DNA from: Streptomyces sp. CB02400
GTDB lineage: Bacteria; Actinomycetota; Actinomycetes; Streptomycetales; Streptomycetaceae
Assembly: GCF_001905725.1 (NCBI RefSeq)
Contig: NZ_LIWB01000007.1
Location: 62,001 to 126,000, forward strand
Reading direction: 5' to 3'
Length of the DNA stretch: 64,000 nucleotides
In this document: positions 1 to 64,000 of the stretch, piece by piece
Position numbering within the stretch: the stretch's first letter is position 1
Layout: each line of letters starts with the position of its first letter
Made by a program: the position numbers and the translations under genes
The notes under the pieces: generated by a model
Seen by the model: only the letters and a program-made list of their open reading frames with translations
What the model was told of the DNA's origin: nothing
Database searches by the model: none

Positions 1-328
1 GCTCCTCCTCGCCGGCACCGGCGAGGAAGCGGAGATGGAAGTCCGCTGACTCAGCCGGGAGTTCGGCCCTTTCCGGTAGGTAGGGCACGTAGTCACCGGC
101 GGCTTCCGAGACGTGCAGAGGGACGCTCCTCAGTTGGTCGCCGATCAGGCGTGCGGTCTGCTCCGCCCGCGGCAGAGGGCCGTGGTGGACAGCGGTGAAG
201 GGGATGTCCCGGAGGCGCCGGCCGAGCAGGGTGGCTTGCCGTCGGCCGGCCTCCGTCAGGCCGCTCTCGTCCGGTGATGCCTCGCCGTGCCGGACAAGAT
301 AGAGGTAACGGGTGGCGGTGCCGGTCAT
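1..328 (-). CDS. histidine phosphatase family protein (partial)
   Basis: N-terminal part, about 109 residues, of a histidine phosphatase (phosphoglycerate-mutase superfamily); the gene runs off the left edge. After the ATG at 326-328 the protein reads MTGTATRYLYLVRHGEASP, so the phosphohistidine motif RHG sits at residues 13-15. The later HHGPLPRAEQTARLI stretch is the usual second conserved block (substrate-phosphate arginine region). The family removes phosphate from sugar phosphates, nucleotides or proteins; the substrate cannot be read here. A GAGG ribosome site precedes the ATG. It lies 66 bp after the stop of the RING/TerD gene on the same strand, so cotranscription is possible. Confidence 0.88.
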   Translation of the reverse strand, partial: MTGTATRYLYLVRHGEASPDESGLTEAGRRQATLLGRRLRDIPFTAVHHGPLPRAEQTARLIGDQLRSVPLHVSEAAGDYVPYLPERAELPAESADFHLRFLAGAGEEE

Positions 329-394
329 CTCAAGCTCCTCCGAACCTGCTGGTGATCTTGTGCGGCAACGGACGCTGTCCCTCCGGGCACCGGC

Positions 395-2986
395 TCACCC
401 GAGTTCGGCGACCAGGTCGCCGGCCGTCACGCGGACCAAGGTCTCCGAGGCGTCTCCGGGGCCGGGGAACAGCCGGTAGAGGGTACCCGATGCCCGCGCC
501 GGCCCGACGCTGCCGTGGACCGTGGCCACGAACACCCGCTTGCCGGAGGCGAGTTCGGCCGCCGCCGTGTCGGGGTCGGGGTGCCGGCGATGTTCCTCGC
601 TGTCCTCCGTCGAAGACACCCTGGTGGCGAACGCGGCCGCGTCCTCGTCCGGACGCCGCCGGTACCGCAGCAGTGCGGGCTCCGGTTCCCGGGTCATCAC
701 GGCCACCTCGACGGAGCGCGCCGCCGCTCGCCAGACCGCGAGGTCCCACAGGGTGGTCCGGCTGCCGGAGCCGAACTGCTCCCACAGGTCCCGGGCCACC
801 GTGGCCAGCGCGCCACCGCCGTGCGAGCCGATGCTCTGGAAGCCGCCCGTCGACGGCAGATGGGTGTCCGTCCACAGCGCCCGGCGACGGCCCAGGTCCA
901 CGATCATCGGCAGGCACACCTGCGAGTCGCCCGTCAGGTCGAAGCGCTGACGGACCGTGCGCGGATCGTAGGACGCGTCCCGCGGGCCGTGTGCGGGCAG
1001 CGCCATGAAGCCCGCGAAGGCGTCCGGCAACTCCTCGAACGGCACGTTGTTGTAGCTGAAGACCAGCGGGACGGCGTAGACGTCCCCCCGCTCCGCCAGC
1101 CGCTCCAGGTGCAGGTCGACGTACTCGGTGGCGCCCCGCGGCGCGGGGGCGGACGTGAGGTCGCCGGAGTGGACCGCGGCGTCCGCGCCGTACACCAGGT
1201 CGGTGTAGTCGCACAGTCCGGTGAACCGCCACTCGGCGTCGAAGAACGCGACGGAGAGATCCAGGTCCGTGCGGTTGCCCTGGGGTTCGGTCCAGTGCAG
1301 GAACAGCCGCAGCACCGCGCCCTCGGGCAGGGTCTGCGTGCTGCCCCGGGGCACCGCCACCAGGGCCTTCGCGGTGGACCGCTCGGTGAACGGCACGGTG
1401 AGGTCGGCCAGGCCGGCATCCAGTACCGACAGCTCGTACGGCTCTCCGGCGGCGAACCGGCGCAGCACCTCCGCCCGCAGCAGCGTGATCGCCTCCGTCA
1501 CCAGCCCGGAGGGCAGTGGAGTCCGCCGCTCCGGAACGGTCAGGGCCCGGGTGACCTCCCCGCGCGGGAAGAACACGCGGCGGCGGCCGGCGCGGTCCTC
1601 GGTACGCGTCCGCAGCGCTCCGAGCGCCGACAGCAACGGACCCGGGCCCACCTTCGGCAGCCCGCGCAGGAGGGCTTTCTCGAGTTCGGGTTCGAGGGTG
1701 TCGGCGGTGTGCAGGCGGAGCAGCAGGTCCAGACGGCGGACCAGTTCGCCGGGGCGCTCCCCGGCGAGGGCCGCGGCCCTGCCCGCGTCGCCCTCGGCCA
1801 CCGCCTGTTCCAGGCGCCCGGCCCAGGTGGCCGGGCGGATCCGGGTGCCGTCCACGCGGACGGCGTCCGGGTGCGCGGCGGCCGTCTCCAGCAGGGCGGC
1901 ACCGAACGTGGTACCGGGATCCACCGGGGTGCCGCGCAGGACCGCGAAGGCGAGGGCGGCGCGCGGATGCCGGGCGTGCCGCTCGAAGGGGTGCAGGACC
2001 TCCGCGGCCCGCTTCCACTCCGTGGGGTGCCGCAGCACGTCCTCCACGAGGTAAGACGTCGGCAAGTCGTCGAGGACCGAGAGCAGTTCGCGGCGCAGCG
2101 GGCGCGTCGGACTCGTGAACCGCGACGGCGTCACCAGTCCCGCGTCACCGCCGGAGAGCACGGCGAGCAGCCGCAGCACGTCGGTGGCGGTGGTGAGCTG
2201 CCCGGACAGCAGCTTTCGCGGTGGCAGGCCGTCCGGTGCCTCGCGCACCAGCGCGCCCAGCACCATCGCCTTGGTCTCCCGGACCGGGATGTCCTGGGGC
2301 AGCAGGCCCTGGCCGGCCGGGGTGAGGGGCAGCAGTGTCAGCAGGTCGTCGCGGTCCTGCGGGGAGAGCGGGGTCCGGCGGGCCAGCAGGGCGTCGACCA
2401 CGGCGGTGGCGTCGGCGGCCCGGTCCGTGCCCAGGCGCAGCAGCCGCAGCGGGCCGGGCACTGGTGCCTTGGCGGCGCCGACGGCGCGGACCGGCCGCAG
2501 GAAGGGGTCGTCGGCGTCGATACGGCGGTGACACACCGGGCAGCCCGCGTAGTCGGACCCGTCCCAGCACAGCCGGCACACCAGGTGCGCGCAGGGCGAG
2601 ACGGGGAACACCGTGCGTGCCTCGCCGCACAGCACGCAAGGCTGTTCCGGCTGTTGCAGCAGGTAGGCGAAGACCCGGTCCACGTACAGCGCCTCGGTGT
2701 CCCGCGGCACGGTGCGCGGGAACCGGCGGAAGAGCGGGACGTGGGTGCGGTCGGAGCCGAGCAGGTCGTCGGTCAGCCCGACCAGGCGGGTGTGCGCGAC
2801 CGCCAGTTCCTCGGAGGGCAGCGAGTCGAGCGCCGCGTGCAGCCGGGGAGAGAGGAGGTGGCCGCGGCCGAGCAGTTCGGCCTCGAGCCGGCGCAGTGCC
2901 GGTCCTGTCCCGCTGCCGGACGCGGACGCCCCGTCCACGTACACGGTCTGGATACGGCGCAGCAGTACGGACTCGGCAGCGAGCAA
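395..2986 (-). CDS. RING-finger protein with C-terminal TerD-like domain (MXAN_6230/SCO0854 type)
   Basis: 863-residue cytoplasmic protein. Residues 117-152 form a complete C3HC4 RING signature: C117, C120, C132, H134, C137, C140, C149 and C152, spaced as in eukaryotic RING fingers. The middle is a long helical, arginine/leucine-rich region. Roughly residues 550-710 resemble TerD/tellurite-resistance domains, with LDLSVAFFDAEW, a DLTSAPAPRGATEYVDL stretch and the end VFSYNNVPFEELPDAFAGFM. This matches the actinobacterial/myxobacterial family known as MXAN_6230/SCO0854. Function is unknown; TerD domains bind calcium and act in stress-response complexes. The start is TTG at 2984-2986, chosen because GGAGGG lies 8 nt upstream; no ATG nearby has such a site. 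Confidence 0.85.
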   Translation of the reverse strand: MLAAESVLLRRIQTVYVDGASASGSGTGPALRRLEAELLGRGHLLSPRLHAALDSLPSEELAVAHTRLVGLTDDLLGSDRTHVPLFRRFPRTVPRDTEALYVDRVFAYLLQQPEQPCVLCGEARTVFPVSPCAHLVCRLCWDGSDYAGCPVCHRRIDADDPFLRPVRAVGAAKAPVPGPLRLLRLGTDRAADATAVVDALLARRTPLSPQDRDDLLTLLPLTPAGQGLLPQDIPVRETKAMVLGALVREAPDGLPPRKLLSGQLTTATDVLRLLAVLSGGDAGLVTPSRFTSPTRPLRRELLSVLDDLPTSYLVEDVLRHPTEWKRAAEVLHPFERHARHPRAALAFAVLRGTPVDPGTTFGAALLETAAAHPDAVRVDGTRIRPATWAGRLEQAVAEGDAGRAAALAGERPGELVRRLDLLLRLHTADTLEPELEKALLRGLPKVGPGPLLSALGALRTRTEDRAGRRRVFFPRGEVTRALTVPERRTPLPSGLVTEAITLLRAEVLRRFAAGEPYELSVLDAGLADLTVPFTERSTAKALVAVPRGSTQTLPEGAVLRLFLHWTEPQGNRTDLDLSVAFFDAEWRFTGLCDYTDLVYGADAAVHSGDLTSAPAPRGATEYVDLHLERLAERGDVYAVPLVFSYNNVPFEELPDAFAGFMALPAHGPRDASYDPRTVRQRFDLTGDSQVCLPMIVDLGRRRALWTDTHLPSTGGFQSIGSHGGGALATVARDLWEQFGSGSRTTLWDLAVWRAAARSVEVAVMTREPEPALLRYRRRPDEDAAAFATRVSSTEDSEEHRRHPDPDTAAAELASGKRVFVATVHGSVGPARASGTLYRLFPGPGDASETLVRVTAGDLVAELG

Positions 2987-3220
2987 CAGGGGAACCCTCC
3001 ACGACGGCCGGGACAGGGGAACAGGGAACGGGGAACGGGGGCGGAGAGTGGGCGCGCTGGGTCTTTTTGCAGAAGGTGAGAAGGATGCGCGTCAGGGAGC
3101 CGCCCCCGTCGCTCCTGATCCCATCACACGCGTGCGCGGTCGCCAAACGAATAAACGGTCTTCCTCGGGGTGAGCGTCCGGCGACCGTGCGCCGCTTTCC
3201 GTACCGGCCCTTCGGCGGTG

Positions 3221-4750
3221 TCAGTGGGAGCGCCGGCGTCGCAGGCCGACAAGGGCTACGGTGCCCAGCAGCAGGGCTCCGGCGCCTGCCGTGACGACGA
3301 GCGCCGTGTGGGTCGTGCCCGTGGCGGGGAGCGTGCCGTCGGACGGTGCCGTCGCGGTCGGGGTGGTCTGCGCGTCGAAGGAGAAGGTGACGCTGTCGTT
3401 GGAGGCGTCCGGGTCATGCAGGGAGACGCCGGCCGGGCCGGGGCGCACGGTCGCCGTGCCCTTGGCGCCGTCGTAGTCCTCGGTCAGCTTCACCCGCAGG
3501 ACGAACAGCTGGCTCTTTCCGGGAGTGAGGGCGAACGGCACGGGGCACACGTAACGCCGGTGACCGGCCTCGAACGGTGCCGTCTCGGTACTGCTGACCC
3601 GGACCAGGCATTCGCCGTAAGGCCTGTCCTCCCCCTCCTCGTAGATGTTGCGGGACCCGACCATGCCCTTGGGCAGGACGATGTCGACCACGACGACGGG
3701 CTTCTTGTCGACCACGTACACGGAGGCCGGTCCGTGGTTCACGGCCCTGATGTCCAGGGCCCACCGGTCCTGAGCGACCTCGACGGTGGCTCCGAAATCC
3801 GCGGAGTTGTCGGCCGCGACGGTGAACCGGCCCTTGGGGCCCTTCTCGAACGCGCCTCCCGCCCCGGACACCGGCACCAGGCGGAGCTCCGGCCCGGTGC
3901 CCTGAGGGCTGTCGCCGGCGTGGTGTTCATAACCCGGCTCCAACAGGCTGACCGAGTAGTCGACCACGTCGGTCAGGACCCGCTTGCCGACCTTGGCGGT
4001 GAGGGGGCTGCTCAGCTCCACGGTGGCCCCCACGGCCACGGGGGCGGTGACGACGCAGGTGACGGTCGTCCGGCCGGCCGGTTCGGGATCGAAGTCTTCG
4101 TCGTAGGTGCAGTTGGAGAACTTGTGGTCGAAGAGCAGACCGCCCTCCGATGCCCAGCGCAGCTGGATGCGCCGGTCCGTGGCCAGATCACCGGTGTTGC
4201 GGAGCCGGAGCGGGATGTCGATCCGGGATCCGATGGCGGCGTGCGTCGTGTCCGGCACCTTGCCGACCACCAGGTTCGGGACGCCTACGACCACCTTCGC
4301 CGTCGCGGTGGCGCCGGTCCCGTGCTTGGCGGTGACGGTGTACTTGATCGTGCCGGTGTCGCCGAGTGTCGCGCCCGTGACCGCGCGCAGGGTGAAGTCG
4401 ACCGACCGGCTCTGCGTGGATTCCTTGTTGACGCAGGTGAAGACCCGCCCGTCGGCCTCGCACCTCGGGTCGTCGGCCGAGACGCTCGCGATGCCCGCCA
4501 GATCACGCGCGTCGATGACGAGCGTCTCGTCGGTGGGGGTGGGAACCTGCGCCCCGCCGTCCCAGAACCCCCAGCTCACATGGACCGGCTGTGCCGCCGG
4601 TCCCACGTTGATCTGCTTGCCGGCCCTGATCTCCGCGTACGCCTGCGTCGGTGAAGGGGACGGGTCGTCGGCCACAGCGGTCGCACCGGGTGCCAGGGCG
4701 AGCACCACGGCAGCCGACACTGCCCCGAACATCGTGCGCTTGGACTTCAT
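3221..4750 (-). CDS. LPXTG-type cell-surface protein
   Basis: 509-residue secreted, wall-anchored protein. It starts MKSKRTMFGAVSAAVVLALA, a signal peptide ending near ATAVADD. A long beta-rich ectodomain follows, with repeated DUF11/CARDB-like strands such as VVGKVPDTTHAAIGSRIDIP and 'LRNTGD'. The end is a sortase signal: LPATG about 36 residues from the C-terminus, a hydrophobic helix and the tail RRRRSH. Cysteine pairs in the ectodomain suggest disulfides. No enzymatic motif is visible, so an adhesin or surface-layer role is inference. The reading frame is open upstream to 4999, but the ATG at 4748-4750 with its signal peptide is the natural start. Confidence 0.87.
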   Translation of the reverse strand: MKSKRTMFGAVSAAVVLALAPGATAVADDPSPSPTQAYAEIRAGKQINVGPAAQPVHVSWGFWDGGAQVPTPTDETLVIDARDLAGIASVSADDPRCEADGRVFTCVNKESTQSRSVDFTLRAVTGATLGDTGTIKYTVTAKHGTGATATAKVVVGVPNLVVGKVPDTTHAAIGSRIDIPLRLRNTGDLATDRRIQLRWASEGGLLFDHKFSNCTYDEDFDPEPAGRTTVTCVVTAPVAVGATVELSSPLTAKVGKRVLTDVVDYSVSLLEPGYEHHAGDSPQGTGPELRLVPVSGAGGAFEKGPKGRFTVAADNSADFGATVEVAQDRWALDIRAVNHGPASVYVVDKKPVVVVDIVLPKGMVGSRNIYEEGEDRPYGECLVRVSSTETAPFEAGHRRYVCPVPFALTPGKSQLFVLRVKLTEDYDGAKGTATVRPGPAGVSLHDPDASNDSVTFSFDAQTTPTATAPSDGTLPATGTTHTALVVTAGAGALLLGTVALVGLRRRRSH

Positions 4751-4999
4751 ACGTATTTCGATGCACGGGGTGCCCCGAAGGTTGCCCACAGGCGCGCCTG
4801 TCTCCGCGGGCGCGCCTGCGGGGTCCGCGCGTGAGGGGTGCGGGCCCGTGGCGAAGGCGCCGGCGTACGGCCGGTCGGTGCCGTTGTTGTCGAGCCCGGA
4901 GGTGTGGTCCAGGCCGAGGACGTGCCCGACCTCGTGACGCATGAAGGTGAGATCGCTCGGCACCGCCTGGGCGGCGCGCCCCGATCGGGTAAGGGTCAT
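4751..4999 (-). pseudogene. metzincin-type metalloprotease remnant fused upstream of the LPXTG gene
   Basis: About 83 codons in frame with, and directly upstream of, the LPXTG gene. They contain MRHEVGHVLGLDHTSG, the zinc-binding HExxHxxGxxH signature of matrixin-like metalloproteases. No prodomain, signal peptide or rest of a catalytic domain is present upstream, because the MFS gene ends at 5009. The piece is best read as the leftover C-terminal half of a secreted protease. It could be translated as an N-terminal extension of the surface protein, but that would bury the signal peptide. Confidence 0.55.
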
Positions 5000-5008
5000 G
5001 GCGGTCCG

Positions 5009-6277
5009 TCAGGCTCGGTTCCGTGCCTGCTTCTGCTCGGGGGGCAGGGCTTCCTCGCGGCGGCGGAGCAGCAGCGGGGTCGCCAGCAGGAACACGCCGG
5101 CCAGTCCGATGGCCGTGCGCGGACCGAGCAGGCTGCCCAGCACGCCCCACAGGGCCGTCAGGAGTGCGGTCGTGGCCTTGGTCGTCACCGCCCAGGCGGT
5201 CAGTGTGCGGGTGACCCGGTCGGTCGCGACGCGCTGGAGGCGGTAGGTGGCGTGGACGGGGTTGAAGACCCCGCAGCAGAGGATGAGCCCGAACTCGACG
5301 CCGATCACCAGCAGCAGCCCGCCGGTACCCGGCCCCAGGAAGGCCAGGCCGATGGGCCAGACGGCACGCAGCGACCCGGCCGCGACCAGGACCCGGTGCT
5401 GCCCGAACCGGGTGACGAGCGGCCGGGCCAGCCGTGATCCGAGCAGCCCGCCGATCGAGGGCGCGGCGAAGGCGAGGCCGTACTGCCACGGTGCGAACCC
5501 CAATGGTCCGAGCATCTGGACGGCCAGCAGCGGTTGGGCGGCCATCACCAGGCCGCTGAACAGGGCGGTGTTGAAGAACAGCGGACGCAGGGCCGTGTCG
5601 GAGAGGATGTACCGCCAGCCGTCGAGCAGGTCCCCGGCGCGCATGCGCGCGGCCTTCCGGCGCTCGGGCCGCGGCTCGTGCCCGCCCGTCGCGCGGATGC
5701 CCAGAGCCGAGAGCAGGTGGCTGACCGCGTCGGCCACCACCGTCGCCACCGGACCGAGCAGCCCGATCGCCGCGCCGCCCAGCGGCGGTCCGACGATCGT
5801 GATAGTCCAGGCCGTGGACTCGAACCGGGTGTTGGCGACGAGCAGGTCCTCGGCCGGCAGCAGGTTCTTCAGGTAGGCGCCGGAGGCGGCGCGGAAGGTG
5901 ATGTCGGCCGCCGCGACGACAACCGAGACCAGCAGGAGCTGGAGGAAGGTGAGCGCGCCGAGCGCGTACGCGGCGGGGACCGTCAGCAGCGCCGCGAACC
6001 GCATCAGGTCCGTCGCGATCAGCACCTGCCGCTTGCGGCGGAACTCCACCCACGGGCCGAGCGGCACAGCCACGGCCGCGCCCACCGCGGCCCCCACGGA
6101 GGACAGCGCGGCGACCTCGGCCGGTCCGGCGTGCAGCACCTGGACGGCGATCAGCGGGAACGCGCCGAAGGCGAGCCATGTGCCGAGCGCGCTGGTCCCG
6201 TACGCCGCCCAGAACCATCCGAACCGCCGCCCCAGCCGGTGTCGGAGCGGATGTCCCAGCCGGTGTCCGCTCCTCAT
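5009..6277 (-). CDS. MFS transporter
   Basis: 422-residue major facilitator with about 12 predicted membrane helices (for example WFWAAYGTSALGTWLAFGAF near the N-terminus and GTGGLLLVIGVEFGLILCCG late). The family pattern with WVEFRRKRQVLIATDLMRF after helix 2 resembles Streptomyces drug/metabolite exporters of the enterobactin-exporter (EntS) type. The ATG at 6275-6277 is chosen because GGGGG lies just upstream and the protein then begins MRSGHRLGHPLRHRLG, a basic cytosolic tail. It is divergent from the LysR gene at 6411, which probably controls it through the palindrome at 6377-6395. Confidence 0.9.
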   Translation of the reverse strand: MRSGHRLGHPLRHRLGRRFGWFWAAYGTSALGTWLAFGAFPLIAVQVLHAGPAEVAALSSVGAAVGAAVAVPLGPWVEFRRKRQVLIATDLMRFAALLTVPAAYALGALTFLQLLLVSVVVAAADITFRAASGAYLKNLLPAEDLLVANTRFESTAWTITIVGPPLGGAAIGLLGPVATVVADAVSHLLSALGIRATGGHEPRPERRKAARMRAGDLLDGWRYILSDTALRPLFFNTALFSGLVMAAQPLLAVQMLGPLGFAPWQYGLAFAAPSIGGLLGSRLARPLVTRFGQHRVLVAAGSLRAVWPIGLAFLGPGTGGLLLVIGVEFGLILCCGVFNPVHATYRLQRVATDRVTRTLTAWAVTTKATTALLTALWGVLGSLLGPRTAIGLAGVFLLATPLLLRRREEALPPEQKQARNRA

Positions 6278-6376
6278 GCCCGGTCCCCCTCGCTCTTCAC
6301 CCGCACAACCGATCCGCGATCGGGAGTATCCAAGCGAGGGCCATGGCCGGGGATCAAACAACCGGAGGACCGCGGG

Positions 6377-6395
6377 CCACAACCACTGGTTGTGG
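6377..6395. promoter_or_regulatory. probable LysR operator palindrome
   Basis: Perfect 9-bp inverted repeat with one central base, CCACAACCA-C-TGGTTGTGG, lying 15 bp before the LysR GTG and in the divergent MFS/LysR intergenic region. Its symmetry and position fit a LysR-type autoregulatory site. Confidence 0.7.
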
Positions 6396-6410
6396 CATTA
6401 GGGTGGCGGT

Positions 6411-7346
6411 GTGGACCTCGACGCCGTACGGACCTTCGTCGCCGCCGCGGACGCGGGGCAGTTCCAGGAGGCTGCCGCCGAGCTGGCGGTCACCCAGCAG
6501 GCCGTGTCCAAGCGCATCGCCGCGCTGGAACGCGACCTCGGTGTGCGGCTGTTCACCCGTACCGCCCGCGGCGCCCGGCTCAGCATCGACGGGCAGGCGT
6601 TCCTGCCCCACGCACGCGAACTGCTGCGCGTCGCCGAGCGCGCGCAGGCATCCGTGCGCCCCGGCCGCCGTCCGCTGCGCATCGACGTGATCGCCTCGCG
6701 CGGCGCGGCGTCGGGCCTGATGCGCGGCTTCCACCGCGCACACCCCGAGATCGATCTCGACGTGGTGTGGCTGTTCGACATCGAGACGGCCGTCGCCGCC
6801 ATCCGGTCCGGTGAGATCGACGCGTCCTTCCGTGCCGTCGCCATGCCCGGCCGGCCCCTTCCCGAGGACGTCGAGTCGGTCCGGGTGCTGGACGAGCCGC
6901 TCCAGCTCCTCACCGGCCCCGCCCACGCGCTGGCGGGCGCCCGGTCGGTGACCGTCGCACAGCTCGCCGGGCACCGGATCTGGATGCCCGGCATCGTCCC
7001 CGGAACCGAGTGGGCCGCCTACTACGACGACCTCGTCGCCGAGTTCGGCCTCACCATCGAAGCCACCGGCCCCAACTTCGGCTCCGACGCGCTCCTCGAC
7101 ACCGTCGCCGACACCCCGGCCCTCGCCACCCTCATGAGCGAGCGGACCCGTCTCGTCTGGCCGGCCGGCCACGACCTGCGCCGCATCCCGGTCACCGACC
7201 CGACCCCCGTCTACCCGCACTCGCTCCTGTGGCACCGCGACAACCCCCACCCTGCACTGGCCGTGCTCCGTGCCCACCTCGCCGCCACATCGGCGGGCCG
7301 CGACACCGCCGGGACCTGGACACCCGGCTGGGTGACACCGCGCTGA
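6411..7346 (+). CDS. LysR-family transcriptional regulator
   Basis: 311-residue DNA-binding regulator. Residues 1-60 hold the winged helix-turn-helix (VDLDAVRTFVAAADAGQFQE, then AVTQQAVSKRIAALERDLGV). The rest is a periplasmic-binding-protein-like effector domain. The GTG at 6411 gives a canonical LysR N-terminus. It reads away from the MFS gene, so it likely controls that exporter in response to the transporter's substrate, which is unknown. The perfect palindrome CCACAACCA-C-TGGTTGTGG lies just upstream. Confidence 0.93.
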   Translation: MDLDAVRTFVAAADAGQFQEAAAELAVTQQAVSKRIAALERDLGVRLFTRTARGARLSIDGQAFLPHARELLRVAERAQASVRPGRRPLRIDVIASRGAASGLMRGFHRAHPEIDLDVVWLFDIETAVAAIRSGEIDASFRAVAMPGRPLPEDVESVRVLDEPLQLLTGPAHALAGARSVTVAQLAGHRIWMPGIVPGTEWAAYYDDLVAEFGLTIEATGPNFGSDALLDTVADTPALATLMSERTRLVWPAGHDLRRIPVTDPTPVYPHSLLWHRDNPHPALAVLRAHLAATSAGRDTAGTWTPGWVTPR

Positions 7347-7390
7347 ACGGCGTCGCGTCCACGATCGTGCGAGCCGTCGTCCCGCCCCGT

Positions 7391-7535
7391 TCATCGGTCG
7401 GCTGAGGCAGTCCGTACGCCCTCGCCATCGAGTTCGGACGGGCCCTCCGGAATGACGCGGAACTCGTTGCCCTCGGAGTCGGGCGAGGTGACCTCGAAGT
7501 GCGTGCGGTTCTCACCCGGCTCGGCTTTCGCGGTC
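7391..7535 (-). pseudogene. VOC/glyoxalase-family C-terminal remnant
   Basis: The minus strand encodes HFEVTSPDSEGNEFRVIPEG and then a TGA at 7391-7393. The 'DSEGNEF' ending is typical of the last beta strand of vicinal-oxygen-chelate proteins. Nothing of the N-terminal repeat is found upstream, where an unrelated acetyltransferase remnant begins on the other strand. It is a fragment of about 45 codons and is not expected to be functional. Confidence 0.65.
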
Positions 7536-7589
7536 TGCTGTCCGGACCCTGGGCCCGGCCGGCCGCGACATCCGGTTCATCGAAGCGGC

Positions 7590-8011
7590 ATCGGCCCCCG
7601 TCCGAGGCGCGCAACGTGCTCTGCCGCTACGGGCCGGAGAAGCTGACCATCGGCAAGTTCTGCGCGCCGGGGACGGGCGTGCGGTTCATCATGAACGGCG
7701 CCGACCACCGCATGGACGGCCCCTCGGCCTTTCCCTTCCCCGCCATGGGCGGCTCGTGGTCCGAGCACTTCGACCTCCTCACCGGCCTGCCCGGCCGGGG
7801 GGCCACCGTCGTCGGGAACGAGGTCCGGTTCGGTCACGGCACGACGGTGATGCCCGGCGTGCGGATCGGACACGGCGTGGTCATCGTCACCGGCGCCGTG
7901 GTCACCGGCGACGTGCCCGACTACGGCATCGGCACCCAGCACGTACGGACGATCATGTCGGGCAGCATCGGCGACCTGGAAGCCGCCGCCCCGAAGGCCC
8001 CGCACACGTGA
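7590..8011 (+). pseudogene. Vat/CatB-type acetyltransferase remnant with internal deletion
   Basis: The frame encodes NVLCRYGPEKLTIGKFCAPG, then GVRFIMNGADHRMDGPSAFP, the hexapeptide-repeat core VMPGVRIGHGVVIVTGAVVT and the end VRTIMSGSIGDLEAAAP. This is the left-handed beta-helix family of streptogramin/chloramphenicol O-acetyltransferases. The first 45 or so residues are missing. The segment that normally follows VPDYGI (NPARLIRxRY through the tryptophan-rich region, about 35 residues) has been deleted, giving DYGIGTQHVRTIM. No good start codon with a ribosome site is present. It is a decayed gene. Confidence 0.75.
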
Positions 8012-8096
8012 ACCCGCGCCGGGTGCGAAAAGGACGCGCCGTGTGAAGCGGACGCGGTCGCGGCCTGTGGGGTGAGCGGCTGTTTCGGCACTTCAC

Positions 8097-8717
8097 TCAG
8101 GGCTGGGAGGTGGCGACCTTGACCCCGAACCCGATCAGGACGACACCTGTGACGCGGTCCATGGCGCGTCGTACGGCAGGCTTCTCGAAGAAGGCACGGG
8201 CCTTGGCCAGTACCAGCACGTAGCTGCCGAGCCAGACGAGCGTCAGGGCCGTGTGGATGAGGACCAGCAGGGTCATCCCAAGATGCGGTGAGAGGCCGGA
8301 CGGCGCGAGCGTGGGCAGGAGGCCGGTGTAGAAGATCGCGATCTTCGGGTTGAGGACGTTGCTGACCAGTCCCGTGCGCCACGGGTTGCCGGACGGGGCC
8401 GCGTGACCGGCCGCCGGCGTCACCGAACGACCGCTCCGGCTCTGCAGCAGGGCCTGGACGCCCAGGAAGCCGAGGTAGAGGGCCCCGGCGAGCTTGACGA
8501 CCGTGTAGGCCGTGGCGGACGCCGCCAGGACGGCCGCCAGACCGACCACCGTGAGCGCACCCCAGATGAGCAGTCCCGCCGTGATGCCGCCGACGGTGCG
8601 CAGGCCGTCCTGCCGGCCGGACGAGACGGCTCGCTTCGTCACCACCGCCATGTCCGGGCCGGGAACCACGGTCAGGACAGCGAGCACACCCATGGCCGCG
8701 AGGAGCTGAACGAACAT
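8097..8717 (-). CDS. LysE-family amino-acid exporter
   Basis: 206-residue membrane protein of the LysE/RhtB family with about six helices. The family signature appears at the N-terminus as VVPGPDMAVVTKRAVSSGRQ. The loop NPWRTGLVSNVLNPKIAIFY, with its conserved NxxNPK, follows in the middle. It exports amino acids or derivatives such as homoserine lactone-type compounds; the substrate is not determined by sequence. The ATG at 8715-8717 is used because the longer frame adds a non-hydrophobic, low-quality N-terminus. It is a single gene with decayed genes on both sides. Confidence 0.92.
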   Translation of the reverse strand: MFVQLLAAMGVLAVLTVVPGPDMAVVTKRAVSSGRQDGLRTVGGITAGLLIWGALTVVGLAAVLAASATAYTVVKLAGALYLGFLGVQALLQSRSGRSVTPAAGHAAPSGNPWRTGLVSNVLNPKIAIFYTGLLPTLAPSGLSPHLGMTLLVLIHTALTLVWLGSYVLVLAKARAFFEKPAVRRAMDRVTGVVLIGFGVKVATSQP

Positions 8718-8935
8718 GAGTTCAGTTTCGCACCCGGGATCGCCCGCGGTTCCCGAGGGGCGGCCTCGCGGAACGATCAAGCCGCGTCCCGTGCCCCCGG
8801 CGAAGGCGGTGGCGATGCGTCACCGCACCCACCGCTTCCGCCGGTCGGGCACCCCGCGACGGGCGACATCTCCACGGCCGCCGGAGACGGGCGGAGGTTG
8901 CGTGCGGATGCGGTCTCCTGCTCAAGAGGTGTGCG

Positions 8936-9060
8936 ATGCGTGTGTTCATCACCGGTGCGACCGGTCACATCGGCGGTTCGCTCGCCACACGTCTGGTCCA
9001 CCGTCCACATCGACGACGTCGCCGACTTCTGCCTCCTCGCCCTGCCGGCCCCGTCCGGGG
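8936..9060 (+). pseudogene. NAD-dependent epimerase remnant
   Basis: Begins with a good Rossmann start, MRVFITGATGHIGGSLATRL. It then jumps, in a different frame, to VHIDDVADFCLLALPAPSGG, the block normally found about 170-190 residues later in atypical SDR/NAD-epimerases. The middle of the gene has therefore been deleted and the frame lost. The remnant runs into sequence with no further similarity. Confidence 0.65.
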
Positions 9061-9163
9061 GATCCCGGCGCCCCGGCACCGATCGGTCGTGGATCGGCTC
9101 ACCGCTGTGACCGTCGTTCGCTGAGCCGCGCGTGACGCCGGGTCGCATCCGGGTGTTGTGGGC

Positions 9164-10171
9164 TCATGGGGTTTCGGCGTGCCCTGCCAGTGCGGCGGGG
9201 TCTGTCCGGGCGGCGGCGTTCGCTCCCGTGGTGGTCGCCCGGGGCCTCGCCGTGGTGCGGGTCGGCAGGGTGAGCACGGCAAGGCATCCGACGACCAGGG
9301 CGATGCCGGCCCATCCCGGCAGGGGCAGGCGTTCACCGACGACGAGCACGGCCAGGACGGCGGCGACGGCGGGTTCCAGCAGCGAGAGGGTGGTCGCGGT
9401 GCTCGCCGGGACGTGCGCGAGGCCCCAGCCGAACAGGACGTAGCCGGCGAACATCGGCACCAGGGCCATGTAGACGCCGACGGCCGCGTTGGACCAGGAG
9501 TCGAGGAGCGGGCCCCCGGTGGCCAGCAGCACCGGCATCAGCAGCAGCCCGCCGAGGCCGAAGACCGTGCCCATGGCCGCGCCGGAGGTGACACCGCGGC
9601 TGATCAGACGGTGGGCCGCCCAGGAGTACAGGGCGTAGGTGAGCCCGGCCACCAGGCCGAGCCCCACGCCGAGCACGGTCTCCCCCGCGGACCGGGCCCC
9701 GGAGCCGGAGTGGGCGCCGGCGGCTTCGGCCGCGCACAGCAGCACCGTCCCGGACAGGCCCAGCGCCGCGCCGGTCATCCAGCGGCGCGTGAGGCGGCGC
9801 CCGTCGACGACGCGCTCGATCAGGGCCGAGGCGAGCGGGGCCGAGCCGATCGACACCACGGTGCCGGCGGCGACCCCGGCCAGACGCATCGAGGAGTAGA
9901 AGGCCAGAGGATAGGCCCCGACCGACAGCAGGCCGATCAGCACCACCCCCTTGTGCACCCGCAGCCGAGGGGCTTCCCGGCGGATACGCGGGGCGGCGAC
10001 GAGGGCCTGGAGCAGTCCGCCCAGGCCCATGGCGACGGCCCCGATCGCGAGCGGTCCCACGGCGGGGGCGAAGGTCGCGGCGGTGCCCGTGGTGCCCCAC
10101 AGCACCGACGCCACCAGTACGCACACCACTCCCGCACCCGTCGTGCCGCCGCGGGTCCGGCGCCGGGTCAC
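9164..10171 (-). CDS. EamA-family (DMT) transporter
   Basis: 335-residue protein with ten predicted helices in two EamA halves: residues about 15-145 (VLVASVLWGTTGTAATFAPA) and about 170-300 (VAGLTYALYSWAAHRLISRG). Members export amino acids and other small metabolites. The GTG at 10169-10171 overlaps the TGA of the upstream TetR gene by 3 bases (GTGA), so translation is coupled. The TetR regulator and this exporter thus form one transcript read leftwards, under the inverted-repeat operator at 10762-10807. Confidence 0.92.
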   Translation of the reverse strand: MTRRRTRGGTTGAGVVCVLVASVLWGTTGTAATFAPAVGPLAIGAVAMGLGGLLQALVAAPRIRREAPRLRVHKGVVLIGLLSVGAYPLAFYSSMRLAGVAAGTVVSIGSAPLASALIERVVDGRRLTRRWMTGAALGLSGTVLLCAAEAAGAHSGSGARSAGETVLGVGLGLVAGLTYALYSWAAHRLISRGVTSGAAMGTVFGLGGLLLMPVLLATGGPLLDSWSNAAVGVYMALVPMFAGYVLFGWGLAHVPASTATTLSLLEPAVAAVLAVLVVGERLPLPGWAGIALVVGCLAVLTLPTRTTARPRATTTGANAAARTDPAALAGHAETP

Positions 10172-10755
10172 AACCGGTCCAGCAGGTCGGCCGCCATCGC
10201 CCGGGCGTGCTCCAGGCGCGTGCCCGCGCCCTCCAGGCCGGCACGGGCCATCGCGCCCTCCAGCAGGAACGCCAGGTGCTCCGCCACCGCGCGCGCTTGC
10301 GCGGGCCGTTCGGGAAGCAGCTCCTCGAGGTGGCCGGCGAGCAGGGACTCGACCTCCTCCTTGTGCCGGCGCACCACGGCCCGGCCCTCGTCCCCGGCGG
10401 GCAGCTCGGCGGCCGCGTTCAGCAGACCGCAACCCCGGAAACCGTGCTCGTAGGCGTGGGCGGCGTGATCGGCGTACGCGTCGAAGACGGCCAGCACTCC
10501 CCCGCGGCCGTCCCGGGCCTGCTCCAGCCGGCGCCGGTACAGGCCCAGCCACTCCTCATGCCGTGCGTCGAGGTAGGCCCTCACCAGATCGGCCTTGGAG
10601 GAGAAGTTGTTGTACAGGCTCATCTTCGCCACGCCCGCCTCGGCGGTGATCGTGTCGATGCCCGTCGCCGTCACACCGTCCGCGTAGAAACGGCGCGCCG
10701 CGGCGGCGAGCAGCTTCTCCCGCGCGGCCCCCCGTCGCGTTCCGGTCTCGCTCAT
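10168..10755 (-). CDS. TetR-family transcriptional regulator
   Basis: 195-residue TetR repressor. The N-terminal helix-turn-helix is clear (EKLLAAAARRFYADGVTATG and AGVAKMSLYNNFSSKADLVR, residues about 13-62). The ligand domain contains HGFRGCGLLNAAAELP, as in the YcdC/NemR-like group. The ATG at 10753-10755 is preceded by GGGGAGAGG; a GTG one codon earlier is an alternative. It overlaps the downstream EamA gene. The ribosome site lies inside the left arm of a 46-bp inverted repeat, so bound repressor would block its own gene. Confidence 0.92.
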   Translation of the reverse strand: MSETGTRRGAAREKLLAAAARRFYADGVTATGIDTITAEAGVAKMSLYNNFSSKADLVRAYLDARHEEWLGLYRRRLEQARDGRGGVLAVFDAYADHAAHAYEHGFRGCGLLNAAAELPAGDEGRAVVRRHKEEVESLLAGHLEELLPERPAQARAVAEHLAFLLEGAMARAGLEGAGTRLEHARAMAADLLDRL

Positions 10756-10761
10756 CACAGC

Positions 10762-10807
10762 CTCTCCCCTTCACTAGGTAGGTCAGTCTACCTAGTGAAG
10801 GGGAGAG
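10762..10807. promoter_or_regulatory. 46-bp perfect inverted repeat, TetR operator
   Basis: Two perfect 20-bp arms, CTCTCCCCTTCACTAGGTAG and its exact complement, separated by GTCAGT. The core ACTAGGTAG/CTACCTAGT looks like a TetR operator. The outer parts copy the repressor gene's own GGGGAGAG ribosome site onto the opposite strand, so the repeat is larger than an operator needs. No intact gene reads rightwards from it. Confidence 0.75.
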
Positions 10808-10979
10808 CTTTTCGGTGAGGCGCCCGGCACGAGCCCGTCCTCACCGAGGCCAAGGGCAGCGAGGACAGCCGCCGCCCGGCCGACGGACCGGAGAGCACCG
10901 CCTGCCTGGACCGTCGGTCCATCGCCTCCCTGGCCGCGTGCAGGCTTCCTCAGTGTCTGCCGGCCGGCGGTTCTCCCGT

Positions 10980-11057
10980 TCAGGACTGCGGTCGCTTCCC
11001 GTGGTTCGCCGCGTGGTTGCGGCGCGACTTCTTCTTGCGGCGCCTCTTCGAGGACAT
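10980..11057 (-). CDS. 50S ribosomal protein bL37-like small protein
   Basis: A 25-codon gene, ATG at 11055-11057 and TGA at 10980-10982. The product begins MSSKRRRKKKSRRN and ends ANHGKRPQS. This basic composition and the closing ANHGKRP match bL37, the roughly 24-residue actinobacterial large-subunit protein first seen in mycobacterial ribosome structures. It would bind 23S rRNA. AGGGAGA lies 7 nt upstream of the ATG. The gene is antisense to a long spurious frame and is easily missed by gene finders. Confidence 0.8.
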   Translation of the reverse strand: MSSKRRRKKKSRRNHAANHGKRPQS

Positions 11058-11313
11058 GCGCGTCTCCCTGGTGACATACAGCCGTGAGACCACGTCTCAC
11101 CCGGCACTTCCTGGACCGACGAACGGCGATGGCCCGTTCAGCCAGTGTTCCTCGCGGTGCGGGGCGCCGCCACTCGCACGCCGGCCGGCCAGGTCGCCGG
11201 GGCCAAAGGCGGCCATGCCGGCGGCGACGGCGGGGACCGCCCTCGTCGACATGGTTGTCGCCCCGCGCGCGCCGGGCGACGATGTCCCCCAGCGCATCGC
11301 CCCGCGGGAGGCC

Positions 11314-12573
11314 ATGGTGACCGATCCCTGGGTGGCCCTGGAGCCAGGAGCCGACCCTGCCGAGCGCGTACGCGTGCTGCACCGGGCGCACGATGCCTTC
11401 ACCGAGGCCGGTACGGTGCCGCGCCCGGTGCGCGGCGTGGTCGCCGAGTCGTGGCGGCGCTCGGCACGCGCCGGGGTGCACCCGGACGGCACCGCCGACA
11501 TCGAACTGACAGACAGTGATCTCGGGGCCTGCCGGGCCGAGCACCCGCTGGCGCATGTGATGCCGCTGTTCCGGGAGTTGCTGGGCACGTTCGCCTCCGA
11601 CGGCCGGCACCTGCTGGCGGTGTGCGACGCGCGCGGCAGGCTGCTGTGGGTCGAGGGGCACACGTCGACGCTGCGGCAGGCACGGCGGATGAACTTCGTG
11701 CCGGGCGCGCGATGGTCGGAGAGCGCGGTCGGGACGAACGCGCCGGGCACGGCGGTCGCCGTGGGCCGTCCGGTCCAGGTGTTCGCGGCCGAGCACTTCG
11801 TGCGGCGCGTACAGCCGTGGACGTGCGCGGCGGCCCCGGTCCACGACCCCCGCACGGGGCGGCTGCTCGGTGCCGTGGACATCACCGGCGGGGACGGCCT
11901 CGCGCATCCGCACAGCCTGGGGTTCGTGCAGGCCGTGGCACGCGCGGCGGAGTACCGGCTGGCACTGCTCACCCCCGGACGCCAGACTGCCGACGGGCCC
12001 GAACTGGCGGCACTGGGCCGCGACCGGGCGGTGCTGACGACGGAGGGCCGCAGGATCCGGCTCAGCCGCCGGCACAGCGAGATCCTCGTCCTCCTGGCCG
12101 GGCGGCCCGACGGCCTGACCGGTGACGAACTGCTGTGCGCCCTGTACGAGGACGAGTCGGTGACACCGGTGACACTGCGCGCGGAGCTCGCCCGGCTGCG
12201 CCAGGTCCTCGGGCCGGGCCTGCTCGCGTCGCGGCCCTACCGGCTCACGGCGTCCCTGGAGTCGGACGTCGCCGTCGTCGAACGCCGGCTGGCGGCCGGC
12301 GCGGTCACCACCGCCCTGGCCGCCTATCCGGGCCCGTTGCTGCCCGCCTCGCGGGCCCCTGCGGTCGTACGGCTCAGGCGCCGCCTCGCCGACGGTCTGC
12401 GCGCGGCGCTGATCGCCCGCTCGGATCCCGACCTGCTGGCCGACTGGGTGCACGCGCCGTGGGGCGAGGAGGATGTGGAGGCGTGGCGGGCGCTGGCCGC
12501 GGCCCGGCCGACGGCCATGAACCGGGTCCGGCTGGCCACGCTCGAATCGGAACTGAGGGCCCCGGACGGCTGA
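11314..12573 (+). CDS. GAF-domain regulator of the AcoR-like type (no AAA+ domain)
   Basis: 419-residue regulator with a GAF sensory region at about residues 60-215 (LLAVCDARGRLLWVEGH, then RWSESAVGTNAPGTAVAVGR). A C-terminal winged-helix-like region follows (LSRRHSEILVLLAGRPDGLT, then VTLRAELARLRQVLGPGLLA). The family resembles the sensor half of AcoR/DhaR activators but lacks the sigma54 AAA+ domain. Such proteins typically sit upstream of acetaldehyde dehydrogenase genes in Streptomyces, as here (120 bp to the ALDH). The ATG at 11314 follows a CGGGAGG; GTG at 11317 and ATG at 11251 are alternatives. Confidence 0.85.
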   Translation: MVTDPWVALEPGADPAERVRVLHRAHDAFTEAGTVPRPVRGVVAESWRRSARAGVHPDGTADIELTDSDLGACRAEHPLAHVMPLFRELLGTFASDGRHLLAVCDARGRLLWVEGHTSTLRQARRMNFVPGARWSESAVGTNAPGTAVAVGRPVQVFAAEHFVRRVQPWTCAAAPVHDPRTGRLLGAVDITGGDGLAHPHSLGFVQAVARAAEYRLALLTPGRQTADGPELAALGRDRAVLTTEGRRIRLSRRHSEILVLLAGRPDGLTGDELLCALYEDESVTPVTLRAELARLRQVLGPGLLASRPYRLTASLESDVAVVERRLAAGAVTTALAAYPGPLLPASRAPAVVRLRRRLADGLRAALIARSDPDLLADWVHAPWGEEDVEAWRALAAARPTAMNRVRLATLESELRAPDG

Positions 12574-12693
12574 GCCCGCTCCGAGGACCGGTAACACCAC
12601 CCGTCCGCAACGTGGTTGCAACGTCCGTGTCCTTACGCTCCGGCGCAGAGCTGCCCAACGGCGGGCAGCGCTGCCGAAGGAGGCCAGTTCCGC

Positions 12694-14217
12694 ATGACCC
12701 GTTACGCGGCGCCCGGGAGCGAGGGCGCGATCGTCTCCTACCAGTCCCGCTACGACCACTTCATCGGCGGCGAGTACGTGCCTCCGGTCGCGGGGCAGTA
12801 CTTCGAGAACCCGAGCCCGGTGAACGGCCGGCCGTTCACCGAGGTGGCGCGTGGCACGGCGGAGGACGTCGAGGCGGCACTCGACGCGGCCCACGCGGCC
12901 GCGCCCGGCTGGGGGCGCAGGCCGGCGTCCGAGCGGTCCGACATCCTGCTGAAGATCGCCGACCGCATGGAGGCCAACCTGGAAGCACTCGCGGTGGCGG
13001 AGAGCTGGGAGAACGGCAAGCCCGTACGGGAGACCCTGGCGGCCGACATCCCGCTGGCCATCGACCACTTCCGCTACTTCGCCGGGGCCGTGCGCGCCCA
13101 GGAGGGCTCGCTCAGCGAGGTCGACGACGACACGGTCGCCTACCACTTCCACGAGCCGCTGGGCGTCGTCGCCCAGATCATCCCGTGGAACTTCCCCATT
13201 CTGATGGCGACATGGAAGCTCGCGCCCGCCCTCGCCGCGGGCAACGCGGTCGTCCTCAAGCCCGCCGAGCAGACGCCGGTCTCCATCCACTACTGGCTGA
13301 GCCTCGTCTCCGACCTGCTGCCGCCGGGCGTGCTGAACATCGTCAACGGCTTCGGCCCGGAGGCCGGAAAGCCGCTCGCGTCGAGTCCGCGGGTGGCGAA
13401 GGTGGCCTTCACCGGCGAGACGTCCACGGGACGGCTGATCATGCAGTACGCGGCCGAGAACCTGAAGCCGGTCACGCTGGAGCTGGGCGGCAAGTCGCCG
13501 AACATCTTCTTCGACGACGTGTGGGAGAAGGACGACGAGCTGCGCGACAAGGCCCTCGAAGGGTTCACGATGTTCGCGCTGAACCAGGGCGAGGTGTGCA
13601 CGTGCCCCTCCCGGGGGCTGATCCAGCGCGGCAACTACCCCGACTTCCTGGCCGCGGCCGTCGCCCGCACCGAGCTGATCAGGCCCGGACACCCGCTCGA
13701 CACCGACACGATGATCGGCGCGCAGGCCTCCAGCGAGCAGCTCACCAAGATCCTGTCCTACATCGACATCGGCCGGCAGGAGGGCGCCAAGGTCCTCACG
13801 GGCGGCGAACGCGCCGAGTACGACGGTGACTTGAAGGGCGGCTACTACGTGCAGCCGACCATCTTCGAGGGCGACAACCGGATGCGCGTCTTCCAGGAGG
13901 AGATCTTCGGTCCCGTCGTCTCGGTGGCCTCGTTCGACGGCTTCGACGACGCGATCAGGATCGCCAACGACACGTCGTACGGCCTCGGCGCGGGCGTGTG
14001 GACCCGCGACATCAACACGGCCTACCGCGCCGGGCGCGCGATCCAGGCGGGCCGCGTCTGGACGAACTGCTACCACGCCTACCCCGCGCACGCGGCGTTC
14101 GGCGGCTACAAGCAGTCCGGGATCGGCCGGGAGACGCACAAGATGATGCTGGACCACTACCAGCAGACGAAGAATCTGCTGGTGTCGTACTCACCGAAGA
14201 AGCTGGGCTTCTTCTAG
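12694..14217 (+). CDS. NAD-dependent aldehyde dehydrogenase (ExaC/AldB acetaldehyde dehydrogenase type)
   Basis: 507-residue enzyme oxidising aldehydes (acetaldehyde in close relatives) to acids with NAD. The nucleophile is Cys302 in [11 protein letters not shown], and the general base is Glu263 in [12 protein letters not shown]. The NAD-binding block [20 protein letters not shown] and the C-terminal [20 protein letters not shown] are typical of the ExaC/AldB subfamily and its usual length of 506. AAGGAGG lies 11 nt before the ATG. It is probably activated by the GAF regulator just upstream and is closed by a hairpin at 14229-14264. Confidence 0.95.
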
Positions 14218-14228
14218 ACGCATGAGGA

Positions 14229-14264
14229 AGGCGCCTGACCTGGGCTTTCGCCCGTCAGGCGCCT
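14229..14264 (+). terminator. hairpin terminator of the ALDH gene
   Basis: Perfect 11-bp arms AGGCGCCTGAC and GTCAGGCGCCT around a 14-nt loop that itself can form GGGC/GCCC. It starts 12 bp after the ALDH stop. There is no T-tract, as is usual in Streptomyces. Confidence 0.75.
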
Positions 14265-14329
14265 GTCACCCAGCCCACTCCCGACCGAGCCCGGATTACA
14301 CGCTAACTCCCAGTTCATCCCACTGCTGC

Positions 14330-14900
14330 ACCCCTCCTGACCAGTACTTCCGGACCAGTCACGGACCAAGGCTTCTTCCAGCGCGGCGCGGACCGTTTCG
14401 AGGACCAGTTCCAGGCGGGTGAGTTCCCTGGCAGCGGACAGAACCTGCGTGGAGTCGGTCCGCTGCCTTCCGCGTTCCTTGATCACTCCTGCCTCGCGCT
14501 ACCGGTGCAGAGCCAGGGACAGGAGATGGTCGGCACGGCCGTCCTGACCGAGGCGGTCACGGAAGTCCGTGAGCACGCTGTGGTGGAAGCCGGGGTCGTC
14601 CAGGTTCATCGCGAGGGCGTACTTGGAGTCGATCCGGCACCGCACCGCCTCGGCCGCCTGTCGGTCGGAGAGATTGAGCAGGAACTGCAGCACGCAGACC
14701 GTGGCCAGTTGGGCCGGCGACAGCCCGGGGCGTCCGTCATGTGGATACCAGGACAGGAAGTCCTCGTCGCTCCACAGCCCGTCAAGGTGATCACGTACCC
14801 ACATGGCGGTGGTCCCACGAGGATTGCTCGCACGAGCCGTCCGAGCCGTCCGAGCGGTGAGCTCTGGCACTACCGCACCGGACCGAGGACGAACGGACAC
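14330..14900 (-). pseudogene. IS1182-type transposase, frameshifted and truncated
   Basis: Begins at 14900 as MSVRPRSGAVVPELTARTAR and continues DEDFLSWYPHDGRPGLSPAQ, LQFLLNLSDRQAAEAVRCRI and DLDDPGFHHSVLTDFRDRLG, the DUF772 N-terminal domain of IS1182-family transposases. A frameshift and stop fall near 14499. The next block, IKERGRQRTDSTQVLSAARE, resumes in another frame, and similarity ends near 14330. The catalytic DDE half is gone, so the element cannot move itself. No terminal repeats are recognised. Confidence 0.8.
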
Positions 14901-15283
14901 TGGTCACCTCATGAGGACAGGACTGCACCGCACCAGCCGAAGCATCCCGAACCATCAGCATCCCTGTCCGCGGGACCTCAAGATCCCCGACAGAGTCGCT
15001 CACTGCCTCAACACGCTGTCGAACCGCCAGAGCGCGAAGGGAGACGACCGGGCGGCGCGCCGCCGACTGCCGTTGACGGTGCTCCCTTTCCCGCATGCCG
15101 GAGTGGACGCCCCGAATGTACGACCGTGAGACGAAGAACGTTCCTCGTTCGTACAGCCCGAAGAAGCCCGGGTCCTTCCGACCCGACTCCTTGCGCCACT
15201 TCATGGATTCGAAGTGGGGACCGTGCTCGGCGAGGTCCTGAGACGGGAGAGGGGCGGGGCGGGAGGACGCCGGACAGCTCGGC
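14901..15283. other. intergenic region without a recognisable gene
   Basis: 383 bp between the IS1182-type remnant and the membrane protein gene. Open frames exist on both strands (for example 14791-15285 on the minus strand), but none has family motifs, a ribosome site or convincing composition. Confidence 0.5.
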
Positions 15284-16801
15284 ATGCCCGGTATGGCAGT
15301 TGACAGCTCGAATGCGGCACGTCAAAGTCCCGGCGTGAGCGAGACCAACGATCTGACGCCGACCGAGATGCGTGTATGGCGCGCCTTTCCGCGAGGCGAG
15401 TCCGTGGACCTCCGCGCCGCCGAGAACGAGGATCCGGCACTCGGCAACACCTGGGGCACCGAGCGGACCGTACGGGCGAGTGTGCTTCGGACGCTGTTGC
15501 TCAAGGTTCCGCAGGAGGAAGGGGAGATCGCCGCGCTCAGGATCACGGGGGCGCGGATCACCGGCGTACTGGACCTGAAGTACGCCACGATCGACGCCGC
15601 CATCCGGTTGAACCACTGTCACTTCGACGGCGTTCCCGACCTGTACGGTGCCCGGCTGCGCCAACTCAATCTGAGCAAGTCCGTTCTGCCGGGCCTGACC
15701 TCGGCGGCCTTGCGGGTCGAGGGGGTGCTGCATATGACGGACTGTCGGATGCAGGGGCCGGTGCGGCTCGGCGGAGCGCAGATCTCCGGGGCACTGTTCA
15801 TGGAACGGGCGCAGTTCACGGCACCGGACGACTCCGAGCCGGTGCTGCAGCTCAACCAGGCCGCGATCGGGGGCGACTTGTGGGCGCCGGAGATGCGCGC
15901 GCACGGACAGGTACGGCTTACGGGCGCCTCCGTCGCCGGACGGATCAACGTTCAGGACGCCGAGTTCGACAGGCCCGACGGCATCGCGCTGGACGCGCAG
16001 AACCTCAACGTGGGAGCCCATGTACGGGCGCGGTGCGTACGCGCGCAGGGCCGGATCGAGCTCCGGGGCTCGCGTATATCGGGCCGTCTCGACCTGCTCC
16101 ACGCCCGCCTGTCGCACCCGAGAGACACCGCCCTGCGGGCGAGCAGTTGTGTCATCGGTGAGCTCTGGCTGCGCGGTGGCGATCGCATCGAGGGAGCCCT
16201 GAATCTGCGGCGTTCTCAAATAGAGATCCTGACCCTCGAACCGGAGATGCTGCCGGACCAGGTGCATCTCAGCAACCTCACGTACACCGTACTCACCCCG
16301 CACGAGCCCGCCGAGCGCCGCCTTCCGATGCTGGAGCGGGACGAAGAGCGGTATGAGCCGTACGGCTACGAGCAGTTGACGGCGGCCTACCGCCACGTCG
16401 GTGACGACGACGCGGCTCGGCTCGTCCAACTCGCCAAGCAACGCCGTCGACGCACCACGCTCACCTGGTACGGACGGCTGTGGGGGTACGTTCAGGACGT
16501 CACCGTCGGCTACGGCTTCCGCCCATTGCGCGCGGCCGTCTGGCTGCTGTCCCTCATGACCATCGGATCGATCGCGTACGGCCTGGACCACCCACGCCCC
16601 GTCAAGGCGGACGAGGCTCCCGACTTCAACCCTGTCTTCTACACCCTCGACCTGCTCCTGCCGGTCATCAACTTCGGCCAGGAACCGGCGTTCGCCCCTG
16701 ACGGCTGGTATCAGTGGCTGTCGTACACCCTGATCATCACCGGCTGGATCCTGGCGACGACGATCGTCGCGGGCGTGTCCCGTACGGTCAGCCGCCAATG
16801 A
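15284..16801 (+). CDS. membrane-associated protein with degenerate beta-helix repeats
   Basis: 505 residues. Positions about 70-320 are a run of short repeats such as ITGARITGVLDLKYATIDAA and LTGASVAGRINVQDAEFDRP, suggesting a right-handed beta-helix of pentapeptide-like type. After a linker with RLVQLAKQRRRRTTLTWYGR there are two membrane helices (FRPLRAAVWLLSLMTIGSIA and WLSYTLIITGWILATTIVAG) and a short tail. Similar Streptomyces proteins are often labelled membrane-associated oxidoreductase, but no cofactor motif is visible, so function is unknown. The start is uncertain: ATG 15284, ATG 15293 and GTG 15335 (VSETNDLTPTEMRVW) all lack a strong ribosome site. Confidence 0.75.
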   Translation: MPGMAVDSSNAARQSPGVSETNDLTPTEMRVWRAFPRGESVDLRAAENEDPALGNTWGTERTVRASVLRTLLLKVPQEEGEIAALRITGARITGVLDLKYATIDAAIRLNHCHFDGVPDLYGARLRQLNLSKSVLPGLTSAALRVEGVLHMTDCRMQGPVRLGGAQISGALFMERAQFTAPDDSEPVLQLNQAAIGGDLWAPEMRAHGQVRLTGASVAGRINVQDAEFDRPDGIALDAQNLNVGAHVRARCVRAQGRIELRGSRISGRLDLLHARLSHPRDTALRASSCVIGELWLRGGDRIEGALNLRRSQIEILTLEPEMLPDQVHLSNLTYTVLTPHEPAERRLPMLERDEERYEPYGYEQLTAAYRHVGDDDAARLVQLAKQRRRRTTLTWYGRLWGYVQDVTVGYGFRPLRAAVWLLSLMTIGSIAYGLDHPRPVKADEAPDFNPVFYTLDLLLPVINFGQEPAFAPDGWYQWLSYTLIITGWILATTIVAGVSRTVSRQ

Positions 16802-17246
16802 CCCCCTTTTGAAACCCACGAGAACCTCGCGGAACGCCCTCTCGCGCGCCGCCCTGCGCGACGCACTGAGCGGACTGGAGGGCGAACGGAGGGTGTGACT
16901 GCAACACCCCGGTTCCCTACCCGGGGTGAGCACGAAAGCCGCGTTCGTCCAACCGGTCGAGCACATAGTCGGCAACGAATCTCCATCCGTTGTCGAGGCA
17001 TGTGCTTCGAGTTCCGAGTGCGTACGAACTCCTCGGACCGCCAGGAGCACGATCCACACCGGCTCGTGCTTCTCGACGCCGACCACAGCCAGGCGCAGCG
17101 CGTCCACGTGCGGGGCCTGACGGGCCTTCTCGCTCAGGAAGACGACAGCCGCGGAACAAGCGCTCCGTGCCGGAGGGCTTGCCGCGGAGAGCGTGTGTTG
17201 GCAGACTCCGGGGCGTGATCAAGAGAATCGAGTCCTCCCTCCACCG
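16802..17246. other. gene-poor region with a probable decayed minus-strand fragment
   Basis: 445 bp without an intact gene. On the minus strand, different frames read protein-like stretches (ALRLAVVGVEKHEPVWIVLL around 17050-17110; NGWRFVADYVLDRLDERGF ending with a stop at 16917). They look like pieces of one frameshifted gene, but no family was recognised. Confidence 0.35.
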
Positions 17247-17515
17247 GTGAGCGAAACGCCCGGGAGCGAGCTTCCCGGCTCCAGGACGACACTGTTCCAG
17301 CACGCCCTCCGGCTGCACGAGCCGGCCCCTGATGCTCCACTGCCGCGTGACGGCGAGCCATACCCGGGCCAGGAGTATCGCTGTCGCAGCCGCGACCGGA
17401 CCATCCACGTGATCGTGAGCAAATCAAGGCCGAGGTCGCGGCCGTCCTTGACGGGCACTTCACCGACCCCCGGTCCGTACCCGGTCATCTGGTCGGCCGG
17501 TTCGACGGCATCCAC

Positions 17516-18277
17516 GTGCCCATCCATCCCAACGCTCGCATCACCGAGGCCGCCTTGCGAGCAGGAGCACGGGCCAGGGAGGCCGGGCGCCGGCTCGTCA
17601 GACACGGCACCGACACCGACGACGTCGTCGTAGGTCTGGCTTTGCTCGCCGCGGTGGGCACCGTCGACGATGTTCCGTACATCCAGACCATCGGCCTCCT
17701 CTCCTGCACTTTCGGTCCGCTCGCGGCGGATGCGCCGGAGCGGCTGCCGGATGGTGCGGAGTCACTCCTCTGGCTGGCGGACCGAGTGGCCGGCTGGGGG
17801 CGTGCCCACGTGGTTGAGGCGCTCTGTCGCCTGGCCCACGGTCACTCGGACGTCCGACACTGGTTGTTGCGGAGAGCCGCTGACGGGGACTTCCTCAACG
17901 GATACTTCGCCGGCGAGGTCGCCCGGGCCTCGGCCCTCGATCAGGCCCTCACGGGTTGTCCACACGCCGAGGAAGCACTGGCTGCGCACCTGCGTCACCT
18001 CGACCGGTTGGGGCCCTCCCCCAGCCGGTACTGCATCGCTGCCATGCTTGCGAGAAACCTCGGCGAGCACGGGGACGAGGGCTCGGTCGCACCCGTCCGT
18101 CGATGGCGAACCCACCGGGACGGCTACCTGGCACTTCCTGACCGTGACGACTGGTTCGAGACGGCAAGGAACGCCCCGGCCGCTGATGACCCTGAGATCG
18201 TCCGGCTTGTCGAGACGGTGGCATCCGACTTGGGGCTGCGAACGCTCGATGACCCCGCGCCGTCCAGCGAGGGGTGA
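17516..18277 (+). CDS. hypothetical protein, possibly with frameshifted N-terminus
   Basis: 253-residue soluble, helix-rich protein with no recognised domain. It contains ARITEAALRAGARAREAGRR and GYFAGEVARASALDQALTGC, suggesting a HEAT-like or all-alpha fold. The frame is open further upstream and reads EQIKAEVAAVLDGHFTDPRS before the GTG at 17516. A neighbouring frame from GTG 17247 reads VSETPGSELPGSRTTLFQHA and HEPAPDAPLPRDGEPYP, which could be the lost N-terminus joined by a frameshift near 17400. If so, the gene is damaged; if not, translation starts at 17516. Confidence 0.6.
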   Translation: MPIHPNARITEAALRAGARAREAGRRLVRHGTDTDDVVVGLALLAAVGTVDDVPYIQTIGLLSCTFGPLAADAPERLPDGAESLLWLADRVAGWGRAHVVEALCRLAHGHSDVRHWLLRRAADGDFLNGYFAGEVARASALDQALTGCPHAEEALAAHLRHLDRLGPSPSRYCIAAMLARNLGEHGDEGSVAPVRRWRTHRDGYLALPDRDDWFETARNAPAADDPEIVRLVETVASDLGLRTLDDPAPSSEG

Positions 18278-18348
18278 CGCACTTCAGGAACAGTCGCCGT
18301 GCGTCAGGAACCTGGGCGACTTCGCGCACCGGGAGGTATGTGAGGAGG

Positions 18349-18421
18349 CGACGAGAGCAGGATTCGAACCTGCGTCCACCCGGGATCAGAGCCGGGCGCT
18401 CCTCCGCAGAGCTTCCTCGTC
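18349..18421 (-). tRNA. tRNA-like gene with 8-nt anticodon loop
   Basis: A 73-nt cloverleaf on the minus strand. Acceptor GACGAGG pairs with TCTCGTC (one G-T); D stem GCTC/GAGC has a GG-containing loop; anticodon stem is CCCGG/CCGGG; T stem GCAGG/CCTGC carries the standard TTCGAAT loop; the discriminator is G. The anticodon loop is CTCTGATC, 8 nt instead of 7. Read normally after U33, it gives CUG (glutamine), with one extra base. Position 8 is A rather than U, and the first D-loop base is U, so the usual U8-A14 contact may be swapped. CCA is not encoded. It may be a genuine unusual tRNA, a frameshift-reading tRNA or a tRNA pseudogene. Confidence 0.6.
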
Positions 18422-18942
18422 GCCGCCATGATCATTGCTTGATCCGCTGTGTGGGTCAACTGATTTGCGTGGGCGGACGCGCGCGGGGACTGCTGCCGGT
18501 CACGTCCACTCTTGAGCGGTAGCACGCTTGTCCTTGCCGGAGAAGACTCCTGCCGACCGGAGAGCGCTGGCCATGAGCGGGTCGGCGACGGCCACTCCGT
18601 GTACCAGCTCGGGCGTCCGCAGGAAGGCGACGGCCTCGGTTGCCGGCCTGGGAGCGGTCCAGGCTCCCGCTACCGGGTCCACCCGATGCCGGCACGACCG
18701 CCCGTGACCGGACGGGGTGGACCGTCCCCGTGCCGCCCACGCCCAGCTCTCGCTCGACGGTGAGGACACCGGTCCGCCGCGGCAGGCCCGCGCCGTTCTC
18801 CATCGCCCGCACGCCTCCCCCACGCACGATCACCCGTACGTGACGCCGTCCGGTGCACCCCGGCGGATCCCCGGTCCTGCGTGTCCGTCCAGCAGCGCGG
18901 ACGAGGACACCGCCCGGCAGTCCGCAGTCCGGGAAGCCGGGT
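18422..18942. other. intergenic region between tRNA-like gene and helicase
   Basis: 521 bp. The minus strand from about 18665 to 18500 reads a protein-like end, AVAFLRTPELVHGVAVADPL followed by MASALRSAGVFSGKDKRATA, but without a recognisable family or a credible start. It may be the tail of a decayed gene. No other feature was seen. Confidence 0.35.
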
Positions 18943-20364
18943 TCAGCCGCCGCGCCGTACCCGGGCCGCCTTGCGGGCCTCCGCGAGCTTGCGGGCCTCG
19001 CTGCTCTTGCGGGATGACCTGCCACCGGAGCCGCTCTTCGCGTCCTTGGCGCCACCCAGGCCGCGGAACGGGACGTTGTGGTTCTTGGGGCGCGCTACGG
19101 CCGACCCGCCGTCGAGAGACTCCCCGGAGGGGGCCCTGGCGCCGGTGATCCGACTCAGCTCCGCCTCGCCGGACCGCACTCCGGCGACCTTGGGAGCGAC
19201 GCCGGCGTCCGCCATGACCTGGCTCGTCTCGCGGCGCTGTCCCGACAGGACGAGCGTCACGACGGTGCCGGAGCGGCCGGCCCGCGCCGTGCGGCCCGCG
19301 CGGTGCAGATAGTCCTTCGGGTCGGTGGCCGGATCGACGTTGACCACGAGGTCGAGGTCGTCGACGTGCAGGCCCCGTGCGGCGACGTTCGTCGCCACCA
19401 GCGCGGTGACCTGCCCGTTCCTGAACCGGTCCAGGGTACGGGTGCGCTGCGGCTGGGACTTCCCGCTGTGCAGGGCGGCGGCGGCCACGCCACTGGCCCG
19501 CAGATGCCGCGTGAGCTGGTCGACGCCGTGCTTGGTGTCCAGGAACAGCAGGACGCGGCCGTCCCGGGCGGCGATCTCCGTGGTCACGGCGTACCGGTCC
19601 GGGCCGTGCACGACGAAGACGTGGTGCTCGATCGCGGAGACCACGCCGGACGAGGGGTCCACGGAGTGGACGGCGGGGTCGCGCAGGTAGCGCCGCACCA
19701 GCTGGTCGACGTCACGGTCGAGGGTGGCGGAGAACAGCATCCGCTGCCCGTCGGGACGCACCTGGTCCAGGATCTCGGTGACCTGCGGCAGGAACCCCAT
19801 GTCACACATCTGGTCGGCCTCGTCCAGGACCACGATGCGCACACGCCCCAGCCGGCAGCTCCTGCGCTCGACGAGGTCGTGCAGCCGGCCGGGCGTGGCG
19901 ACGACGATCTCGGCGCCGTCCCGCAGCGCGGCGGTCTGCCGTCCGACGGACACTCCACCCACCACGGTCGCGAGCCGCAGTCGCAGCGCCTCGGCGTACG
20001 GAGTGAGCGCCTCACCGACCTGCTGCGCCAGCTCCCTGGTGGGCACCAGAACGAGCGCCAGCGGCTCTTTCGGCTGCGCGCGCCGCCCGGCCGTCCGGGC
20101 GAGCATCCCCAGGCCGAAGGCGAGCGTCTTGCCGGATCCTGTACGGCCCCGGCCCAGGACGTCCCGTCCCGCGAGCGCGTTCGGCAGCGCAGCGGCCTGG
20201 ATGGGAAAGGGCACGGTCACACCGTGCTCGTCGAGCACCCGCAGAACCTCGGCCGGCAGCCCCAGCCGCGCGAAGGACGCCACCGTGGGCAGCGCCGGAG
20301 CGGCCCCTGACGCCTCGGACACACAGTCCTGCCGCCGGGCATCGGTACGTGCTGATTCGCTCAC
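18943..20364 (-). CDS. DEAD-box ATP-dependent RNA helicase
   Basis: 473-residue helicase that unwinds RNA duplexes with ATP. The ordered motifs are: Q motif (FARLGLPAEV... FPIQAAALP), motif I GRTGSGKT (73-80), Ia PTRELAQQ, DEAD at 181-184 (VLDEADQM), SAT (LFSATLD), and the C-terminal HRAGRTARAGRSG. A basic tail rich in R, K and A (SSRKSSEARKLAEARKAARV) probably binds RNA. The RhlE-like group in Streptomyces acts in ribosome biogenesis and cold adaptation. The GTG at 20362-20364 follows GAGGAAGG, which is sequestered by a leader hairpin. Confidence 0.93.
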   Translation of the reverse strand: MSESARTDARRQDCVSEASGAAPALPTVASFARLGLPAEVLRVLDEHGVTVPFPIQAAALPNALAGRDVLGRGRTGSGKTLAFGLGMLARTAGRRAQPKEPLALVLVPTRELAQQVGEALTPYAEALRLRLATVVGGVSVGRQTAALRDGAEIVVATPGRLHDLVERRSCRLGRVRIVVLDEADQMCDMGFLPQVTEILDQVRPDGQRMLFSATLDRDVDQLVRRYLRDPAVHSVDPSSGVVSAIEHHVFVVHGPDRYAVTTEIAARDGRVLLFLDTKHGVDQLTRHLRASGVAAAALHSGKSQPQRTRTLDRFRNGQVTALVATNVAARGLHVDDLDLVVNVDPATDPKDYLHRAGRTARAGRSGTVVTLVLSGQRRETSQVMADAGVAPKVAGVRSGEAELSRITGARAPSGESLDGGSAVARPKNHNVPFRGLGGAKDAKSGSGGRSSRKSSEARKLAEARKAARVRRGG

Positions 20365-20369
20365 GGAAA

Positions 20370-20401
20370 GCCTTCCTCCGAGGGACCGTACCGAGGAAGG
20401 C
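20370..20401 (-). promoter_or_regulatory. leader hairpin masking the helicase Shine-Dalgarno
   Basis: In the mRNA, GCCTTCCTC pairs perfectly with GAGGAAGGC across a 14-nt loop. The second arm is the ribosome binding site, 5 nt before the GTG start. Formation of the stem would hide it, suggesting translational control, possibly by temperature or by the helicase itself. Confidence 0.6.
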
Positions 20402-20556
20402 CCGGCAGGGACGCGGTCACCGGCCAGGGACACCGACACAGCGACACCGCAAACAACCAACGCTAGCACGCCGCGGGCCTCCCGCGGCCGCGCCGCTCAG
20501 CCGGGGAACAGCAACGTCGAGCGGGCTTGACCCAGCCGCGGCTGACAGGCACTTCG

Positions 20557-21531
20557 TCAGCGCCGGCGGTCGGCTGCCGAGGTGGCCAGTTCGGCGAGCC
20601 GGGTGGAGTTCGGCAGGCCGGTGAGTTCGGCGCGTGCCTGTTCGGCGTGGGAGGACGCCATCCGGGCCGCCTTGGTGAGTGCGCCGGTGCGTGTCAGCAC
20701 GGCGAGGATGTCCCGGTGTGCGGCGGCGGGGTCGGTGCCGCCACGGAACACGGTGGCCAGGCGGTCGCGGTCGGCCTCGTCGGCGACTTCGTAGGCGAGC
20801 AGGACGGGCAGGGTGGGTTGGAGGTTGGCGACGTCGCTGGTGGCTGTCTTGCCGGTGACCTGGTCCTCGGCGGTGTAGGGGAGCAGGTCGTCACGGATCT
20901 GGAAGGCCATGCCGAGCTGTTCTCCGTACTGGCGCAGGGCCTGGTGCTGCCGCGGGGTCGCCCCGGCCAGGATCGCCCCGGCCTGGCAGGCGGCGCCGGT
21001 CAGCGCGGCGGTCTTGGCCCGCATGACGTCCAGGACGGTCGGCACTCCGCAGGTCAGGTCGCCGCGGATCTCGATTTCGCGCATGATGCCCTGGCACATG
21101 TGCCGCAGGGCCTCGACGGCGACCCGTGCCGCGTGCAGCACACGTTCGGCGGGGCCTCCGCTGAGCAGGGCCGCGATACCGGCCATCGACAGTCCGTCGC
21201 CTGCGGCCAGGGCTTCGGCGAGGCCGTACTGCTCGGCGGTGGAGGCCCGCCCGCGGCGTACCGGGTCCTGGTCGATGATGTCGTCGTGGACGAGGCTGGC
21301 GACGTGCAGGCACTCGATGCCGGCCGCGAAAGCCAGCACCTGGTCGGTGGTGCCGCCGACGGCCTTGGCCGACTCCACGCACAGCACGGGGCGCAGGAGC
21401 TTGCCCGGAGGGAACAGCGCGTCCAGGCAGGCCAGCTCCAACAGGCTGTCACCACTGCCCACCCAGCGAAGCAGCTCGGCCTCCAGGAGCGGGACGTACG
21501 TGTCGCCGGCGGGGGTCACAGCAAGAGACAT
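20557..21531 (-). CDS. trans-polyprenyl diphosphate synthase
   Basis: 324-residue all-E prenyltransferase that condenses IPP with allylic diphosphates. The first aspartate-rich motif is LVHDDIIDQDPVRRG (D83, D84, D87). The second is FQIRDDLLPYT (D214, D215), where the last Asp of DDxxD is Pro218. The residue five before the first motif is the small Ala78, which by the known chain-length rule favours products longer than FPP, such as GGPP. It is the last gene of a minus-strand operon, 20 bp after the squalene/phytoene-synthase-like gene, to which it would feed substrate. The ATG at 21529-21531 gives MSLAVTPAGD. Confidence 0.93.
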   Translation of the reverse strand: MSLAVTPAGDTYVPLLEAELLRWVGSGDSLLELACLDALFPPGKLLRPVLCVESAKAVGGTTDQVLAFAAGIECLHVASLVHDDIIDQDPVRRGRASTAEQYGLAEALAAGDGLSMAGIAALLSGGPAERVLHAARVAVEALRHMCQGIMREIEIRGDLTCGVPTVLDVMRAKTAALTGAACQAGAILAGATPRQHQALRQYGEQLGMAFQIRDDLLPYTAEDQVTGKTATSDVANLQPTLPVLLAYEVADEADRDRLATVFRGGTDPAAAHRDILAVLTRTGALTKAARMASSHAEQARAELTGLPNSTRLAELATSAADRRR

Positions 21532-21551
21532 GGCCCGTTTCCTTCCACAGG

Positions 21552-22445
21552 TCAGCAGGGGATCACAGCCCGCATGAGGGGCCGCCACACGTTGAGCAGC
21601 GTGCCCAGGGGCGGCTGTACCGGTCGGTGGAGGACGTCCTGGCCTGCTGCCAGCACTGCGGCGACGATCAGGGTCATGTGCTCACGGTGGGCGTGCCAGA
21701 GGGCGCTCACAGGGCCGTGGTCCACTTCCCCGGCCTTGCGCAGTTGCCCGGTGACCCGCTCGGCCTCGAACGCGATGAGGTCGGCCGTGGCCGGTGTCCA
21801 ACGTTTCGCCTTGATGTCCTCGGCGCGCACCTGGAACCGGTCGAGATCCTCCAACGGCAGGTAGAGGCGCCCGTCGTCGAGGTCTTCCGACAGGTCGCGC
21901 AGCACATCCGTCAACTGCGCGAAGACGGAGAACTCACGCACCAGCAGCTCATCCGCGGGTCCGGTCACGGCACCCGTCACCCGGTAGAACATGGCCGTCG
22001 AGCCACCGGTCATCCGCATACACCACCGGCGCAGTTCCTCGAAGGTGACGAAGTCACGGAAGTCCAGGTCCCGCCGCATCGCACCGAACATGTCCTCGAC
22101 CACCGACAGCGGCATGCCGAAAGTCCGGTAGGTGTGGACCGTGGCGTGCAGTACGGGGTCGTGGGAGCCGTCGGCGTCGAAGGCCGTCCAGGTGGCCTCG
22201 ACAAAGTCGGTGAAGCGGCGTCGACGGTCTTCGACCGGGCCGCTGTCCACGCAGAGATCGGCACGGTACCCGTGTGCCAGCAGTGCCGCCGTATGAGGCC
22301 GAACCGCCGCGGGAGCGCTGCGCAGGCCGTGCCAGCGGGCGGTCCCTCCGTCGGCGCCGGCCAGCTCTCGTACGCACACCGTGTAGCAGTGCCGGAGGAC
22401 GGGATCGGTGATACCCGCGGCATCCAGCCATCGCCTTACCAGCAT
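21552..22445 (-). CDS. squalene/phytoene synthase family enzyme
   Basis: 297-residue head-to-head prenyl-coupling enzyme family (PF00494). Both acidic motifs are present: DLCVD at 63-67 and QLTDVLRDLSED around 178-188 (D180, D184, D188), followed by DGRLYLPLEDLDRF as in phytoene synthases. FGMPLSVVEDMFGAMRRDLD matches the central helix. The sequence diverges from ordinary CrtB and HpnC/D, so the product is unknown. AAAGGG precedes the ATG. It sits between an ABC exporter and a polyprenyl synthase, with no desaturase or cyclase nearby. Confidence 0.9.
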   Translation of the reverse strand: MLVRRWLDAAGITDPVLRHCYTVCVRELAGADGGTARWHGLRSAPAAVRPHTAALLAHGYRADLCVDSGPVEDRRRRFTDFVEATWTAFDADGSHDPVLHATVHTYRTFGMPLSVVEDMFGAMRRDLDFRDFVTFEELRRWCMRMTGGSTAMFYRVTGAVTGPADELLVREFSVFAQLTDVLRDLSEDLDDGRLYLPLEDLDRFQVRAEDIKAKRWTPATADLIAFEAERVTGQLRKAGEVDHGPVSALWHAHREHMTLIVAAVLAAGQDVLHRPVQPPLGTLLNVWRPLMRAVIPC

Positions 22446-22562
22446 CTGTGAGCCCTTTCTGCTCGACCGGTTCCCGTCGGCGCCAGGACCTCGCTCTGCG
22501 ACGAGGGCGCGGTGCGTCCCTCGTAGGGCGCCTTGTGAGCCGTCGTCCCACCGGGGCGTCGC

Positions 22563-23405
22563 TCAGCGAGGTGTCGACGTGGCTCTGGCCGGGCGCGCGG
22601 GTCGTCGGTGCCTGGGCGGCCAGGGCAGACGGAGGGGCGGCCGTGTGGTCAGGGCGTCTTTGGTGCGGCGGTGGAAGGCGAGCAGGCCCAGGAGTGCGGC
22701 GCCGGTGAACCACAGGATCTGGACGGCCAGGTCGCCGGGGAGCGGTCTGTGGGTGAAGCCCGCGGCGGTGGCGGCCTGCATGGTGCCGTAGGTGGGCAGG
22801 AGTTGCACGGCCACGCTTTTGGTACCGCCGCTGGCCAGGGGGCTTTGCAGGCCGACATCGACGAGGCTGGTCATGACCAGGGCGAACATGCCCTCCACCT
22901 CCCGGCGCAGCAGGGAGCCGAAGACGACGCCGAGCGCCCCGTAGGTCATCGCTCCGCAGAACAGGCCCGCGGCGAGCTGCACGGGCTGGTGCGGGCTCCA
23001 GGTGGTGCGGATCACCGCGGTGGCATAGGCGGCGATGGTGACGGAGGCCAGGGTGAGGGAGGTGGTCTTGGCCAGGACGAGATGGACACGGGGGTAGCCG
23101 GCCATGGCCAGGCGGCGGTCGAAGCGTCCGCCGTTGAACGTGACGGCGAACATCATGAACCCGGTGATCAGGGTGACGGCGTTGATGGCACCGGTGATCT
23201 GCGTGATCTGGTTGCCTGCCGGTGCCAGGAGCCGGCCGGTCGCCCGCAGTCTGAAGGTCACGGGCCTGTCGGGGATGACGGCGTGGGCCAGGCTGATCCA
23301 GGAGGGGATGAACAGGGCGACCAGGACCATGGCGAGCCTGTTGCGGGTGTGCTCGACCAGGTCGAAGCGGGCCGCGGTGACGAACAGACGCAGGTGCCGC
23401 CTCAC
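22563..23405 (-). CDS. ABC-2-type transporter permease
   Basis: 280-residue membrane protein with about six helices, for example LAMVLVALFIPSWISLAHAV, AVTLITGFMMFAVTFNGG and DLAVQILWFTGAALLGLLAF. The architecture is that of ABC-2 permeases, which export drugs, lipids or polysaccharides. The GTG at 23403-23405 overlaps the ATPase stop (GTGA), so it is translationally coupled to the ATPase. The gap to the next operon gene is 117 bp. It probably exports the isoprenoid made by the downstream enzymes; that is inference from context. Confidence 0.88.
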   Translation of the reverse strand: MRRHLRLFVTAARFDLVEHTRNRLAMVLVALFIPSWISLAHAVIPDRPVTFRLRATGRLLAPAGNQITQITGAINAVTLITGFMMFAVTFNGGRFDRRLAMAGYPRVHLVLAKTTSLTLASVTIAAYATAVIRTTWSPHQPVQLAAGLFCGAMTYGALGVVFGSLLRREVEGMFALVMTSLVDVGLQSPLASGGTKSVAVQLLPTYGTMQAATAAGFTHRPLPGDLAVQILWFTGAALLGLLAFHRRTKDALTTRPPLRLPWPPRHRRPARPARATSTPR

Positions 23406-24079
23406 GCCGGCACCGCCGTCACGGGGTGCAGGACTCCGCCCTGAAGCCGCCACAACTCGTCCAGGCGTTCGGCGTCGTAGGCCAGGTGCGAGACGACGAG
23501 GACGGAGCGGCCCGCATCACGCAGCCGTGCCGCCAGGTCCCAGAAGCGCTGGTAGGTGTCCCAGTCGAAACCCTGGTAGGGCTCGTCCAGCAGCAGCACC
23601 TGCGGGTCATGCATCAGCGCCAGGGTCAGGTTCAGCTTCTGACGGGTTCCGCCACTGAGCAGGCCGGCACGCTCATCGGCGTACTCCGACAAGGACAGCA
23701 CCTCCATGACCTCTCCGGCGTGCCGCAGATCCGGCAGCCTCCGCGCGACGCGGAAGAACTCCAGATGCTGCCGCACGGTCAGGGCGTCGTTGACGACCAC
23801 GTCCTGCGGGCAGTAGCCGAAACGGCCTCCATGGCGGACCGTGCCACGCTGCGGGCGCAGATCACCGGCAAGAATTTTCAGCAGCGTGGACTTGCCCGCA
23901 CCGTTCTCCCCGACGATGCCGGCCAGCACACCAGGCCGCAGGACAAGGTCCAAGCCTCGCAGTACCTCACGCCGACCGTACGCGTGACGCACGTTCCTGA
24001 CCTCCACCGCACCCCCAGGCTCGTAGACCGTGCCGCACGCTCTCTGCTGACCACTCGCCGTCACGGCAAGGCTAGGCAT
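23402..24079 (-). CDS. ABC transporter ATP-binding protein
   Basis: 225-residue ATPase. Walker A is GENGAGKST (57-65), the signature is LSGGT (141-145), Walker B is VLLLDEP (161-167), and the switch histidine is in VVSHLAYDAERLDELW. It starts at ATG 24077-24079 without a strong ribosome site, so a slightly later start cannot be excluded. It is the first gene of the operon with the ABC-2 permease, the phytoene-synthase-like enzyme and the polyprenyl synthase. It is a homodimeric energiser for that permease. Confidence 0.92.
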   Translation of the reverse strand: MPSLAVTASGQQRACGTVYEPGGAVEVRNVRHAYGRREVLRGLDLVLRPGVLAGIVGENGAGKSTLLKILAGDLRPQRGTVRHGGRFGYCPQDVVVNDALTVRQHLEFFRVARRLPDLRHAGEVMEVLSLSEYADERAGLLSGGTRQKLNLTLALMHDPQVLLLDEPYQGFDWDTYQRFWDLAARLRDAGRSVLVVSHLAYDAERLDELWRLQGGVLHPVTAVPA

Positions 24080-24255
24080 CGCATGGGGTCAAAGACGCAG
24101 CTGAAGCCGCTGATTAGCCCGCATGAGTGAAGGCGGCGTCGTAAACACGGCCGAGAGCTGAGCCGGGGTGTGACGGGAACGTCGTCGGCGAGGGTCAGGC
24201 CGGGTCAGTCGCCGTCGGCGGGGCGCCAGGGCGGGCCCGTGAGATCCTGTCCACC

Positions 24256-24837
24256 ATGTTCGAGAGCGAGCGCGGCCGGCAGGCGGCAGCAGGCGTCGAA
24301 ACCCATGTTCGCGGCTTCTTCGCCGGCCATGCGATCGCGGTCGACGATGACAACCTCGGACCTGAACGGCGCCAAGCAGTCCCAGGCCTGAGGATCCTCA
24401 CCGTCGGTCCAGGGCCGCGCGCCGACAGCTGGGCCTACATCACCGCCGGCTGCTGGTCCGCCGCCGGGAGAAGCGGCCACGGTCTCGAGTTCGTCCTCAC
24501 CGCGCCCGTCCGCGACGAACGTTTCGCCGATCTCCTGGCCATGACCGCCTCCTACCACACCCGTCACCGCCTCGATCTCGGGCACAGCCTGCCCATCGGG
24601 GAACCATGGCTGCCCGGGTCCCGCTGTGACCACCTGCTGATCAGCCTCCCCTACCTCCACGGCCCCGACCTGGAGCACTGCCCGCTGCCGAACGGTCATG
24701 CCCGCATCCTCTGGGCCCTCCCGATCACCGCGGCCGAGACGGCGCACCGCCGACAGCACGGCCACGAATCCCTGGAACGGCTCTTCGACGAGCACGCGAT
24801 CGTCCCGACCGATCCCGGACGGCCATCGGTCGTCTGA
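24256..24837 (+). CDS. suppressor-of-fused (SUFU) domain protein
   Basis: 193-residue soluble protein of the bacterial SUFU-domain family (PF05076). It has LRILTVGPGPRADSWAYITA, GLEFVLTAPVRDERFADLLA and the typical HLLISLPYLHGPDLEHCPLP followed by ILWALPITAAETAHRRQHG. In animals the domain inhibits Gli factors; bacterial members are common in Streptomyces, often as immunity-like or standalone proteins of unknown role. It is a single gene, divergent from the terpene operon. Confidence 0.85.
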   Translation: MFESERGRQAAAGVETHVRGFFAGHAIAVDDDNLGPERRQAVPGLRILTVGPGPRADSWAYITAGCWSAAGRSGHGLEFVLTAPVRDERFADLLAMTASYHTRHRLDLGHSLPIGEPWLPGSRCDHLLISLPYLHGPDLEHCPLPNGHARILWALPITAAETAHRRQHGHESLERLFDEHAIVPTDPGRPSVV

Positions 24838-24876
24838 ACGGTGAGTGAACTGCCGCCGGGACCGAACGGGCCGGGT

Positions 24877-25488
24877 TCAGCCGCCCGGCAGGCGAGTGCC
24901 GACGATCACGCTGAGGTCCGCCGCGAGACGGAGCTCAGCGGCTCGGAGTTCGGGGTGTTCGAGCCAGTGCAGTCGGGGTTCGTCGGGTTCGCCATTGAAG
25001 TGGGGTGGCCACGTCGTGGCCGGGGTGAAGTCGTCGATCACGACCAGGCCGCCGGCGGTGAGCAGGCGAGCGGGGTCTGCGGTTCCGTCGCCCTTGGCCT
25101 GGCCTCCGCCGTCGAGTACCAGCAGGTCGTACGGACCGTACTGTTCGATCTGCCGCCAGTCGCCGTGGACGACCTCGACATGGTCGTGGTCCCGGAAGAC
25201 CTCCGCAGCGATGCGGGCGCGTTCCGCGTCCCGCTCGATGCTGATCAGCCGGGTGCCCGGAGCCGCGCCGGAGGCCAGCCAGGCCAGGCCGACGCCGCAG
25301 CCCGTCCCGGTCTCGGCGATGCTGTGGGGCGCTCCCGCCGCCAGCAACTGGAGCAGACGCCCCTGTTCGGGTCTGCAGGAGAACGCGAAGCCGTGTGTAC
25401 GCGCCGCCTCGACGGCCTGCTGGACCAGCGCAGGCAGTGTGTCGTTGTCCCGGTGGGCGTCGGTTCCCTGAAGCGACATGCCGTGCAT
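24877..25488 (-). CDS. O-methyltransferase-like class I SAM methyltransferase
   Basis: 203-residue Rossmann methyltransferase related to the catechol O-methyltransferase group. The SAM motif is IAETGTGCGVGLAWLASG, followed by the acidic loop LISIERDAERARIA. DLLVLDGGGQAKGD and LVVIDDFTPATTWPPHF carry the metal/substrate aspartates typical of the family. The start is ambiguous: ATG 25486-25488 is used, with ATG 25477-25479 (MSLQGTDAHR) equally possible. Neither has a clear ribosome site. Convergent with the SUFU gene; the substrate is unknown. Confidence 0.85.
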   Translation of the reverse strand: MHGMSLQGTDAHRDNDTLPALVQQAVEAARTHGFAFSCRPEQGRLLQLLAAGAPHSIAETGTGCGVGLAWLASGAAPGTRLISIERDAERARIAAEVFRDHDHVEVVHGDWRQIEQYGPYDLLVLDGGGQAKGDGTADPARLLTAGGLVVIDDFTPATTWPPHFNGEPDEPRLHWLEHPELRAAELRLAADLSVIVGTRLPGG

Positions 25489-25586
25489 TGTGGCTGCGGC
25501 ACCCTCCCGTCGGCAGCCTCTCGCAGCCGCACCTCCGTGCCGGACTTCTCCGCGCCCTCGGCGGCTGCCCGCGGCCGGTCCGGTCC

Positions 25587-26555
25587 CTAGTGGGGGAAGG
25601 TGCGGGGCGGGCGGGTCACCGTGGATTCGCGGAACTCTGCGATCCGGGAGTGGACTTGACGCATCAGGTAGGTGTCCTCGATGCGGTCCAGGTAGAGGCA
25701 CCGGGCAGCCAGGCCCGGCAGGTCGAAGGCGAAGTACAGGGACATCAGCGGGTTCACGAACAACTCGCTGCCCCGCGTGCGGTCGGTGAACCGGACGTCG
25801 CCGAACGAGCCGCGCACGGCTGCCGCGATCGAGCCGTTCACGATGCTGGGGTGCTCGGGGGTGTGGTCCTGGGCGTGCGCCACCGCGTCCAGGTACAGGG
25901 CGCCTTCACGGGTGGCGCGTGGTATCGAGAACGCGCCGAGGTACGCGCCGTCGCGCTCCAGGGCGGCGATGTTCTCCAGGACCTGTACGTGGTTCACGCC
26001 GTGGTAGGCGTCCACGCCGAACCCGACGGACACCACGACCCGGTTCGGTATGCCGTCCAGCGCGGCGAGCGCCGCCACGCCGGCCAGGTCCTCCTCCGGT
26101 GTGCCGAGACCGGCCTCGTCACCGCGCAACAGGATGTCGGTGCCGCCGTCGACCAGTACCACGGCGTCGATGTCGTGCAGCTCGATCAGTGCCCGGTAAG
26201 CGGCGCGCAACGGGCGTACGCCGGTTTGCGGGAAGGCGTACACGGTGGGCGGGTAGCCATGCAGGCGCAGCCACTGGGCGAGGGTCCGCTCCGGGAAGTA
26301 GCTCTGGTGCGGGGCGGAGTCAGGAGTGATGACGGCGAGGTCGTCAGCAGCCCAGTTGTCGGGGGGCAGACCGGCGAGTGCGCTGAAGGAGAGGTTCGCG
26401 AGGTACACCTCCTTGCCTTGGTGCAGGAGGGAGAGGGCCACCGGCAGGCCGGAGTAGATGTCGAAACCACCGCCCGCGCCCGCGACGAGGATCCGTTCGG
26501 AATCGGCGAGCCGGGCGAAGAGCGGGTTGGTGTGGAGGGATGTCACGACGATCAT
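25587..26555 (-). CDS. DUF1152 domain-containing protein
   Basis: 322-residue protein with full-length DUF1152 features: RILVAGAGGGFDIYSGLPVA near the N-terminus (a glycine-rich nucleotide-like loop), AVVLVDGGTDILLRGDEAGL in the middle and NGSIAAAVRGSFGDVRFTDR late. The family has a Rossmann-like fold; its biochemical role is not established. The ATG at 26553-26555 replaces a longer frame whose first 64 codons are low quality. It is divergent from, and 83 bp away from, the small gene at 26639. Confidence 0.9.
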   Translation of the reverse strand: MIVVTSLHTNPLFARLADSERILVAGAGGGFDIYSGLPVALSLLHQGKEVYLANLSFSALAGLPPDNWAADDLAVITPDSAPHQSYFPERTLAQWLRLHGYPPTVYAFPQTGVRPLRAAYRALIELHDIDAVVLVDGGTDILLRGDEAGLGTPEEDLAGVAALAALDGIPNRVVVSVGFGVDAYHGVNHVQVLENIAALERDGAYLGAFSIPRATREGALYLDAVAHAQDHTPEHPSIVNGSIAAAVRGSFGDVRFTDRTRGSELFVNPLMSLYFAFDLPGLAARCLYLDRIEDTYLMRQVHSRIAEFRESTVTRPPRTFPH

Positions 26556-26638
26556 TGTCACTCGACGCCCCGTGGGACATGGGGCGTCGCCTCGAATTCC
26601 GTGCTGCACGCGGACCGGGCGTGCCACCATGCCGTTCC

Positions 26639-26869
26639 ATGACGCCACGCGACCCGAAGGCCGAGATACGGGAACTCCTCTACGAACTCTGTGTCGACCT
26701 CGGCTTCTGCCTTCCGCCCCACGAGCAGCAGCGTCTGCAGGAGGCACCGCCCGCCGACGCGGACAGCTTCGCCGACGCCGTGTTCGCCGCCGAGGGAATG
26801 GACCCCGGCCGTCACACGCAACTGTGGCACCAGGTACGGGAACGGATCGACCGGCGCATGCACGGATGA
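26639..26869 (+). CDS. small conserved hypothetical protein
   Basis: 76 residues, starting MTPRDPKAEIRELLYELCVD. It is acidic and helical, with LPPHEQQRLQEAPPADADSF and a C-terminal WHQVRERIDRRMHG. There is no signal peptide, membrane helix or known motif. The ATG at 26639 is used; the longer frame upstream overlaps the DUF1152 promoter. It converges on the APC permease across a hairpin terminator. Confidence 0.65.
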   Translation: MTPRDPKAEIRELLYELCVDLGFCLPPHEQQRLQEAPPADADSFADAVFAAEGMDPGRHTQLWHQVRERIDRRMHG

Positions 26870-26906
26870 GGAAACCCTGGGCGGGCGGGCCGAGCCGACG
26901 AGGCCG

Positions 26907-26940
26907 CCTGCCTGGCCGGACAGCTCTCCGGCCAGGCAGG
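26907..26940. terminator. bidirectional hairpin terminator
   Basis: Perfect 14-bp arms CCTGCCTGGCCGGA and TCCGGCCAGGCAGG with a 6-nt loop CAGCTC, between the convergent small gene (ends 26869) and the APC permease (ends 27007). Confidence 0.8.
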
Positions 26941-27006
26941 TGGCGGACACTCGAAGGGACTCCGTACGCCCTGCGCGGCCACGGATGCCGCGCGGGGAAC
27001 GTCCTG

Positions 27007-28359
27007 TCAGTGCGAGGTCATGGCGGAGTCCTCGGAGTCGAGCCGGAGTTCGGGTGCGGGGCGGCGGAAGCCCTTGGTGATGACGGCGAGGTGGACGACG
27101 CCGATGGCGAGCCAGAGAAGTCCCAGTTCGGTCGCGGTGGAGCCGAGTTGGGTGATCAGGTAGACGTCGACGGCCGCGCCGGCCAGGGGGAGGATCAGGA
27201 AGCCGAGCGGTGAGGGACGTTTTCCGGAGCGCCATTGCCGTACGGCGTGGGCGATGACGCAGATGTTGACCAGGGTGAAACCGAGGAACGCGCCGAAGTT
27301 GATGAACGAGGTGGCGTCGGCCAGGGACAGGTTCATCGCCAACAGCGCGACCGCGGCCACGATGAGGATGTTCGGCACCGGGGTGAGCAGTTTGGCGTGC
27401 AGGCGTCCGAAGACGGGACGGGGAAGGACGTTGTCCCGGCCCATGACGAACATCAGGCGGCTGGTACTGGCCTGGATGGCCACGCAGGAGGCGAAGCCGC
27501 CGAGCATGGTGACGGTGTTCGCGACGTCGGCGAAGCCCTGGCCGCCGACGAGGGTGGAGACGGCGTAGCCGGCCGAGGACTCGTCGGCGAAGGCGCCGCC
27601 GGGGTGGGCCCACTGCATCACGAAGGAGAGCGCCACGAAGATCACGCCTCCTGCCAGTACGGTGAGGACGATGCCGCGCGGGATGGTCCGCCGGGGATCG
27701 TGGGCTTCCTCGCTGAGGGTGCTGACGGCGTCGAAGCCGAGGAAGGCGTAGGCGGCGACGGCCGCGGCCGCGGTGATCGCGGAGATGCTGGTGGAGCTGT
27801 TCCAGAGCGCGTGTCCGGCCGCCGCGGTCCCACCGTGGCCGAGGCCGTGGCGGACGCAGAGCACGGCCAGGACCAGCAGGCAGCCGGTGACGGCGATCAG
27901 CAGCGTCTTGTTGACCTTGTCGGCGACCTTGAGGCCGATGACGTTGACGGCGGTGGCCAGAACGATGTTGATCACCAGCCAGAGCCACTGCGGTACCGAC
28001 GGGTACTGCGCGTGCAGGTAGATCGACTGCACCAGGAAGGCCACCATGGGCAGGAACAGGTAGTCCAGGAGCATGGCCCAGCCGGCCAGGAAGCCGAACC
28101 GCGAGTCGAGCATGCGCCGCGCGTAGGTGTAGACGGACCCCGAGGACGGGATGATCCGGGCCATCTTGGCGTAGCTGAGGCCGGTCAGCAGCATCGCACC
28201 GGTCGCGACGAGGTACGCGGTGGGGGCGGCACCGCCGCTGGTCGCGGCGATGACGCCGAAGGTGGAGGTGACGACGGCCGGGGCCATGTAGGCGAGGCCG
28301 AACAGGACGATGGACAGGAGACCGAGGTTGCCTCTCATCCGGGTGGGCTGACCGGTCAT
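27007..28359 (-). CDS. APC-family amino-acid/polyamine permease
   Basis: 450-residue transporter with about 12 helices. The N-terminal block GLLSIVLFGLAYMAPAVVTS and the helix-1/2 loop, plus AAYAFLGFDAVSTLSEEAHD around residue 215, are characteristic of APC amino-acid permeases. The ATG at 28357-28359 overlaps the stop of the nitrilase (ATGA), so the two proteins are made together. The permease likely imports the amine or amide that the nitrilase-family enzyme acts on, under the TetR at 29355. Confidence 0.93.
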   Translation of the reverse strand: MTGQPTRMRGNLGLLSIVLFGLAYMAPAVVTSTFGVIAATSGGAAPTAYLVATGAMLLTGLSYAKMARIIPSSGSVYTYARRMLDSRFGFLAGWAMLLDYLFLPMVAFLVQSIYLHAQYPSVPQWLWLVINIVLATAVNVIGLKVADKVNKTLLIAVTGCLLVLAVLCVRHGLGHGGTAAAGHALWNSSTSISAITAAAAVAAYAFLGFDAVSTLSEEAHDPRRTIPRGIVLTVLAGGVIFVALSFVMQWAHPGGAFADESSAGYAVSTLVGGQGFADVANTVTMLGGFASCVAIQASTSRLMFVMGRDNVLPRPVFGRLHAKLLTPVPNILIVAAVALLAMNLSLADATSFINFGAFLGFTLVNICVIAHAVRQWRSGKRPSPLGFLILPLAGAAVDVYLITQLGSTATELGLLWLAIGVVHLAVITKGFRRPAPELRLDSEDSAMTSH

Positions 28360-29264
28360 GGTGTGCTCTCTGCGGGGACGGGGACGGAGCCTGGGCGGGT
28401 ACGGCCGCTCCAGGTGGCGGGGTCGATACGGCCCTGGTAGAGGGGCAGGGCGAGCGGCCTGTCGTCGGGCCGGAACTGCTGCCAGGGGCGGTTCAGGGCC
28501 GCGGTGCCGAACTGCCGGATGTTACTCACCTCGTCGAGGTCGACGACATCGGTGAGGGACGTGTCGCCGTCGCCCGGAGCCTGGGTGCGGACGGTGCCGG
28601 AGGGGTCGACCAGCAGGCTGCGCCCGGTGCCCACGGGGGCGGCGCAGTTCACACTGGCGGTGAAGACCTGGTTGACGATGGAGTTGGCCCGGGCGAGGAC
28701 GATTTCCTGGGCCCGGTCGCTGGTGCCGGTCTCGACGAAGTTGAGCACCAGTTCCGCCCCCATCCACGCGAGGTGGCGGGTCGTCTCGGGAAACCACGCG
28801 TCGTAGCAGATCGACAGGCCGATACGGCCGACGCCGGGCATGTCGAAGACGGTGAACCCGTCGCCGGGGACCGTGGTCTCGTAGGGCCGCCAGGGGAAGA
28901 TCTTGCGGTAGGTGGCGACGCGCTCGCCGCGCGGGGAGTACACCACGGCGGTGTTGTGGACACGGCCGTCGTCACCGCGTTCGTAGACGCTGCCCGGGGC
29001 CAGCCACACCCCGAGATCGGCGGCGATCCGCGCGAGCGCGGTGTCACGAGGGCCGTCCAGCGGTTCGGCGGTGGCCTCCGGCAGGTCCGCGGGATCCAGC
29101 GGGGAGCCGCTCGGGGCGCCGCACAGGTGCAGCTCGGGATAGACGACCAGCGGCTGCGCGGGCAGGCCCCGCGTGCGTCGGGCGACATCGGCGGCGAAGC
29201 CGTCCAGGTCGTCGGCGGGACGCCGGGCGGCCTGGGCCATAACAAGGGGAAGGGGACGCGACAT
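28356..29264 (-). CDS. carbon-nitrogen hydrolase (nitrilase superfamily)
   Basis: 302-residue amidase/nitrilase-family enzyme. The catalytic triad is complete: Glu44 (VYPELHL), Lys121 (TYRKIFPW) and Cys153 (GLSICYDAWFPE). It hydrolyses amides, nitriles or carbamoyl compounds in the cytoplasm; the exact substrate is unclear. It is the first gene of a two-gene operon with the overlapping APC permease, suggesting uptake and breakdown of an amine or amide. The operon faces a TetR regulator over AT-rich direct repeats at 29288-29314. Confidence 0.92.
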   Translation of the reverse strand: MSRPLPLVMAQAARRPADDLDGFAADVARRTRGLPAQPLVVYPELHLCGAPSGSPLDPADLPEATAEPLDGPRDTALARIAADLGVWLAPGSVYERGDDGRVHNTAVVYSPRGERVATYRKIFPWRPYETTVPGDGFTVFDMPGVGRIGLSICYDAWFPETTRHLAWMGAELVLNFVETGTSDRAQEIVLARANSIVNQVFTASVNCAAPVGTGRSLLVDPSGTVRTQAPGDGDTSLTDVVDLDEVSNIRQFGTAALNRPWQQFRPDDRPLALPLYQGRIDPATWSGRTRPGSVPVPAESTP

Positions 29265-29287
29265 GGAGCACCAGGTGTGTGAGCGGA

Positions 29288-29314
29288 TTAGTTAAACGAA
29301 ATTTAGTTAACGAA
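29288..29314. promoter_or_regulatory. tandem AT-rich operator, TTAGTTAA repeats
   Basis: Two direct copies, TTAGTTAAACGAA (29288-29300) and TTAGTTAACGAA (29303-29314), between the nitrilase operon and its divergent TetR. They stand out sharply as AT-rich in this GC-rich region and probably include promoter and TetR-binding bases. Confidence 0.65.
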
Positions 29315-29354
29315 TCCACCGAGGGTCAATGGGCCTGCTCCGGAAAAGGGGACC

Positions 29355-29978
29355 GTGTGTGCGAGCATGTGGACCATGCCCCGACCGAGGAACCAGGCGG
29401 AACGGCGTGCCCAGCTGATCGACGCGGCCGCACGGGCCGTCATCAGCACAGGGGCGACCGCCCTCAAGCTGCGGGACGTGGCCGCGGAAGCGCAAGTCAC
29501 TCCGGCCTCCGTGCTCTATTACTACTCCGACCTGCAGGAACTCTTCTCAGCGGTCTTCGAGCACGCTGCCGCGACCTACTTCGACACCCGCAAAGAGGCG
29601 ATCACGGCGGCCGAGGGGCCGGTGGAACAGCTGCGGGCGTGCATCCGCAGCGGAGTGCCGTGGCCGGGGGCGGGCGAGCAGAGCACCCGGCTGCTGTTCG
29701 AACTCTTCCCCGTCGCCCTGCGCAACGAGGCGGTCGGCCGGGCACACCAGGTCTTCGTCGACCAGCAGACCGACCTGTACCGCCAGGTCCTCGCGCACGG
29801 CGAGGACGACGGGCACTTCACGCTCACCGCCGCCCCCCGCGCGCTGGGCAGGTCCTTCGTCGCCCTGGAGGACGGCTACGCCATGGATCTGCTGATCGGC
29901 ACCGCGACGGCAGCCGAGATCGAAACACGGCTCCTGGCCCACGCCCGCACGGTGACCGGCAACCCCGCCTTCGCCTGA
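29355..29978 (+). CDS. TetR-family transcriptional regulator
   Basis: 207-residue repressor. The helix-turn-helix covers about residues 20-65: AQLIDAAARAVISTGATALK, then DVAAEAQVTPASVLYYYSDL. The C-terminal ligand domain resembles the BetI-like group. The GTG at 29355 follows AAGGGGA; ATG at 29376 (MPRPRNQAERR) is the better protein start but has no ribosome site. It is divergent from the nitrilase/APC operon, which it most likely represses. Confidence 0.9.
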   Translation: MCASMWTMPRPRNQAERRAQLIDAAARAVISTGATALKLRDVAAEAQVTPASVLYYYSDLQELFSAVFEHAAATYFDTRKEAITAAEGPVEQLRACIRSGVPWPGAGEQSTRLLFELFPVALRNEAVGRAHQVFVDQQTDLYRQVLAHGEDDGHFTLTAAPRALGRSFVALEDGYAMDLLIGTATAAEIETRLLAHARTVTGNPAFA

Positions 29979-30284
29979 CCCCCGGCCGCCCGCCACACCC
30001 GCTGACGGCGTGCCTCTTCCCGCACCCACACGGCGGTGACGCTCCCGCAGGCGTACGCGGCGGCACACACCTGCCGAGGTGCGGGGACCCGGGGCGGCAT
30101 GATGAGGAAAGCGCTGCGGCAAGGGCCGGCCGCCGGTACGGCCGGGGTGCCGGTGATGACTCCGGGCGAGAAGGCAGAGCAACGGCTCACCGGTCACCCC
30201 GGCTTCCGTGTGCCCGCACGAGGACATCGGCGGGCCAGGAGGTGAGACCCGCCTGACCGTCCCGGTCGACCGGGCTTCCTCAAC
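29979..30284. other. intergenic region, nothing recognised
   Basis: 306 bp between the TetR gene and the lipoprotein stop. A 69-codon frame at 30036-30245 lacks family similarity and a ribosome site. No hairpin or repeat stands out. Confidence 0.5.
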
Positions 30285-31154
30285 TCAGCCCTGCTGCCGG
30301 CTCTGCTGGAGCGCCTTGTCCGTCATGTCGGCCACCTGTCCGGCTGGCGGGGCCTCGGCATCGACCTCGGTGCCGAAGTCCGAGAACTCCATCACGGTGC
30401 TCATCTTGAGCTGTTGCGGCGCCGCGCCGCTGTCCGGCTTCGCGGAGGCGGAAGCCGGGGCCTTGACGGTCATGTCCATCTGCTGGCGACGCAGCCGCCC
30501 CTCGTCGTCGAGCCAGACCTGCATCGGCAGCGTCGGGCCGATCTGCTCGCGCATCCGATCACCGCCCGGCAGCTCGGTCACGTCCACCGAGACCCGGTAG
30601 TGGGTGGTGTTGACGCCGCCGACCTTCTCGGTGCCGACCTCCGTGACGTCCTTGTCGGTGATCGCCTTGGCATAGGCCGCGGTCTGGGCCGGGTCACCGA
30701 TCCGCTGGTTGTTCACGCCCTGCCGGGCGGCGGCCTTCTGCAGGTCGATCTTGATCCAGGGCTTGCCGCCCGAAGCGTTCCGGCCCTGGGCCTTCTGGTA
30801 CAGGACCTCGTCGACCACGCGTTGCTCGATGCTCTCGCCCTGCGCGGTGATGGTCATGACGCTGTCGCCCTCGGCCAGATCGATGACGCCTTTACCGTCC
30901 GACGTGATCGTCCTGCCCTCCGCGGTGAGCTTCATCCCGATCGTCATCCGAGCCGACTCGGCTTCGGCCGTCTTCTCGTAGGCCGTTCGCACCGCTGTCG
31001 TGCCCTGGTCCTGGCCCCCGTCGCTCCTGCCGGCGCTCGACGACGCGCCGTCCTTCGCACCCGTCGATCCACTGTCGTCCCCGCACCCCGTCAGAACACT
31101 CCCCATGACCGCGGCGACCGTGATCGCGGCGACCTTCGTCCCCCTGCGACTCAT
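30285..31154 (-). CDS. LolA/LppX-like lipoprotein
   Basis: 289-residue lipoprotein. The signal peptide ends in the lipobox VLTGCGDD, so the cysteine is lipidated and the protein sits on the outer face of the membrane. A serine/glycine linker (STGAKDGASSSAGRSDGG) precedes a beta-rich domain with MTIGMKLTAEGRTITSDGKG and TTHYRVSVDVTELPGG, resembling LppX/LprG-type hydrophobic-ligand carriers. The ATG at 31152-31154 is chosen (TGGGGAT before it), with ATG 31164 as the alternative. Confidence 0.85.
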   Translation of the reverse strand: MSRRGTKVAAITVAAVMGSVLTGCGDDSGSTGAKDGASSSAGRSDGGQDQGTTAVRTAYEKTAEAESARMTIGMKLTAEGRTITSDGKGVIDLAEGDSVMTITAQGESIEQRVVDEVLYQKAQGRNASGGKPWIKIDLQKAAARQGVNNQRIGDPAQTAAYAKAITDKDVTEVGTEKVGGVNTTHYRVSVDVTELPGGDRMREQIGPTLPMQVWLDDEGRLRRQQMDMTVKAPASASAKPDSGAAPQQLKMSTVMEFSDFGTEVDAEAPPAGQVADMTDKALQQSRQQG

Positions 31155-31372
31155 GTGAATCCCCATCTCCTCGACGACTACCGCCCGTTCACCGAACGAC
31201 GGCGAACCGGCGACCCGTGTGCCCCTCAGAGAAGCGTGAAAACGCCCTTTTCCGGCGGGGGTCGGAGACGCGGGGCTTGATGCGAACGAGTCACGCCAAC
31301 CGCACACGAGTCAGTTAGGAGAAGCGATCCGGGGACACACGTACGGCGAACCGACTGCAAGGAGAGTCTGTG

Positions 31373-31669
31373 ATGGGCATCATCGCGTGGATAGTCATCG
31401 GCCTGCTCGCCGGAGCCATCGCCAAGGCGCTCATGCCGGGCAAGGACCCGGGCGGAATCATCGTCACCATGCTCATCGGTATCGCCGGAGGGCTCCTCGG
31501 AGGGTTCCTCGGCAAGGTGATCTTCGGGGTCGACTCGATCGACGGTTTCTTCGAGCTGTCCACCTGGATCGCGGCCATCGTCGGATCCGTCATTCTGCTG
31601 GCGCTGTACCGGCTGTTCACCGGCCGCGGGCACGGGCGCGGCCATCGCCGCGGGCACGCCCACGCATAA
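31373..31669 (+). CDS. GlsB/YeaQ/YmgE-family stress membrane protein
   Basis: 98-residue membrane protein with three helices: MGIIAWIVIGLLAGAIAKAL, GGIIVTMLIGIAGGLLGGFL and TWIAAIVGSVILLALYRLF. This is the transglycosylase-associated-protein family induced by general stress. The C-terminus is unusually histidine- and arginine-rich (GRGHGRGHRRGHAHA) and could bind metal. AAGGAGAG precedes GTG-ATG; the ATG at 31373 is used. A strong hairpin lies 45 bp after the stop. Confidence 0.92.
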   Translation: MGIIAWIVIGLLAGAIAKALMPGKDPGGIIVTMLIGIAGGLLGGFLGKVIFGVDSIDGFFELSTWIAAIVGSVILLALYRLFTGRGHGRGHRRGHAHA

Positions 31670-31713
31670 CGGCCCGACGGCCGACGCGGCCCGCGCAGGG
31701 CGAACCGATACGG

Positions 31714-31759
31714 CGTATGTGGGTGGCCCCCGTCCGAAGACGGGGGCCACCCACATACG
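31714..31759. terminator. strong bidirectional hairpin terminator
   Basis: 21-bp perfect arms (the inner part reads GTGGCCCCCGTC and GACGGGGGCCAC) around the stable tetraloop CGAA. It lies between the GlsB gene and the MBL hydrolase, which converge on it. Confidence 0.85.
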
Positions 31760-31780
31760 TCATGGCACGTTCCGGCGGGC

Positions 31781-32569
31781 TCAGGCGCGCTGAACCCAAT
31801 CCTTGTCCAGGCGGTCGGCCAGGCCGGCGGCGGTGAAGGCGGCCTCCAGTGCGTCGCGGCCCTCGGTGAAGTGGGCCCAGCCGTCGTGGTGGACGGGCAC
31901 GACGCGGCGGGCGCCGAGGATCCGGGCGGCTTCGGCTGCCTGGGCGCTGTCGAGGACGATCAGTCCGCCGTCGAAAAGCATGGGGAAGCGGGGAGCTCCG
32001 GCGAAGAGGACGGCGATGTCCAACGGGGCGAAACGCTCGGCGATTTCCTCGACCGCGTCGAGCGATGCGTTGTCGCCGCTGACGTAGACCGTGGGCAGGC
32101 CGTCCCCGGTGAGCACGAAGCCGACGACCTGGCCGGTGATCGGCTCGATCTCTTCGCGGGGGCCCGGACCGTGGATGGCGGGGACGCCGGTGACGGTGAC
32201 CGTGCCTCCGTCGGGCCGGTTCAGGTCGACCGACTCCCAGTCGGCCAATCCTCTGGCCGTGTCTCCCAGCCGCTGTCCACCGCCGGGGGTGGTGAGGGTG
32301 AGCGGGACGTCGGCGAGCATGGCGCGTCCGGAGGTGTCGAGGTTGTCGGCGTGCTCGTCGTGCGAGAGCAGGACCACGTCGACGGGGCCGAGTTCGGCGG
32401 GGGTCGCGCCGGAGGCGGTGGTCTTGGTCAGGGTCGGGCCCGGTGAGGGGTAGTCACCGGGGCCGTCGAAGGTCGGGTCGGTCAGAAAACGCAGCCCCCC
32501 GTACTCGAAGAGGGCGGTGGGACCGCCCAAGGTGCGGACCTGGATCTGCTCGGCGTCGTACTGGGGCAT
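31781..32569 (-). CDS. MBL-fold metallo-hydrolase (UlaG-like)
   Basis: 262-residue metallo-beta-lactamase-fold hydrolase. The metal-site motif is LLSHDEHADNLD, followed by VPAIHGPGP and VYVSGDNASLD carrying later ligands. The end VVPVHHDGWAHFTEG resembles the UlaG/L-ascorbate-6-phosphate lactonase-like group. Substrate unknown; cytoplasmic. It is divergent from the CGNR regulator at 32666 across an 11-bp inverted repeat, so it is probably that regulator's target. Confidence 0.9.
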   Translation of the reverse strand: MPQYDAEQIQVRTLGGPTALFEYGGLRFLTDPTFDGPGDYPSPGPTLTKTTASGATPAELGPVDVVLLSHDEHADNLDTSGRAMLADVPLTLTTPGGGQRLGDTARGLADWESVDLNRPDGGTVTVTGVPAIHGPGPREEIEPITGQVVGFVLTGDGLPTVYVSGDNASLDAVEEIAERFAPLDIAVLFAGAPRFPMLFDGGLIVLDSAQAAEAARILGARRVVPVHHDGWAHFTEGRDALEAAFTAAGLADRLDKDWVQRA

Positions 32570-32605
32570 GCGGATCGCTCCTGGAGGGTCACGGATACAA
32601 GGCCA

Positions 32606-32644
32606 TTTTTCCGTGACTCACGATAGGGAGACATCACGGAAAAA
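32606..32644. promoter_or_regulatory. inverted-repeat operator between MBL hydrolase and CGNR gene
   Basis: Perfect 11-bp arms TTTTTCCGTGA and TCACGGAAAAA with 17 bp between them. A third half-site, TCACGGAT, lies at about 32589. The spacing of the arms, about three helical turns between centres, fits binding by a dimer or by two dimers. Confidence 0.65.
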
Positions 32645-32665
32645 CGCAAGCGTTACCATGAGTGC

Positions 32666-33262
32666 GTGGAAGAGAACGTGGTCGCCGACATCGCACCCAC
32701 CGCGCTGCCCCCGGCTCCGGGCGCCGACCGGTACCGGTCGCTCGACTTCGCCGACACCACCGCGGCCCTCCCCGCCGACCAGCGTTACGACCTGCTCGCC
32801 GCCCCCGAATCCGCCATGCGCTGGCTCGCCGCCCACGACCTGACCGCCCCGGACGTCAAGCTGTACGAGGTGTGCGCACAGCGGATGCGTACGCTGCGCG
32901 GTCATGTGCGGGCCCTGTTCGCCGCCCGCGTCGACGGCACCGTCCCGCCCGAGCAGTCCCTGCGGGCCGTCAACGAGGCACTCACCGCTGTGCCCACCGC
33001 TCCCCTGCTCGCCTGGGACGGAGCACAGGGACCGCGCCGCGTCCAGGCGCACCCCACCGACCAGGCCGTCGGCCACGCGCTGGCGACCCTCGCCGCCGAC
33101 GCCGCCGACCTGCTCACCGGCCGGGACGCCGACCTGCTCGCGGCCTGCGGTTCCACACCCTGCGACCGCTTCCTCGTCCGCACTCACGGGCGGCGCCACT
33201 GGTGCTCCACCCGCTGCGGCGACCGCGCCCGCGCCGCCCGCGCCCGGCGAACCTCGGAGTGA
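32666..33262 (+). CDS. CGNR zinc-finger domain protein (ABATE family)
   Basis: 198-residue probable DNA-binding regulator. The N-terminal ABATE-like domain covers about residues 20-140. The C-terminal zinc finger has C161, C166, C180 and C184 in CGSTPCDRFLVRTHGRRHWC and CSTRCGDRARAARARR; the name-giving CGNR is CGDR here. GTG start at 32666. It is divergent from the MBL hydrolase and likely controls it and itself through the inverted repeat at 32606-32644. Confidence 0.88.
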   Translation: MEENVVADIAPTALPPAPGADRYRSLDFADTTAALPADQRYDLLAAPESAMRWLAAHDLTAPDVKLYEVCAQRMRTLRGHVRALFAARVDGTVPPEQSLRAVNEALTAVPTAPLLAWDGAQGPRRVQAHPTDQAVGHALATLAADAADLLTGRDADLLAACGSTPCDRFLVRTHGRRHWCSTRCGDRARAARARRTSE

Positions 33263-33370
33263 CCGGCGACGCCCCCACCCGCCGTCACCGCGAACGCGAG
33301 GCCGAGCGCTTCCCGGCCTGCGCCTCCTATTCGGTTGCCGCAGGCCGACCCGGTCGGATAGGAAGCCTGC

Positions 33371-33913
33371 ATGCTGAAGGGTGACAAGGTCGGGCTCAGG
33401 GCCCGGCACGAGGACGACATCCCGGTCCTGCGGGCCGAGCTCTACGACGACGTGGTCAACGCCTCGCGGGCCGAGGGCGGGCCGTGGCGGCCGATCACAC
33501 CCGGCTCCAAGGATCCGCGGCTCGTGGTGGACGACACGAAGGAGGGGTCCGTCCCGTTCTCCGTGGTGGAACTGGCCGGCGGCACGCTGGTCGGCACCGC
33601 GACGCTGTGGGGCATCGACAACCACAACCGGTCCGCGCACATCGGGCTGGGGCTGCTGCCGTCCTCCCGCGGCAAGGGCTACGGCACCGACGTGGTCGCG
33701 GTGCTGTGCCACTACGGTTTCGTCGTCCGCGGCCTGCAACGGCTGCAGATCGAGACGCTGTCGGACAACACCGCGATGCTGCGCTCCGCCGAGCGCAACG
33801 GCTTCGTCCGCGAGGGCGTGCTGCGCTCCTCGGCCTGGGTGATGGGCGAGTTCCTGGACGAGGTGCTGCTCGGACTCCTCGCCCAGGACTGGAGGCGGGG
33901 CTCGAAGGGTTAG
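33371..33913 (+). CDS. GNAT N-acetyltransferase (RimJ/RimL-like)
   Basis: 180-residue acetyl-CoA-dependent acyltransferase. The acetyl-CoA loop is LGLLPSSRGKGYGTDVVAVL. NTAMLRSAERNGFVREGVLR is the helix-4/strand-7 block typical of RimJ/RimL-type enzymes that acetylate protein N-termini or antibiotics. The substrate is unknown. It starts at ATG 33371 after TAGGAAG and is a single gene. Confidence 0.92.
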   Translation: MLKGDKVGLRARHEDDIPVLRAELYDDVVNASRAEGGPWRPITPGSKDPRLVVDDTKEGSVPFSVVELAGGTLVGTATLWGIDNHNRSAHIGLGLLPSSRGKGYGTDVVAVLCHYGFVVRGLQRLQIETLSDNTAMLRSAERNGFVREGVLRSSAWVMGEFLDEVLLGLLAQDWRRGSKG

Positions 33914-34188
33914 GCTGCCGCCCGACGGTCAAGGGCCCGGGCCGGGCCGGCGACGGCCTGGGCCGGAGGCAGGAGGAGTGCGACCGCGTGGTGGGGATGA
34001 TCCTGCCTGCGAGCTCCCCGGAGACCGGGCCGGCAACCGGTACCGCGGCGCGGGTGTACTGCCGCAGGCTCGTGCGGTGGTGCTCGTCGGCGCGCACCGG
34101 TGAGCACCACGCGCCGATCCGTGACCAGGCTGCTGTCGCTCAAGGGCAGCGGGCCCAGAAGTCCGGTGACGACGTCCACCGCGAGCAG

Positions 34189-34335
34189 AGCCTCTTCAGC
34201 TACAACGGCCTGCGCGAGGTGATAGTGCTCGCCGCCCGGGGGAAGGTACGACTGCGCACCAGCACGTATTCCCTCGACCGATCCCAGGACGTCCTGAACG
34301 ACCTGGCCGCCGGACGGGCGATCCTCGTCCCCCGA
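34189..34335 (+). pseudogene. zinc-type alcohol dehydrogenase C-terminal remnant
   Basis: The frame reads SLFSYNGLREVIVLAARGKV followed by STYSLDRSQDVLNDLAAGRA and ILVP, the closing segment of medium-chain zinc alcohol dehydrogenases. Nothing of the zinc or Rossmann domains precedes it; 33914-34188 shows no recognisable gene. The frame runs without a stop into the monooxygenase gene, but that gene has its own ATG and ribosome site. Confidence 0.6.
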
Positions 34336-34365
34336 CCGGTCACCACGACATCCCCCAGGAGAGTC

Positions 34366-34698
34366 ATGATCTTCATCACCGCCAGGTTCCGCGTCCTGCC
34401 CGAGCACGCCGACGCGTGGCCCGAGATCACCCGTGAGTTCACCGAGGCGACCCGCGACGAGCCGGGATGTCTGTGGTTCGACTGGTCCCGCAGCGTCGAC
34501 GACCCGACCGAGTACGTACTGATCGAGGCATTCCGGGACGACGAGGCCGGAGCCGCGCACGTGCAGTCCGAGCACTTCACCACCGCACGCACGACGCTGC
34601 CGCCCCACCTCGTGGAGACGCCGCGCATCGTCAACGTGACGATTCCGCAGGACGACTGGTCCCTCCTCGGGGAGATGGCCGTCCCGGACGAGAGCTGA
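34366..34698 (+). CDS. antibiotic biosynthesis monooxygenase (ABM)-domain protein, putative quinol monooxygenase
   Basis: 110-residue ferredoxin-like-fold protein of the YgiN/ABM family. It begins MIFITARFRVLPEHADAWPE, has CLWFDWSRSVDDPTEYVLIE in the middle and ends with the conserved histidine region FTTARTTLPPHLVETP. Members oxidise quinols or act as cofactor-free monooxygenases or heme-degrading proteins. ATG 34366 follows AGGAGAG. An alcohol-dehydrogenase remnant lies immediately upstream and an IS481-type element downstream. Confidence 0.87.
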   Translation: MIFITARFRVLPEHADAWPEITREFTEATRDEPGCLWFDWSRSVDDPTEYVLIEAFRDDEAGAAHVQSEHFTTARTTLPPHLVETPRIVNVTIPQDDWSLLGEMAVPDES

Positions 34699-34845
34699 TC
34701 GCCCTCTCGAACCGGCGGGGCGTCGCCCGCGGCACCGCGTGCGCGCCTGCCAGGTACGGTTCGGTACCAAACGCTTGACCGCTCCGACCGAGGGGGCCGC
34801 ACATGGCCGGTGCCCCGGGCACGGCTGTCGGCCGGCTGTGGTGTC

Positions 34846-35961
34846 TCAGGACGTTGGTTTCACGGCGTCCTCGAAGGTGAGCTGCTGCGGGATCGTGTCG
34901 AGCGGCTTCGGTGGCTGGTCGAGCACGATGCGGTGGTCGCTGCCGGAGGTCCGGCTGATGGATGGCCGGCCTCCGAGCGCGGAGTGCGGGCGCTCGCGGT
35001 TGCAGTAGTTGAGGAAGTCCGCGAGCGCGGCCCTGCGTTCCTGCTCGGAGGTGTAGTCGCGCACGTAGGCCCACTCGCGGGCCAGCGTCCCGTTGAACCC
35101 CTCCGCCTTCCCGTTCGTCCGCGGCGTCTACGGCCTGGTGCGCTTGTGCTTCGTTCCCGTCACGACCAGGGTGGCGGCCCAGGCGCGGGAGCGGGAGCGG
35201 GAGCCGTTGTCGGTGAGGACGCGGCGGATCGGCGTGTTGTCGCGGCCGGCGAAGAACGCGACGGAACGATGCCAGAACGCGGCTGCGGCCACGGCCTTCT
35301 CGTCGTCCAGAGCCTCGGTGCGGGCGAGCCGGGAGTGGTCGTCGATCGCCGTGTGCAGGTACGTGCAGCCGGCCTTCCCGATGCCGGGACCGGCGCGCTT
35401 GGAGGCCCGTGCGGCTTCGGTGCCGCGGTCGTGCATCCGCCAGCCACCACCGGCGGGGATGCGACCGAGCTTCCTGACGTCGACGTGGACCAGGTCGCCG
35501 ACGCGGTCGTGCTCGTAGCGGACGACTTCGCGCGGTTGCTCGCCGGTGGGCGGATCGAGGTCGCGCAGGCGGCTGAGCCGTCGCCGGACGAGGACTCGGT
35601 GCACGGTGGCCGGTGCCACGGTGACGCCGTGCGGCCTCTCCAGTTCGGAGGCGAGCCGGGCGGGCCCGTACTCGGTCCGGCGCCGTAGCGCCTCTACCAG
35701 ATCTGCGATGTCCTCGCTCGTGCGGTTGGGGCTGGCGATGGGCCGGGAGGAACGATCCGTCAGGCCGCCCTCGCCGTAGGCGAGCCAGCGGGCGTACCAC
35801 TCGGCCAGGCAGCGGCGGGAGATTCCTGCTTCCGCAGCGACGTGTGCGATCGGAGGTCCGGCATCGACCCGCAGGCACAAGCGCAGACGTCCTTCGGGGG
35901 TCAGCGGTGCGTTCCGATGTCCCCTGCTGATGGCGCTCCTGGACTCGGCGGCCGCGTTCAC
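34846..35961 (-). mobile_element. IS481-family transposase with internal amber codon
   Basis: 371-codon transposase frame, complete except for one TAG at 35128-35130. The N-terminal helix-turn-helix reads RNAPLTPEGRLRLCLRVDAG. The rve-type catalytic core has DLVHVDVRKLGRIPAGGG and VLTDNGSRSRS. After the stop, the same frame continues TPRTNGKAEGFNGTLAREWA, and ends with ADFLNYCNRERPHSALGGRP. The family normally has RPYTPRTNGK, so TAC (Tyr) has become TAG. The catalytic Glu lies beyond the stop. GTG start at 35961. Clear terminal inverted repeats or target duplications were not found. Confidence 0.85.
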
Positions 35962-35989
35962 CGGGAGCCCTGGGACCTCGGGGCTCCCG
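35962..35989 (-). terminator. hairpin terminator after the VOC gene
   Basis: Arms CGGGAGCCC and GGGCTCCCG around a 10-nt loop, 22 bp downstream of the VOC stop codon and touching the start of the IS481-type frame. Confidence 0.6.
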
Positions 35990-36010
35990 CGCGAGCGGCT
36001 GTGCGTGGCG

Positions 36011-36409
36011 TCAGCGTGCGAACTTTTCGATGGCCGCCGGGGTGACGGGGGTGAAGAAGTTGACGAGGTTGCCGTCGGGGTCGCGGAACAGCAACGACCG
36101 GTTGCCCCAGGGCATCGTGGTGGGCTCGTTGACGAAGTCGGTGACGAAGCCGGTCAGGTTCTGGTGAACGCGGTCCACGTCGTCGACGAGGAACTCGGTG
36201 ATCACGCTGTGGTTGTCCGCCGGGCGGGCAGAGCCCGGGGCGAACAGCGGGACGGTGCGGGTGCCGGCGATCGCGAGGGTTGCGCCCGCGGTCCTGAGTT
36301 CGGCGAAGTCCTCGGTGGCCCACGTCGCCCGCGCCCCTGTGGCTCGCTCGTAGAAGTCGACGAGGCGCGCTACGTCGCTGGTGATGATGCGGGTCGAGAC
36401 GAAGTCCAT
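36011..36409 (-). CDS. VOC-family (glyoxalase-fold) protein
   Basis: 132-residue vicinal-oxygen-chelate protein of two beta-alpha-beta-beta-beta modules. It starts MDFVSTRIITSDVARLVDFY and ends GNRSLLFRDPDGNLVNFFTP. Members are dioxygenases, glyoxalases or antibiotic-binding resistance proteins; this one is unassigned. AAGGAGAT lies 6 nt before the ATG. It is divergent from a WYL-type regulator at 36503, a pairing common in Streptomyces in which the regulator controls the VOC gene. Confidence 0.93.
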   Translation of the reverse strand: MDFVSTRIITSDVARLVDFYERATGARATWATEDFAELRTAGATLAIAGTRTVPLFAPGSARPADNHSVITEFLVDDVDRVHQNLTGFVTDFVNEPTTMPWGNRSLLFRDPDGNLVNFFTPVTPAAIEKFAR

Positions 36410-36502
36410 GGGAATCTCCTTGGCTGCGCTGGAGGCGTGCACGCCGCAGGCTAGGAGAAATAGTGGACAGAATCGGTCCTGTATTCGCGTTAGGCTGCGG
36501 AC

Positions 36503-37492
36503 ATGCCTCGACCCACCGGCCGCGTGCTGACACTCCTGGAGCTGCTGCAGTCGGGCGGCACCCGGACGGTGGCCGAACTCGCCGACCGGCTCGGCGTCGA
36601 AGGGCGCACCGTGCGCCGGTACGTGGACCAGCTGATCGACCTCGACGTGCCCGTGGAATCGGTGCGCGGCCGCTACGGCGGGTACCGGCTCGCCCCCGGG
36701 TACCGCCTGCCTCCGCTCATGCTCAGCGACGACGAGGCGCTGGCCGTGCTGCTCGGCCTGGTCGCCGGCCGCCGAGCAGGGCTGACGACGACGCAGCACA
36801 CGGCGAACGAGACGGCATCGGCGAAGATCCGGCGGGTCCTGCCCAAGCACCTCGCCCGCCGGCTCGACACACTCCTGGAAGCTCTCGCCTTCACGGACCG
36901 GCCCGGCGAGTTGGACACCCCGGACGCCGGGCTCCTGCTCACGATCGCCGATGCGGTGCGCCACCGCCGGCCGGTCTCGATCCGCTACACCGACCGTGAC
37001 GGACGGCGCAGCGAACGCACGCTGCACGCGTACGGGATCGTCGCCCATGCGGGCCGGTGGTACGTCACGGGCAAGGACGCCCGGATCGGCGAGGACCGAA
37101 CCTTCCGGCTCGATCGCATCGCAGACGCGCGGACCCTGCCCGGCTCATTCGAAGCGCCCGTGGGTCCCGGTCCGGCACAGCGCGTGTTGTCAGGGTTCGC
37201 CACGGCCGAGTACCAGCATGAGGTGACCTTGCGGATCCACGGGACAGTTGAGCAGATCCGCGCCCACCTCCCCGCCAGCGTCGCGGGCGTGGAAGAGCAC
37301 GAGCCCGCGGCCGGCCAGGACCCGGCAGCCGAGCACTGGCTGCGCGTCGAGCTACGGGCGCAGCGGCTCGACTGGCTGCCTCCCGTACTCGCCTCACTCG
37401 ACCGGCCGTTCGTCATCGAGCGCCCCGATGAACTACGCGACCTCGTCACCGCGCTCGCCGATCGCCTCACGTCCTACGCCCGCCGAGCCTGA
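36503..37492 (+). CDS. YafY-type HTH/WYL transcriptional regulator
   Basis: 329-residue regulator. Residues 1-60 are an HTH_11 winged helix (GRVLTLLELLQSGGTRTVAE and RLGVEGRTVRRYVDQLIDLD), followed by the conserved GRYGGYRLAPGYRLPPLML. The WYL ligand-sensing domain is at about 155-225 (RRPVSIRYTDRDGRRSERTL, then GRWYVTGKD), and the C-terminal WCX domain follows. ATG start at 36503. It probably regulates the divergent VOC gene. The 93-bp intergenic region has GGACAG/CTGTnn-type half-sites but no perfect palindrome. Confidence 0.93.
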   Translation: MPRPTGRVLTLLELLQSGGTRTVAELADRLGVEGRTVRRYVDQLIDLDVPVESVRGRYGGYRLAPGYRLPPLMLSDDEALAVLLGLVAGRRAGLTTTQHTANETASAKIRRVLPKHLARRLDTLLEALAFTDRPGELDTPDAGLLLTIADAVRHRRPVSIRYTDRDGRRSERTLHAYGIVAHAGRWYVTGKDARIGEDRTFRLDRIADARTLPGSFEAPVGPGPAQRVLSGFATAEYQHEVTLRIHGTVEQIRAHLPASVAGVEEHEPAAGQDPAAEHWLRVELRAQRLDWLPPVLASLDRPFVIERPDELRDLVTALADRLTSYARRA

Positions 37493-37537
37493 CAGCGAGG
37501 AACCGATGTGATGAGACGGCACGGCTAACGTGGGCGC

Positions 37538-38170
37538 GTGATCAGCATGGAGTGGGACGGCCTCACCGACCGCGAGCACTTCGGTGACTGGTACCGGCAG
37601 GAGCGGGACCGGTTCGCGGACAGGGCCCGTGACGCCGACTGGGGCGGGTTGTTCGAGGAGCTGGGGAGGCATCCGGGGTGGGTCAACCTCCCCCGGCCGG
37701 GGAACCGCAGCGGTTTCGCCCCGCTGCACCAGGCGGCGTGGCACGGCGCGGATTTCACCGTCGTCTCCCGGCTGATCGCGCACGGCGCCTGGCGCACACA
37801 GCACACCCGGGACGGACGGCGTGCCGTGGACATCGCGCGCGAGCGCGGACACACGCACCTGCTTCAACTCCTTGAGCCGGTCGTGGTGCTGCCCCTCCCC
37901 TCCCCCACCGATGCGCTGGAGCACCACTTCCACTCGCTGCTGCGGGAGAGCACCGGCCGCTGCTTCGAGGAGATCGAGCACCTGCTGCCGCCGCTGTCCC
38001 CGCTGACGGAAGGACCGGCAGTGGAGATCGTCTTCCGGGTGGTCGGCATGATGGGCGGCTTCACCTACCGCCTCGAGGAGGACGTGCTGCGTGTGCACGG
38101 CCACTCACGGATGGACTCCGACGCCGGGCAGTACTACCGGGTGACCCCCGACGGCTGGTCCAGAACCTGA
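37538..38170 (+). CDS. ankyrin-repeat protein
   Basis: 210-residue soluble protein. Residues about 55-110 hold two ankyrin-like repeats: RSGFAPLHQAAWHGADFTVV and RLIAHGAWRTQHTRDGRRAV followed by DIARERGHTHLLQLLEP. A C-terminal region of about 100 residues has no recognised domain. Ankyrin repeats mediate protein-protein contacts; the partner is unknown. Starts at GTG 37538, or at ATG 37547 three codons later; neither has a strong ribosome site. Confidence 0.85.
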   Translation: MISMEWDGLTDREHFGDWYRQERDRFADRARDADWGGLFEELGRHPGWVNLPRPGNRSGFAPLHQAAWHGADFTVVSRLIAHGAWRTQHTRDGRRAVDIARERGHTHLLQLLEPVVVLPLPSPTDALEHHFHSLLRESTGRCFEEIEHLLPPLSPLTEGPAVEIVFRVVGMMGGFTYRLEEDVLRVHGHSRMDSDAGQYYRVTPDGWSRT

Positions 38171-38229
38171 CACATCCGCGCGCCGTGCCTCTGACAACGT
38201 GCTCTGTTGCCGTTTTTCGACGTGGTGTT

Positions 38230-38965
38230 CCACAGCCGCCGGACGCGCAGCACTCCGGTCTGTTCGCGAGGAAGGCGCGGAACCGGCCCAGCGTGGCCTC
38301 TCGTTCATGTTCCGGCATGACCAGCACCCCCGCACGCGTCGCGAGGATCGCGACGGAAGAGCCGGCGGTACGGCGCTGCCCGTGCGGGAACCCGGCCTGC
38401 TCCGGCGAGCCGAACCGGGCGGCGACGCCATTCCTCGGAAGGTGTGCGTCGGCCGGCTCGGCACGCCGGCTGGTGGGTGTGTCACGCGGGCCGACGGCCG
38501 CGCCGCTGACCCGTGCGAGTCCGGCGGCCCACTCGGTCCGGTCGTCCATGACGTTCCACAGGCCGGCCAGGACGCCGCCGGGTACGAGGACCCTGGCGAT
38601 CCCGGGTCCCGCGACGACCATGTCGAACCAGTGCATGGCGTTGCCGGCCGCCACGGCATCGACGGACGCGTCCGGAAACGGTATCGCCTCGGCACTGCCC
38701 CGCAGAGCATGGACAGCCGGCAGTGAGCGGCGCAGTTCGGTGAGCATCGCCGGGTCGGGCTCGACCACGGTGGCTCGGGCACCCGGTGCGACCAGCTTGC
38801 CGGTTCCGGCGCCGAGGTCGAGCACGCGCGGGCCGGGCGCGGGTTGAACGCCCAGCGCACCGCGGCCTGCGTGTAATCCGGACGGTGCTCGGCGTACTCG
38901 ACCGCCGCCGGCCCGGACGACGAAGCGTGCGACAGCCGTCGTGCCGGCGAAGTGACGTGACGAAG
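38230..38965 (-). pseudogene. class I SAM methyltransferase pseudogene
   Basis: One frame reads VEYAEHRPDYTQAAVRWAFN and PRPAR; another then takes over with VLDLGAGTGKLVAPGARATV and VEPDPAMLTELRRSLPAVHA. The break is an extra GC in GCCCGCGCGTGCTC. The segment between GTGKL and ATVVEPD is also about eight residues short of the family pattern. Later blocks (GNAMHWFDMVVAGPGIARVL, VLAGLWNVMDDRTEWAAGLA) are intact, but the C-terminal part degrades. No start codon with a ribosome site was found. Confidence 0.75.
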
Positions 38966-38984
38966 GGAAGGTGGCGGGAACGTA

Positions 38985-39842
38985 CTAGGTCGCGTCCACG
39001 TCGGTGTGCAGCATGTGGTGGTCCGAGTGCGGGGTGGGTTCCACGCGGTGTTCGAGCGGCGTGACGCCTCGCAGGAAGACGTAGTCGAACTTGCTGTGCC
39101 AGTCGGTGGTCGTCTCGCAGGTGCCGGCCCGCGAGGGGAGACACTGGGGATCCGTGTCCTCGGCCAGTGCCCAGATCCGGGAGAGTTCGGGAGCGCCCGG
39201 CACTGCGTTGAAGTCTCCGAGAACGATCGCGCGGTCGTGCCGGGCGACGACCCCGGCGAGTACGCCGGCCTGGTCCGCCCTCACCTCTTCCTGACGTCGT
39301 TCGGCGAGGTGCGTGTTGAAGACCCGTACGGACCGGCCGCCCACCGTGGTGGTGACCGCCATGTACCCGCGGTCCTCGGATCCTCCGTCGGGGTATTCCA
39401 CATTGACGCGGTCCGTCATCGGCGCCGCCGAGAGGATCGCTTGGCCGAAGGCTCCCGGACTCCACGGCGCTCCCCCGCAGCGGCCCCAGTTCCGTAGGAC
39501 CGTCCCGTACTCGACGTGGTACACCAGCCCGTAAAGACGCCTCAGATAGTCCCGGATCCTCTCGACGTCACGCACGCACGCTTCTTGCAGGCCGATGACC
39601 TGGGGCGCATATGTGGCGATCTCCGCCGCCCGGTCGACGTTGTTCGTCTCGCAGGGGTTGCAGATGTTCCACGTCATGACCCGGTTCGGCACGACGTCGC
39701 CGGCGGCACCGTCGGGCAGTGGCCTGGCGAAGGGGGTTCCGCTCGGTGCACTGGGCCCGAGGAGCACCATGCAGGCCACGATCACGGCGCCCGCGAGCAA
39801 CCGCGCGCTCCTTCCGAGCACTATCGCCTCCTCAAGGCGCAC
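38985..39842 (-). CDS. secreted endonuclease/exonuclease/phosphatase (EEP) family protein
   Basis: 285-residue extracellular or membrane-tethered EEP enzyme. The N-terminal hydrophobic helix is LLAGAVIVACMVLLGPSAPS. The metal site appears as VMTWNICNPC (Asn), GLQEACVRD (Glu), FNTHLAERR (His), VLGDFNAVPGAPE (Asp, Asn) and the final PHSDHHMLHTDV (Asp-His). It cleaves nucleic acids or phosphodiesters using Mg2+. The start is GTG at 39842. It is a single gene following the substrate-binding-like gene on the same strand. Confidence 0.9.
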   Translation of the reverse strand: MRLEEAIVLGRSARLLAGAVIVACMVLLGPSAPSGTPFARPLPDGAAGDVVPNRVMTWNICNPCETNNVDRAAEIATYAPQVIGLQEACVRDVERIRDYLRRLYGLVYHVEYGTVLRNWGRCGGAPWSPGAFGQAILSAAPMTDRVNVEYPDGGSEDRGYMAVTTTVGGRSVRVFNTHLAERRQEEVRADQAGVLAGVVARHDRAIVLGDFNAVPGAPELSRIWALAEDTDPQCLPSRAGTCETTTDWHSKFDYVFLRGVTPLEHRVEPTPHSDHHMLHTDVDAT

Positions 39843-39902
39843 ACACCTGGCATCCGACGCTTCCCCGCACGAGCTTATGGGACCGCCTCGCCCGCTGGAC
39901 TC

Positions 39903-41018
39903 TCAGCCGGTGTGAAGGATCCGAAGGCGATCGGGTTCCGCCGGGTCCCGGTCGACGACCTGGACGGGCGGCCAGACCCATTGCCACACGCTGATGCCCG
40001 GCGGGCGGGAGAACCGGATGTGCCCGCGGGTGCCTTCGACCGCGACGTGCGACCAGGGCTCGGCCGTGCGCGCCCGGTTCCCGCCGTGGGGACGCAGCAC
40101 ATCGGTGAGGGCGACGACCGTGTCGTAGCCCTCGAAGGCGACGAAGGAGGGTGCTTCGCCCAGCCGCTCACGGAGGGCCGTATCGACTCGTGCGCCGAGT
40201 GGGCCGAGACGCCGGGGCAGGTAGCGCAGGAACGGGATGGCGGCGCCGTCGCCACCCGGCATGGCCGCCCATGGGGCGAACTCCGGCTGCCCGGCCGGAG
40301 CACCGATCATGATCCCGGCGAGGCGCTGGTCGCGGCGGACGGACTTGACGATCGACACCGCCGGTTCGGGGTGTCCGACCAGGAGGAGGAGTGCTGTCGC
40401 GCGTTGGTCGGCGAGTGCGTCGCACACGGCCGTGGGGGTGAGTGTGCTCATGTCGAGTTCGGCGAGGGTCCCGCCGCGTGGCGCGAGGTGGTCCCGCAGG
40501 ATGCGGGCCCCGGATGCCCAGTAGACGCTCGGCTCGGCCGCTACGGCGATGCGGCTGTGCCCCGCGCCGAGGAGGAAGTCCGCGTAGATCCGCCAGCCGT
40601 GGGACTGCGCCGGGGCGAGGCGCGCGACCCATCGCGTCGGCTGTTCGGTGAGCGCGTCGAGAACCGCCGACGAGCACAGGAACGGCAGTCCGAGGGCGTC
40701 GGCCCGGGCGGCGGCGGCGCGGGCGACGACGCTGTGGTACTCCCCCGCCAAGGCGGCCACGCCCAGGCGAGCCAACTCGTCCACGGCCGCCGCGGCTCTC
40801 CGTGGATCGGCCGCGGTGTCCCGGACCACCAGCTCGAGTGGTCTTCCGGCGATCCCGCCGGCGTCGTTGACCTCGCGCACGGCCAGTTCGAGTCCGGCGA
40901 GCAAGTGCCGGCCCGCCTCGACCCAGCCGGGCCGGGTCAGTGGAACGAGAGCGCCGATCCGGACGGACGGTCCGTCGGTCCGTCCGGCTTCGGACGGCGG
41001 CGCTGAGGGCGCACTCAT
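39903..41018 (-). CDS. periplasmic-binding-type (LivJ/AmiC-like) ligand-binding protein without signal peptide
   Basis: 371-residue Peripla_BP_6 fold protein. It starts MSAPSAPPSEAGRTDGPSVR and goes straight into IGALVPLTRPGWVEAGRHLL and ELAVREVNDAGGIAGRPLEL, the first lobe of branched-chain amino-acid/amide receptors. No signal peptide, lipobox or membrane helix is present, and no ABC transporter genes are nearby. Like AmiC, it may be a cytoplasmic sensor, although AmiC's RNA-binding partner is not present. It is divergent from the PhzF-family gene at 41223. Confidence 0.85.
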   Translation of the reverse strand: MSAPSAPPSEAGRTDGPSVRIGALVPLTRPGWVEAGRHLLAGLELAVREVNDAGGIAGRPLELVVRDTAADPRRAAAAVDELARLGVAALAGEYHSVVARAAAARADALGLPFLCSSAVLDALTEQPTRWVARLAPAQSHGWRIYADFLLGAGHSRIAVAAEPSVYWASGARILRDHLAPRGGTLAELDMSTLTPTAVCDALADQRATALLLLVGHPEPAVSIVKSVRRDQRLAGIMIGAPAGQPEFAPWAAMPGGDGAAIPFLRYLPRRLGPLGARVDTALRERLGEAPSFVAFEGYDTVVALTDVLRPHGGNRARTAEPWSHVAVEGTRGHIRFSRPPGISVWQWVWPPVQVVDRDPAEPDRLRILHTG

Positions 41019-41222
41019 GCGTCGGCGTCTCCCGTGTGACGATGCGGACCGCACAGTGGCAAGGTCCGGTGGTACGCGTTCGTCTCTTCCCGCCGTGGCG
41101 GGCGCGCCTGGGTCGTCATGCCGGACATTGCATCCACCGCCACCGCCGGCGGGCAACCGATTATGCGTGAGCTGCCCCCGCGTCCAGGAATAGCCGCGGG
41201 TCCGCGTCGCGTTGCCGCGAGC

Positions 41223-42098
41223 ATGACGACGAATGCGCCGCGGCCCGAGGTACTGCGATACACCGCCTTCTCCAGCAGTCCCGACGGCGGAAACCCCGCC
41301 GGTGTCGTTCTGGACGCCACCGCTCTGGACGACGGGGACATGCTGGCCATCGCCGCCGGCCTCGGATACTCGGAGTCCGCGTTCCTCACCGCGCCCCCGA
41401 AGGACCTCGACGGTCCCGAGGGACGGACGTACGGCATCCGTTACTTCAGCCCCAAGGCCGAGGTGCCGTTCTGCGGGCACGCCACCGTCGCGACCGCCGT
41501 CGCGCTCGCCGAGCGGACGGGCCCCGGAAAGCTGGTGTTCGCGACGCGGGCCGGCACCGTGCCGGTCGAGGTGACCGAGGAGGACGGGACGGTCAGGGCC
41601 ACGCTCACCAGCGTGGAGCCGCACGTCGAGGAGATCGCCGACATCGACCTCGCGGAGGCGCTCGCCGCGCTGGACTGGCCGGCCGCCGATCTCGATCCGG
41701 CCTTCCCGCCCCGTATCGCGTTCGCCGGCGCCCGTCATCTCGTTCTCGCGGCGGCCACGCGCGCCCGCCTCGCGGATCTCTCGTACGACTTCGCTCGCCT
41801 CGAAGCCCTCATGCACCGCTTGGACCTGACCACCGTCCAGTTGGTGTGGCGGGAGTCGGCCACCGTCTTCCACGCCCGTGACCCGTTCCCCGTCGGCGGC
41901 GTCGTCGAGGATCCGGCGACCGGTGCCGCGGCCGCCGCGTTCGGGGCGTACGCCCGTGAGCTCGGCCTTGTCCCCGAGGACACCGTTCTCACCCTGCACC
42001 AGGGCGAGGACCTGGGCCGCCCGGGCCGGCTCACGGTGACGCTGCGCGCGGGTGACCCGCGCGTCCGGGTCGGCGGCGCGGGGGCTCGCATCGGCTGA
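41223..42098 (+). CDS. PhzF-family isomerase-like protein
   Basis: 291-residue PhzF/diaminopimelate-epimerase-fold protein. The N-terminal domain has YTAFSSSPDGGNPAGVVLDA, the conserved acidic SES motif is LGYSESAF, and the substrate loop is FSPKAEVPFCGHATVATAVA. The second-half signature is VEDPATGAAAAAFGAY. Family members catalyse proton transfers, as in phenazine biosynthesis. No other phenazine genes are present, so the substrate is unknown. ATG 41223 is used, 35 codons into a longer open frame. Confidence 0.93.
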   Translation: MTTNAPRPEVLRYTAFSSSPDGGNPAGVVLDATALDDGDMLAIAAGLGYSESAFLTAPPKDLDGPEGRTYGIRYFSPKAEVPFCGHATVATAVALAERTGPGKLVFATRAGTVPVEVTEEDGTVRATLTSVEPHVEEIADIDLAEALAALDWPAADLDPAFPPRIAFAGARHLVLAAATRARLADLSYDFARLEALMHRLDLTTVQLVWRESATVFHARDPFPVGGVVEDPATGAAAAAFGAYARELGLVPEDTVLTLHQGEDLGRPGRLTVTLRAGDPRVRVGGAGARIG

Positions 42099-42304
42099 GA
42101 GGCCGTTCTCCCGCGGCGTTGTCGTTCGCGATGGGGCGGCAGTCGTCGGAAGCGGGTGAGACGTCCGCTTCCGCCTGTCCTGTGCGCGAGGTGGCCGGTC
42201 TGTGGCGGAACACTTCCGCCACCGCCGTTCCCATGCCACGGCGGGGAGGGAAGGACCGTCGGTGTCGGCGTCGGTGAGGCAGGGGAGGGTGATGACGACC
42301 CGCA

Positions 42305-42926
42305 GAGGCTTGGGAGCCGGCCGCACGGCGCCCCGGTCCTGCTGTATCTGCACGGCGGGGGTTCGTGACGGGCAGCAAGCTCCTCGGTGCGCGGCCGCTG
42401 CTCTACCGCCTGGCCGGTCGCGGCTGGGTCTGCGCGAGCGCCGACCACCGGCTGCGGGCCCCGTACACCGACTCGCTCGGGAACGCGAAGCAGGCGATCG
42501 CCTGGCTGCGCGACCACGCCGACGAGCTCGGCGCCGATCCGTCGCGTCTGGTCGTGGCCGGAGGATCGGCCGCGCCCATCCGGCCGCGACCATCGCGCTG
42601 ACCGACGACTCGGTCTCGGGTGCGATCGGACCGTACGGCTACCACGGGCCGGCCGACGGAGGCGTGCCGGGCCCCCGGCCTCCCCGCACGCGCGTCTCCA
42701 TGCCGAAGCGCCGCCGTTCCTGATCGTGCGCGGCGCTCTGGACACCCTGGTGCCGGCCGGGGACGCCCGCCGCTTCGCGGACGAACCCGCCCGTGTCTCC
42801 AGCACACCGGTCGCCTTCGCCGAGCTGCCCGGCACTCAGCACGACTTCGACTTCTTCCACTCGCTCCGGTTCCATGCCGTGGCCGACGCCGTTGAGGGTT
42901 TCGCGGTCTGGGCCACTCGTCGGTGA
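42305..42926 (+). pseudogene. alpha/beta-hydrolase (esterase) pseudogene with several 1-bp indels
   Basis: An HSL-type esterase can be followed through three frames: GAPVLLYLHGG, then FVTGSKLLGARPLLYRLAGR and DADELGADPSRLVVAGGSA, then HPAATIALTDDSV, then PPFLIVRGALDTLVPAGDAR and LPGTQHDFDFFHSLRFHAV. The oxyanion motif HGGGF is broken by loss of one G in a G-run. The nucleophile elbow GGSAG is broken by loss of another. At least one more shift follows. The gene is dead, but the whole length is still recognisable, so decay is recent. Confidence 0.8.
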
Positions 42927-43285
42927 CCCGGTCGCCGGTTCCGTACAAACGTGTCGAGCCGGCACCCGAAGCCGGTCACCGTCGTGCCGCAGGCTGACAC
43001 CGACCTCGCGGAGACTCTTCCGACCGGGGCCGCGTTCCTGCGGGCAGCGGCCTCTCCGCCCCGGGACTGCTTCGTCCAGGACGTCTCGACCCACTGCACC
43101 GTGATCCCCACTGCATCTGCCCCTTGCCGGGACACTGCTGAGTGGCTGTCCGACATCACTGGCATCCTCGCGGATGGTGAAGTGGCCCGGTTCATGGGCT
43201 GGGAAGCCGGGTCGGGGTTCGGGTCCTCGCCCGCCCGGTGGGCAAGCGGGCACGGCCCATGGCCGCCGTCCAGCCGTACGGCCGC
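42927..43285. other. intergenic region, nothing recognised
   Basis: 359 bp between the esterase pseudogene and the dioxygenase stop. Open frames on both strands have no family motifs or ribosome sites. Confidence 0.5.
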
Positions 43286-44137
43286 TCAGGCCTCGCCCAT
43301 GACCAGGCCCTCGATGGTGTGCTTCTGTGTCACCGGCTCCAGGATGTCGACGACCGGGCAGTCCAGGTGGCGTCGGACCCGGTCGGGCAGGGTCTCCCAG
43401 TAGGCCCGGGTCACGGCGGTGTCGTGCCGGTCGCCGTTCGTGGCCTCGGGCCCGTCCACGCCCAGCACCAGTACGGGACGGGACTTGGACGAGTGGTTGC
43501 GGGTGCCGCGGTGAATGGTCAGTGCGGTGCGCGCGGAGATGTCGCCGCGCTGCGGGTACTTGCGCACGGCCCGCTCCTCGTAGCGCGGATGGCGGGACCG
43601 GGGCGGAAACATCCCGTGCCCGAACTCCGGGCCGTCGTCCCACTGGGTGCCCGGCGCGATCTCGAAGGGGCCCATGTCCTCCTCCGTGTCGACGGCGGTC
43701 ACGTTGAACGCCAGCGAGGTCAGCCGCCGCTCGGCGCGGGTCTCCTCCGGCATGGGGAAGTCCCGGTGCCAGGGCTGGTCGACCGCGCCTTCCAGCGGCA
43801 CGTCGAAGCCGAGCTCGACGATGCGGTAGTCGGGCCCGAGGACCGCCGTGCAGACGGAGCGGACCCAGGGGTGGTCGACGAGATCGACGAAGCCTCGCAG
43901 TTGTTCGGGGTGGATCTCCACGTAGTAGCGGTGCGGTCCACGGCCGACCGCGCCGCCCGGCCGCTTCCGCGCGTCCTGGAAGGCCGCCTCGATGTCCTCG
44001 CGCATCCGGTCGGCCCACTCGGGGGTGAACGCACCCTTGCGCGCGGTGATGCCGTCCGAGTAGAGGGCCTCCACGTCGGCCGTCACATCGACGTCGAGAC
44101 CGGCCGGTGCGATGCCGGGGTAGGCGTGCGGGCTCAT
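43286..44137 (-). CDS. phytanoyl-CoA dioxygenase family protein
   Basis: 283-residue Fe(II)/2-oxoglutarate oxygenase. The double-stranded beta-helix supplies the HxD pair H124/D126 (DQPWHRDFPMPEE), the distal histidine probably H209 (TALTIHRGTRNHSS) and the 2-oxoglutarate arginine probably R220. Such enzymes hydroxylate or halogenate small molecules, including natural-product intermediates. AAGGAGG lies 6 nt before the ATG at 44135-44137. It is divergent from a LacI regulator, over a 26-bp near-palindrome, so it is likely sugar- or metabolite-induced. Confidence 0.9.
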   Translation of the reverse strand: MSPHAYPGIAPAGLDVDVTADVEALYSDGITARKGAFTPEWADRMREDIEAAFQDARKRPGGAVGRGPHRYYVEIHPEQLRGFVDLVDHPWVRSVCTAVLGPDYRIVELGFDVPLEGAVDQPWHRDFPMPEETRAERRLTSLAFNVTAVDTEEDMGPFEIAPGTQWDDGPEFGHGMFPPRSRHPRYEERAVRKYPQRGDISARTALTIHRGTRNHSSKSRPVLVLGVDGPEATNGDRHDTAVTRAYWETLPDRVRRHLDCPVVDILEPVTQKHTIEGLVMGEA

Positions 44138-44173
44138 GCGTGCCTCCTTGCAGCAGAACTGTTCCCGGTCATG

Positions 44174-44199
44174 TTGCATCGTTGATTTCAACGTGGCAA
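44174..44199. promoter_or_regulatory. LacI-type operator
   Basis: Centre CGTTGA-TT-TCAACG is a perfect dyad. It extends outward as TTGCATCGTTGA / TCAACGTGGCAA with two mismatched pairs, for 26 bp in all. It lies 36 bp upstream of the dioxygenase ATG and 55 bp upstream of the LacI gene. Confidence 0.75.
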
Positions 44200-44254
44200 T
44201 ACCTTCCTGGGCGGCTCTTGAACGGCGTGGGGCACCACATGCCACGATGTGCGG

Positions 44255-45289
44255 GTGAGCAGCAGCCTGAAAGACGTGGCCGCCCGTGCGGGAGTCTCCG
44301 CGCGCACGGTGTCGAACGTGGTCAACGGTTCCGCCCGGGTGTCGGCGCAGACCCGCCTGCGGGTGCAGGAGGCGATCGACGAGCTGGGGTACCGCCCCAA
44401 CCTCGCCGCCCGGAGCCTGCGGGCCGGCCGCACCGGCATCATCGGCCTCGCGATCCCGGAGCTGCACTCCCCCTACTTCGCCGAGCTCGCGGGCCTGCTC
44501 GTGGACGAGGCGCGCCGCCGGTCGTGGACGGTGATCATCGATCAGACGGGGGGCGACGCGGAGGCGGAACGACGTCTGCTGACCGGCGACGGGGGCAGGG
44601 TGATGGACGGACTCATCATCAGCCCCTGGGCCCTGACCGCACGGGATCTGACCGCGACCGCCCGTCCGCTGCCCGTCGTACTGCTCGGCGAGCGCAGCCC
44701 CCAGGGCATGGCCGACCGGGTCGCCGTGGACAATGTGGCCGCCGCGGACGAGGCCACCGGTCACCTGCTGTCATTGGGGCGCCGTCGCATCGCCGCGATC
44801 GGCCTTCAGCCGCATCTGGAGAACGGCACGGCGGAACAACGCGCCGAGGGCTACCGCAGGGCGCTCCGCCGCGCCGGAGTCGCGCCCCGAACCGGCTGGG
44901 AGCGCTCCGTGACCGCGCTGCACCGAAGCGACGGCGCCCGGGCCATGGCGGAACTGCTGGACGGCGGTGCCGCCCCCGACGCGGTGTTCGCGTTCAGTGA
45001 CGAACTGGCCCTGGGAGCCCTCCACATGGCGCATGTCCGGGGGCTCCGGGTGCCGGAGGACATGGCGATCGTCGGGTTCGACGACATCGAGGACGGCCGG
45101 TTCAGCCATCCCGCCCTCACCACCGTCTCCCCCGACAAGCGCCAGATCGCCGCCCGCGCCCTGCAGTGCCTCGCCGACCGCATCTACAGCCCCCGCAACG
45201 AGGTGCCCGCCTCCGATCTGACGATCCCGCACCGGCTGGTCGTCCGCGGGAGCACCGTCCCGGCGGCGGAGACACCGGTCGCCAGGTGA
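44255..45289 (+). CDS. LacI-family transcriptional regulator
   Basis: 344-residue repressor. Residues 1-55 form the LacI helix-turn-helix and hinge (SSSLKDVAARAGVSARTVSN, then YRPNLAARSLRAGRTGIIGL). The rest is the sugar-binding-protein-like effector domain, ending LTTVSPDKRQIAARALQCLA. GTG 44255 (VSSSLKDVA) matches the family start; GTG 44249 is an alternative. It is divergent from the phytanoyl-CoA-dioxygenase-type gene, with a palindrome between them. No sugar transporter or glycosidase adjoins, which is unusual for LacI. Confidence 0.92.
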   Translation: MSSSLKDVAARAGVSARTVSNVVNGSARVSAQTRLRVQEAIDELGYRPNLAARSLRAGRTGIIGLAIPELHSPYFAELAGLLVDEARRRSWTVIIDQTGGDAEAERRLLTGDGGRVMDGLIISPWALTARDLTATARPLPVVLLGERSPQGMADRVAVDNVAAADEATGHLLSLGRRRIAAIGLQPHLENGTAEQRAEGYRRALRRAGVAPRTGWERSVTALHRSDGARAMAELLDGGAAPDAVFAFSDELALGALHMAHVRGLRVPEDMAIVGFDDIEDGRFSHPALTTVSPDKRQIAARALQCLADRIYSPRNEVPASDLTIPHRLVVRGSTVPAAETPVAR

Positions 45290-45307
45290 CCCGCCGGAAG
45301 GCGTCGC

Positions 45308-45706
45308 TCAGTCCGTCCGGACGTCGATCGCCATCGTCTCGTCGCCCGGATTCCCCTCGACCTCGACGGTGCCCCCGGACCACCGTCCGTCCGGCAGGTC
45401 GAGCGGCGGGTCCGTCGTTTCGCCGAGGGCCCTGTTCCCTGGAGGCGGACACAGGTCGTCGGAGTCGGGCAGGAACGCGTCCTGTCCACGGCGGCGCCGG
45501 TACTCGACGAGGGTGTACTGCCTCTCCGTCATCGTGTCCGCGTTCTGGATGAACACGAGGTCACCGCTTTCCGCGGAGGGCCGCAGCACCAGCTCCTCGG
45601 TACTCTCTGTGACGCGCTGCGGGGCCGCCCGGCCGTGGAGCATACGCGGCACGCCGTTGGGGAACGTCGGTGTGAGCCCGGTGCCGCCCCAGGAACCCGA
45701 GGCCAT
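45308..45706 (-). CDS. hypothetical protein, probably the frameshifted C-terminal part of a secreted protein
   Basis: 132 residues from ATG 45706, beta-rich, with no known domain (LVFIQNADTMTERQYTLVEY). The same frame is open upstream and reads ALHYDTGRLEATTSNGLGNY before the ATG. A different frame further upstream (ATG near 45896) reads a possible signal peptide, HGLAMTFAIVLAQGAGTMGN. Together these suggest an originally longer secreted protein of about 190 residues, split by a frameshift near 45780. Translation from 45706 alone would give a cytoplasmic fragment. The rest of 45707-46097 shows no other gene. Confidence 0.5.
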   Translation of the reverse strand: MASGSWGGTGLTPTFPNGVPRMLHGRAAPQRVTESTEELVLRPSAESGDLVFIQNADTMTERQYTLVEYRRRRGQDAFLPDSDDLCPPPGNRALGETTDPPLDLPDGRWSGGTVEVEGNPGDETMAIDVRTD

Positions 45707-46097
45707 CAGGCGGTAGTTGCCGAGCCCGTTGGACGTGGTCGCCTCCAGCCGACCGGTGTCGTAGTGGAGTGCGGGAGTTTCCCATCGTGCCCGCTCCCTG
45801 GGCCAGGACGATCGCGAAGGTCATCGCAAGGCCGTGCGGGACGCAGGGCTTCCTTGCGCGGGCGTGTCCGAGCGCCCTTCTTCGTACCACACGCATCCGG
45901 CGTCCCTCCGACTCCGTACCCCGTCACATGCGGGCCGGGCGCCCGGACTTGGCTGTTGATGCTTCAGCCCGTGCGCGACGGGGGCGCCTCCGCTCCCCGC
46001 CCACGCCGTCAAGGCGCCGGCCGGTGCGACCGAGGATTGCGGCGGACAGGACAGCGCGGGCCCGGTGACACCTGTGCCGGACCCGCGCGGGGCCGGG

Positions 46098-46265
46098 TCA
46101 GCGTCGGCGGGACCAGCCGGTCCCGATTCCCGCCACGTGCAGGGCCAGGGCGGTCAGCCCCAGCAGCATGACGTTCACCGAAGAGAACACGTCGTTGGTG
46201 CCGATCTCTGCCGCGTTGATCAGAAACGCGATGAAGAAAAGCACCGCCGCGACCATACCGAGCAT
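46098..46265 (-). CDS. small membrane protein
   Basis: 55-residue protein with two membrane helices: MLGMVAAVLFFIAFLINAAE and NVMLLGLTALALHVAGIGTG, ending WSRRR. It is the kind of short conserved membrane protein seen widely in Streptomyces, of unknown role. The ATG at 46263-46265 follows GAGAGGAG. A longer frame upstream has no hydrophobic or conserved content and was not used. Confidence 0.8.
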   Translation of the reverse strand: MLGMVAAVLFFIAFLINAAEIGTNDVFSSVNVMLLGLTALALHVAGIGTGWSRRR

Positions 46266-46651
46266 GAACGAACTCCTCTCATAGGGATGAAGCCCGTATG
46301 CCCGGCCGTCGCGCTCACAGACGCGCCAGGAGGCCCGGACTCGGTGGCCGGCGGGCAGCCTCACACGAGAACCCGGCCGGCCGGCCCCGAGATGCCACCC
46401 GTGCTGTCACCGGCCGGACCAGGGATGAGCCGGTCGGTGGGGTGCGCGGCCCGACCGCGTCCCTGCCACCGTCCCCTCACCTGCACCGGCGCGGGCCGTC
46501 CCCCGCCCGTGCCGCTCGACCGGGCCACGGTGTCCTACGGGCCGGGCGACACCCTCACCCGCCTAGATGTGGCCGACGGCGGACGCGACGACATCGCCTT
46601 GGTCATCGTTCGTCCGTGAGTCCGCCCGCACCGGGCCTGCCGTTGATCCCG
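46266..46651. other. region with a possible SpoIIE-phosphatase tail on the plus strand
   Basis: 386 bp. The plus strand near 46505-46619 reads VSYGPGDTLTRLDVADGGRD followed by DIALVIVRP and a stop, like the last strand of PP2C/SpoIIE phosphatases. No upstream part of that domain was found. Otherwise nothing was recognised. Confidence 0.35.
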
Positions 46652-46903
46652 TCAGGACTGCTCGAGCCGCGTGTTCGCCGTGTCTCCTGGCCGGTCCGGT
46701 GAACGGCGCGTCCCGGCTTCCCAGAGGCACCAGGTCGACCACAGCAGCAGGACGAGGAAGACGGCGAGCAGGCCCAGCAGCACCACGACCTGCCGTGCCG
46801 ACCCGTGTTCCTGAACCAGGGTCAGCAGCAGGCAGAGAGTCCAGGCGACCACACCGCCCGCGTACACGGCTCTGAGCTGTCGCAACTGACCCATCGCTTC
46901 CAT
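46652..46903 (-). CDS. small hypothetical membrane protein
   Basis: 83 residues with two helices: AVYAGGVVAWTLCLLLTLVQ and QVVVLLGLLAVFLVLLLWST. A polar C-terminal tail (TRRSPDRPGDTANTRLEQS) follows. The ATG at 46901-46903 is chosen because GGGAGG lies 7 nt upstream; a start at 46930 is less likely. There is no family recognition. It is a single gene. Confidence 0.7.
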   Translation of the reverse strand: MEAMGQLRQLRAVYAGGVVAWTLCLLLTLVQEHGSARQVVVLLGLLAVFLVLLLWSTWCLWEAGTRRSPDRPGDTANTRLEQS

Positions 46904-47066
46904 CGTCGCCCTCCCGAGCCACACCGTCACGCGTCACCCAGCCGGTACCCCCGTCACGCGGCTTCACCGCACGCGATCGTGGCCGGTCTCGCGATCGGCT
47001 GTCGACGCGACCCGTCGTCGCCGGAGGGCGGACGGCGCGCCGTCGTACCGGTGCCAGAATGAGGCC

Positions 47067-47711
47067 ATGGGCTTGAACATGGTCGTCGGTGTGCTCGTCG
47101 ACGCCGAGGACGACTACACGGAAATGGTCCGCGCCGACTTCGCCGCGATCGGCGGACTGCTGGAGCGTGCGGGACTGCGGCGATGGGCCGAGCCCGATCC
47201 GGCCGGGGCGGAGAGCGCGGAGTTCGAGATGTGGGGCTACTCGGGCCTGCACACCGTTCGTCGTCTCGCCGTCCACCTCGCGGCGGGCGGGCGCCTGCCC
47301 GAGCCGTTGGGCGAGGGCTCGCGTGCGGTTGACGACCCGCTCCTGAGCGAGGTCTACGAGACTCTTCCCGGTGATCCTCCCGGACCGTTCGACCATCTCG
47401 TCCATCATTCGGACTGCGAGGGCTACTACGTCCCCGTCGACTTCGCCCACGTCATCGTCGACGACAAGGCGCCGGGCGGCCACCTCGGCTCGTCGGTGCG
47501 GCTGCTCGCGGAGACCCAGCGGCTCGCCGAAGCCCTCGGCCTTCCCGAGGACCTGGATCCGCACTCCGCAGAGGTCTTCGAAGCCGCCGACGCCGAGGAG
47601 CCCGCCACGGAAGGATGGCGGCGTTACGGTGTCGAATCGTACGTCTGCCTGCAGCTCCTGCAAGCCGCGAAGGTCTCGGTCGCGACCGGAGCGGCCATCG
47701 CCTTCGCGTGA
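47067..47711 (+). CDS. conserved hypothetical soluble protein
   Basis: 214-residue acidic protein without signal or membrane segments. It begins MGLNMVVGVLVDAEDDYTEM, has EFEMWGYSGLHTVRRLAVHL and VHHSDCEGYYVPVDFAHVIV in the middle and ends with a helix, VESYVCLQLLQAAKVSVATG. Its overall style is that of small cytosolic immunity-type proteins, but no named family is assigned. The ATG at 47067 is used; ATG 47079 is an alternative. Confidence 0.75.
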   Translation: MGLNMVVGVLVDAEDDYTEMVRADFAAIGGLLERAGLRRWAEPDPAGAESAEFEMWGYSGLHTVRRLAVHLAAGGRLPEPLGEGSRAVDDPLLSEVYETLPGDPPGPFDHLVHHSDCEGYYVPVDFAHVIVDDKAPGGHLGSSVRLLAETQRLAEALGLPEDLDPHSAEVFEAADAEEPATEGWRRYGVESYVCLQLLQAAKVSVATGAAIAFA

Positions 47712-47759
47712 ACCACGCCGCCGTTGTCCAGGTGTGTACGGCCCGTCGGTCGTGTGCGG

Positions 47760-49298
47760 TCAGTGGTTGGCGGCCAGTTCACCGCTGAGCTTGCCGTGGA
47801 GCCGGGCGCTCGGGTCGTTGAGGCCGGTGATCTCGACGGTCTTGCCGCGCTGGGCGTACTTGGTCTCGATCGCGTCCAGGGCCGCGACGGAGGAGGCGTC
47901 CCAGATGTGCGCCGAGCTCAGGTCGACGACGACCTTCGCCGGGTCGCCCGCGTAGTCGAACCGGCCGACCAGGTCGCCTACGGAGGCGAAGAACAGCTCG
48001 CCGGTGACCCGGTAGACCACGGTGGTGCCGTCGGGGTCGGTGACGGCGGTGACCTCGGCGAGGTGGGCGACGCGCTTGGCGAAGACGACCATGGCGGTGA
48101 CCGAGCCGGCGACGACACCGACGGCGAGGTTGTGGGTGGCCACGACGCAGGCCACGGTGACCACCATGACGGTGATCTCCCCCGCGGGCATCCGCCGGAG
48201 TGTCTTCGGGGCGATGGAGTGCCAGTCGAACGTCGCGAACGACACCATGACCATGACGGCGACCAGGGCGGCCATGGGGATGTCGGAGACGACGGGGCCG
48301 AAGACGATGCACAGCACCATCAGGAAGGACCCCGCCAGGAACGTCGACAGGCGGGTGCGGGCTCCGGAGACCTTCACGTTGATCATGGTCTGGCCGATCA
48401 TGGCGCATCCGCCCATGCCGCCGAAGAAGCCGGTGACGATGTTGGCGACGCCCTGGCCGATGGACTCCCGGGTCTTGTTGGAGTGGGTGTCGGTGATGTC
48501 GTCGACCAGCTTCGCGGTCATCAGCGACTCCATCAGACCGACCAGCGCCATCGCGAACGCGTACGGGGCGATCGTCGTCAGGGTGTCCAGGGTGAACGGC
48601 ACGTCCGGCAGGCCGGGAACGGGCAGCGAGGACGGCAGGGTTCCCTTGTCACCGACGGTCGGCACGGCGATCCCGGCCGCGACCGTGATGACGGTCAGGA
48701 TGACGATGGAGACCAACGGCGCCGGGATCACGGTGGTGACCTTGGGGAAGAACACCATCAGCGCCAGGCCGGCGACGATCAGCGGATAGACCGCCCATGG
48801 CACGTTCCGCATCTCGGGGACCTGGGCCATGAAGATGAGGATGGCGAGCGCGTTGACGAAACCGACCATCACCGACCGGGGGACGAACCGCATCAGCCTC
48901 GCCACCCCCAGCGCACCCAGGACGACCTGGAAGACACCGGCGAGGATCACCGCGGCGACCAGGTGACCGAAGCCGTGCTCGCGGTTCAGGGGCGCGATGA
49001 CAAGGGCGACGGCGCCGGTGGCAGCGGAGATCATGGCCCGTCGGCCGCCGACGACCGCGATCGTCACGGCCATCGTGAAGGAGGCGAACAGGCCGACCGC
49101 GGGATCGACACCGGCGATGATCGAGAACGAGATCGCCTCGGGGATCAACGCGAGCGCGACCACCAGGCCGGCCAGCACCTCGGTGCGCCAGACCTTCGGA
49201 TCGCGTAGCCAGTCGGGCTTCAGGCCGCGCAGACGCGCGGCCGGGGACAGGGCGGAAGCAGAAGCAGAAAAGGACAAGGGAACAGGCACCTGTAACAT
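47760..49298 (-). CDS. SulP-family anion transporter with STAS domain
   Basis: 512-residue transporter. The transmembrane part (residues about 20-400) has GLVVALALIPEAISFSIIAG and GMGGCAMIGQTMINVKVSGA, typical of SulP sulfate/bicarbonate permeases. A C-terminal STAS domain follows (VYRVTGELFFASVGDLVGRF, VVDLSSAHIWDASSVAALDA). ATG 49296-49298 is used; the longer frame adds 13 codons. It is divergent from a MerR regulator, and the 24-bp palindrome at 49376-49399 lies between them. The anion may be sulfate, bicarbonate or a similar oxyanion. Confidence 0.93.
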   Translation of the reverse strand: MLQVPVPLSFSASASALSPAARLRGLKPDWLRDPKVWRTEVLAGLVVALALIPEAISFSIIAGVDPAVGLFASFTMAVTIAVVGGRRAMISAATGAVALVIAPLNREHGFGHLVAAVILAGVFQVVLGALGVARLMRFVPRSVMVGFVNALAILIFMAQVPEMRNVPWAVYPLIVAGLALMVFFPKVTTVIPAPLVSIVILTVITVAAGIAVPTVGDKGTLPSSLPVPGLPDVPFTLDTLTTIAPYAFAMALVGLMESLMTAKLVDDITDTHSNKTRESIGQGVANIVTGFFGGMGGCAMIGQTMINVKVSGARTRLSTFLAGSFLMVLCIVFGPVVSDIPMAALVAVMVMVSFATFDWHSIAPKTLRRMPAGEITVMVVTVACVVATHNLAVGVVAGSVTAMVVFAKRVAHLAEVTAVTDPDGTTVVYRVTGELFFASVGDLVGRFDYAGDPAKVVVDLSSAHIWDASSVAALDAIETKYAQRGKTVEITGLNDPSARLHGKLSGELAANH

Positions 49299-49375
49299 CG
49301 CGTCTTCGCCGGAGGCGCCATCGCCCCGACACGGCAATGGCGAGGCAGCGACACGGCCGCCCTCGCCGACAGCAA

Positions 49376-49399
49376 CTCTACCCTAACGTTAGAGTAGAG
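49376..49399. promoter_or_regulatory. MerR-type operator palindrome
   Basis: 24-bp dyad CTCTACCCTAACGTTAGAGTAGAG-like sequence: arms CTCTACcCTAAC and GTTAGaGTAGAG with a single mismatched pair. It lies 46 bp before the MerR ATG and 77 bp before the SulP ATG. Confidence 0.75.
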
Positions 49400-49445
49400 A
49401 TCGGTGGACGAAGACGTGGCTCGCCACGACGGAGGGAGGACCGGC

Positions 49446-49868
49446 ATGTCCGGCGCGGACGGCAAGCACATGCAGATCGGCGAGGTCGCCGCGCGTACGG
49501 AGCTGTCCCTGCGCACGATCCGGCACTACGAGGAGGCCGGGCTGGTCATCCCCTCCGCCCGCTCCCAGGGCGGCTTCCGCCTCTACACCGACAACGACGT
49601 GCAGCGGCTCATGGTGATCCGCCGTATGAAGCCGCTCGGTTTCTCCCTCGATCAGATGCGCGACCTGCTGGACGCCACCGACCGCCTCGACGCCGGTACG
49701 GAACTCGGCGCCGAGGAACGGGAGAACCTCCTGGAGCGCATCCGCGGTTACGAACAGGCCGCCGGCGAGCAGGTCGCCAAGCTCCGCGTCCAGCTCGCCC
49801 GCGCCGAGGACTTCGCCACCACACTGCGCACCCGCCTGGAGCAGAGCTCTCCCGCGGCCCGCGCCTGA
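49446..49868 (+). CDS. MerR-family transcriptional regulator
   Basis: 140-residue regulator. The N-terminal winged helix is MQIGEVAARTELSLRTIRHY, then EEAGLVIPSARSQGGFRLYT, and the dimer helix follows (VIRRMKPLGFSLDQMRDLLD). The C-terminus (RAEDFATTLRTRLEQSSPAA) has no cysteines, so it is not a metal sensor of the classic kind. ATG 49446 follows GGAGGGAGG. It reads away from the SulP gene and most probably activates or represses it through the palindrome between. Confidence 0.92.
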   Translation: MSGADGKHMQIGEVAARTELSLRTIRHYEEAGLVIPSARSQGGFRLYTDNDVQRLMVIRRMKPLGFSLDQMRDLLDATDRLDAGTELGAEERENLLERIRGYEQAAGEQVAKLRVQLARAEDFATTLRTRLEQSSPAARA

Positions 49869-49891
49869 GCCGGGCGGTCCCACGAGGGGCT

Positions 49892-50512
49892 TCAGCGGTC
49901 GTTCGGCCCCTGGGCCGGGCGCAGGGCGTCGACCAGCAGGTCGAGGAGCGGGCCGACCCTCTCCGGTGAGTCGATCGCCGTGGTCGAGAGGAAGACGCCC
50001 AGGAGCATCATCGTGACGTCGTCGGGATCGACGTCCGAGCGCAGCGAACCGGCCTCCGCGCCACTGCGCAGCATCTCGGCGATGGCGGCCGTGATGCGTT
50101 CACGCGTCGCGGGCGTGGCGATGCTGCCCGAGGCCCAGCCCGCGCGCAGCGTGTCGGACATGCCGCGCTTGATTTTGAAGAACTCCGCGTACCTGGTCAT
50201 CCATGCGCGCAGGGCGGCCGAGGGCTCGAGTTCGGCGAGGAGCGCCGGAGCGCCGGAGACGACCTCGTCGAGTTCGGCGGCGTAGAGGGCCTCCACCAGC
50301 GCCTCGCGGGTCGGGAAGTGCCGGTACAGCGTGCCGATGCCGACGCCGGCCGCACGGGCGATCGCGTCCAGCGGAACGGTGTCCGGCGTGGCGGCGAAGG
50401 CCTCCCGAGCGGCGGCGAGCAGCCTGTCACGGTTCCGCCGCGCGTCGGCGCGCGCCGGCCGGTCCGGGGCCGCCGCGTTGCGGCCGGTGGCGGGGGAATC
50501 GGACCCAGACAA
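49892..50512 (-). CDS. TetR-family transcriptional regulator
   Basis: 206-residue repressor. Helix-turn-helix: ARRNRDRLLAAAREAFAATP, then AIARAAGVGIGTLYRHFPTR, residues about 24-75. The C-terminal domain resembles SCO1712/CgmR-like regulators (ALRAWMTRYAEFFKIKRGMS). It begins at TTG 50510-50512 after GGAGGTCC. It is divergent from the aldo/keto reductase at 50604, with a perfect 19-bp dyad between them. Confidence 0.9.
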   Translation of the reverse strand: MSGSDSPATGRNAAAPDRPARADARRNRDRLLAAAREAFAATPDTVPLDAIARAAGVGIGTLYRHFPTREALVEALYAAELDEVVSGAPALLAELEPSAALRAWMTRYAEFFKIKRGMSDTLRAGWASGSIATPATRERITAAIAEMLRSGAEAGSLRSDVDPDDVTMMLLGVFLSTTAIDSPERVGPLLDLLVDALRPAQGPNDR

Positions 50513-50549
50513 AGCGGAGGACCTCCGGTTAGTGCTACGGTGACACGAG

Positions 50550-50568
50550 AAACGGAGTCACTCCGTTT
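50550..50568. promoter_or_regulatory. TetR operator
   Basis: Perfect dyad AAACGGAGT-C-ACTCCGTTT, 38 bp upstream of the TetR TTG and 36 bp upstream of the reductase ATG. Repression of both divergent genes is the natural reading. Confidence 0.75.
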
Positions 50569-50603
50569 TCTGCCTCCATGGTCCCACACGAAGGGCGACA
50601 CCC

Positions 50604-51545
50604 ATGGTTTCCCCTGCCCGTTCTTCTCAGGTCACCGCGTCCGGCGCCCGGCACGCCGGTGGTGCCGGGCGGCTCGCGGGCCGTACCGTCTCCCGGATCG
50701 GCTTCGGCGCGATGCAGCTGGAACGTCTCCACGGCGACCGCGCGGCGGCGGTCGCGTTGCTGCGCCGCTGCGTCGAGCTGGGAATCGACCACATCGACAC
50801 CGCCCAGTTCTACGGCCATGGCTTCGTCAACGAGGTGATCCGCGAGGCCGTTCGCCCCGAGGACGGCGTCATGGTGGTCAGCAAGGTCGGCGCCGAGTCC
50901 GCACCCGACGGCCCGTTCCCCCTCCGCCTGGCGCAGCGCCCCGAACAGTTGCGGGCAGGCGTGGAGGACAACCTGGCGGCTCTCGGGACGGAACAGATCC
51001 CCCTGGTCAACCTCCGTCGTACGGACACCGGCCCCGGTCTGCGCGCCGAGGGGGACCAGGTCGTCCCCCTCGACGACCAGCTCGCCGTCATGACCGCGCT
51101 GCGCGACGAGGGCAAGATCGGCGCGATCGGCCTCAGCGGTGTCTCCCTCGACGTCCTGCGCAGCGCCCTGCCCGCGGGCATCGCCTGCGTGCAGAACGCC
51201 TACAGCCTGCTGGCCCGCGACGACGAGGACATGCTCCGCCTGTGCCGGGAGGAAGGTGTCGCCTGGGTGCCGTACTTCCCTCTCGGCAGCGCCTTCGACG
51301 GTATGCCGAAGGTGACCGACGAGCCCGCCGTGCGCTCCGCCGCGCGTGAGCTGGGCGCCACACCCGCACAGGTGGGTCTGGCCTGGCTGCTCCACCACTC
51401 CCCCAACGTCCTGCTGATCCCCGGCACGGCCGACCCCGGACACCTGGAGGCGAACGTGGCGGCGGGAGCGGTCACGCTCGACGAGGCGACGCTCTCCGCC
51501 CTGGACGCCGTGCCTTCCCGCTCGGGAGACATCGTCCTCGACTGA
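50604..51545 (+). CDS. aldo/keto reductase
   Basis: 313-residue NADPH-dependent oxidoreductase. The TIM-barrel landmarks are RTVSRIGFGAMQLERLHGDR, the catalytic Asp/Tyr pair in GIDHIDTAQFYGHGFVNEVI, Lys in VMVVSKVG, and His/Asn-like VNLRRTDTG in the position usually occupied by xxxH. The cofactor loop near VLLIPGTADPGHLEANV is conserved. The usual fourth catalytic residue (His) appears replaced by Arg-Arg. It is controlled by the divergent TetR. Confidence 0.92.
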   Translation: MVSPARSSQVTASGARHAGGAGRLAGRTVSRIGFGAMQLERLHGDRAAAVALLRRCVELGIDHIDTAQFYGHGFVNEVIREAVRPEDGVMVVSKVGAESAPDGPFPLRLAQRPEQLRAGVEDNLAALGTEQIPLVNLRRTDTGPGLRAEGDQVVPLDDQLAVMTALRDEGKIGAIGLSGVSLDVLRSALPAGIACVQNAYSLLARDDEDMLRLCREEGVAWVPYFPLGSAFDGMPKVTDEPAVRSAARELGATPAQVGLAWLLHHSPNVLLIPGTADPGHLEANVAAGAVTLDEATLSALDAVPSRSGDIVLD

Positions 51546-51597
51546 GGACTTCCGGCACTCGCCCGGGACTGTCAGTGGTGGGTGACAGCATCGGAGC

Positions 51598-53490
51598 ATG
51601 ACGGAGAACTCACCCTTCGATTGGCGGCCGTTCCTGCTCAAGTGGAGCGGGGAGTGGGCGGATTCCCTGCCGGACAGCGAGACGCGGGGCGAAGAGGACG
51701 AAGCCGCCCGGCAGGCGCGGTGGCTGGGGTTCCCGCCCGCGTCCGAGGAGCGGATCACGGCCCTGGAGAAGCGCCTCGGCCGGCGGATGCCGCCCTCGTA
51801 CCGGGAGTTCCTGAAGGTCAGCGACGGCTGGCGGCACGCGGGCGGGTTCGTGTCGTTGCTGGCGGGGACCGCGGACGCGCGCTGGCACGACGACGAGTCG
51901 GGTCTCGCGGTCATGTTCGAGGAGTACCTGGACGAGGACGCCGGGCCCGAGGAGCGGCGGGAGGTGGACATCTGGCGGCGCGGGCTGCAGCTCGACGTCG
52001 AGTCCGACGTCACCTACGTCCTGTTGGATCCCGAGGACGTGGACGAGGACGGCGAGTGGGCCGTGTACACGTGGGCGAGCTGGCGGGCCGAGTCGCCCGA
52101 ACGGCACGCGAGCTTCCTCGCGTTCATGCAGGACATGCACCGTGAGTTCCACAGCCTGCGGGCGCAGCCGCGCGACGGGGAGCCGGAGTTCGTCAACGAC
52201 ACGACGCGGAAGCTGGACACCGCGGTGGAGGAGGCCCGGCTGGAGGCGCTGCGCGGCGGCTGGGAGCGGGCCGGGAAGGCGCTGGACGAGGCCAAGGGAT
52301 ACAACAGGCCGCGGGCCGCCGGGCTGGGCGACCAGATACGCCGCCTGCTCGGGCAGACGTACATGGTGTACTTCGACGGCCTGGTGACGGACCCCCGGTA
52401 CGCGCCCGAGCTGCTGCCGCTCCTGGTCGCCGAGCACGCGGCGCACTCGTACCGGGACGACTCCACGCTGAAGTTCCACCTGCGGGGCGCCGACGAGGAC
52501 CTGATGGCACTGGCTTACGCGACGCTGGAGCGGGTGCGCGGCGGCACGTACCGGTACACGGCGGCCGGGCCGTTCGGGGAGGCGGTGGAGCGGGCTCGGG
52601 AGCTGGCCCGGTGGGGGGACACCGACGGGGCGTGGCGGAACCTGATGGACGCCCTGCCCTCGTGGGAGCCGCTGGGGCCGGACCTCCTGGCGCCGCTGGG
52701 GTGGGTGGCCGACCCCCTGCTCGGACCGCTGCTGACCCCGGAGCGGGGCCGCGAGCTGCTGTCCACTCCGCGGGGCGGGCAGACGGGCGGGGCACCGGGG
52801 CCGACGGCCGGGATCGACCCGGACGGCCTGGCCTGGCTCGCGGAGCCCGACTCCGGCAACAACCGTACGTCCTACCGGTTCGTCCTGGTGGAAGGGGTGG
52901 AACCGGAGGAGTTGCCGGCCCGTCTGGCGGACGGGGACGGCACGGTGCTGAACGAGCCCATGACCCTCTGGGATGCGCGCAGCAGGCTGCTGCACAACCG
53001 GAGGGAGTTCTCGTCCTACGACGACAGGGCGCTCATGGCGGTCGGCCGGGCCGGCACCGGCTGGAGCTTCGCCTTCGACGGCGACCCCGCCTCGTTCGAC
53101 CGGCAGCGGTTCGTCTCCCCCGCCCCGGCCGCCGGCGCGGACACCCGCGCGGTGGTGGTGTGGAGCGGCCTCAGAGCATGGCACGGTGAGCCGTTCTTCC
53201 ATCTCTCGGTGGCACGGGACGGCGTCGAGCAGTACGCGTTCACCTACGCGGACGGGGAGGTCCGGCGCAGCGGGGACATACCGCGGGCGCTGGACCCGAG
53301 CCGGTTCTTCGGTGCTCCGGAGGACGCCGCCGAGGCGGAACGGCCGCTGCTGGAAGCGGTGGCCGGGGAGTTCGGTGCGCGGCTGCCGCGCCACGCGATC
53401 GTGAACGGACGGCTGCACACGTTCACCACCCGCTCCTGGACACGGCCGCCGGGGGACGGCGAGACGTACGTGGTGATCCGCATGAATTGA
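51598..53490 (+). CDS. SMI1/KNR4 (SUKH) domain protein
   Basis: 630-residue soluble protein. Residues about 45-190 are a SUKH domain (ASEERITALEKRLGRRMPPS, then YREFLKVSDGWRHAGGFVSL, later YTWASWRAESPERHASFLAF). The long remainder has HEAT-like helical segments (ARELARWGDTDGAWRNLMDA) and a beta-rich end. SUKH proteins often act as immunity proteins to contact-dependent toxins, but no toxin gene adjoins. It has an unusual length for the family, which is normally 130-200 residues. ATG 51598. Confidence 0.85.
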   Translation: MTENSPFDWRPFLLKWSGEWADSLPDSETRGEEDEAARQARWLGFPPASEERITALEKRLGRRMPPSYREFLKVSDGWRHAGGFVSLLAGTADARWHDDESGLAVMFEEYLDEDAGPEERREVDIWRRGLQLDVESDVTYVLLDPEDVDEDGEWAVYTWASWRAESPERHASFLAFMQDMHREFHSLRAQPRDGEPEFVNDTTRKLDTAVEEARLEALRGGWERAGKALDEAKGYNRPRAAGLGDQIRRLLGQTYMVYFDGLVTDPRYAPELLPLLVAEHAAHSYRDDSTLKFHLRGADEDLMALAYATLERVRGGTYRYTAAGPFGEAVERARELARWGDTDGAWRNLMDALPSWEPLGPDLLAPLGWVADPLLGPLLTPERGRELLSTPRGGQTGGAPGPTAGIDPDGLAWLAEPDSGNNRTSYRFVLVEGVEPEELPARLADGDGTVLNEPMTLWDARSRLLHNRREFSSYDDRALMAVGRAGTGWSFAFDGDPASFDRQRFVSPAPAAGADTRAVVVWSGLRAWHGEPFFHLSVARDGVEQYAFTYADGEVRRSGDIPRALDPSRFFGAPEDAAEAERPLLEAVAGEFGARLPRHAIVNGRLHTFTTRSWTRPPGDGETYVVIRMN

Positions 53491-53690
53491 GGAGCCACGC
53501 GCCCGGGCTTCCGGAACCGCCTCGTCACCGCTCCGCGGGGCGGCCGACGGCGTCCACGTCACCTGGCCTCCGGCCTCGGGCCGATCGCACCGCACGCCCG
53601 GTCCGACGGGTCAGGAACGCGGCGTGTCCCGGCAGCCCACGGTGCGGCACCGACAGGCCGGGCGGGTGCGTGGTGGCGAGCGGTTCCGGC

Positions 53691-54455
53691 TTACTTTCCG
53701 TGCGGGTCGGTGCCGTTGAGTGTCTCGACGACCTGGTCGTAGTCGCCGCGGGCCTCGCCGTAGCGCAGGAACTTCACGCGCTCGACCTGGATCTCCTTCG
53801 CGTCGGGCCGGGTCTCGATCAGGCCGATCACCTCTGCGACGAACTCGTCGAGCGGCATGGCGTGTTCGTTGTCCTCGTGTCCGGGCAGCAGCGCGGTGCG
53901 GACGGACGGCGGTTCGAGTTCCACGACCTTCACCGAGGTGCCGGCGAACTGCAGCCGGATGGACTCGCTGAGCATGTGGATCGCCGCCTTCGACGCGTTG
54001 TAGCTCGGTGTGGCCTTGAGCGGGGTGAAGGCCAGGCCCGAGGAGACGGTCATGATCGTGGCGTCCGGCCGCGCCTGCAGATGCTCGACGAACGCGGCGA
54101 TCAGACGGATCGGACCGAGCACGTTCGTCGTCACCGTGGACTCCGCGGAGGCGAGGAACGACGCGGGATCGCGCCAGTCCTCGACGCGCATCACGCCGGC
54201 CATGGTGACGAGGACGTTGAGGTCCGGGTGACGGTCCAGCACCCGCTTCGCGGCGGAGGTGATGCTCGCGGCGTCCGCGGTGTCGATCTGCACGGTGTCG
54301 ATGCCGGGGTGCTCGGCCGCGATCCGTTCCAGCAGCTCGGTGCGTCGGCCGCCGACGATGACGGTGTTCCCCCTGGCCTTCAGCTCGAGGGCGAGAGCGA
54401 GACCGATGCCGCTGGTGGAGCCGGGGATGAAGACGGTGTTTCCGGAGATGTTCAT
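53691..54455 (-). CDS. SDR-family oxidoreductase (DltE-like)
   Basis: 254-residue short-chain dehydrogenase. The Rossmann motif GSTSGIGLALALELKARGN is at residues 12-30 and the catalytic Ser/Tyr/Lys triad at SSGLAFTPLKATPSYNASKA. NAG is replaced by TMAG in VLVTMAGVMRVED. The group is DltE-like atypical SDRs. ATG 54453-54455. It is divergent from the XRE regulator at 54557, separated by GGGATCG-G-CGATCCC. This reductase/regulator pair is common in Streptomyces. Uses a TAA stop, rare here. No gene lies in 53491-53690. Confidence 0.93.
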   Translation of the reverse strand: MNISGNTVFIPGSTSGIGLALALELKARGNTVIVGGRRTELLERIAAEHPGIDTVQIDTADAASITSAAKRVLDRHPDLNVLVTMAGVMRVEDWRDPASFLASAESTVTTNVLGPIRLIAAFVEHLQARPDATIMTVSSGLAFTPLKATPSYNASKAAIHMLSESIRLQFAGTSVKVVELEPPSVRTALLPGHEDNEHAMPLDEFVAEVIGLIETRPDAKEIQVERVKFLRYGEARGDYDQVVETLNGTDPHGK

Positions 54456-54505
54456 GCCCCGATCGTCGCCGGTCCGCCGCCGCGGGGGCAGAGACCGGTT
54501 GTCGG

Positions 54506-54520
54506 GGGATCGGCGATCCC
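54506..54520. promoter_or_regulatory. operator between SDR and XRE genes
   Basis: Perfect dyad GGGATCG-G-CGATCCC in the 101-bp divergent promoter region, 36 bp before the XRE ATG. Confidence 0.6.
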
Positions 54521-54556
54521 TGGCTCGGGCACCGGTGCCGGACGATAATCGCCTCC

Positions 54557-55405
54557 ATGGACCGTGCAGCTCTGGCCGACTTCCTGCGCCGCCGCCGCGA
54601 GGCGATGCAGCCGGAGGACCTCGGCCTTCCCACAGGCGCACGCCGGCGGACCCGGGGTCTACGGCGTGAGGAGGTCGCGTCGCTGGCCGTGATGTCGACC
54701 GACTACTACACCCGGCTGGAGCAGCGGCGCGGGCCGCAGCCCAGCGAGCACATGCTGGCCTCGCTCGCCCGGGCGCTGCGGCTGACGGGTGACGAGCGCA
54801 CCTACCTGTACCGGATAGCCGGGCACAACGCACCGGTGTCGCTGTCGGCCTCGCCGCATGTCGCTCCCGCGCTGCTGCGGGTGCTGGACCGGCTCGACGA
54901 CACCCCGGCGCTCGTTCTGACCGACCTCGGCGAGACGCTGGTGCAGAACAGGATGGCCGCCGCCCTGCTCGGGGACGCGTCGAAGCACACGGGTCTCGCC
55001 CGGAGCGCGATCTACCGCTGGTTCACCGATCCCGCGGAACGGTCGATCTATCCCGAGGCCGACCACGCCCGGCAGAGCCGCGCCCAGGTCGCGAACCTGC
55101 GCGCCGCCCATGGGCTGCGCGGCCCGCGCTCGCGGGCCGGTGAACTCGTGCGCGCCCTCCAGAAGGCGAACGAGGAGTTCGCCGAACTGTGGGCCCGCCA
55201 TGAGGTGGCGCAGCGGTTCGAGGACCACAAGACGCTCATCCACCCCGAACTCGGCGCGATCGAGCTGGACTGCCAGGCGCTGTTCACCGAGGACCAGTCC
55301 CAGACACTGCTCGTGCTCACGGCTCCGCCGCGCACCGAGGGCCACGAGAAGCTGCAACTGCTCGCCGTGCTCGGCCTGGACCGCTTCACCGAAGCGGAGC
55401 ACTAG
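54557..55405 (+). CDS. XRE-family regulator with MmyB-like ligand domain
   Basis: 282-residue regulator. The N-terminal Cro/CI helix-turn-helix is LADFLRRRREAMQPEDLGLP with RRTRGLRREEVASLAVMSTD and YYTRLEQRRGPQPSEHMLAS. The C-terminal MmyB-like domain, which binds lipid-like ligands, has LVLTDLGETLVQNRMAAALL and YRWFTDPAERSIYPEADHA. ATG 54557. It is divergent from and probably controls the SDR gene. Its last codon overlaps, tail to tail, the MFS remnant. Confidence 0.93.
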   Translation: MDRAALADFLRRRREAMQPEDLGLPTGARRRTRGLRREEVASLAVMSTDYYTRLEQRRGPQPSEHMLASLARALRLTGDERTYLYRIAGHNAPVSLSASPHVAPALLRVLDRLDDTPALVLTDLGETLVQNRMAAALLGDASKHTGLARSAIYRWFTDPAERSIYPEADHARQSRAQVANLRAAHGLRGPRSRAGELVRALQKANEEFAELWARHEVAQRFEDHKTLIHPELGAIELDCQALFTEDQSQTLLVLTAPPRTEGHEKLQLLAVLGLDRFTEAEH

Positions 55406-55780
55406 GGTCGGCGCCGGGGGCCGGTGCCGACGCGGCCCAGCGGGCGGTCCGCCGCGCACACCAGCAGGAAGGCGGCCGCACCGAGGAGCAGACCCGCCAG
55501 GTCATGCAGTCCGATGAGCCCTTGAGGGACGCCGACGACTCCGGCGAGCAGAGCGAGCAGCCACAACGGGCTGCCGGCGCCGAGGAACAGCAGCGCGCCG
55601 CAGCCCAGGATGTGGACACCCGCGCCGACGACCAGGTCGATCCGCACCCGTGAGCGGCGCCCGGTGAGCGCGGTGACGGCCATGGCGGTCGCCGGCATCG
55701 GCAGGCCGACCTGCGGTGCCTTGCCGCCGAGGACGCGCAGGTCCAGGAACGGTTCGCCTTCCGTGCGTCGGAATCGGTGC
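55402..55780 (-). pseudogene. MFS transporter remnant with internal deletion
   Basis: The minus frame reads FRRTEGEPFLDLRVLGGKAP, the loop before helix 7 of DHA2-type exporters. It then skips to later helices (VRIDLVVGAGVHILGCGALL, LLALLAGVVGVPQGLIGLHD, LLLGAAAFLLVCAADRPLGR). The blocks are in one frame, but more than half of the transporter is missing. No start codon with a ribosome site is present. It opposes the DUF899 gene. Confidence 0.65.
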
Positions 55781-55884
55781 TCGCCGGTGCGATGAGTTCC
55801 GGCCCCGCCGCGGGTCTCCCCTGGTGAGCGTCGCAGAGCGTCGTCGTACGGCGCCGCCCGGCACGAGGCACCACGGAGGACACC

Positions 55885-56667
55885 ATGACGACCACGCCGG
55901 AAGACCCGACCACCGCGCTGTCCGGACGCCCGCCCGTGGTCGACCTGGCCACCTGGCAGGCCGCACGTGACGAGCTGCTGGTCCGCGAGAAGGCCCACAC
56001 CCACGAGGGCGACGCCATCGCCGCGGCCCGCCGCCGGCTGCCGATGGTGGAGTTCGACGGCACGGTCGAGGTCGTCGGACCCGACGGCCCGGTTCCGTTC
56101 CTGGACCTGTTCCAGGGACGTGACGAACTCATGGTCTACAAGCACATGTGGTACGACGGCGCGCCGCACCAGGGGCAGTGCGAGGGCTGCACCACCACGG
56201 CCTGGCACCTGAAGGACGCCGTCTACCTCAACGCCCGCGGCGTCTCGTTCGCCGTCCTGACCACCGGCCCCTGGGACGAGGTGGCCTCCTACGTCGCGTT
56301 CATGGGCTACACCCAGCCCTGGTACTCGGTACGCGACGTGGACGCGCCGGTCGGCGGCGACATGGGGTACCTCACCTCCTTCCTCCGCGACGGCGACCGC
56401 GCGTTCCTCACCTACTCCACGACGGGCCGCGGCAACGAGCGGGTCAACGGCTCCCTCGGCCTGCTCGACATGACGCCCTACGGCCGCGGCGAGGCGTGGG
56501 AGGACAACCCCGAGGGCCGGCCCGAGGGGGGCAGCCCGTGCTGGTCCTGGCGCTCGGACGCGGACGGGAACGCGACCTGGGGCCCGACCAGCCGCCCCGT
56601 ACCGCAGTGGACCCGCCCCGACGCGACCCCCGTGGAGACCCTCGGCCGCCGCGGTCACCACCACTGA
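55885..56667 (+). CDS. DUF899 family protein (thioredoxin-like)
   Basis: 260-residue protein of the DUF899 family, whose members have a thioredoxin-like fold. It has ARDELLVREKAHTHEGDAIA, DLFQGRDELMVYKHMWYDGA and the cysteine pair in GQCEGCTTTAWHL (the CxxC-like site). FLTYSTTGRGNERVNGSLGL is the conserved C-terminal block. A redox or detoxification role is inferred from the fold. GGAGG lies 6 nt before the ATG. It is followed 23 bp later by the DHFR-like gene, probably in one transcript. Confidence 0.9.
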   Translation: MTTTPEDPTTALSGRPPVVDLATWQAARDELLVREKAHTHEGDAIAAARRRLPMVEFDGTVEVVGPDGPVPFLDLFQGRDELMVYKHMWYDGAPHQGQCEGCTTTAWHLKDAVYLNARGVSFAVLTTGPWDEVASYVAFMGYTQPWYSVRDVDAPVGGDMGYLTSFLRDGDRAFLTYSTTGRGNERVNGSLGLLDMTPYGRGEAWEDNPEGRPEGGSPCWSWRSDADGNATWGPTSRPVPQWTRPDATPVETLGRRGHHH

Positions 56668-56690
56668 CGCGTACGAGGAGGGCCGCACGC

Positions 56691-57299
56691 ATGAGCAGGG
56701 TGATCTGTGATCTCACGATCTCGGCCGACGGTTACTCGGCGGGGCTCGGCCAGACCGAGGAACGGCCGTTCGGCGACGACGGCGGTGACGGGTCGGGCGC
56801 CCGGCTGCACGCCTGGATGTTCGACACGCCCGATGAGAACAGGACCGAGGTCGACCGGATGAGCGCGGCCGGCGCGTTCATCATGGGGCGCAACATGTTC
56901 GGCCCGGTGCGCGGCGCGTGGGACCGGAAGTGGAACGGCTGGTGGGGCGAGGATCCGCCGTTCCACGCGCCGGTGTTCGTGCTCACCCACCACGCGCGCG
57001 AACCGCAGCCGATGGACGGCGGCACCACCTACCACTTCGTCACCGACGGAATCGCGTCGGCACTGGCACAGGCGCGCGCGGCGGCCGGTGACGGCGATGT
57101 CGCGGTCCAGGGCGGCGCGACCACCGTGAACCAGTACCTCGCCGCCGGTCTGATCGACGAGCTGCGGCTGCACATCGTGCCGCTCACCCTCGGCGCCGGC
57201 ACGCGGCTGTTCGAAGGTGTTCCGCCGCTGAAACTGGAGCAGGTGACGTCGCGGTCGGCGAGTCTGGTCACGCACCTGACGTACCGCGTGCTGCCGTGA
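56691..57299 (+). CDS. dihydrofolate-reductase-family (RibD C-terminal-like) protein
   Basis: 202-residue NADPH-binding protein of the RibD-C/DHFR fold. It begins SRVICDLTISADGYSAGLGQ, has AGAFIMGRNMFGPVRGAWDR, and ends with GDVAVQGGATTVNQYLAAGL and IDELRLHIVPLTLGAGTRLF, all family hallmarks. The physiological substrate is unknown; it is probably not a true folate enzyme. ATG 56691 after GAGGAGGG. Likely cotranscribed with the DUF899 gene. Confidence 0.92.
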   Translation: MSRVICDLTISADGYSAGLGQTEERPFGDDGGDGSGARLHAWMFDTPDENRTEVDRMSAAGAFIMGRNMFGPVRGAWDRKWNGWWGEDPPFHAPVFVLTHHAREPQPMDGGTTYHFVTDGIASALAQARAAAGDGDVAVQGGATTVNQYLAAGLIDELRLHIVPLTLGAGTRLFEGVPPLKLEQVTSRSASLVTHLTYRVLP

Positions 57300-57351
57300 G
57301 CCGAGGGCCGGCCGTCGGCGGATCGGCTCACCGACGGCCGGCGGGGTGGTT

Positions 57352-58833
57352 TCAGTTCACGTAGACCTCGGCGCGGTCGACGCTCACGAAGGACGCTCCG
57401 GACTGGGAGTTGTGCTGTCCCGTCACCCGGACCCGGAGGGTGTGGCTGCCGTACGCGAGACGTGGGCTGGTGTACTGCACCGCCTCGCCAACGCGGATCG
57501 GGCCGTGGAAGTCCACCCGCTGTTCGGGGCCGCCGTCGACGCTGACGGCCGCGTAACCGTTGCCGGTGTCCTTGACGGAGAGCAGGACGATACGGGTGCC
57601 GGTGAAGGAGAAGGTCGCCGTGGCGCCGGCCCGGTCGCTCCAGTGGTCGTCGCTCCAGAAGCACTGTGTGGCGCAGCCCGTCCCGGAGTTCCAGGCGCCG
57701 CTGTAGGTGACGCCGCCGGGGCCGCTGGACCGTCCGTCGTCGTTGATCCAGTAGTTGCCGGATCCGGGGTCCCCGGACGGCAGGTCCTGGGTGGCTCCCA
57801 TCGCCAGCGGACGGCCGAAGTCGGGGCTTCCGTCGGCTCGCCAGGTGAACTTCTGCGCCCGGGTCGTGCGGTTGCTGTACGTGTTCCGGGACGTGGTCTT
57901 GGCGTGGTGGACGATCCAGTCCTCACTGCCGTCGGGAGAGCGGAAGAAGGCGTGGTGGCCCGGCCCGAACACGCCCCGGTCGTCGGCCCGGGAGAACACC
58001 GCGCCCTGGTGCTGCCGCCAGTTCCCCGGTACGAGCGGGTCGGCGTCCAGCGGCATCGACATCATCCAGACCTGGTAGTCCGGCTTGCCGGTGTCACACG
58101 CGGAGTAGGTCATCCACACCCGGCCGTTGCGGTACAGGAACTCCGGGCCCTCCCGCACTTCGGGGCATCCCCCGGCCGCATCGATGGCGACGGCGTTGCC
58201 CGAAACGGTGTACGGGCTGGACATCGGGGCGATGTTGAGCCCGTTGTGCTGGTACTGGTTGATGCCGCTGTACGCGAGGTAGAGCCGGCCGCCGAGCTGG
58301 AGGATGCCCGCGTCGATGGCGAAGTCGTCGGCGTGGTTGGGCGGGGCGAGCTTCGCCTTGAAGTGGTACGGGCCGGCCGGGTCGTCGCGCTCCGACTCCA
58401 GGACGTACAGGCGGTGGTGGTCGTCGACGCCGTCGTCGGCCGTGTAGTAGAGGTACCAGCGGTCACCGAAGCGGTAGAACTCCGGGGCCCAGATGTTGCG
58501 GTCGCGGGACGGGTCGGAGTCCGTCCACACGGTGATCGGGTCGGCCGTCAGCAGGGTGCTCAGGGACGGTGAGCGCCACATCCTGATGCTGTTGCCCTGG
58601 GTGGTGGTGAGGTAGTAGTTCCCGTTCCAGTGCGTCATGAACGGGTCGGGTCCGGTGTTGAGCGGGTTGCGGAACGTCCCGGCTGCCGCGGCGGCGCCTG
58701 GCTCGGGAGCCTTGGGCGCGGCCGCGGCGGCCGGGGCGGCGGCCGGCGGCAGCAGGCCCAGGACGAGCCCGAGGAGGGCGGCGACGAGCAGGGCGATGTG
58801 TCCGCGGGGACGTAGGAGAGGGCTGGAAGGCAC
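57352..58833 (-). CDS. secreted GH43-family glycoside hydrolase with C-terminal carbohydrate-binding domain
   Basis: 493-residue exported enzyme. The signal helix is HIALLVAALLGLVLGLLPPA. The five-bladed beta-propeller of GH43 spans about residues 60-355: NTGPDPFMTHWNGNYYLTTT (catalytic Asp), DRNIWAPEFYRFGDRWYLYY, DDFAIDAGILQLGGRLYLAY and VREGPEFLYRNGRVWMTYSA (acid Glu). The last 120 residues are a CBM-like beta-sandwich (TGTRIVLLSVKDTGNGYAAV). It acts on arabinose- or xylose-containing polysaccharides outside the cell. GTG 58831-58833 after AAAGGA. The palindrome at 58912 is a likely LacI/sugar-repressor site. Confidence 0.9.
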   Translation of the reverse strand: MPSSPLLRPRGHIALLVAALLGLVLGLLPPAAAPAAAAAPKAPEPGAAAAAGTFRNPLNTGPDPFMTHWNGNYYLTTTQGNSIRMWRSPSLSTLLTADPITVWTDSDPSRDRNIWAPEFYRFGDRWYLYYTADDGVDDHHRLYVLESERDDPAGPYHFKAKLAPPNHADDFAIDAGILQLGGRLYLAYSGINQYQHNGLNIAPMSSPYTVSGNAVAIDAAGGCPEVREGPEFLYRNGRVWMTYSACDTGKPDYQVWMMSMPLDADPLVPGNWRQHQGAVFSRADDRGVFGPGHHAFFRSPDGSEDWIVHHAKTTSRNTYSNRTTRAQKFTWRADGSPDFGRPLAMGATQDLPSGDPGSGNYWINDDGRSSGPGGVTYSGAWNSGTGCATQCFWSDDHWSDRAGATATFSFTGTRIVLLSVKDTGNGYAAVSVDGGPEQRVDFHGPIRVGEAVQYTSPRLAYGSHTLRVRVTGQHNSQSGASFVSVDRAEVYVN

Positions 58834-58911
58834 GGGGGGGGTCCTTTCCGGGAGCGGATCTCGGCCGGAAGGCCACGGCAGGGGATGGCAGGGGATGGGC
58901 CACACAGCGCT

Positions 58912-58925
58912 TTACATCGATGTAA
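58912..58925. promoter_or_regulatory. palindromic operator upstream of GH43 gene
   Basis: Perfect 14-bp palindrome TTACATCGATGTAA, 78 bp before the GH43 start. It resembles the CG-centred sites of LacI-family repressors that control polysaccharide hydrolases. The rest of 58834-59158 shows no gene. Confidence 0.65.
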
Positions 58926-59158
58926 TGATGCGGCGCCATGCTAGGGACGGCCGTCCTGCCCGTCAATGGCCGCCGCGTCGAATGGAGTTGGCGGCGGGCT
59001 CGGTGCTGCGGGCATGACGGCCGGGGCGACCGCCGCTGCCGAAACGGCCCTCCCGGTGAGGTCCTCACATGTGCCGCATGTGCCGCATGGCGCGGGGTGC
59101 CGGACGGTGAGACCCCGGAAGTGGTGCTGTGCGCCGCTCCGCGCTCTCGCGAGGAGGG

Positions 59159-59290
59159 ATGGTCATGGCCGAGCGTCTGGTCGTCTGCTGCGACGGCACA
59201 TGGAATTTCGCGGACCAGCCGAGCAAGACCAACGTCGCCAAGGTCGCCCTGTCCGTGCGCCCCGGGTCCGCCGCCGGGAAGGAACAGCGC
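59159..59290 (+). pseudogene. DUF2235 (phospholipase-like) N-terminal remnant
   Basis: With a good GGAGG site, ATG 59159 opens MVMAERLVVCCDGTWNFADQ followed by PSKTNVAKVALSVRPGSAAG and KEQR, the start of DUF2235 hydrolases (CDGTWN motif). The similarity stops near 59290, and the frame continues into unrelated sequence to 59476. The catalytic domain is missing. Confidence 0.65.
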
Positions 59291-59456
59291 GCCTGCTGCC
59301 GGACCTCGCCTCGAGCCTGCCGCCCATGCCTCCCGCCACGTCCGGTCCGGGAACGGCGGCCGACGCGCGGGACGGACTCCACCGTGCCACGTGACACCGG
59401 TCGGCCGCGGCGATATCCCTTTGCGCGGCGCTTCCCGGCCTGGTTGGCTCACGCCC

Positions 59457-59957
59457 ATGACCTGGCTTCCGCATGATTTCGTCCATCCCCTCCACGTCGG
59501 CATACCCGACGGCGGAGGCCACAGGCTGCGCCCGATCAGCGGTGCGGACGCGCCGCTGGACTACCCGACGGTGATGGGTTCGCGGGAGCGGCTGTGGTCG
59601 ATCTTCGGCCCCGCGTGGGGCTGGCCGGCGACCACGATGTCGTACGAGGCGAACCTCGCCGATCTGGAGCGGCACGCCGCGGAGATCGAGGCGCACGAGT
59701 CGTTCAACTACACGATCGAGAACGCGGACCGCACCGCCCTGCGCGGCTGCGTCTACATCGACCCGCCCGAGAAGCAGGGGGCGGACGCAGAGATTTCCTG
59801 GTGGGTGGTGGACGACGAGGTGGGCGGCGCGCTGGAGCGGGCGCTGGAGGCGTTCGTGCCGCGCTGGATCGCCGAGGACTGGCCCTTCGAGCGGCCGCGC
59901 TTCATCGGCCGGGACCTGACCTGGGAGGAGTGGCTCCGGCTGCCGGATCATCCGTGA
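59457..59957 (+). CDS. GNAT-like N-acetyltransferase
   Basis: 166-residue GNAT-fold protein. It starts MTWLPHDFVHPLHVGIPDGG and contains GHRLRPISGADAPLDYPTVM, YTIENADRTALRGCVYIDPP and SWWVVDDEVGGALERALEAF. The acetyl-CoA loop is weak, so activity is uncertain. ATG 59457 is used; the frame is open 173 codons further upstream only because of the DUF2235 debris. Single gene. Confidence 0.75.
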   Translation: MTWLPHDFVHPLHVGIPDGGGHRLRPISGADAPLDYPTVMGSRERLWSIFGPAWGWPATTMSYEANLADLERHAAEIEAHESFNYTIENADRTALRGCVYIDPPEKQGADAEISWWVVDDEVGGALERALEAFVPRWIAEDWPFERPRFIGRDLTWEEWLRLPDHP

Positions 59958-60044
59958 GCGGGGCCGTTCCAGCCGTTCCGGGCGTGCTTCGCCGGTCCCG
60001 GTGGGCAGACATGTCCCGACCGGTGATCGAGCGAAGGGGACAAG

Positions 60045-60848
60045 GTGACGCAGAACTTGGCTGACGCGGTGGAATCGATGGAGCAGCTCGCCACGGTCTG
60101 GCGGGGCATGGTGCTCGACCGGGATCCGGGCGCGGACGTACGGGACCTGCCGGGCATCGCGGTGCGCTGGGCGGAGTGCCGGTTCGGTTTCTGGAACTGC
60201 GTCACGCTCACCGACGCCGGGGCGGACGCGGGCCTCATGGAGAAGCGGCTGGGGCAGGCGGCGGACATCATGCGGTCGAAGAGGCACGCGGGCTTCCTGT
60301 GGGTCTTCGAGGACCTCCTCGACGCCGAGGCACGCCCGCGCTTGACGGAAGCGGTCGAGCGGGCCGGTCTGGTGCACGCCTTCTCGGGCACCGGTATGGC
60401 CGGCGACCTGCTGCCGGTCCCTGAGCCGGCGCACCCGGACCTGACGTTCACGCGGGTCGGCACGGACGAGCACCTGCGTGCCTACGCCGACCTCAACTCG
60501 CGCGCCTACGGCATGCCGCTGGAGGCCGGCCGCGACGGCCTCGTGGGCTCGGACCTGTGGAGGACGGGGGTGCACGCCTACCTGGGCATGCGGGACGGCG
60601 TTCCGGTGACGTGCGCCGGGGCCGTGGAAGCGGACGGCCGCCTCTTCGTCGTACTGGTGGCCACGGATCCACGATGGGAGCGCAGGGGGTACGGGGAGGC
60701 GGTGACCCGCAAGGCCCTGTACGAAGGTGCCCGGGCCACCGGACTGACCCGCGCCACGCTGCACGCGACCGCCGCCGGGGCCCCCATGTACCCGCGGATC
60801 GGCTTCGAGCCGAACAGCCCGCTGCACTTCTTCACCCTGGGAAGCTGA
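60045..60848 (+). CDS. GNAT-family N-acetyltransferase
   Basis: 267-residue protein with an N-terminal half of unassigned fold (residues 1-125) and a C-terminal GNAT domain at about 130-265. VVLVATDPRWERRGYGEAVT is the acetyl-CoA loop, and TGLTRATLHATAAGAPMYPR followed by IGFEPNSPLHFF is the terminal block. GTG start at 60045, six bases after AAGGGGAC. Substrate unknown. The 138 bp to the next gene contain nothing recognised. Confidence 0.88.
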   Translation: MTQNLADAVESMEQLATVWRGMVLDRDPGADVRDLPGIAVRWAECRFGFWNCVTLTDAGADAGLMEKRLGQAADIMRSKRHAGFLWVFEDLLDAEARPRLTEAVERAGLVHAFSGTGMAGDLLPVPEPAHPDLTFTRVGTDEHLRAYADLNSRAYGMPLEAGRDGLVGSDLWRTGVHAYLGMRDGVPVTCAGAVEADGRLFVVLVATDPRWERRGYGEAVTRKALYEGARATGLTRATLHATAAGAPMYPRIGFEPNSPLHFFTLGS

Positions 60849-60986
60849 CGGGCCGGATGCCGCCACCGCGCTGTGCGCGCTCTGCACGGTGGTGCGCGAA
60901 CGCTGCCTCCGCGCCCGGCCCACGGTGAGCAGCGTGCCGGTGCGGACATGGGGGGCAGGCCGCCCGTCGGGCGAGGGCCACCGGGG

Positions 60987-61430
60987 CTACCGCTCCTCCG
61001 GCGCCTCACCACCGGCGCCCGGGCCGCCGGGGCTCCCGCGGAGGGTCTCGCGCACCTCGCGCAGGCGCCGCACCTGCCGGCCGCCCTGCCATGTCAGCAC
61101 CAGCAGGACGGCCACCGCGCCCGCCGAGGTCACGGCGGACCGCGCCGGCACCACGATGGCCGGCTCCCCCGACGACCCCAGTATGATCACCGCCCAGCCC
61201 AGGAGGACGACGAGCAGTACCTGGGCCCATAGGTGGCGGCTGAGGAAGGTGTTGAGCCGTTCCACCGCCGCCCCCTGCCGTCCGGCCCGGGCGTCGCCGC
61301 GTGGGACGCTTACCGTCCGGGCGGTCAGCGCGGCCGCCGGCAGTACGCAGGCCACCGCGCTGTACGCCCATTCCGCCGTTCCGCGCGCCACGCCGACGAC
61401 GCTCCACACCGCCCACGGGGCGAGCACCAC
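60987..61430 (-). CDS. hypothetical membrane protein
   Basis: 147-residue protein with about four helices: VLAPWAVWSVVGVARGTAEW, SAVACVLPAAALTARTVSVP, LLVVLLGWAVIILGSSGEPA and SAVTSAGAVAVLLVLTWQGG. It ends in a charged, glycine-rich tail. GTG 61430 is used, without a clear ribosome site. The frame is open upstream into a 30-bp perfect palindrome, so the true start, or an N-terminal truncation, is uncertain. No family recognised. Confidence 0.6.
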   Translation of the reverse strand: MVLAPWAVWSVVGVARGTAEWAYSAVACVLPAAALTARTVSVPRGDARAGRQGAAVERLNTFLSRHLWAQVLLVVLLGWAVIILGSSGEPAIVVPARSAVTSAGAVAVLLVLTWQGGRQVRRLREVRETLRGSPGGPGAGGEAPEER

Positions 61431-61470
61431 GCACAGTGCCGTCGAGACGATGTCGGCGACGCGTGCGCGT

Positions 61471-61500
61471 AACCGGGCACGCGCCGGCGCGTGCCCGGTT
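61471..61500. terminator. 30-bp perfect palindrome, probable terminator
   Basis: AACCGGGCACGCGCC joined directly to its exact complement with no loop, 60 bp downstream of the ThuA gene stop (minus strand). As RNA it would form a very strong stem with a few unpaired central bases. Confidence 0.65.
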
Positions 61501-61560
61501 CGAGGTCACCGAGTCCCTGACGCCCTATCGGCTACCACGGGTCGAAGGCACCGAGCGGGA

Positions 61561-63318
61561 TCAGGGCAGGGTCCACTTCTGGTTGGGTCCGGTGTGGCAG
61601 CTCCACAGGTGGACCGGCGTACCGTCGTTCCACGTACCGCCCGAGGCGTCCAGACACTTGCCGGACTGCGGGTTGCGGACCGTGCCGTCCGCCTGGGCCG
61701 CCCACTTCTGCGCCCCCGTCCCGTTGCACGTCCACAACTGGATCCGCGTACCGTCCGCACTCCCGCCACCGGACACGTCCAGACACTTGCCCAACGCCCT
61801 CAACGAGCCGTCGTCGGCCACCGTCCACCGCTGCGCCGCCGACGCGTTGCACGTCCAGATCTGCACCTCCGTACCGTCCGCCGTACCCGCGTTGTCCACG
61901 TCCAGACACTTGCCGTTCACCCCCCTCACCTCACCCGTGCGCGGGTCGGACGGGGTTCCGGCCTGTTTGATCCGGATGTTGCGGAAGGCCACCTCGTCGC
62001 CGTCGCCGTGGTTCTGGAGGCCGATGTGGCCCTGTGTCAGGCTGCGTGCCGGGTCGGTGTTGGTGAAGTCGTTGATCTTCCGGCCGTTGAGGAAGACCTC
62101 CAGCCGCTCTCCGGTGACGCGGATCTCGTACGTGTTCCACTCACCCGGCGGATTCAGCGCCGCGTCGCGCGCGGCGAGGTCGGCGGACCGGAATCCGTAC
62201 ACGGCTCCCGTGGTGCGGTCGGCCGCGTCGGTGGCGTCGATCTGGATCTCGTAGCCGTTGTCCACCGCCGACCAGGGGTCGTCGGACGCCGGGAAGCCGA
62301 TGAAGACACCGGAGTTGTCGTCCCCGCTCGCCCTCCAGTCCAGTTTCAGGGAGTAGTCACCGGTGAACTCCTCGGCGTCGTACCAGAAGAGGCCCAGTCC
62401 GCCGTGCGAGGTGAGGGTGCCGTCGGCCAGGGTGAAGCCGCCCGGTCCCGCCTGCTTCCAGCCGGTCGTGCCGGTGCCGTCGAACAGGGGTGTGTAGCCG
62501 GTCTCCGGGCGGCAGTCGGCCTGGGTGGTGCCGGCGGCCCAGCGGATGCCTCCGAGCAGGTGCCGGCGGAAGGCGGGGTCGGCGTAGGACTCCTCGGTGT
62601 GGCCGCCACCGGTGTAGAAGGCGCGGCCACCGGCGTAGTCCTTGCACCAGGCGATCGGGTGGTCGCCGGACATGGAGCCGCCGGAGTAGCTGGACTCGTC
62701 CAGCGAGGCCAGGACGTGGGCGGTGGTGCGGGGGTTGGTGCGGTAGTTGTACCACTCGTCGGTGCGCTGCCAGGTGCCGGCGAGGTGCGCGGTGGCGTCG
62801 TGCGCCCGGTCCTCGACCTCGACGGTCGCGGGCTGGATGGCGGGGTGGGACTGGAAGAGGGCGCCGGCCAGTCCTTCGTAGAAGGGCCAGTCGTACTCGG
62901 TGTCGGCGGCGGCGTGGATGCCGACGTATCCGCCGCCGGTGCCGAGGTACTGCTCGAAGGCGGTCTGCTGGGCGGGGCCCAGGACGTCGCCGGTGGTCGA
63001 CAGGAAGACCACGGTCCGGTACTGCGCCAGGTTGGCGGTGGTGAAGGCCGCCGGGTCCTCGGTGGCGGTGACGGTGAAGTTGTTCGCCGCTCCGAGGTCG
63101 CGCAGGGCCGTGACGCCCTCGTCGATCGAGGAGTGGCGGAAGCCCGCCGTCCGGGAGAAGACGAGGATCTTGTACGCCGGGTCGGCCGCCGCGGTGGCCG
63201 TGCGGTCCGCGGTGTCGAGGGCCGCAGGTGCGGTGCCGGGCAGGGCCGCGGCCTGGGGTGTCAGGCAGAGCACGGCGCCGGCACACAGGCTGAGCGCTGT
63301 CTTGAGCAGGGTGCGCAT
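61561..63318 (-). CDS. secreted ThuA-like / DUF1080 / ricin-B protein
   Basis: 585-residue exported protein. Signal peptide RTLLKTALSLCAGAVLCLTP. A ThuA-like domain spans about 45-255 (YKILVFSRTAGFRHSSIDEG, then GGGYVGIHAAADTEYDWPFY), a DUF1080/3-keto-disaccharide hydrolase-like beta-jelly-roll about 270-455 (TPLFDGTGTTGWKQAG, FTGDYSLKLDWRASGDDNSG) and a ricin-B lectin trefoil about 460-585 with QXW repeats (NASAAQRWT, GTGAQKWAA, GPNQKWTLP). It targets and processes sugars outside the cell. ATG 63316-63318 after AAAGGAGG. The lectin DNA is a near-copy of that in the next gene. Confidence 0.92.
   Translation of the reverse strand: MRTLLKTALSLCAGAVLCLTPQAAALPGTAPAALDTADRTATAAADPAYKILVFSRTAGFRHSSIDEGVTALRDLGAANNFTVTATEDPAAFTTANLAQYRTVVFLSTTGDVLGPAQQTAFEQYLGTGGGYVGIHAAADTEYDWPFYEGLAGALFQSHPAIQPATVEVEDRAHDATAHLAGTWQRTDEWYNYRTNPRTTAHVLASLDESSYSGGSMSGDHPIAWCKDYAGGRAFYTGGGHTEESYADPAFRRHLLGGIRWAAGTTQADCRPETGYTPLFDGTGTTGWKQAGPGGFTLADGTLTSHGGLGLFWYDAEEFTGDYSLKLDWRASGDDNSGVFIGFPASDDPWSAVDNGYEIQIDATDAADRTTGAVYGFRSADLAARDAALNPPGEWNTYEIRVTGERLEVFLNGRKINDFTNTDPARSLTQGHIGLQNHGDGDEVAFRNIRIKQAGTPSDPRTGEVRGVNGKCLDVDNAGTADGTEVQIWTCNASAAQRWTVADDGSLRALGKCLDVSGGGSADGTRIQLWTCNGTGAQKWAAQADGTVRNPQSGKCLDASGGTWNDGTPVHLWSCHTGPNQKWTLP
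61565..61941. repeat. ricin-domain direct repeat, copy 1
   Basis: 377 bp encoding the C-terminal ricin-B lectin domain. Aligned by eye with 63340-63716, only two base differences were seen (a Ser/Thr codon near 61601 and a codon near 61692). The identity ends abruptly at both domain borders. Confidence 0.9.
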
Positions 63319-63335
63319 CGTGGGTCGCCTCCTTT

Positions 63336-64000
63336 CTACGGCAGGGTCCACTTCTGGTTGGGTCCGGTGTGGCAGGTCCACAGGTGGACCGGCGTACCGT
63401 CGTTCCACGTACCGCCCGAGGCGTCCAGACACTTGCCGGACTGCGGGTTGCGGACCGTGCCGTCCGGCTGGGCCGCCCACTTCTGCGCCCCCGTCCCGTT
63501 GCACGTCCACAACTGGATCCGCGTACCGTCCGCACTCCCGCCACCGGACACGTCCAGACACTTGCCCAACGCCCTCAACGAGCCGTCGTCGGCCACCGTC
63601 CACCGCTGCGCCGCCGACGCGTTGCACGTCCAGATCTGCACCTCCGTACCGTCCGCCGTACCCGCGTTGTCCACGTCCAGACACTTGCCGTTCACCCCCC
63701 TCACCTCACCCGTGCGGGTGCCGCCGGTGGAGGTGGTGAAGGAGAACTCGTCCACGTCGAACAGGGCGCCGCTGCCGCCCTTGAAGACGAGGTACAGGGT
63801 GGTGGTGCCGGCCGGCCGGCCGGTGAGGGACGCCGTGACGTCCTGGAAGGTCTCCCAGCCGCCGGTGACCGGCACGGTGGCCGTGCCGAGCAGGGTGCCG
63901 GCCGGGGAGCCCGCGCGGACTTCGAGGGTGCCGCCGCTGCCCGCCGAGGAGACGCGGGCGGTGAAGCCGGTGGCGTTGTCGAGGCTGTAGGGCGTGAAGG
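63336..64000 (-). CDS. secreted ricin-B lectin protein, C-terminal part (partial)
   Basis: At least 220 residues of a protein whose N-terminus lies beyond 64000. The visible part is a CBM6-like carbohydrate-binding domain (DVTASLTGRPAGTTTLYLVF, then GALFDVDEFSFTTS), followed by a three-lobe ricin-B trefoil nearly identical to that of the ThuA protein. The catalytic domain is off the window; a glycosidase is likely by analogy. The stop TAG at 63336 is 18 bp upstream of the ThuA ATG, so the two genes probably form one operon of secreted sugar-active proteins. Confidence 0.85.
   Translation of the reverse strand, partial: FTPYSLDNATGFTARVSSAGSGGTLEVRAGSPAGTLLGTATVPVTGGWETFQDVTASLTGRPAGTTTLYLVFKGGSGALFDVDEFSFTTSTGGTRTGEVRGVNGKCLDVDNAGTADGTEVQIWTCNASAAQRWTVADDGSLRALGKCLDVSGGGSADGTRIQLWTCNGTGAQKWAAQPDGTVRNPQSGKCLDASGGTWNDGTPVHLWTCHTGPNQKWTLP
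63340..63716. repeat. ricin-domain direct repeat, copy 2
   Basis: Second copy of the 377-bp lectin-coding repeat, offset 1775 bp from copy 1 and in the same orientation. Recombination between the copies would delete the ThuA gene. Confidence 0.9.

Follow-up and report, generated by a model that had tools for sequence, protein, structure and literature searches.

An ABC-2 type exporter family has been found repeatedly beside isoprenoid enzymes of several kinds, in Streptomyces and in other families. This linkage is the main new result of the present analysis and, as judged from sequence, hints at an overlooked bacterial route for terpenoid export. One member belongs to a four-gene set in the window, i.e., the whole stretch of 64,000 nucleotides analysed here from Streptomyces sp. 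CB02400 (positions 62,001 to 126,000 of contig NZ_LIWB01000007.1), in which an ABC ATPase gene and the ABC-2 permease gene that overlaps it lie on the minus strand together with genes for an SQS-like enzyme of the PF00494 family and a trans-polyprenyl synthase. We lean slightly towards the explanation that this set is a self-contained cassette, which would make and export one isoprenoid through a one-donor reaction of the SQS-like enzyme and not through head-to-head coupling.

Layout and conservation of the four-gene set

The four open reading frames (ORFs) contain no internal stops. The ABC transporter ATPase (23402..24079, minus strand) was recognised by Pfam ABC_tran with 93.7 bits, and adjoins the permease in relatives also. 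The permease (22563..23405, minus strand) has six hydrophobic segments according to its hydropathy, and its assignment to an ABC-2 type exporter is based on such a six-segment protein adjoining an ABC ATPase; the Pfam ABC2_membrane_3 score of the longest ORF (22563-23453) was 24.4, below the cut-off of 31.6. Translation of the permease probably begins at GTG 23405 and not at the end of the longest ORF at 23453, because this codon overlaps the ATPase stop (GTGA) and because G220 and G146, two relatives, carry an in-frame TGA inside the span matching the longer ORF. The SQS-like enzyme of 297 amino acids is encoded at 21552..22445 and the trans-polyprenyl diphosphate synthase at 20557..21531, both on the minus strand; the longest ORF of the latter reaches 21588, and its probable start is ATG 21531, 20 nt past the SQS-like stop.

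ORFs and Pfam matches agree with the arrangement given in an earlier sequence-only reading of this DNA, namely four genes on one strand with overlapping ATPase and permease genes, and its statement that desaturase, cyclase and P450 genes are absent nearby was borne out over the ten ORFs that the Pfam scan covered. It had also stated that known carotenoid, hopanoid and squalene clusters are composed differently. This fits searches of the open-licence PMC library, in which no title or abstract opening listed gave a description of the four-gene set; subscription papers lie mostly outside this scope, so that this is weak evidence of absence.

Enzyme pair and ABC pair have been kept together in 14 Streptomyces loci, window included, two of which (L024 and L032) are near-identical copies, while none of nine other window genes was found in the eight relative stretches searched. 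The ABC genes are thus conserved beside the enzymes, the opposite of which had been named in advance as a refutation. Over 20 pairwise comparisons of genes between the window and five relatives, NG86 dN/dS ranged from 0.10 to 0.42. L027 is exceptional in its divergent polyprenyl synthase (31% identity) and an intervening cis-prenyltransferase gene, and L025 in a broken SQS-like reading frame. The polyprenyl synthase sequence from S. pilosus (L029) differs from the others at its start. SQS-like genes were also observed without this exporter in the examined stretch at L037, L039, L045, L075 and L081, the last two by ORF list alone. The SQS-like protein also matches plasmid records, two of which were examined; the locus in one shows no isoprenoid partner and the other is a carotenoid cluster.

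Family and active site of the two enzymes

The polyprenyl synthase belongs to the trans-isoprenyl diphosphate synthases (Pfam polyprenyl_synt, PF00348; 178.4 bits, cut-off 27), and K48, R51 and H80 (alignment A3 numbering), which we take to be IPP-site residues, are invariant in nine copies. Its best PDB sequence match is Ord1 (9v4g), a tryptophan farnesyltransferase with polyprenyl-synthase fold, and the third Asp of motif 2 is absent in both proteins. Ord1 has Gly and Gln where the window enzyme has the IPP-site Arg and His, and an Ord1-like tryptophan prenyltransferase was therefore rejected as its identity. The best NCBIfam match, family 2 encapsulin cargo polyprenyl transferases, gave 203.5 bits against a cut-off of 450, by which an encapsulin cargo was rejected; the Pfam scan of ten ORFs also revealed no capsid gene. 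Because the structure model of the synthase is mediocre (pLDDT 69.9), its VIA list has been used only for the name Ord1.

The SQS-like enzyme is a member of the SQS_PSY superfamily (PF00494; 110.5 bits, cut-off 26). Both acidic motifs, D63xxxD67 and D184xxED188, are intact as had been claimed, and are invariant in eight copies; E187 is Lys in the S. noursei copy. Residues beside these motifs have changed, however. Among the ordinary family members compared, the Arg before motif 1 is kept in 27 of 27 and the motif-2 Asn in 26 of 27, whereas in all 12 rows of the window clade the Arg is lost and the Asn is replaced by Asp. The same two changes occur in all eight rows fused to a cis-prenyltransferase and in the phytoene-synthase-like (PSL) prenyltransferases LvqB4 and CqsB4, so that the window enzyme has the residue pattern of these two PSL prenyltransferases.

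HpnC, HpnD and CrtB (squalene, hydroxysqualene and phytoene synthases) have the Pfam family and fold in common with the SQS-like enzyme and differ from it in active-site residues, tree position and profile scores. HpnC, HpnD and a CrtB-like protein are each encoded elsewhere in the same genome, and the window protein groups outside all of these in two trees; a position inside a CrtB or HpnD clade, which would have contradicted the sequence-only reading, was not seen. The NCBIfam equivalog cut-offs were missed for HpnD (96.7 vs. 278.6 bits), HpnC (74.9 vs. 250.45 bits) and CrtB (at most 57.9 vs. 480-550 bits), while the HpnD and HpnC pair of the same genome passes with 304.2 and 314.5 bits. Since the CrtB-like gene of this genome likewise falls under the CrtB cut-offs, it is the lost residues that carry the weight against CrtB identity. 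On scores, trees and same-genome paralogues, a second HpnC, HpnD or CrtB copy was rejected.

In the PDB, LvqB4 (7vws) is the best sequence match of the SQS-like enzyme and CqsB4 (7vwt) the third, and Foldseek with the structure model (pLDDT 91.8) placed CqsB4 first, with LvqB4 also among the best matches. Several observations count against the one-donor explanation: VIA-align ranked CrtM-like two-donor enzymes above LvqB4 (Z 30.7 vs. 28.7), the join with LvqB4/CqsB4 was supported at 95/99 in one tree and not kept in the second, the second motif-2 Arg is kept in the window enzyme and the three rows closest to it, and in the related L027 enzyme none of the three residues is lost.

The PSL prenyltransferases LvqB4, CqsB4, NzsG, DmtC1 and NozPT resemble the SQS-like enzyme in PF00494 fold and intact aspartate motifs; sequence comparison, which covered LvqB4 and CqsB4, gave about 22-26% identity, and for these two the resemblance extends to the lost Arg and the Asn-to-Asp change. 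A possible, though not a probable, account is that the SQS-like enzyme transfers its prenyl group to an aromatic compound supplied by genes elsewhere in the genome, for instance a derivative of tryptophan or indole, and that the ABC pair exports the hybrid. The match to LvqB4 fits this account, and there is precedent: NzsG, CqsB4, DmtC1 and NozPT are described as prenylating aromatic acceptors (PMC7466098, PMC6173783, PMC10156859) and the nocardioazine pathway as spread over separate loci (PMC10156859). Unlike in the PSL systems, a dedicated polyprenyl synthase and an ABC pair stand beside the gene, and no carbazole, diketopiperazine or other acceptor gene was seen there or, as far as annotated, in any window-type stretch. 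The set shows no gene for making an acceptor, which disfavours a plain aromatic prenyltransferase, and terpene synthases, enzymes that work without an acceptor, occur in other modules next to the same exporter.

Isoprenoid enzymes beside exporter relatives

The permease search gave 88 places, nine of them window-type, and 40 of the other 79 were examined (29 of the 32 with an identity of about 56% or higher, and 11 hand-picked from the 47 weaker ones). Gene calling followed a simple GC-position rule, and neighbour enzymes were detected with custom profiles which, being built from few seeds, may miss terpene synthases. The exporter has an isoprenoid enzyme within 4 kb in 22 of these 40 Streptomyces loci, in four of seven further loci examined in the genus, and in nine of 12 outside the genus, belonging to other families. 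The background expectation is about 2%; the counts do not represent independent events, since loci within a kind are related to one another. The linkage is concentrated in the first 2 kb and involves several unrelated enzyme architectures, in which a chain builder and a chain-ending domain are often fused in one protein, as in SQS-cis-prenyltransferase and lipocalin-polyprenyl synthase fusions. These data back independently the association of exporter and isoprenoid enzymes that had been proposed for the window. A PDB search at E up to 1 found no solved structure related to the permease.

The other 18 of the 40 loci have no isoprenoid enzyme within 4 kb, which counts against the cassette explanation also. 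Nine of them, all among the 29 closer loci, have a small secreted protein adjoining the exporter, in eight cases within a lipid-like cluster with WS/DGAT-like and PfaD-like genes. The exporter family might accordingly be a general carrier of hydrophobic metabolites, whose isoprenoid neighbours reflect the common clustering of specialised-metabolite genes and not its cargo. We think this unlikely, as the linkage is far above background, is found in other families too, and combines unrelated architectures with a concentration in the nearest 2 kb.

A putative pathway and its meaning

In the cassette explanation, the polyprenyl synthase would add IPP to an allylic diphosphate and so build an all-trans chain, and the SQS-like enzyme would ionise this single prenyl diphosphate in its aspartate-rich site. 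A one-donor reaction would end the pathway, the chain being passed to a small nucleophile in the manner of PSL prenyltransferases or else cyclised and quenched, and the ABC-2 pair would presumably carry the hydrophobic product out of the cell; use of the product to modify the envelope, which the sequence-only reading had also named, may be another fate. Head-to-head joining of two prenyl diphosphates, the coupling named first in the sequence-only reading, into a product of C30 or longer for export by the ABC pair is improbable in spite of intact aspartate motifs, a fold equally near CrtM-type enzymes (Z 29-31) and the adjoining polyprenyl synthase, because Arg and Asn are lost across the entire window clade as in LvqB4/CqsB4 and the HpnD, HpnC and CrtB scores are far below cut-off. 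A one-donor reaction, whether prenyl transfer or cyclisation, appears likelier from these residues.

We propose more tentatively that Actinobacteria may possess a dedicated ABC-2 isoprenoid exporter family with plug-in modules, and that the SQS-like proteins travelling with it may be further terpenoid-ending enzymes that use a single prenyl diphosphate and in some cases are fused to the cis-prenyltransferase supplying it. To our knowledge, little is known about terpenoid export in bacteria. The two lost conserved residues offer a clear test of the difference between one-donor and two-donor enzymes in the PF00494 family, and the SQS-cis-prenyltransferase and lipocalin-polyprenyl synthase fusions are direct candidates for new isoprenoid chemistry. 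A transporter family marking isoprenoid modules, if true, would give a handle for finding pathways whose genes otherwise appear single and scattered.

The cassette and its conservation in Streptomyces

In the 8.93-Mb genome of Streptomyces sp. CB02400 (47 contigs), the cassette is composed of four minus-strand genes: an ABC ATPase (23402-24079), an ABC-2 permease whose probable start at 23405 overlaps the ATPase stop as GTGA, a squalene-synthase-like (SQS-like) enzyme of PF00494 (21552-22445), and a PF00348 polyprenyl synthase with a probable start at 21531, 20 nt past the SQS-like stop. It is bordered by a DEAD-box helicase gene and, at its opposite end, by a divergent SUFU-domain gene. Elsewhere in the window, two minus-strand ORFs at 34846-35961 were judged by eye to resemble transposase pieces.

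The PF00494 protein was searched against 295 genomes of the genus (E up to 1e-30), and nine genomes were matched, the own genome counted. In all eight others, the ATPase, permease and polyprenyl synthase genes were found near the PF00494 gene, and at E up to 1e-4 those eight stretches gave no match to any of nine other genes of the window. When named genomes were scanned, the block was also found in S. pilosus, S. spinosus, S. iakyrus and Streptomyces sp. CoH27, beyond the contigs already known; its close relatives among named genomes are Streptomyces. A class-wide search contributed one more locus (L225). The four-gene operon noticed in the sequence-only reading is real and conserved, with enzymes and ABC pair kept together at 14 loci in all, the window counted (L024 and L032 being near-identical). 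Gene order differs in L026, where the enzymes come first, and in L027, where an opposite-strand cis-prenyltransferase gene lies in between and the polyprenyl synthase is divergent. Two copies are decaying: that of S. noursei (L035), in which the SQS-like gene adjoins a polyprenyl synthase lacking an internal portion and the stretch examined shows no ABC pair, and L025/L036, with a frameshift in the SQS-like gene. As far as our searches reach, the cassette is undescribed in the literature and is a variant of known enzyme and transporter kinds.

All four genes look to be under purifying selection (dN/dS 0.10-0.42 in 20 comparisons covering all of them). Against the copies L021 and L022, dS of the SQS-like gene is 0.59, more than double that of the permease and polyprenyl synthase genes (0.20-0.25), with the ATPase at 0.32-0.34; because of this excess over its neighbours, the data suggest that the SQS-like gene has been exchanged between cassette copies, as if swapped in.

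Characters of the two enzymes

The own genome has four PF00494 genes, of which that in the window is the weakest. Two neighbours on contig 2 score above the cut-offs for HpnD (304.2 bits) and HpnC (314.5 bits); a third gene, on contig 6 close to a polyprenyl synthase, passes no cut-off and is labelled CrtB-like; the window protein is below every equivalog cut-off tested. In a 76-row tree, it belongs to a 28-row group (95/99) with the carbazole prenyltransferases LvqB4 and CqsB4 and with domains fused to cis-prenyltransferases, and the three paralogues fall outside. In a second tree, with long rows dropped and two rows added, the window clade stands (100/99), and the wider join including LvqB4 and CqsB4 loses resolution, in a group that also contains the CrtB-like gene. 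On the outcomes of these trees, we regard as firm that the window protein is set apart from the own HpnC, HpnD and CrtB-like genes, and as not firm that it is a sister of the carbazole enzymes.

Active-site residues, numbered here after CrtM (R45, N168 and R171), give the better evidence. R45, the Arg three before motif 1, is present in 27/27 ordinary rows and in none of the 12 window-clade, eight fused-group and two LvqB4/CqsB4 rows. N168, in motif 2, is Asn in 26 of 27 ordinary rows (the own HpnC has Glu) and Asp in all 12, eight and two rows of those three groups. R171 is Arg in 22/27 ordinary rows, five HpnC-like rows having Gln, and is kept in 4/12 window-clade rows, the window's own included. 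The L027 enzyme retains all three residues, and those of L037 and L045 retain R45 only. From the double loss of R45 and N168, we infer that the site would no longer handle two prenyl diphosphates.

Ranked by sequence, the top PDB matches are LvqB4 (60.5 bits), a phytoene synthase (48.9) and CqsB4 (48.7). With a confident AlphaFold model (pLDDT 91.8), Foldseek placed CqsB4 and then LvqB4 at the top (E 6.8e-11 and 1.2e-10), and in the VIA-align ranking CrtM-like entries lead (Z 30.7, 2.1 A over 270 residues, 18% identity) and LvqB4 comes thirteenth (Z 28.7, 2.6 A over 290 residues, 26% identity); the modelled fold does not decide the reaction. Published reports describe a small family of phytoene-synthase-like prenyltransferases, including NzsG and CqsB4 (PMC7466098), DmtC1 (PMC6173783), and NozPT, SazB-PT and GczB (PMC10156859), putting C5 to C15 groups on carbazoles and tryptophan diketopiperazines.

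The polyprenyl synthase can be read from its sequence as a chain-elongating enzyme. Its residues K48, R51 and H80 (numbers of alignment A3) are invariant in nine copies, and those preceding DDIID are small (VASLVH), which by chain-length rules would permit C20 or longer products. By sequence, the synthase comes closest in the PDB to Ord1 (9v4g; 148 bits), which farnesylates free tryptophan (PMC13290415). The second motif lacks its third Asp in both proteins, but the positions of R51 and H80 in the window enzyme are Gly and Gln in Ord1.

Neighbours of the putative exporter family

At 1e-10, the permease matched 72 of the same 295 genomes at 88 places. Besides the nine window-type places, 40 of the other 79 were opened, and 22 of them have an isoprenoid enzyme no more than 4 kb from the ABC pair (18/29 at about 56% identity or more, 4/11 weaker ones). 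These comprise PF00494-cis-prenyltransferase fusions (eight loci), a lone SQS-like gene (one), polyprenyl synthases (six, the four scanned being lipocalin-PF00348 fusions of about 770 aa), PF00348-terpene synthase fusions (two), a lone terpene synthase (one), and one or two plain polyprenyl synthases (four). These four families amount to 18 genes in the own genome (4 + 6 + 3 + 6 domains, two of them in a single gene), so about 0.02 is expected per locus by our own arithmetic. Across the 40 loci, 20 isoprenoid ORFs are in the first 2 kb (158 kb) versus five in the 4-8 kb zone (315 kb). Seven further same-genus places yielded four with an isoprenoid enzyme, and in both plasmid records opened out of seven matched (NZ_CP109336.1 of S. 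canus and NZ_CP109497.1) the public annotation agrees, with a polyprenyl synthetase family protein adjoining the ABC pair.

In a class-wide sample, the permease matched 25/394 genomes at 1e-20. Every one of the 12 places outside the genus was opened, and in nine an isoprenoid enzyme directly adjoins the ABC pair. Five are polyprenyl synthases, four of them appearing as ORFs of 766-850 aa (in the three scanned, a lipocalin domain passed E 0.001 twice and its cut-off once), three are fusions of PF00348 with a terpene synthase (one of these scanned with Pfam), and one is a PF00494-cis-prenyltransferase fusion forming a three-gene set with the ABC pair. Single-protein fusions beside the ABC pair are found for PF00494 with cis-prenyltransferase PF01255 (L149:10507-12315, L143:10281-12110, L224:10701-12407), which occur both within the genus and in another family, for a CrtC/lipocalin-like domain with polyprenyl synthase (L144:11078-13375, L153:6421-8733, L213:11284-13581), and for polyprenyl synthase with a terpene synthase domain (L164:6974-9217, L222:10289-12337).

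Nine of the 29 closer loci lack an isoprenoid enzyme and encode instead a protein of 173-191 aa that looks secreted and matches no Pfam family (L145:10398-10916 and relatives); eight of them also carry WS/DGAT-like and PfaD-like genes, a reductase-like gene is present in seven and a monooxygenase-like gene in six. Two of the 29 have neither isoprenoid enzyme nor small protein. This protein was found in 15/295 genomes, within about 3 kb of an exporter-family permease in 12 of the 15, and a search of the own genome found none; it follows the polyprenyl synthase in three window-type loci (L023:11382-12050, L024 and L032). It is possibly a carrier for the exported product, and the cargo of the family may extend beyond isoprenoids to other hydrophobic products.

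Proposed route

Most likely, the polyprenyl synthase would build a chain, the SQS-like enzyme would end it, acting on one prenyl diphosphate, and the ABC pair is predicted to then export the product. Because fused relatives beside the same exporter unite chain building and chain ending in one protein, they hint most strongly that the two enzymes of the window work one after the other on what the exporter carries. The wider association between this exporter and isoprenoid enzymes deserves a full survey.
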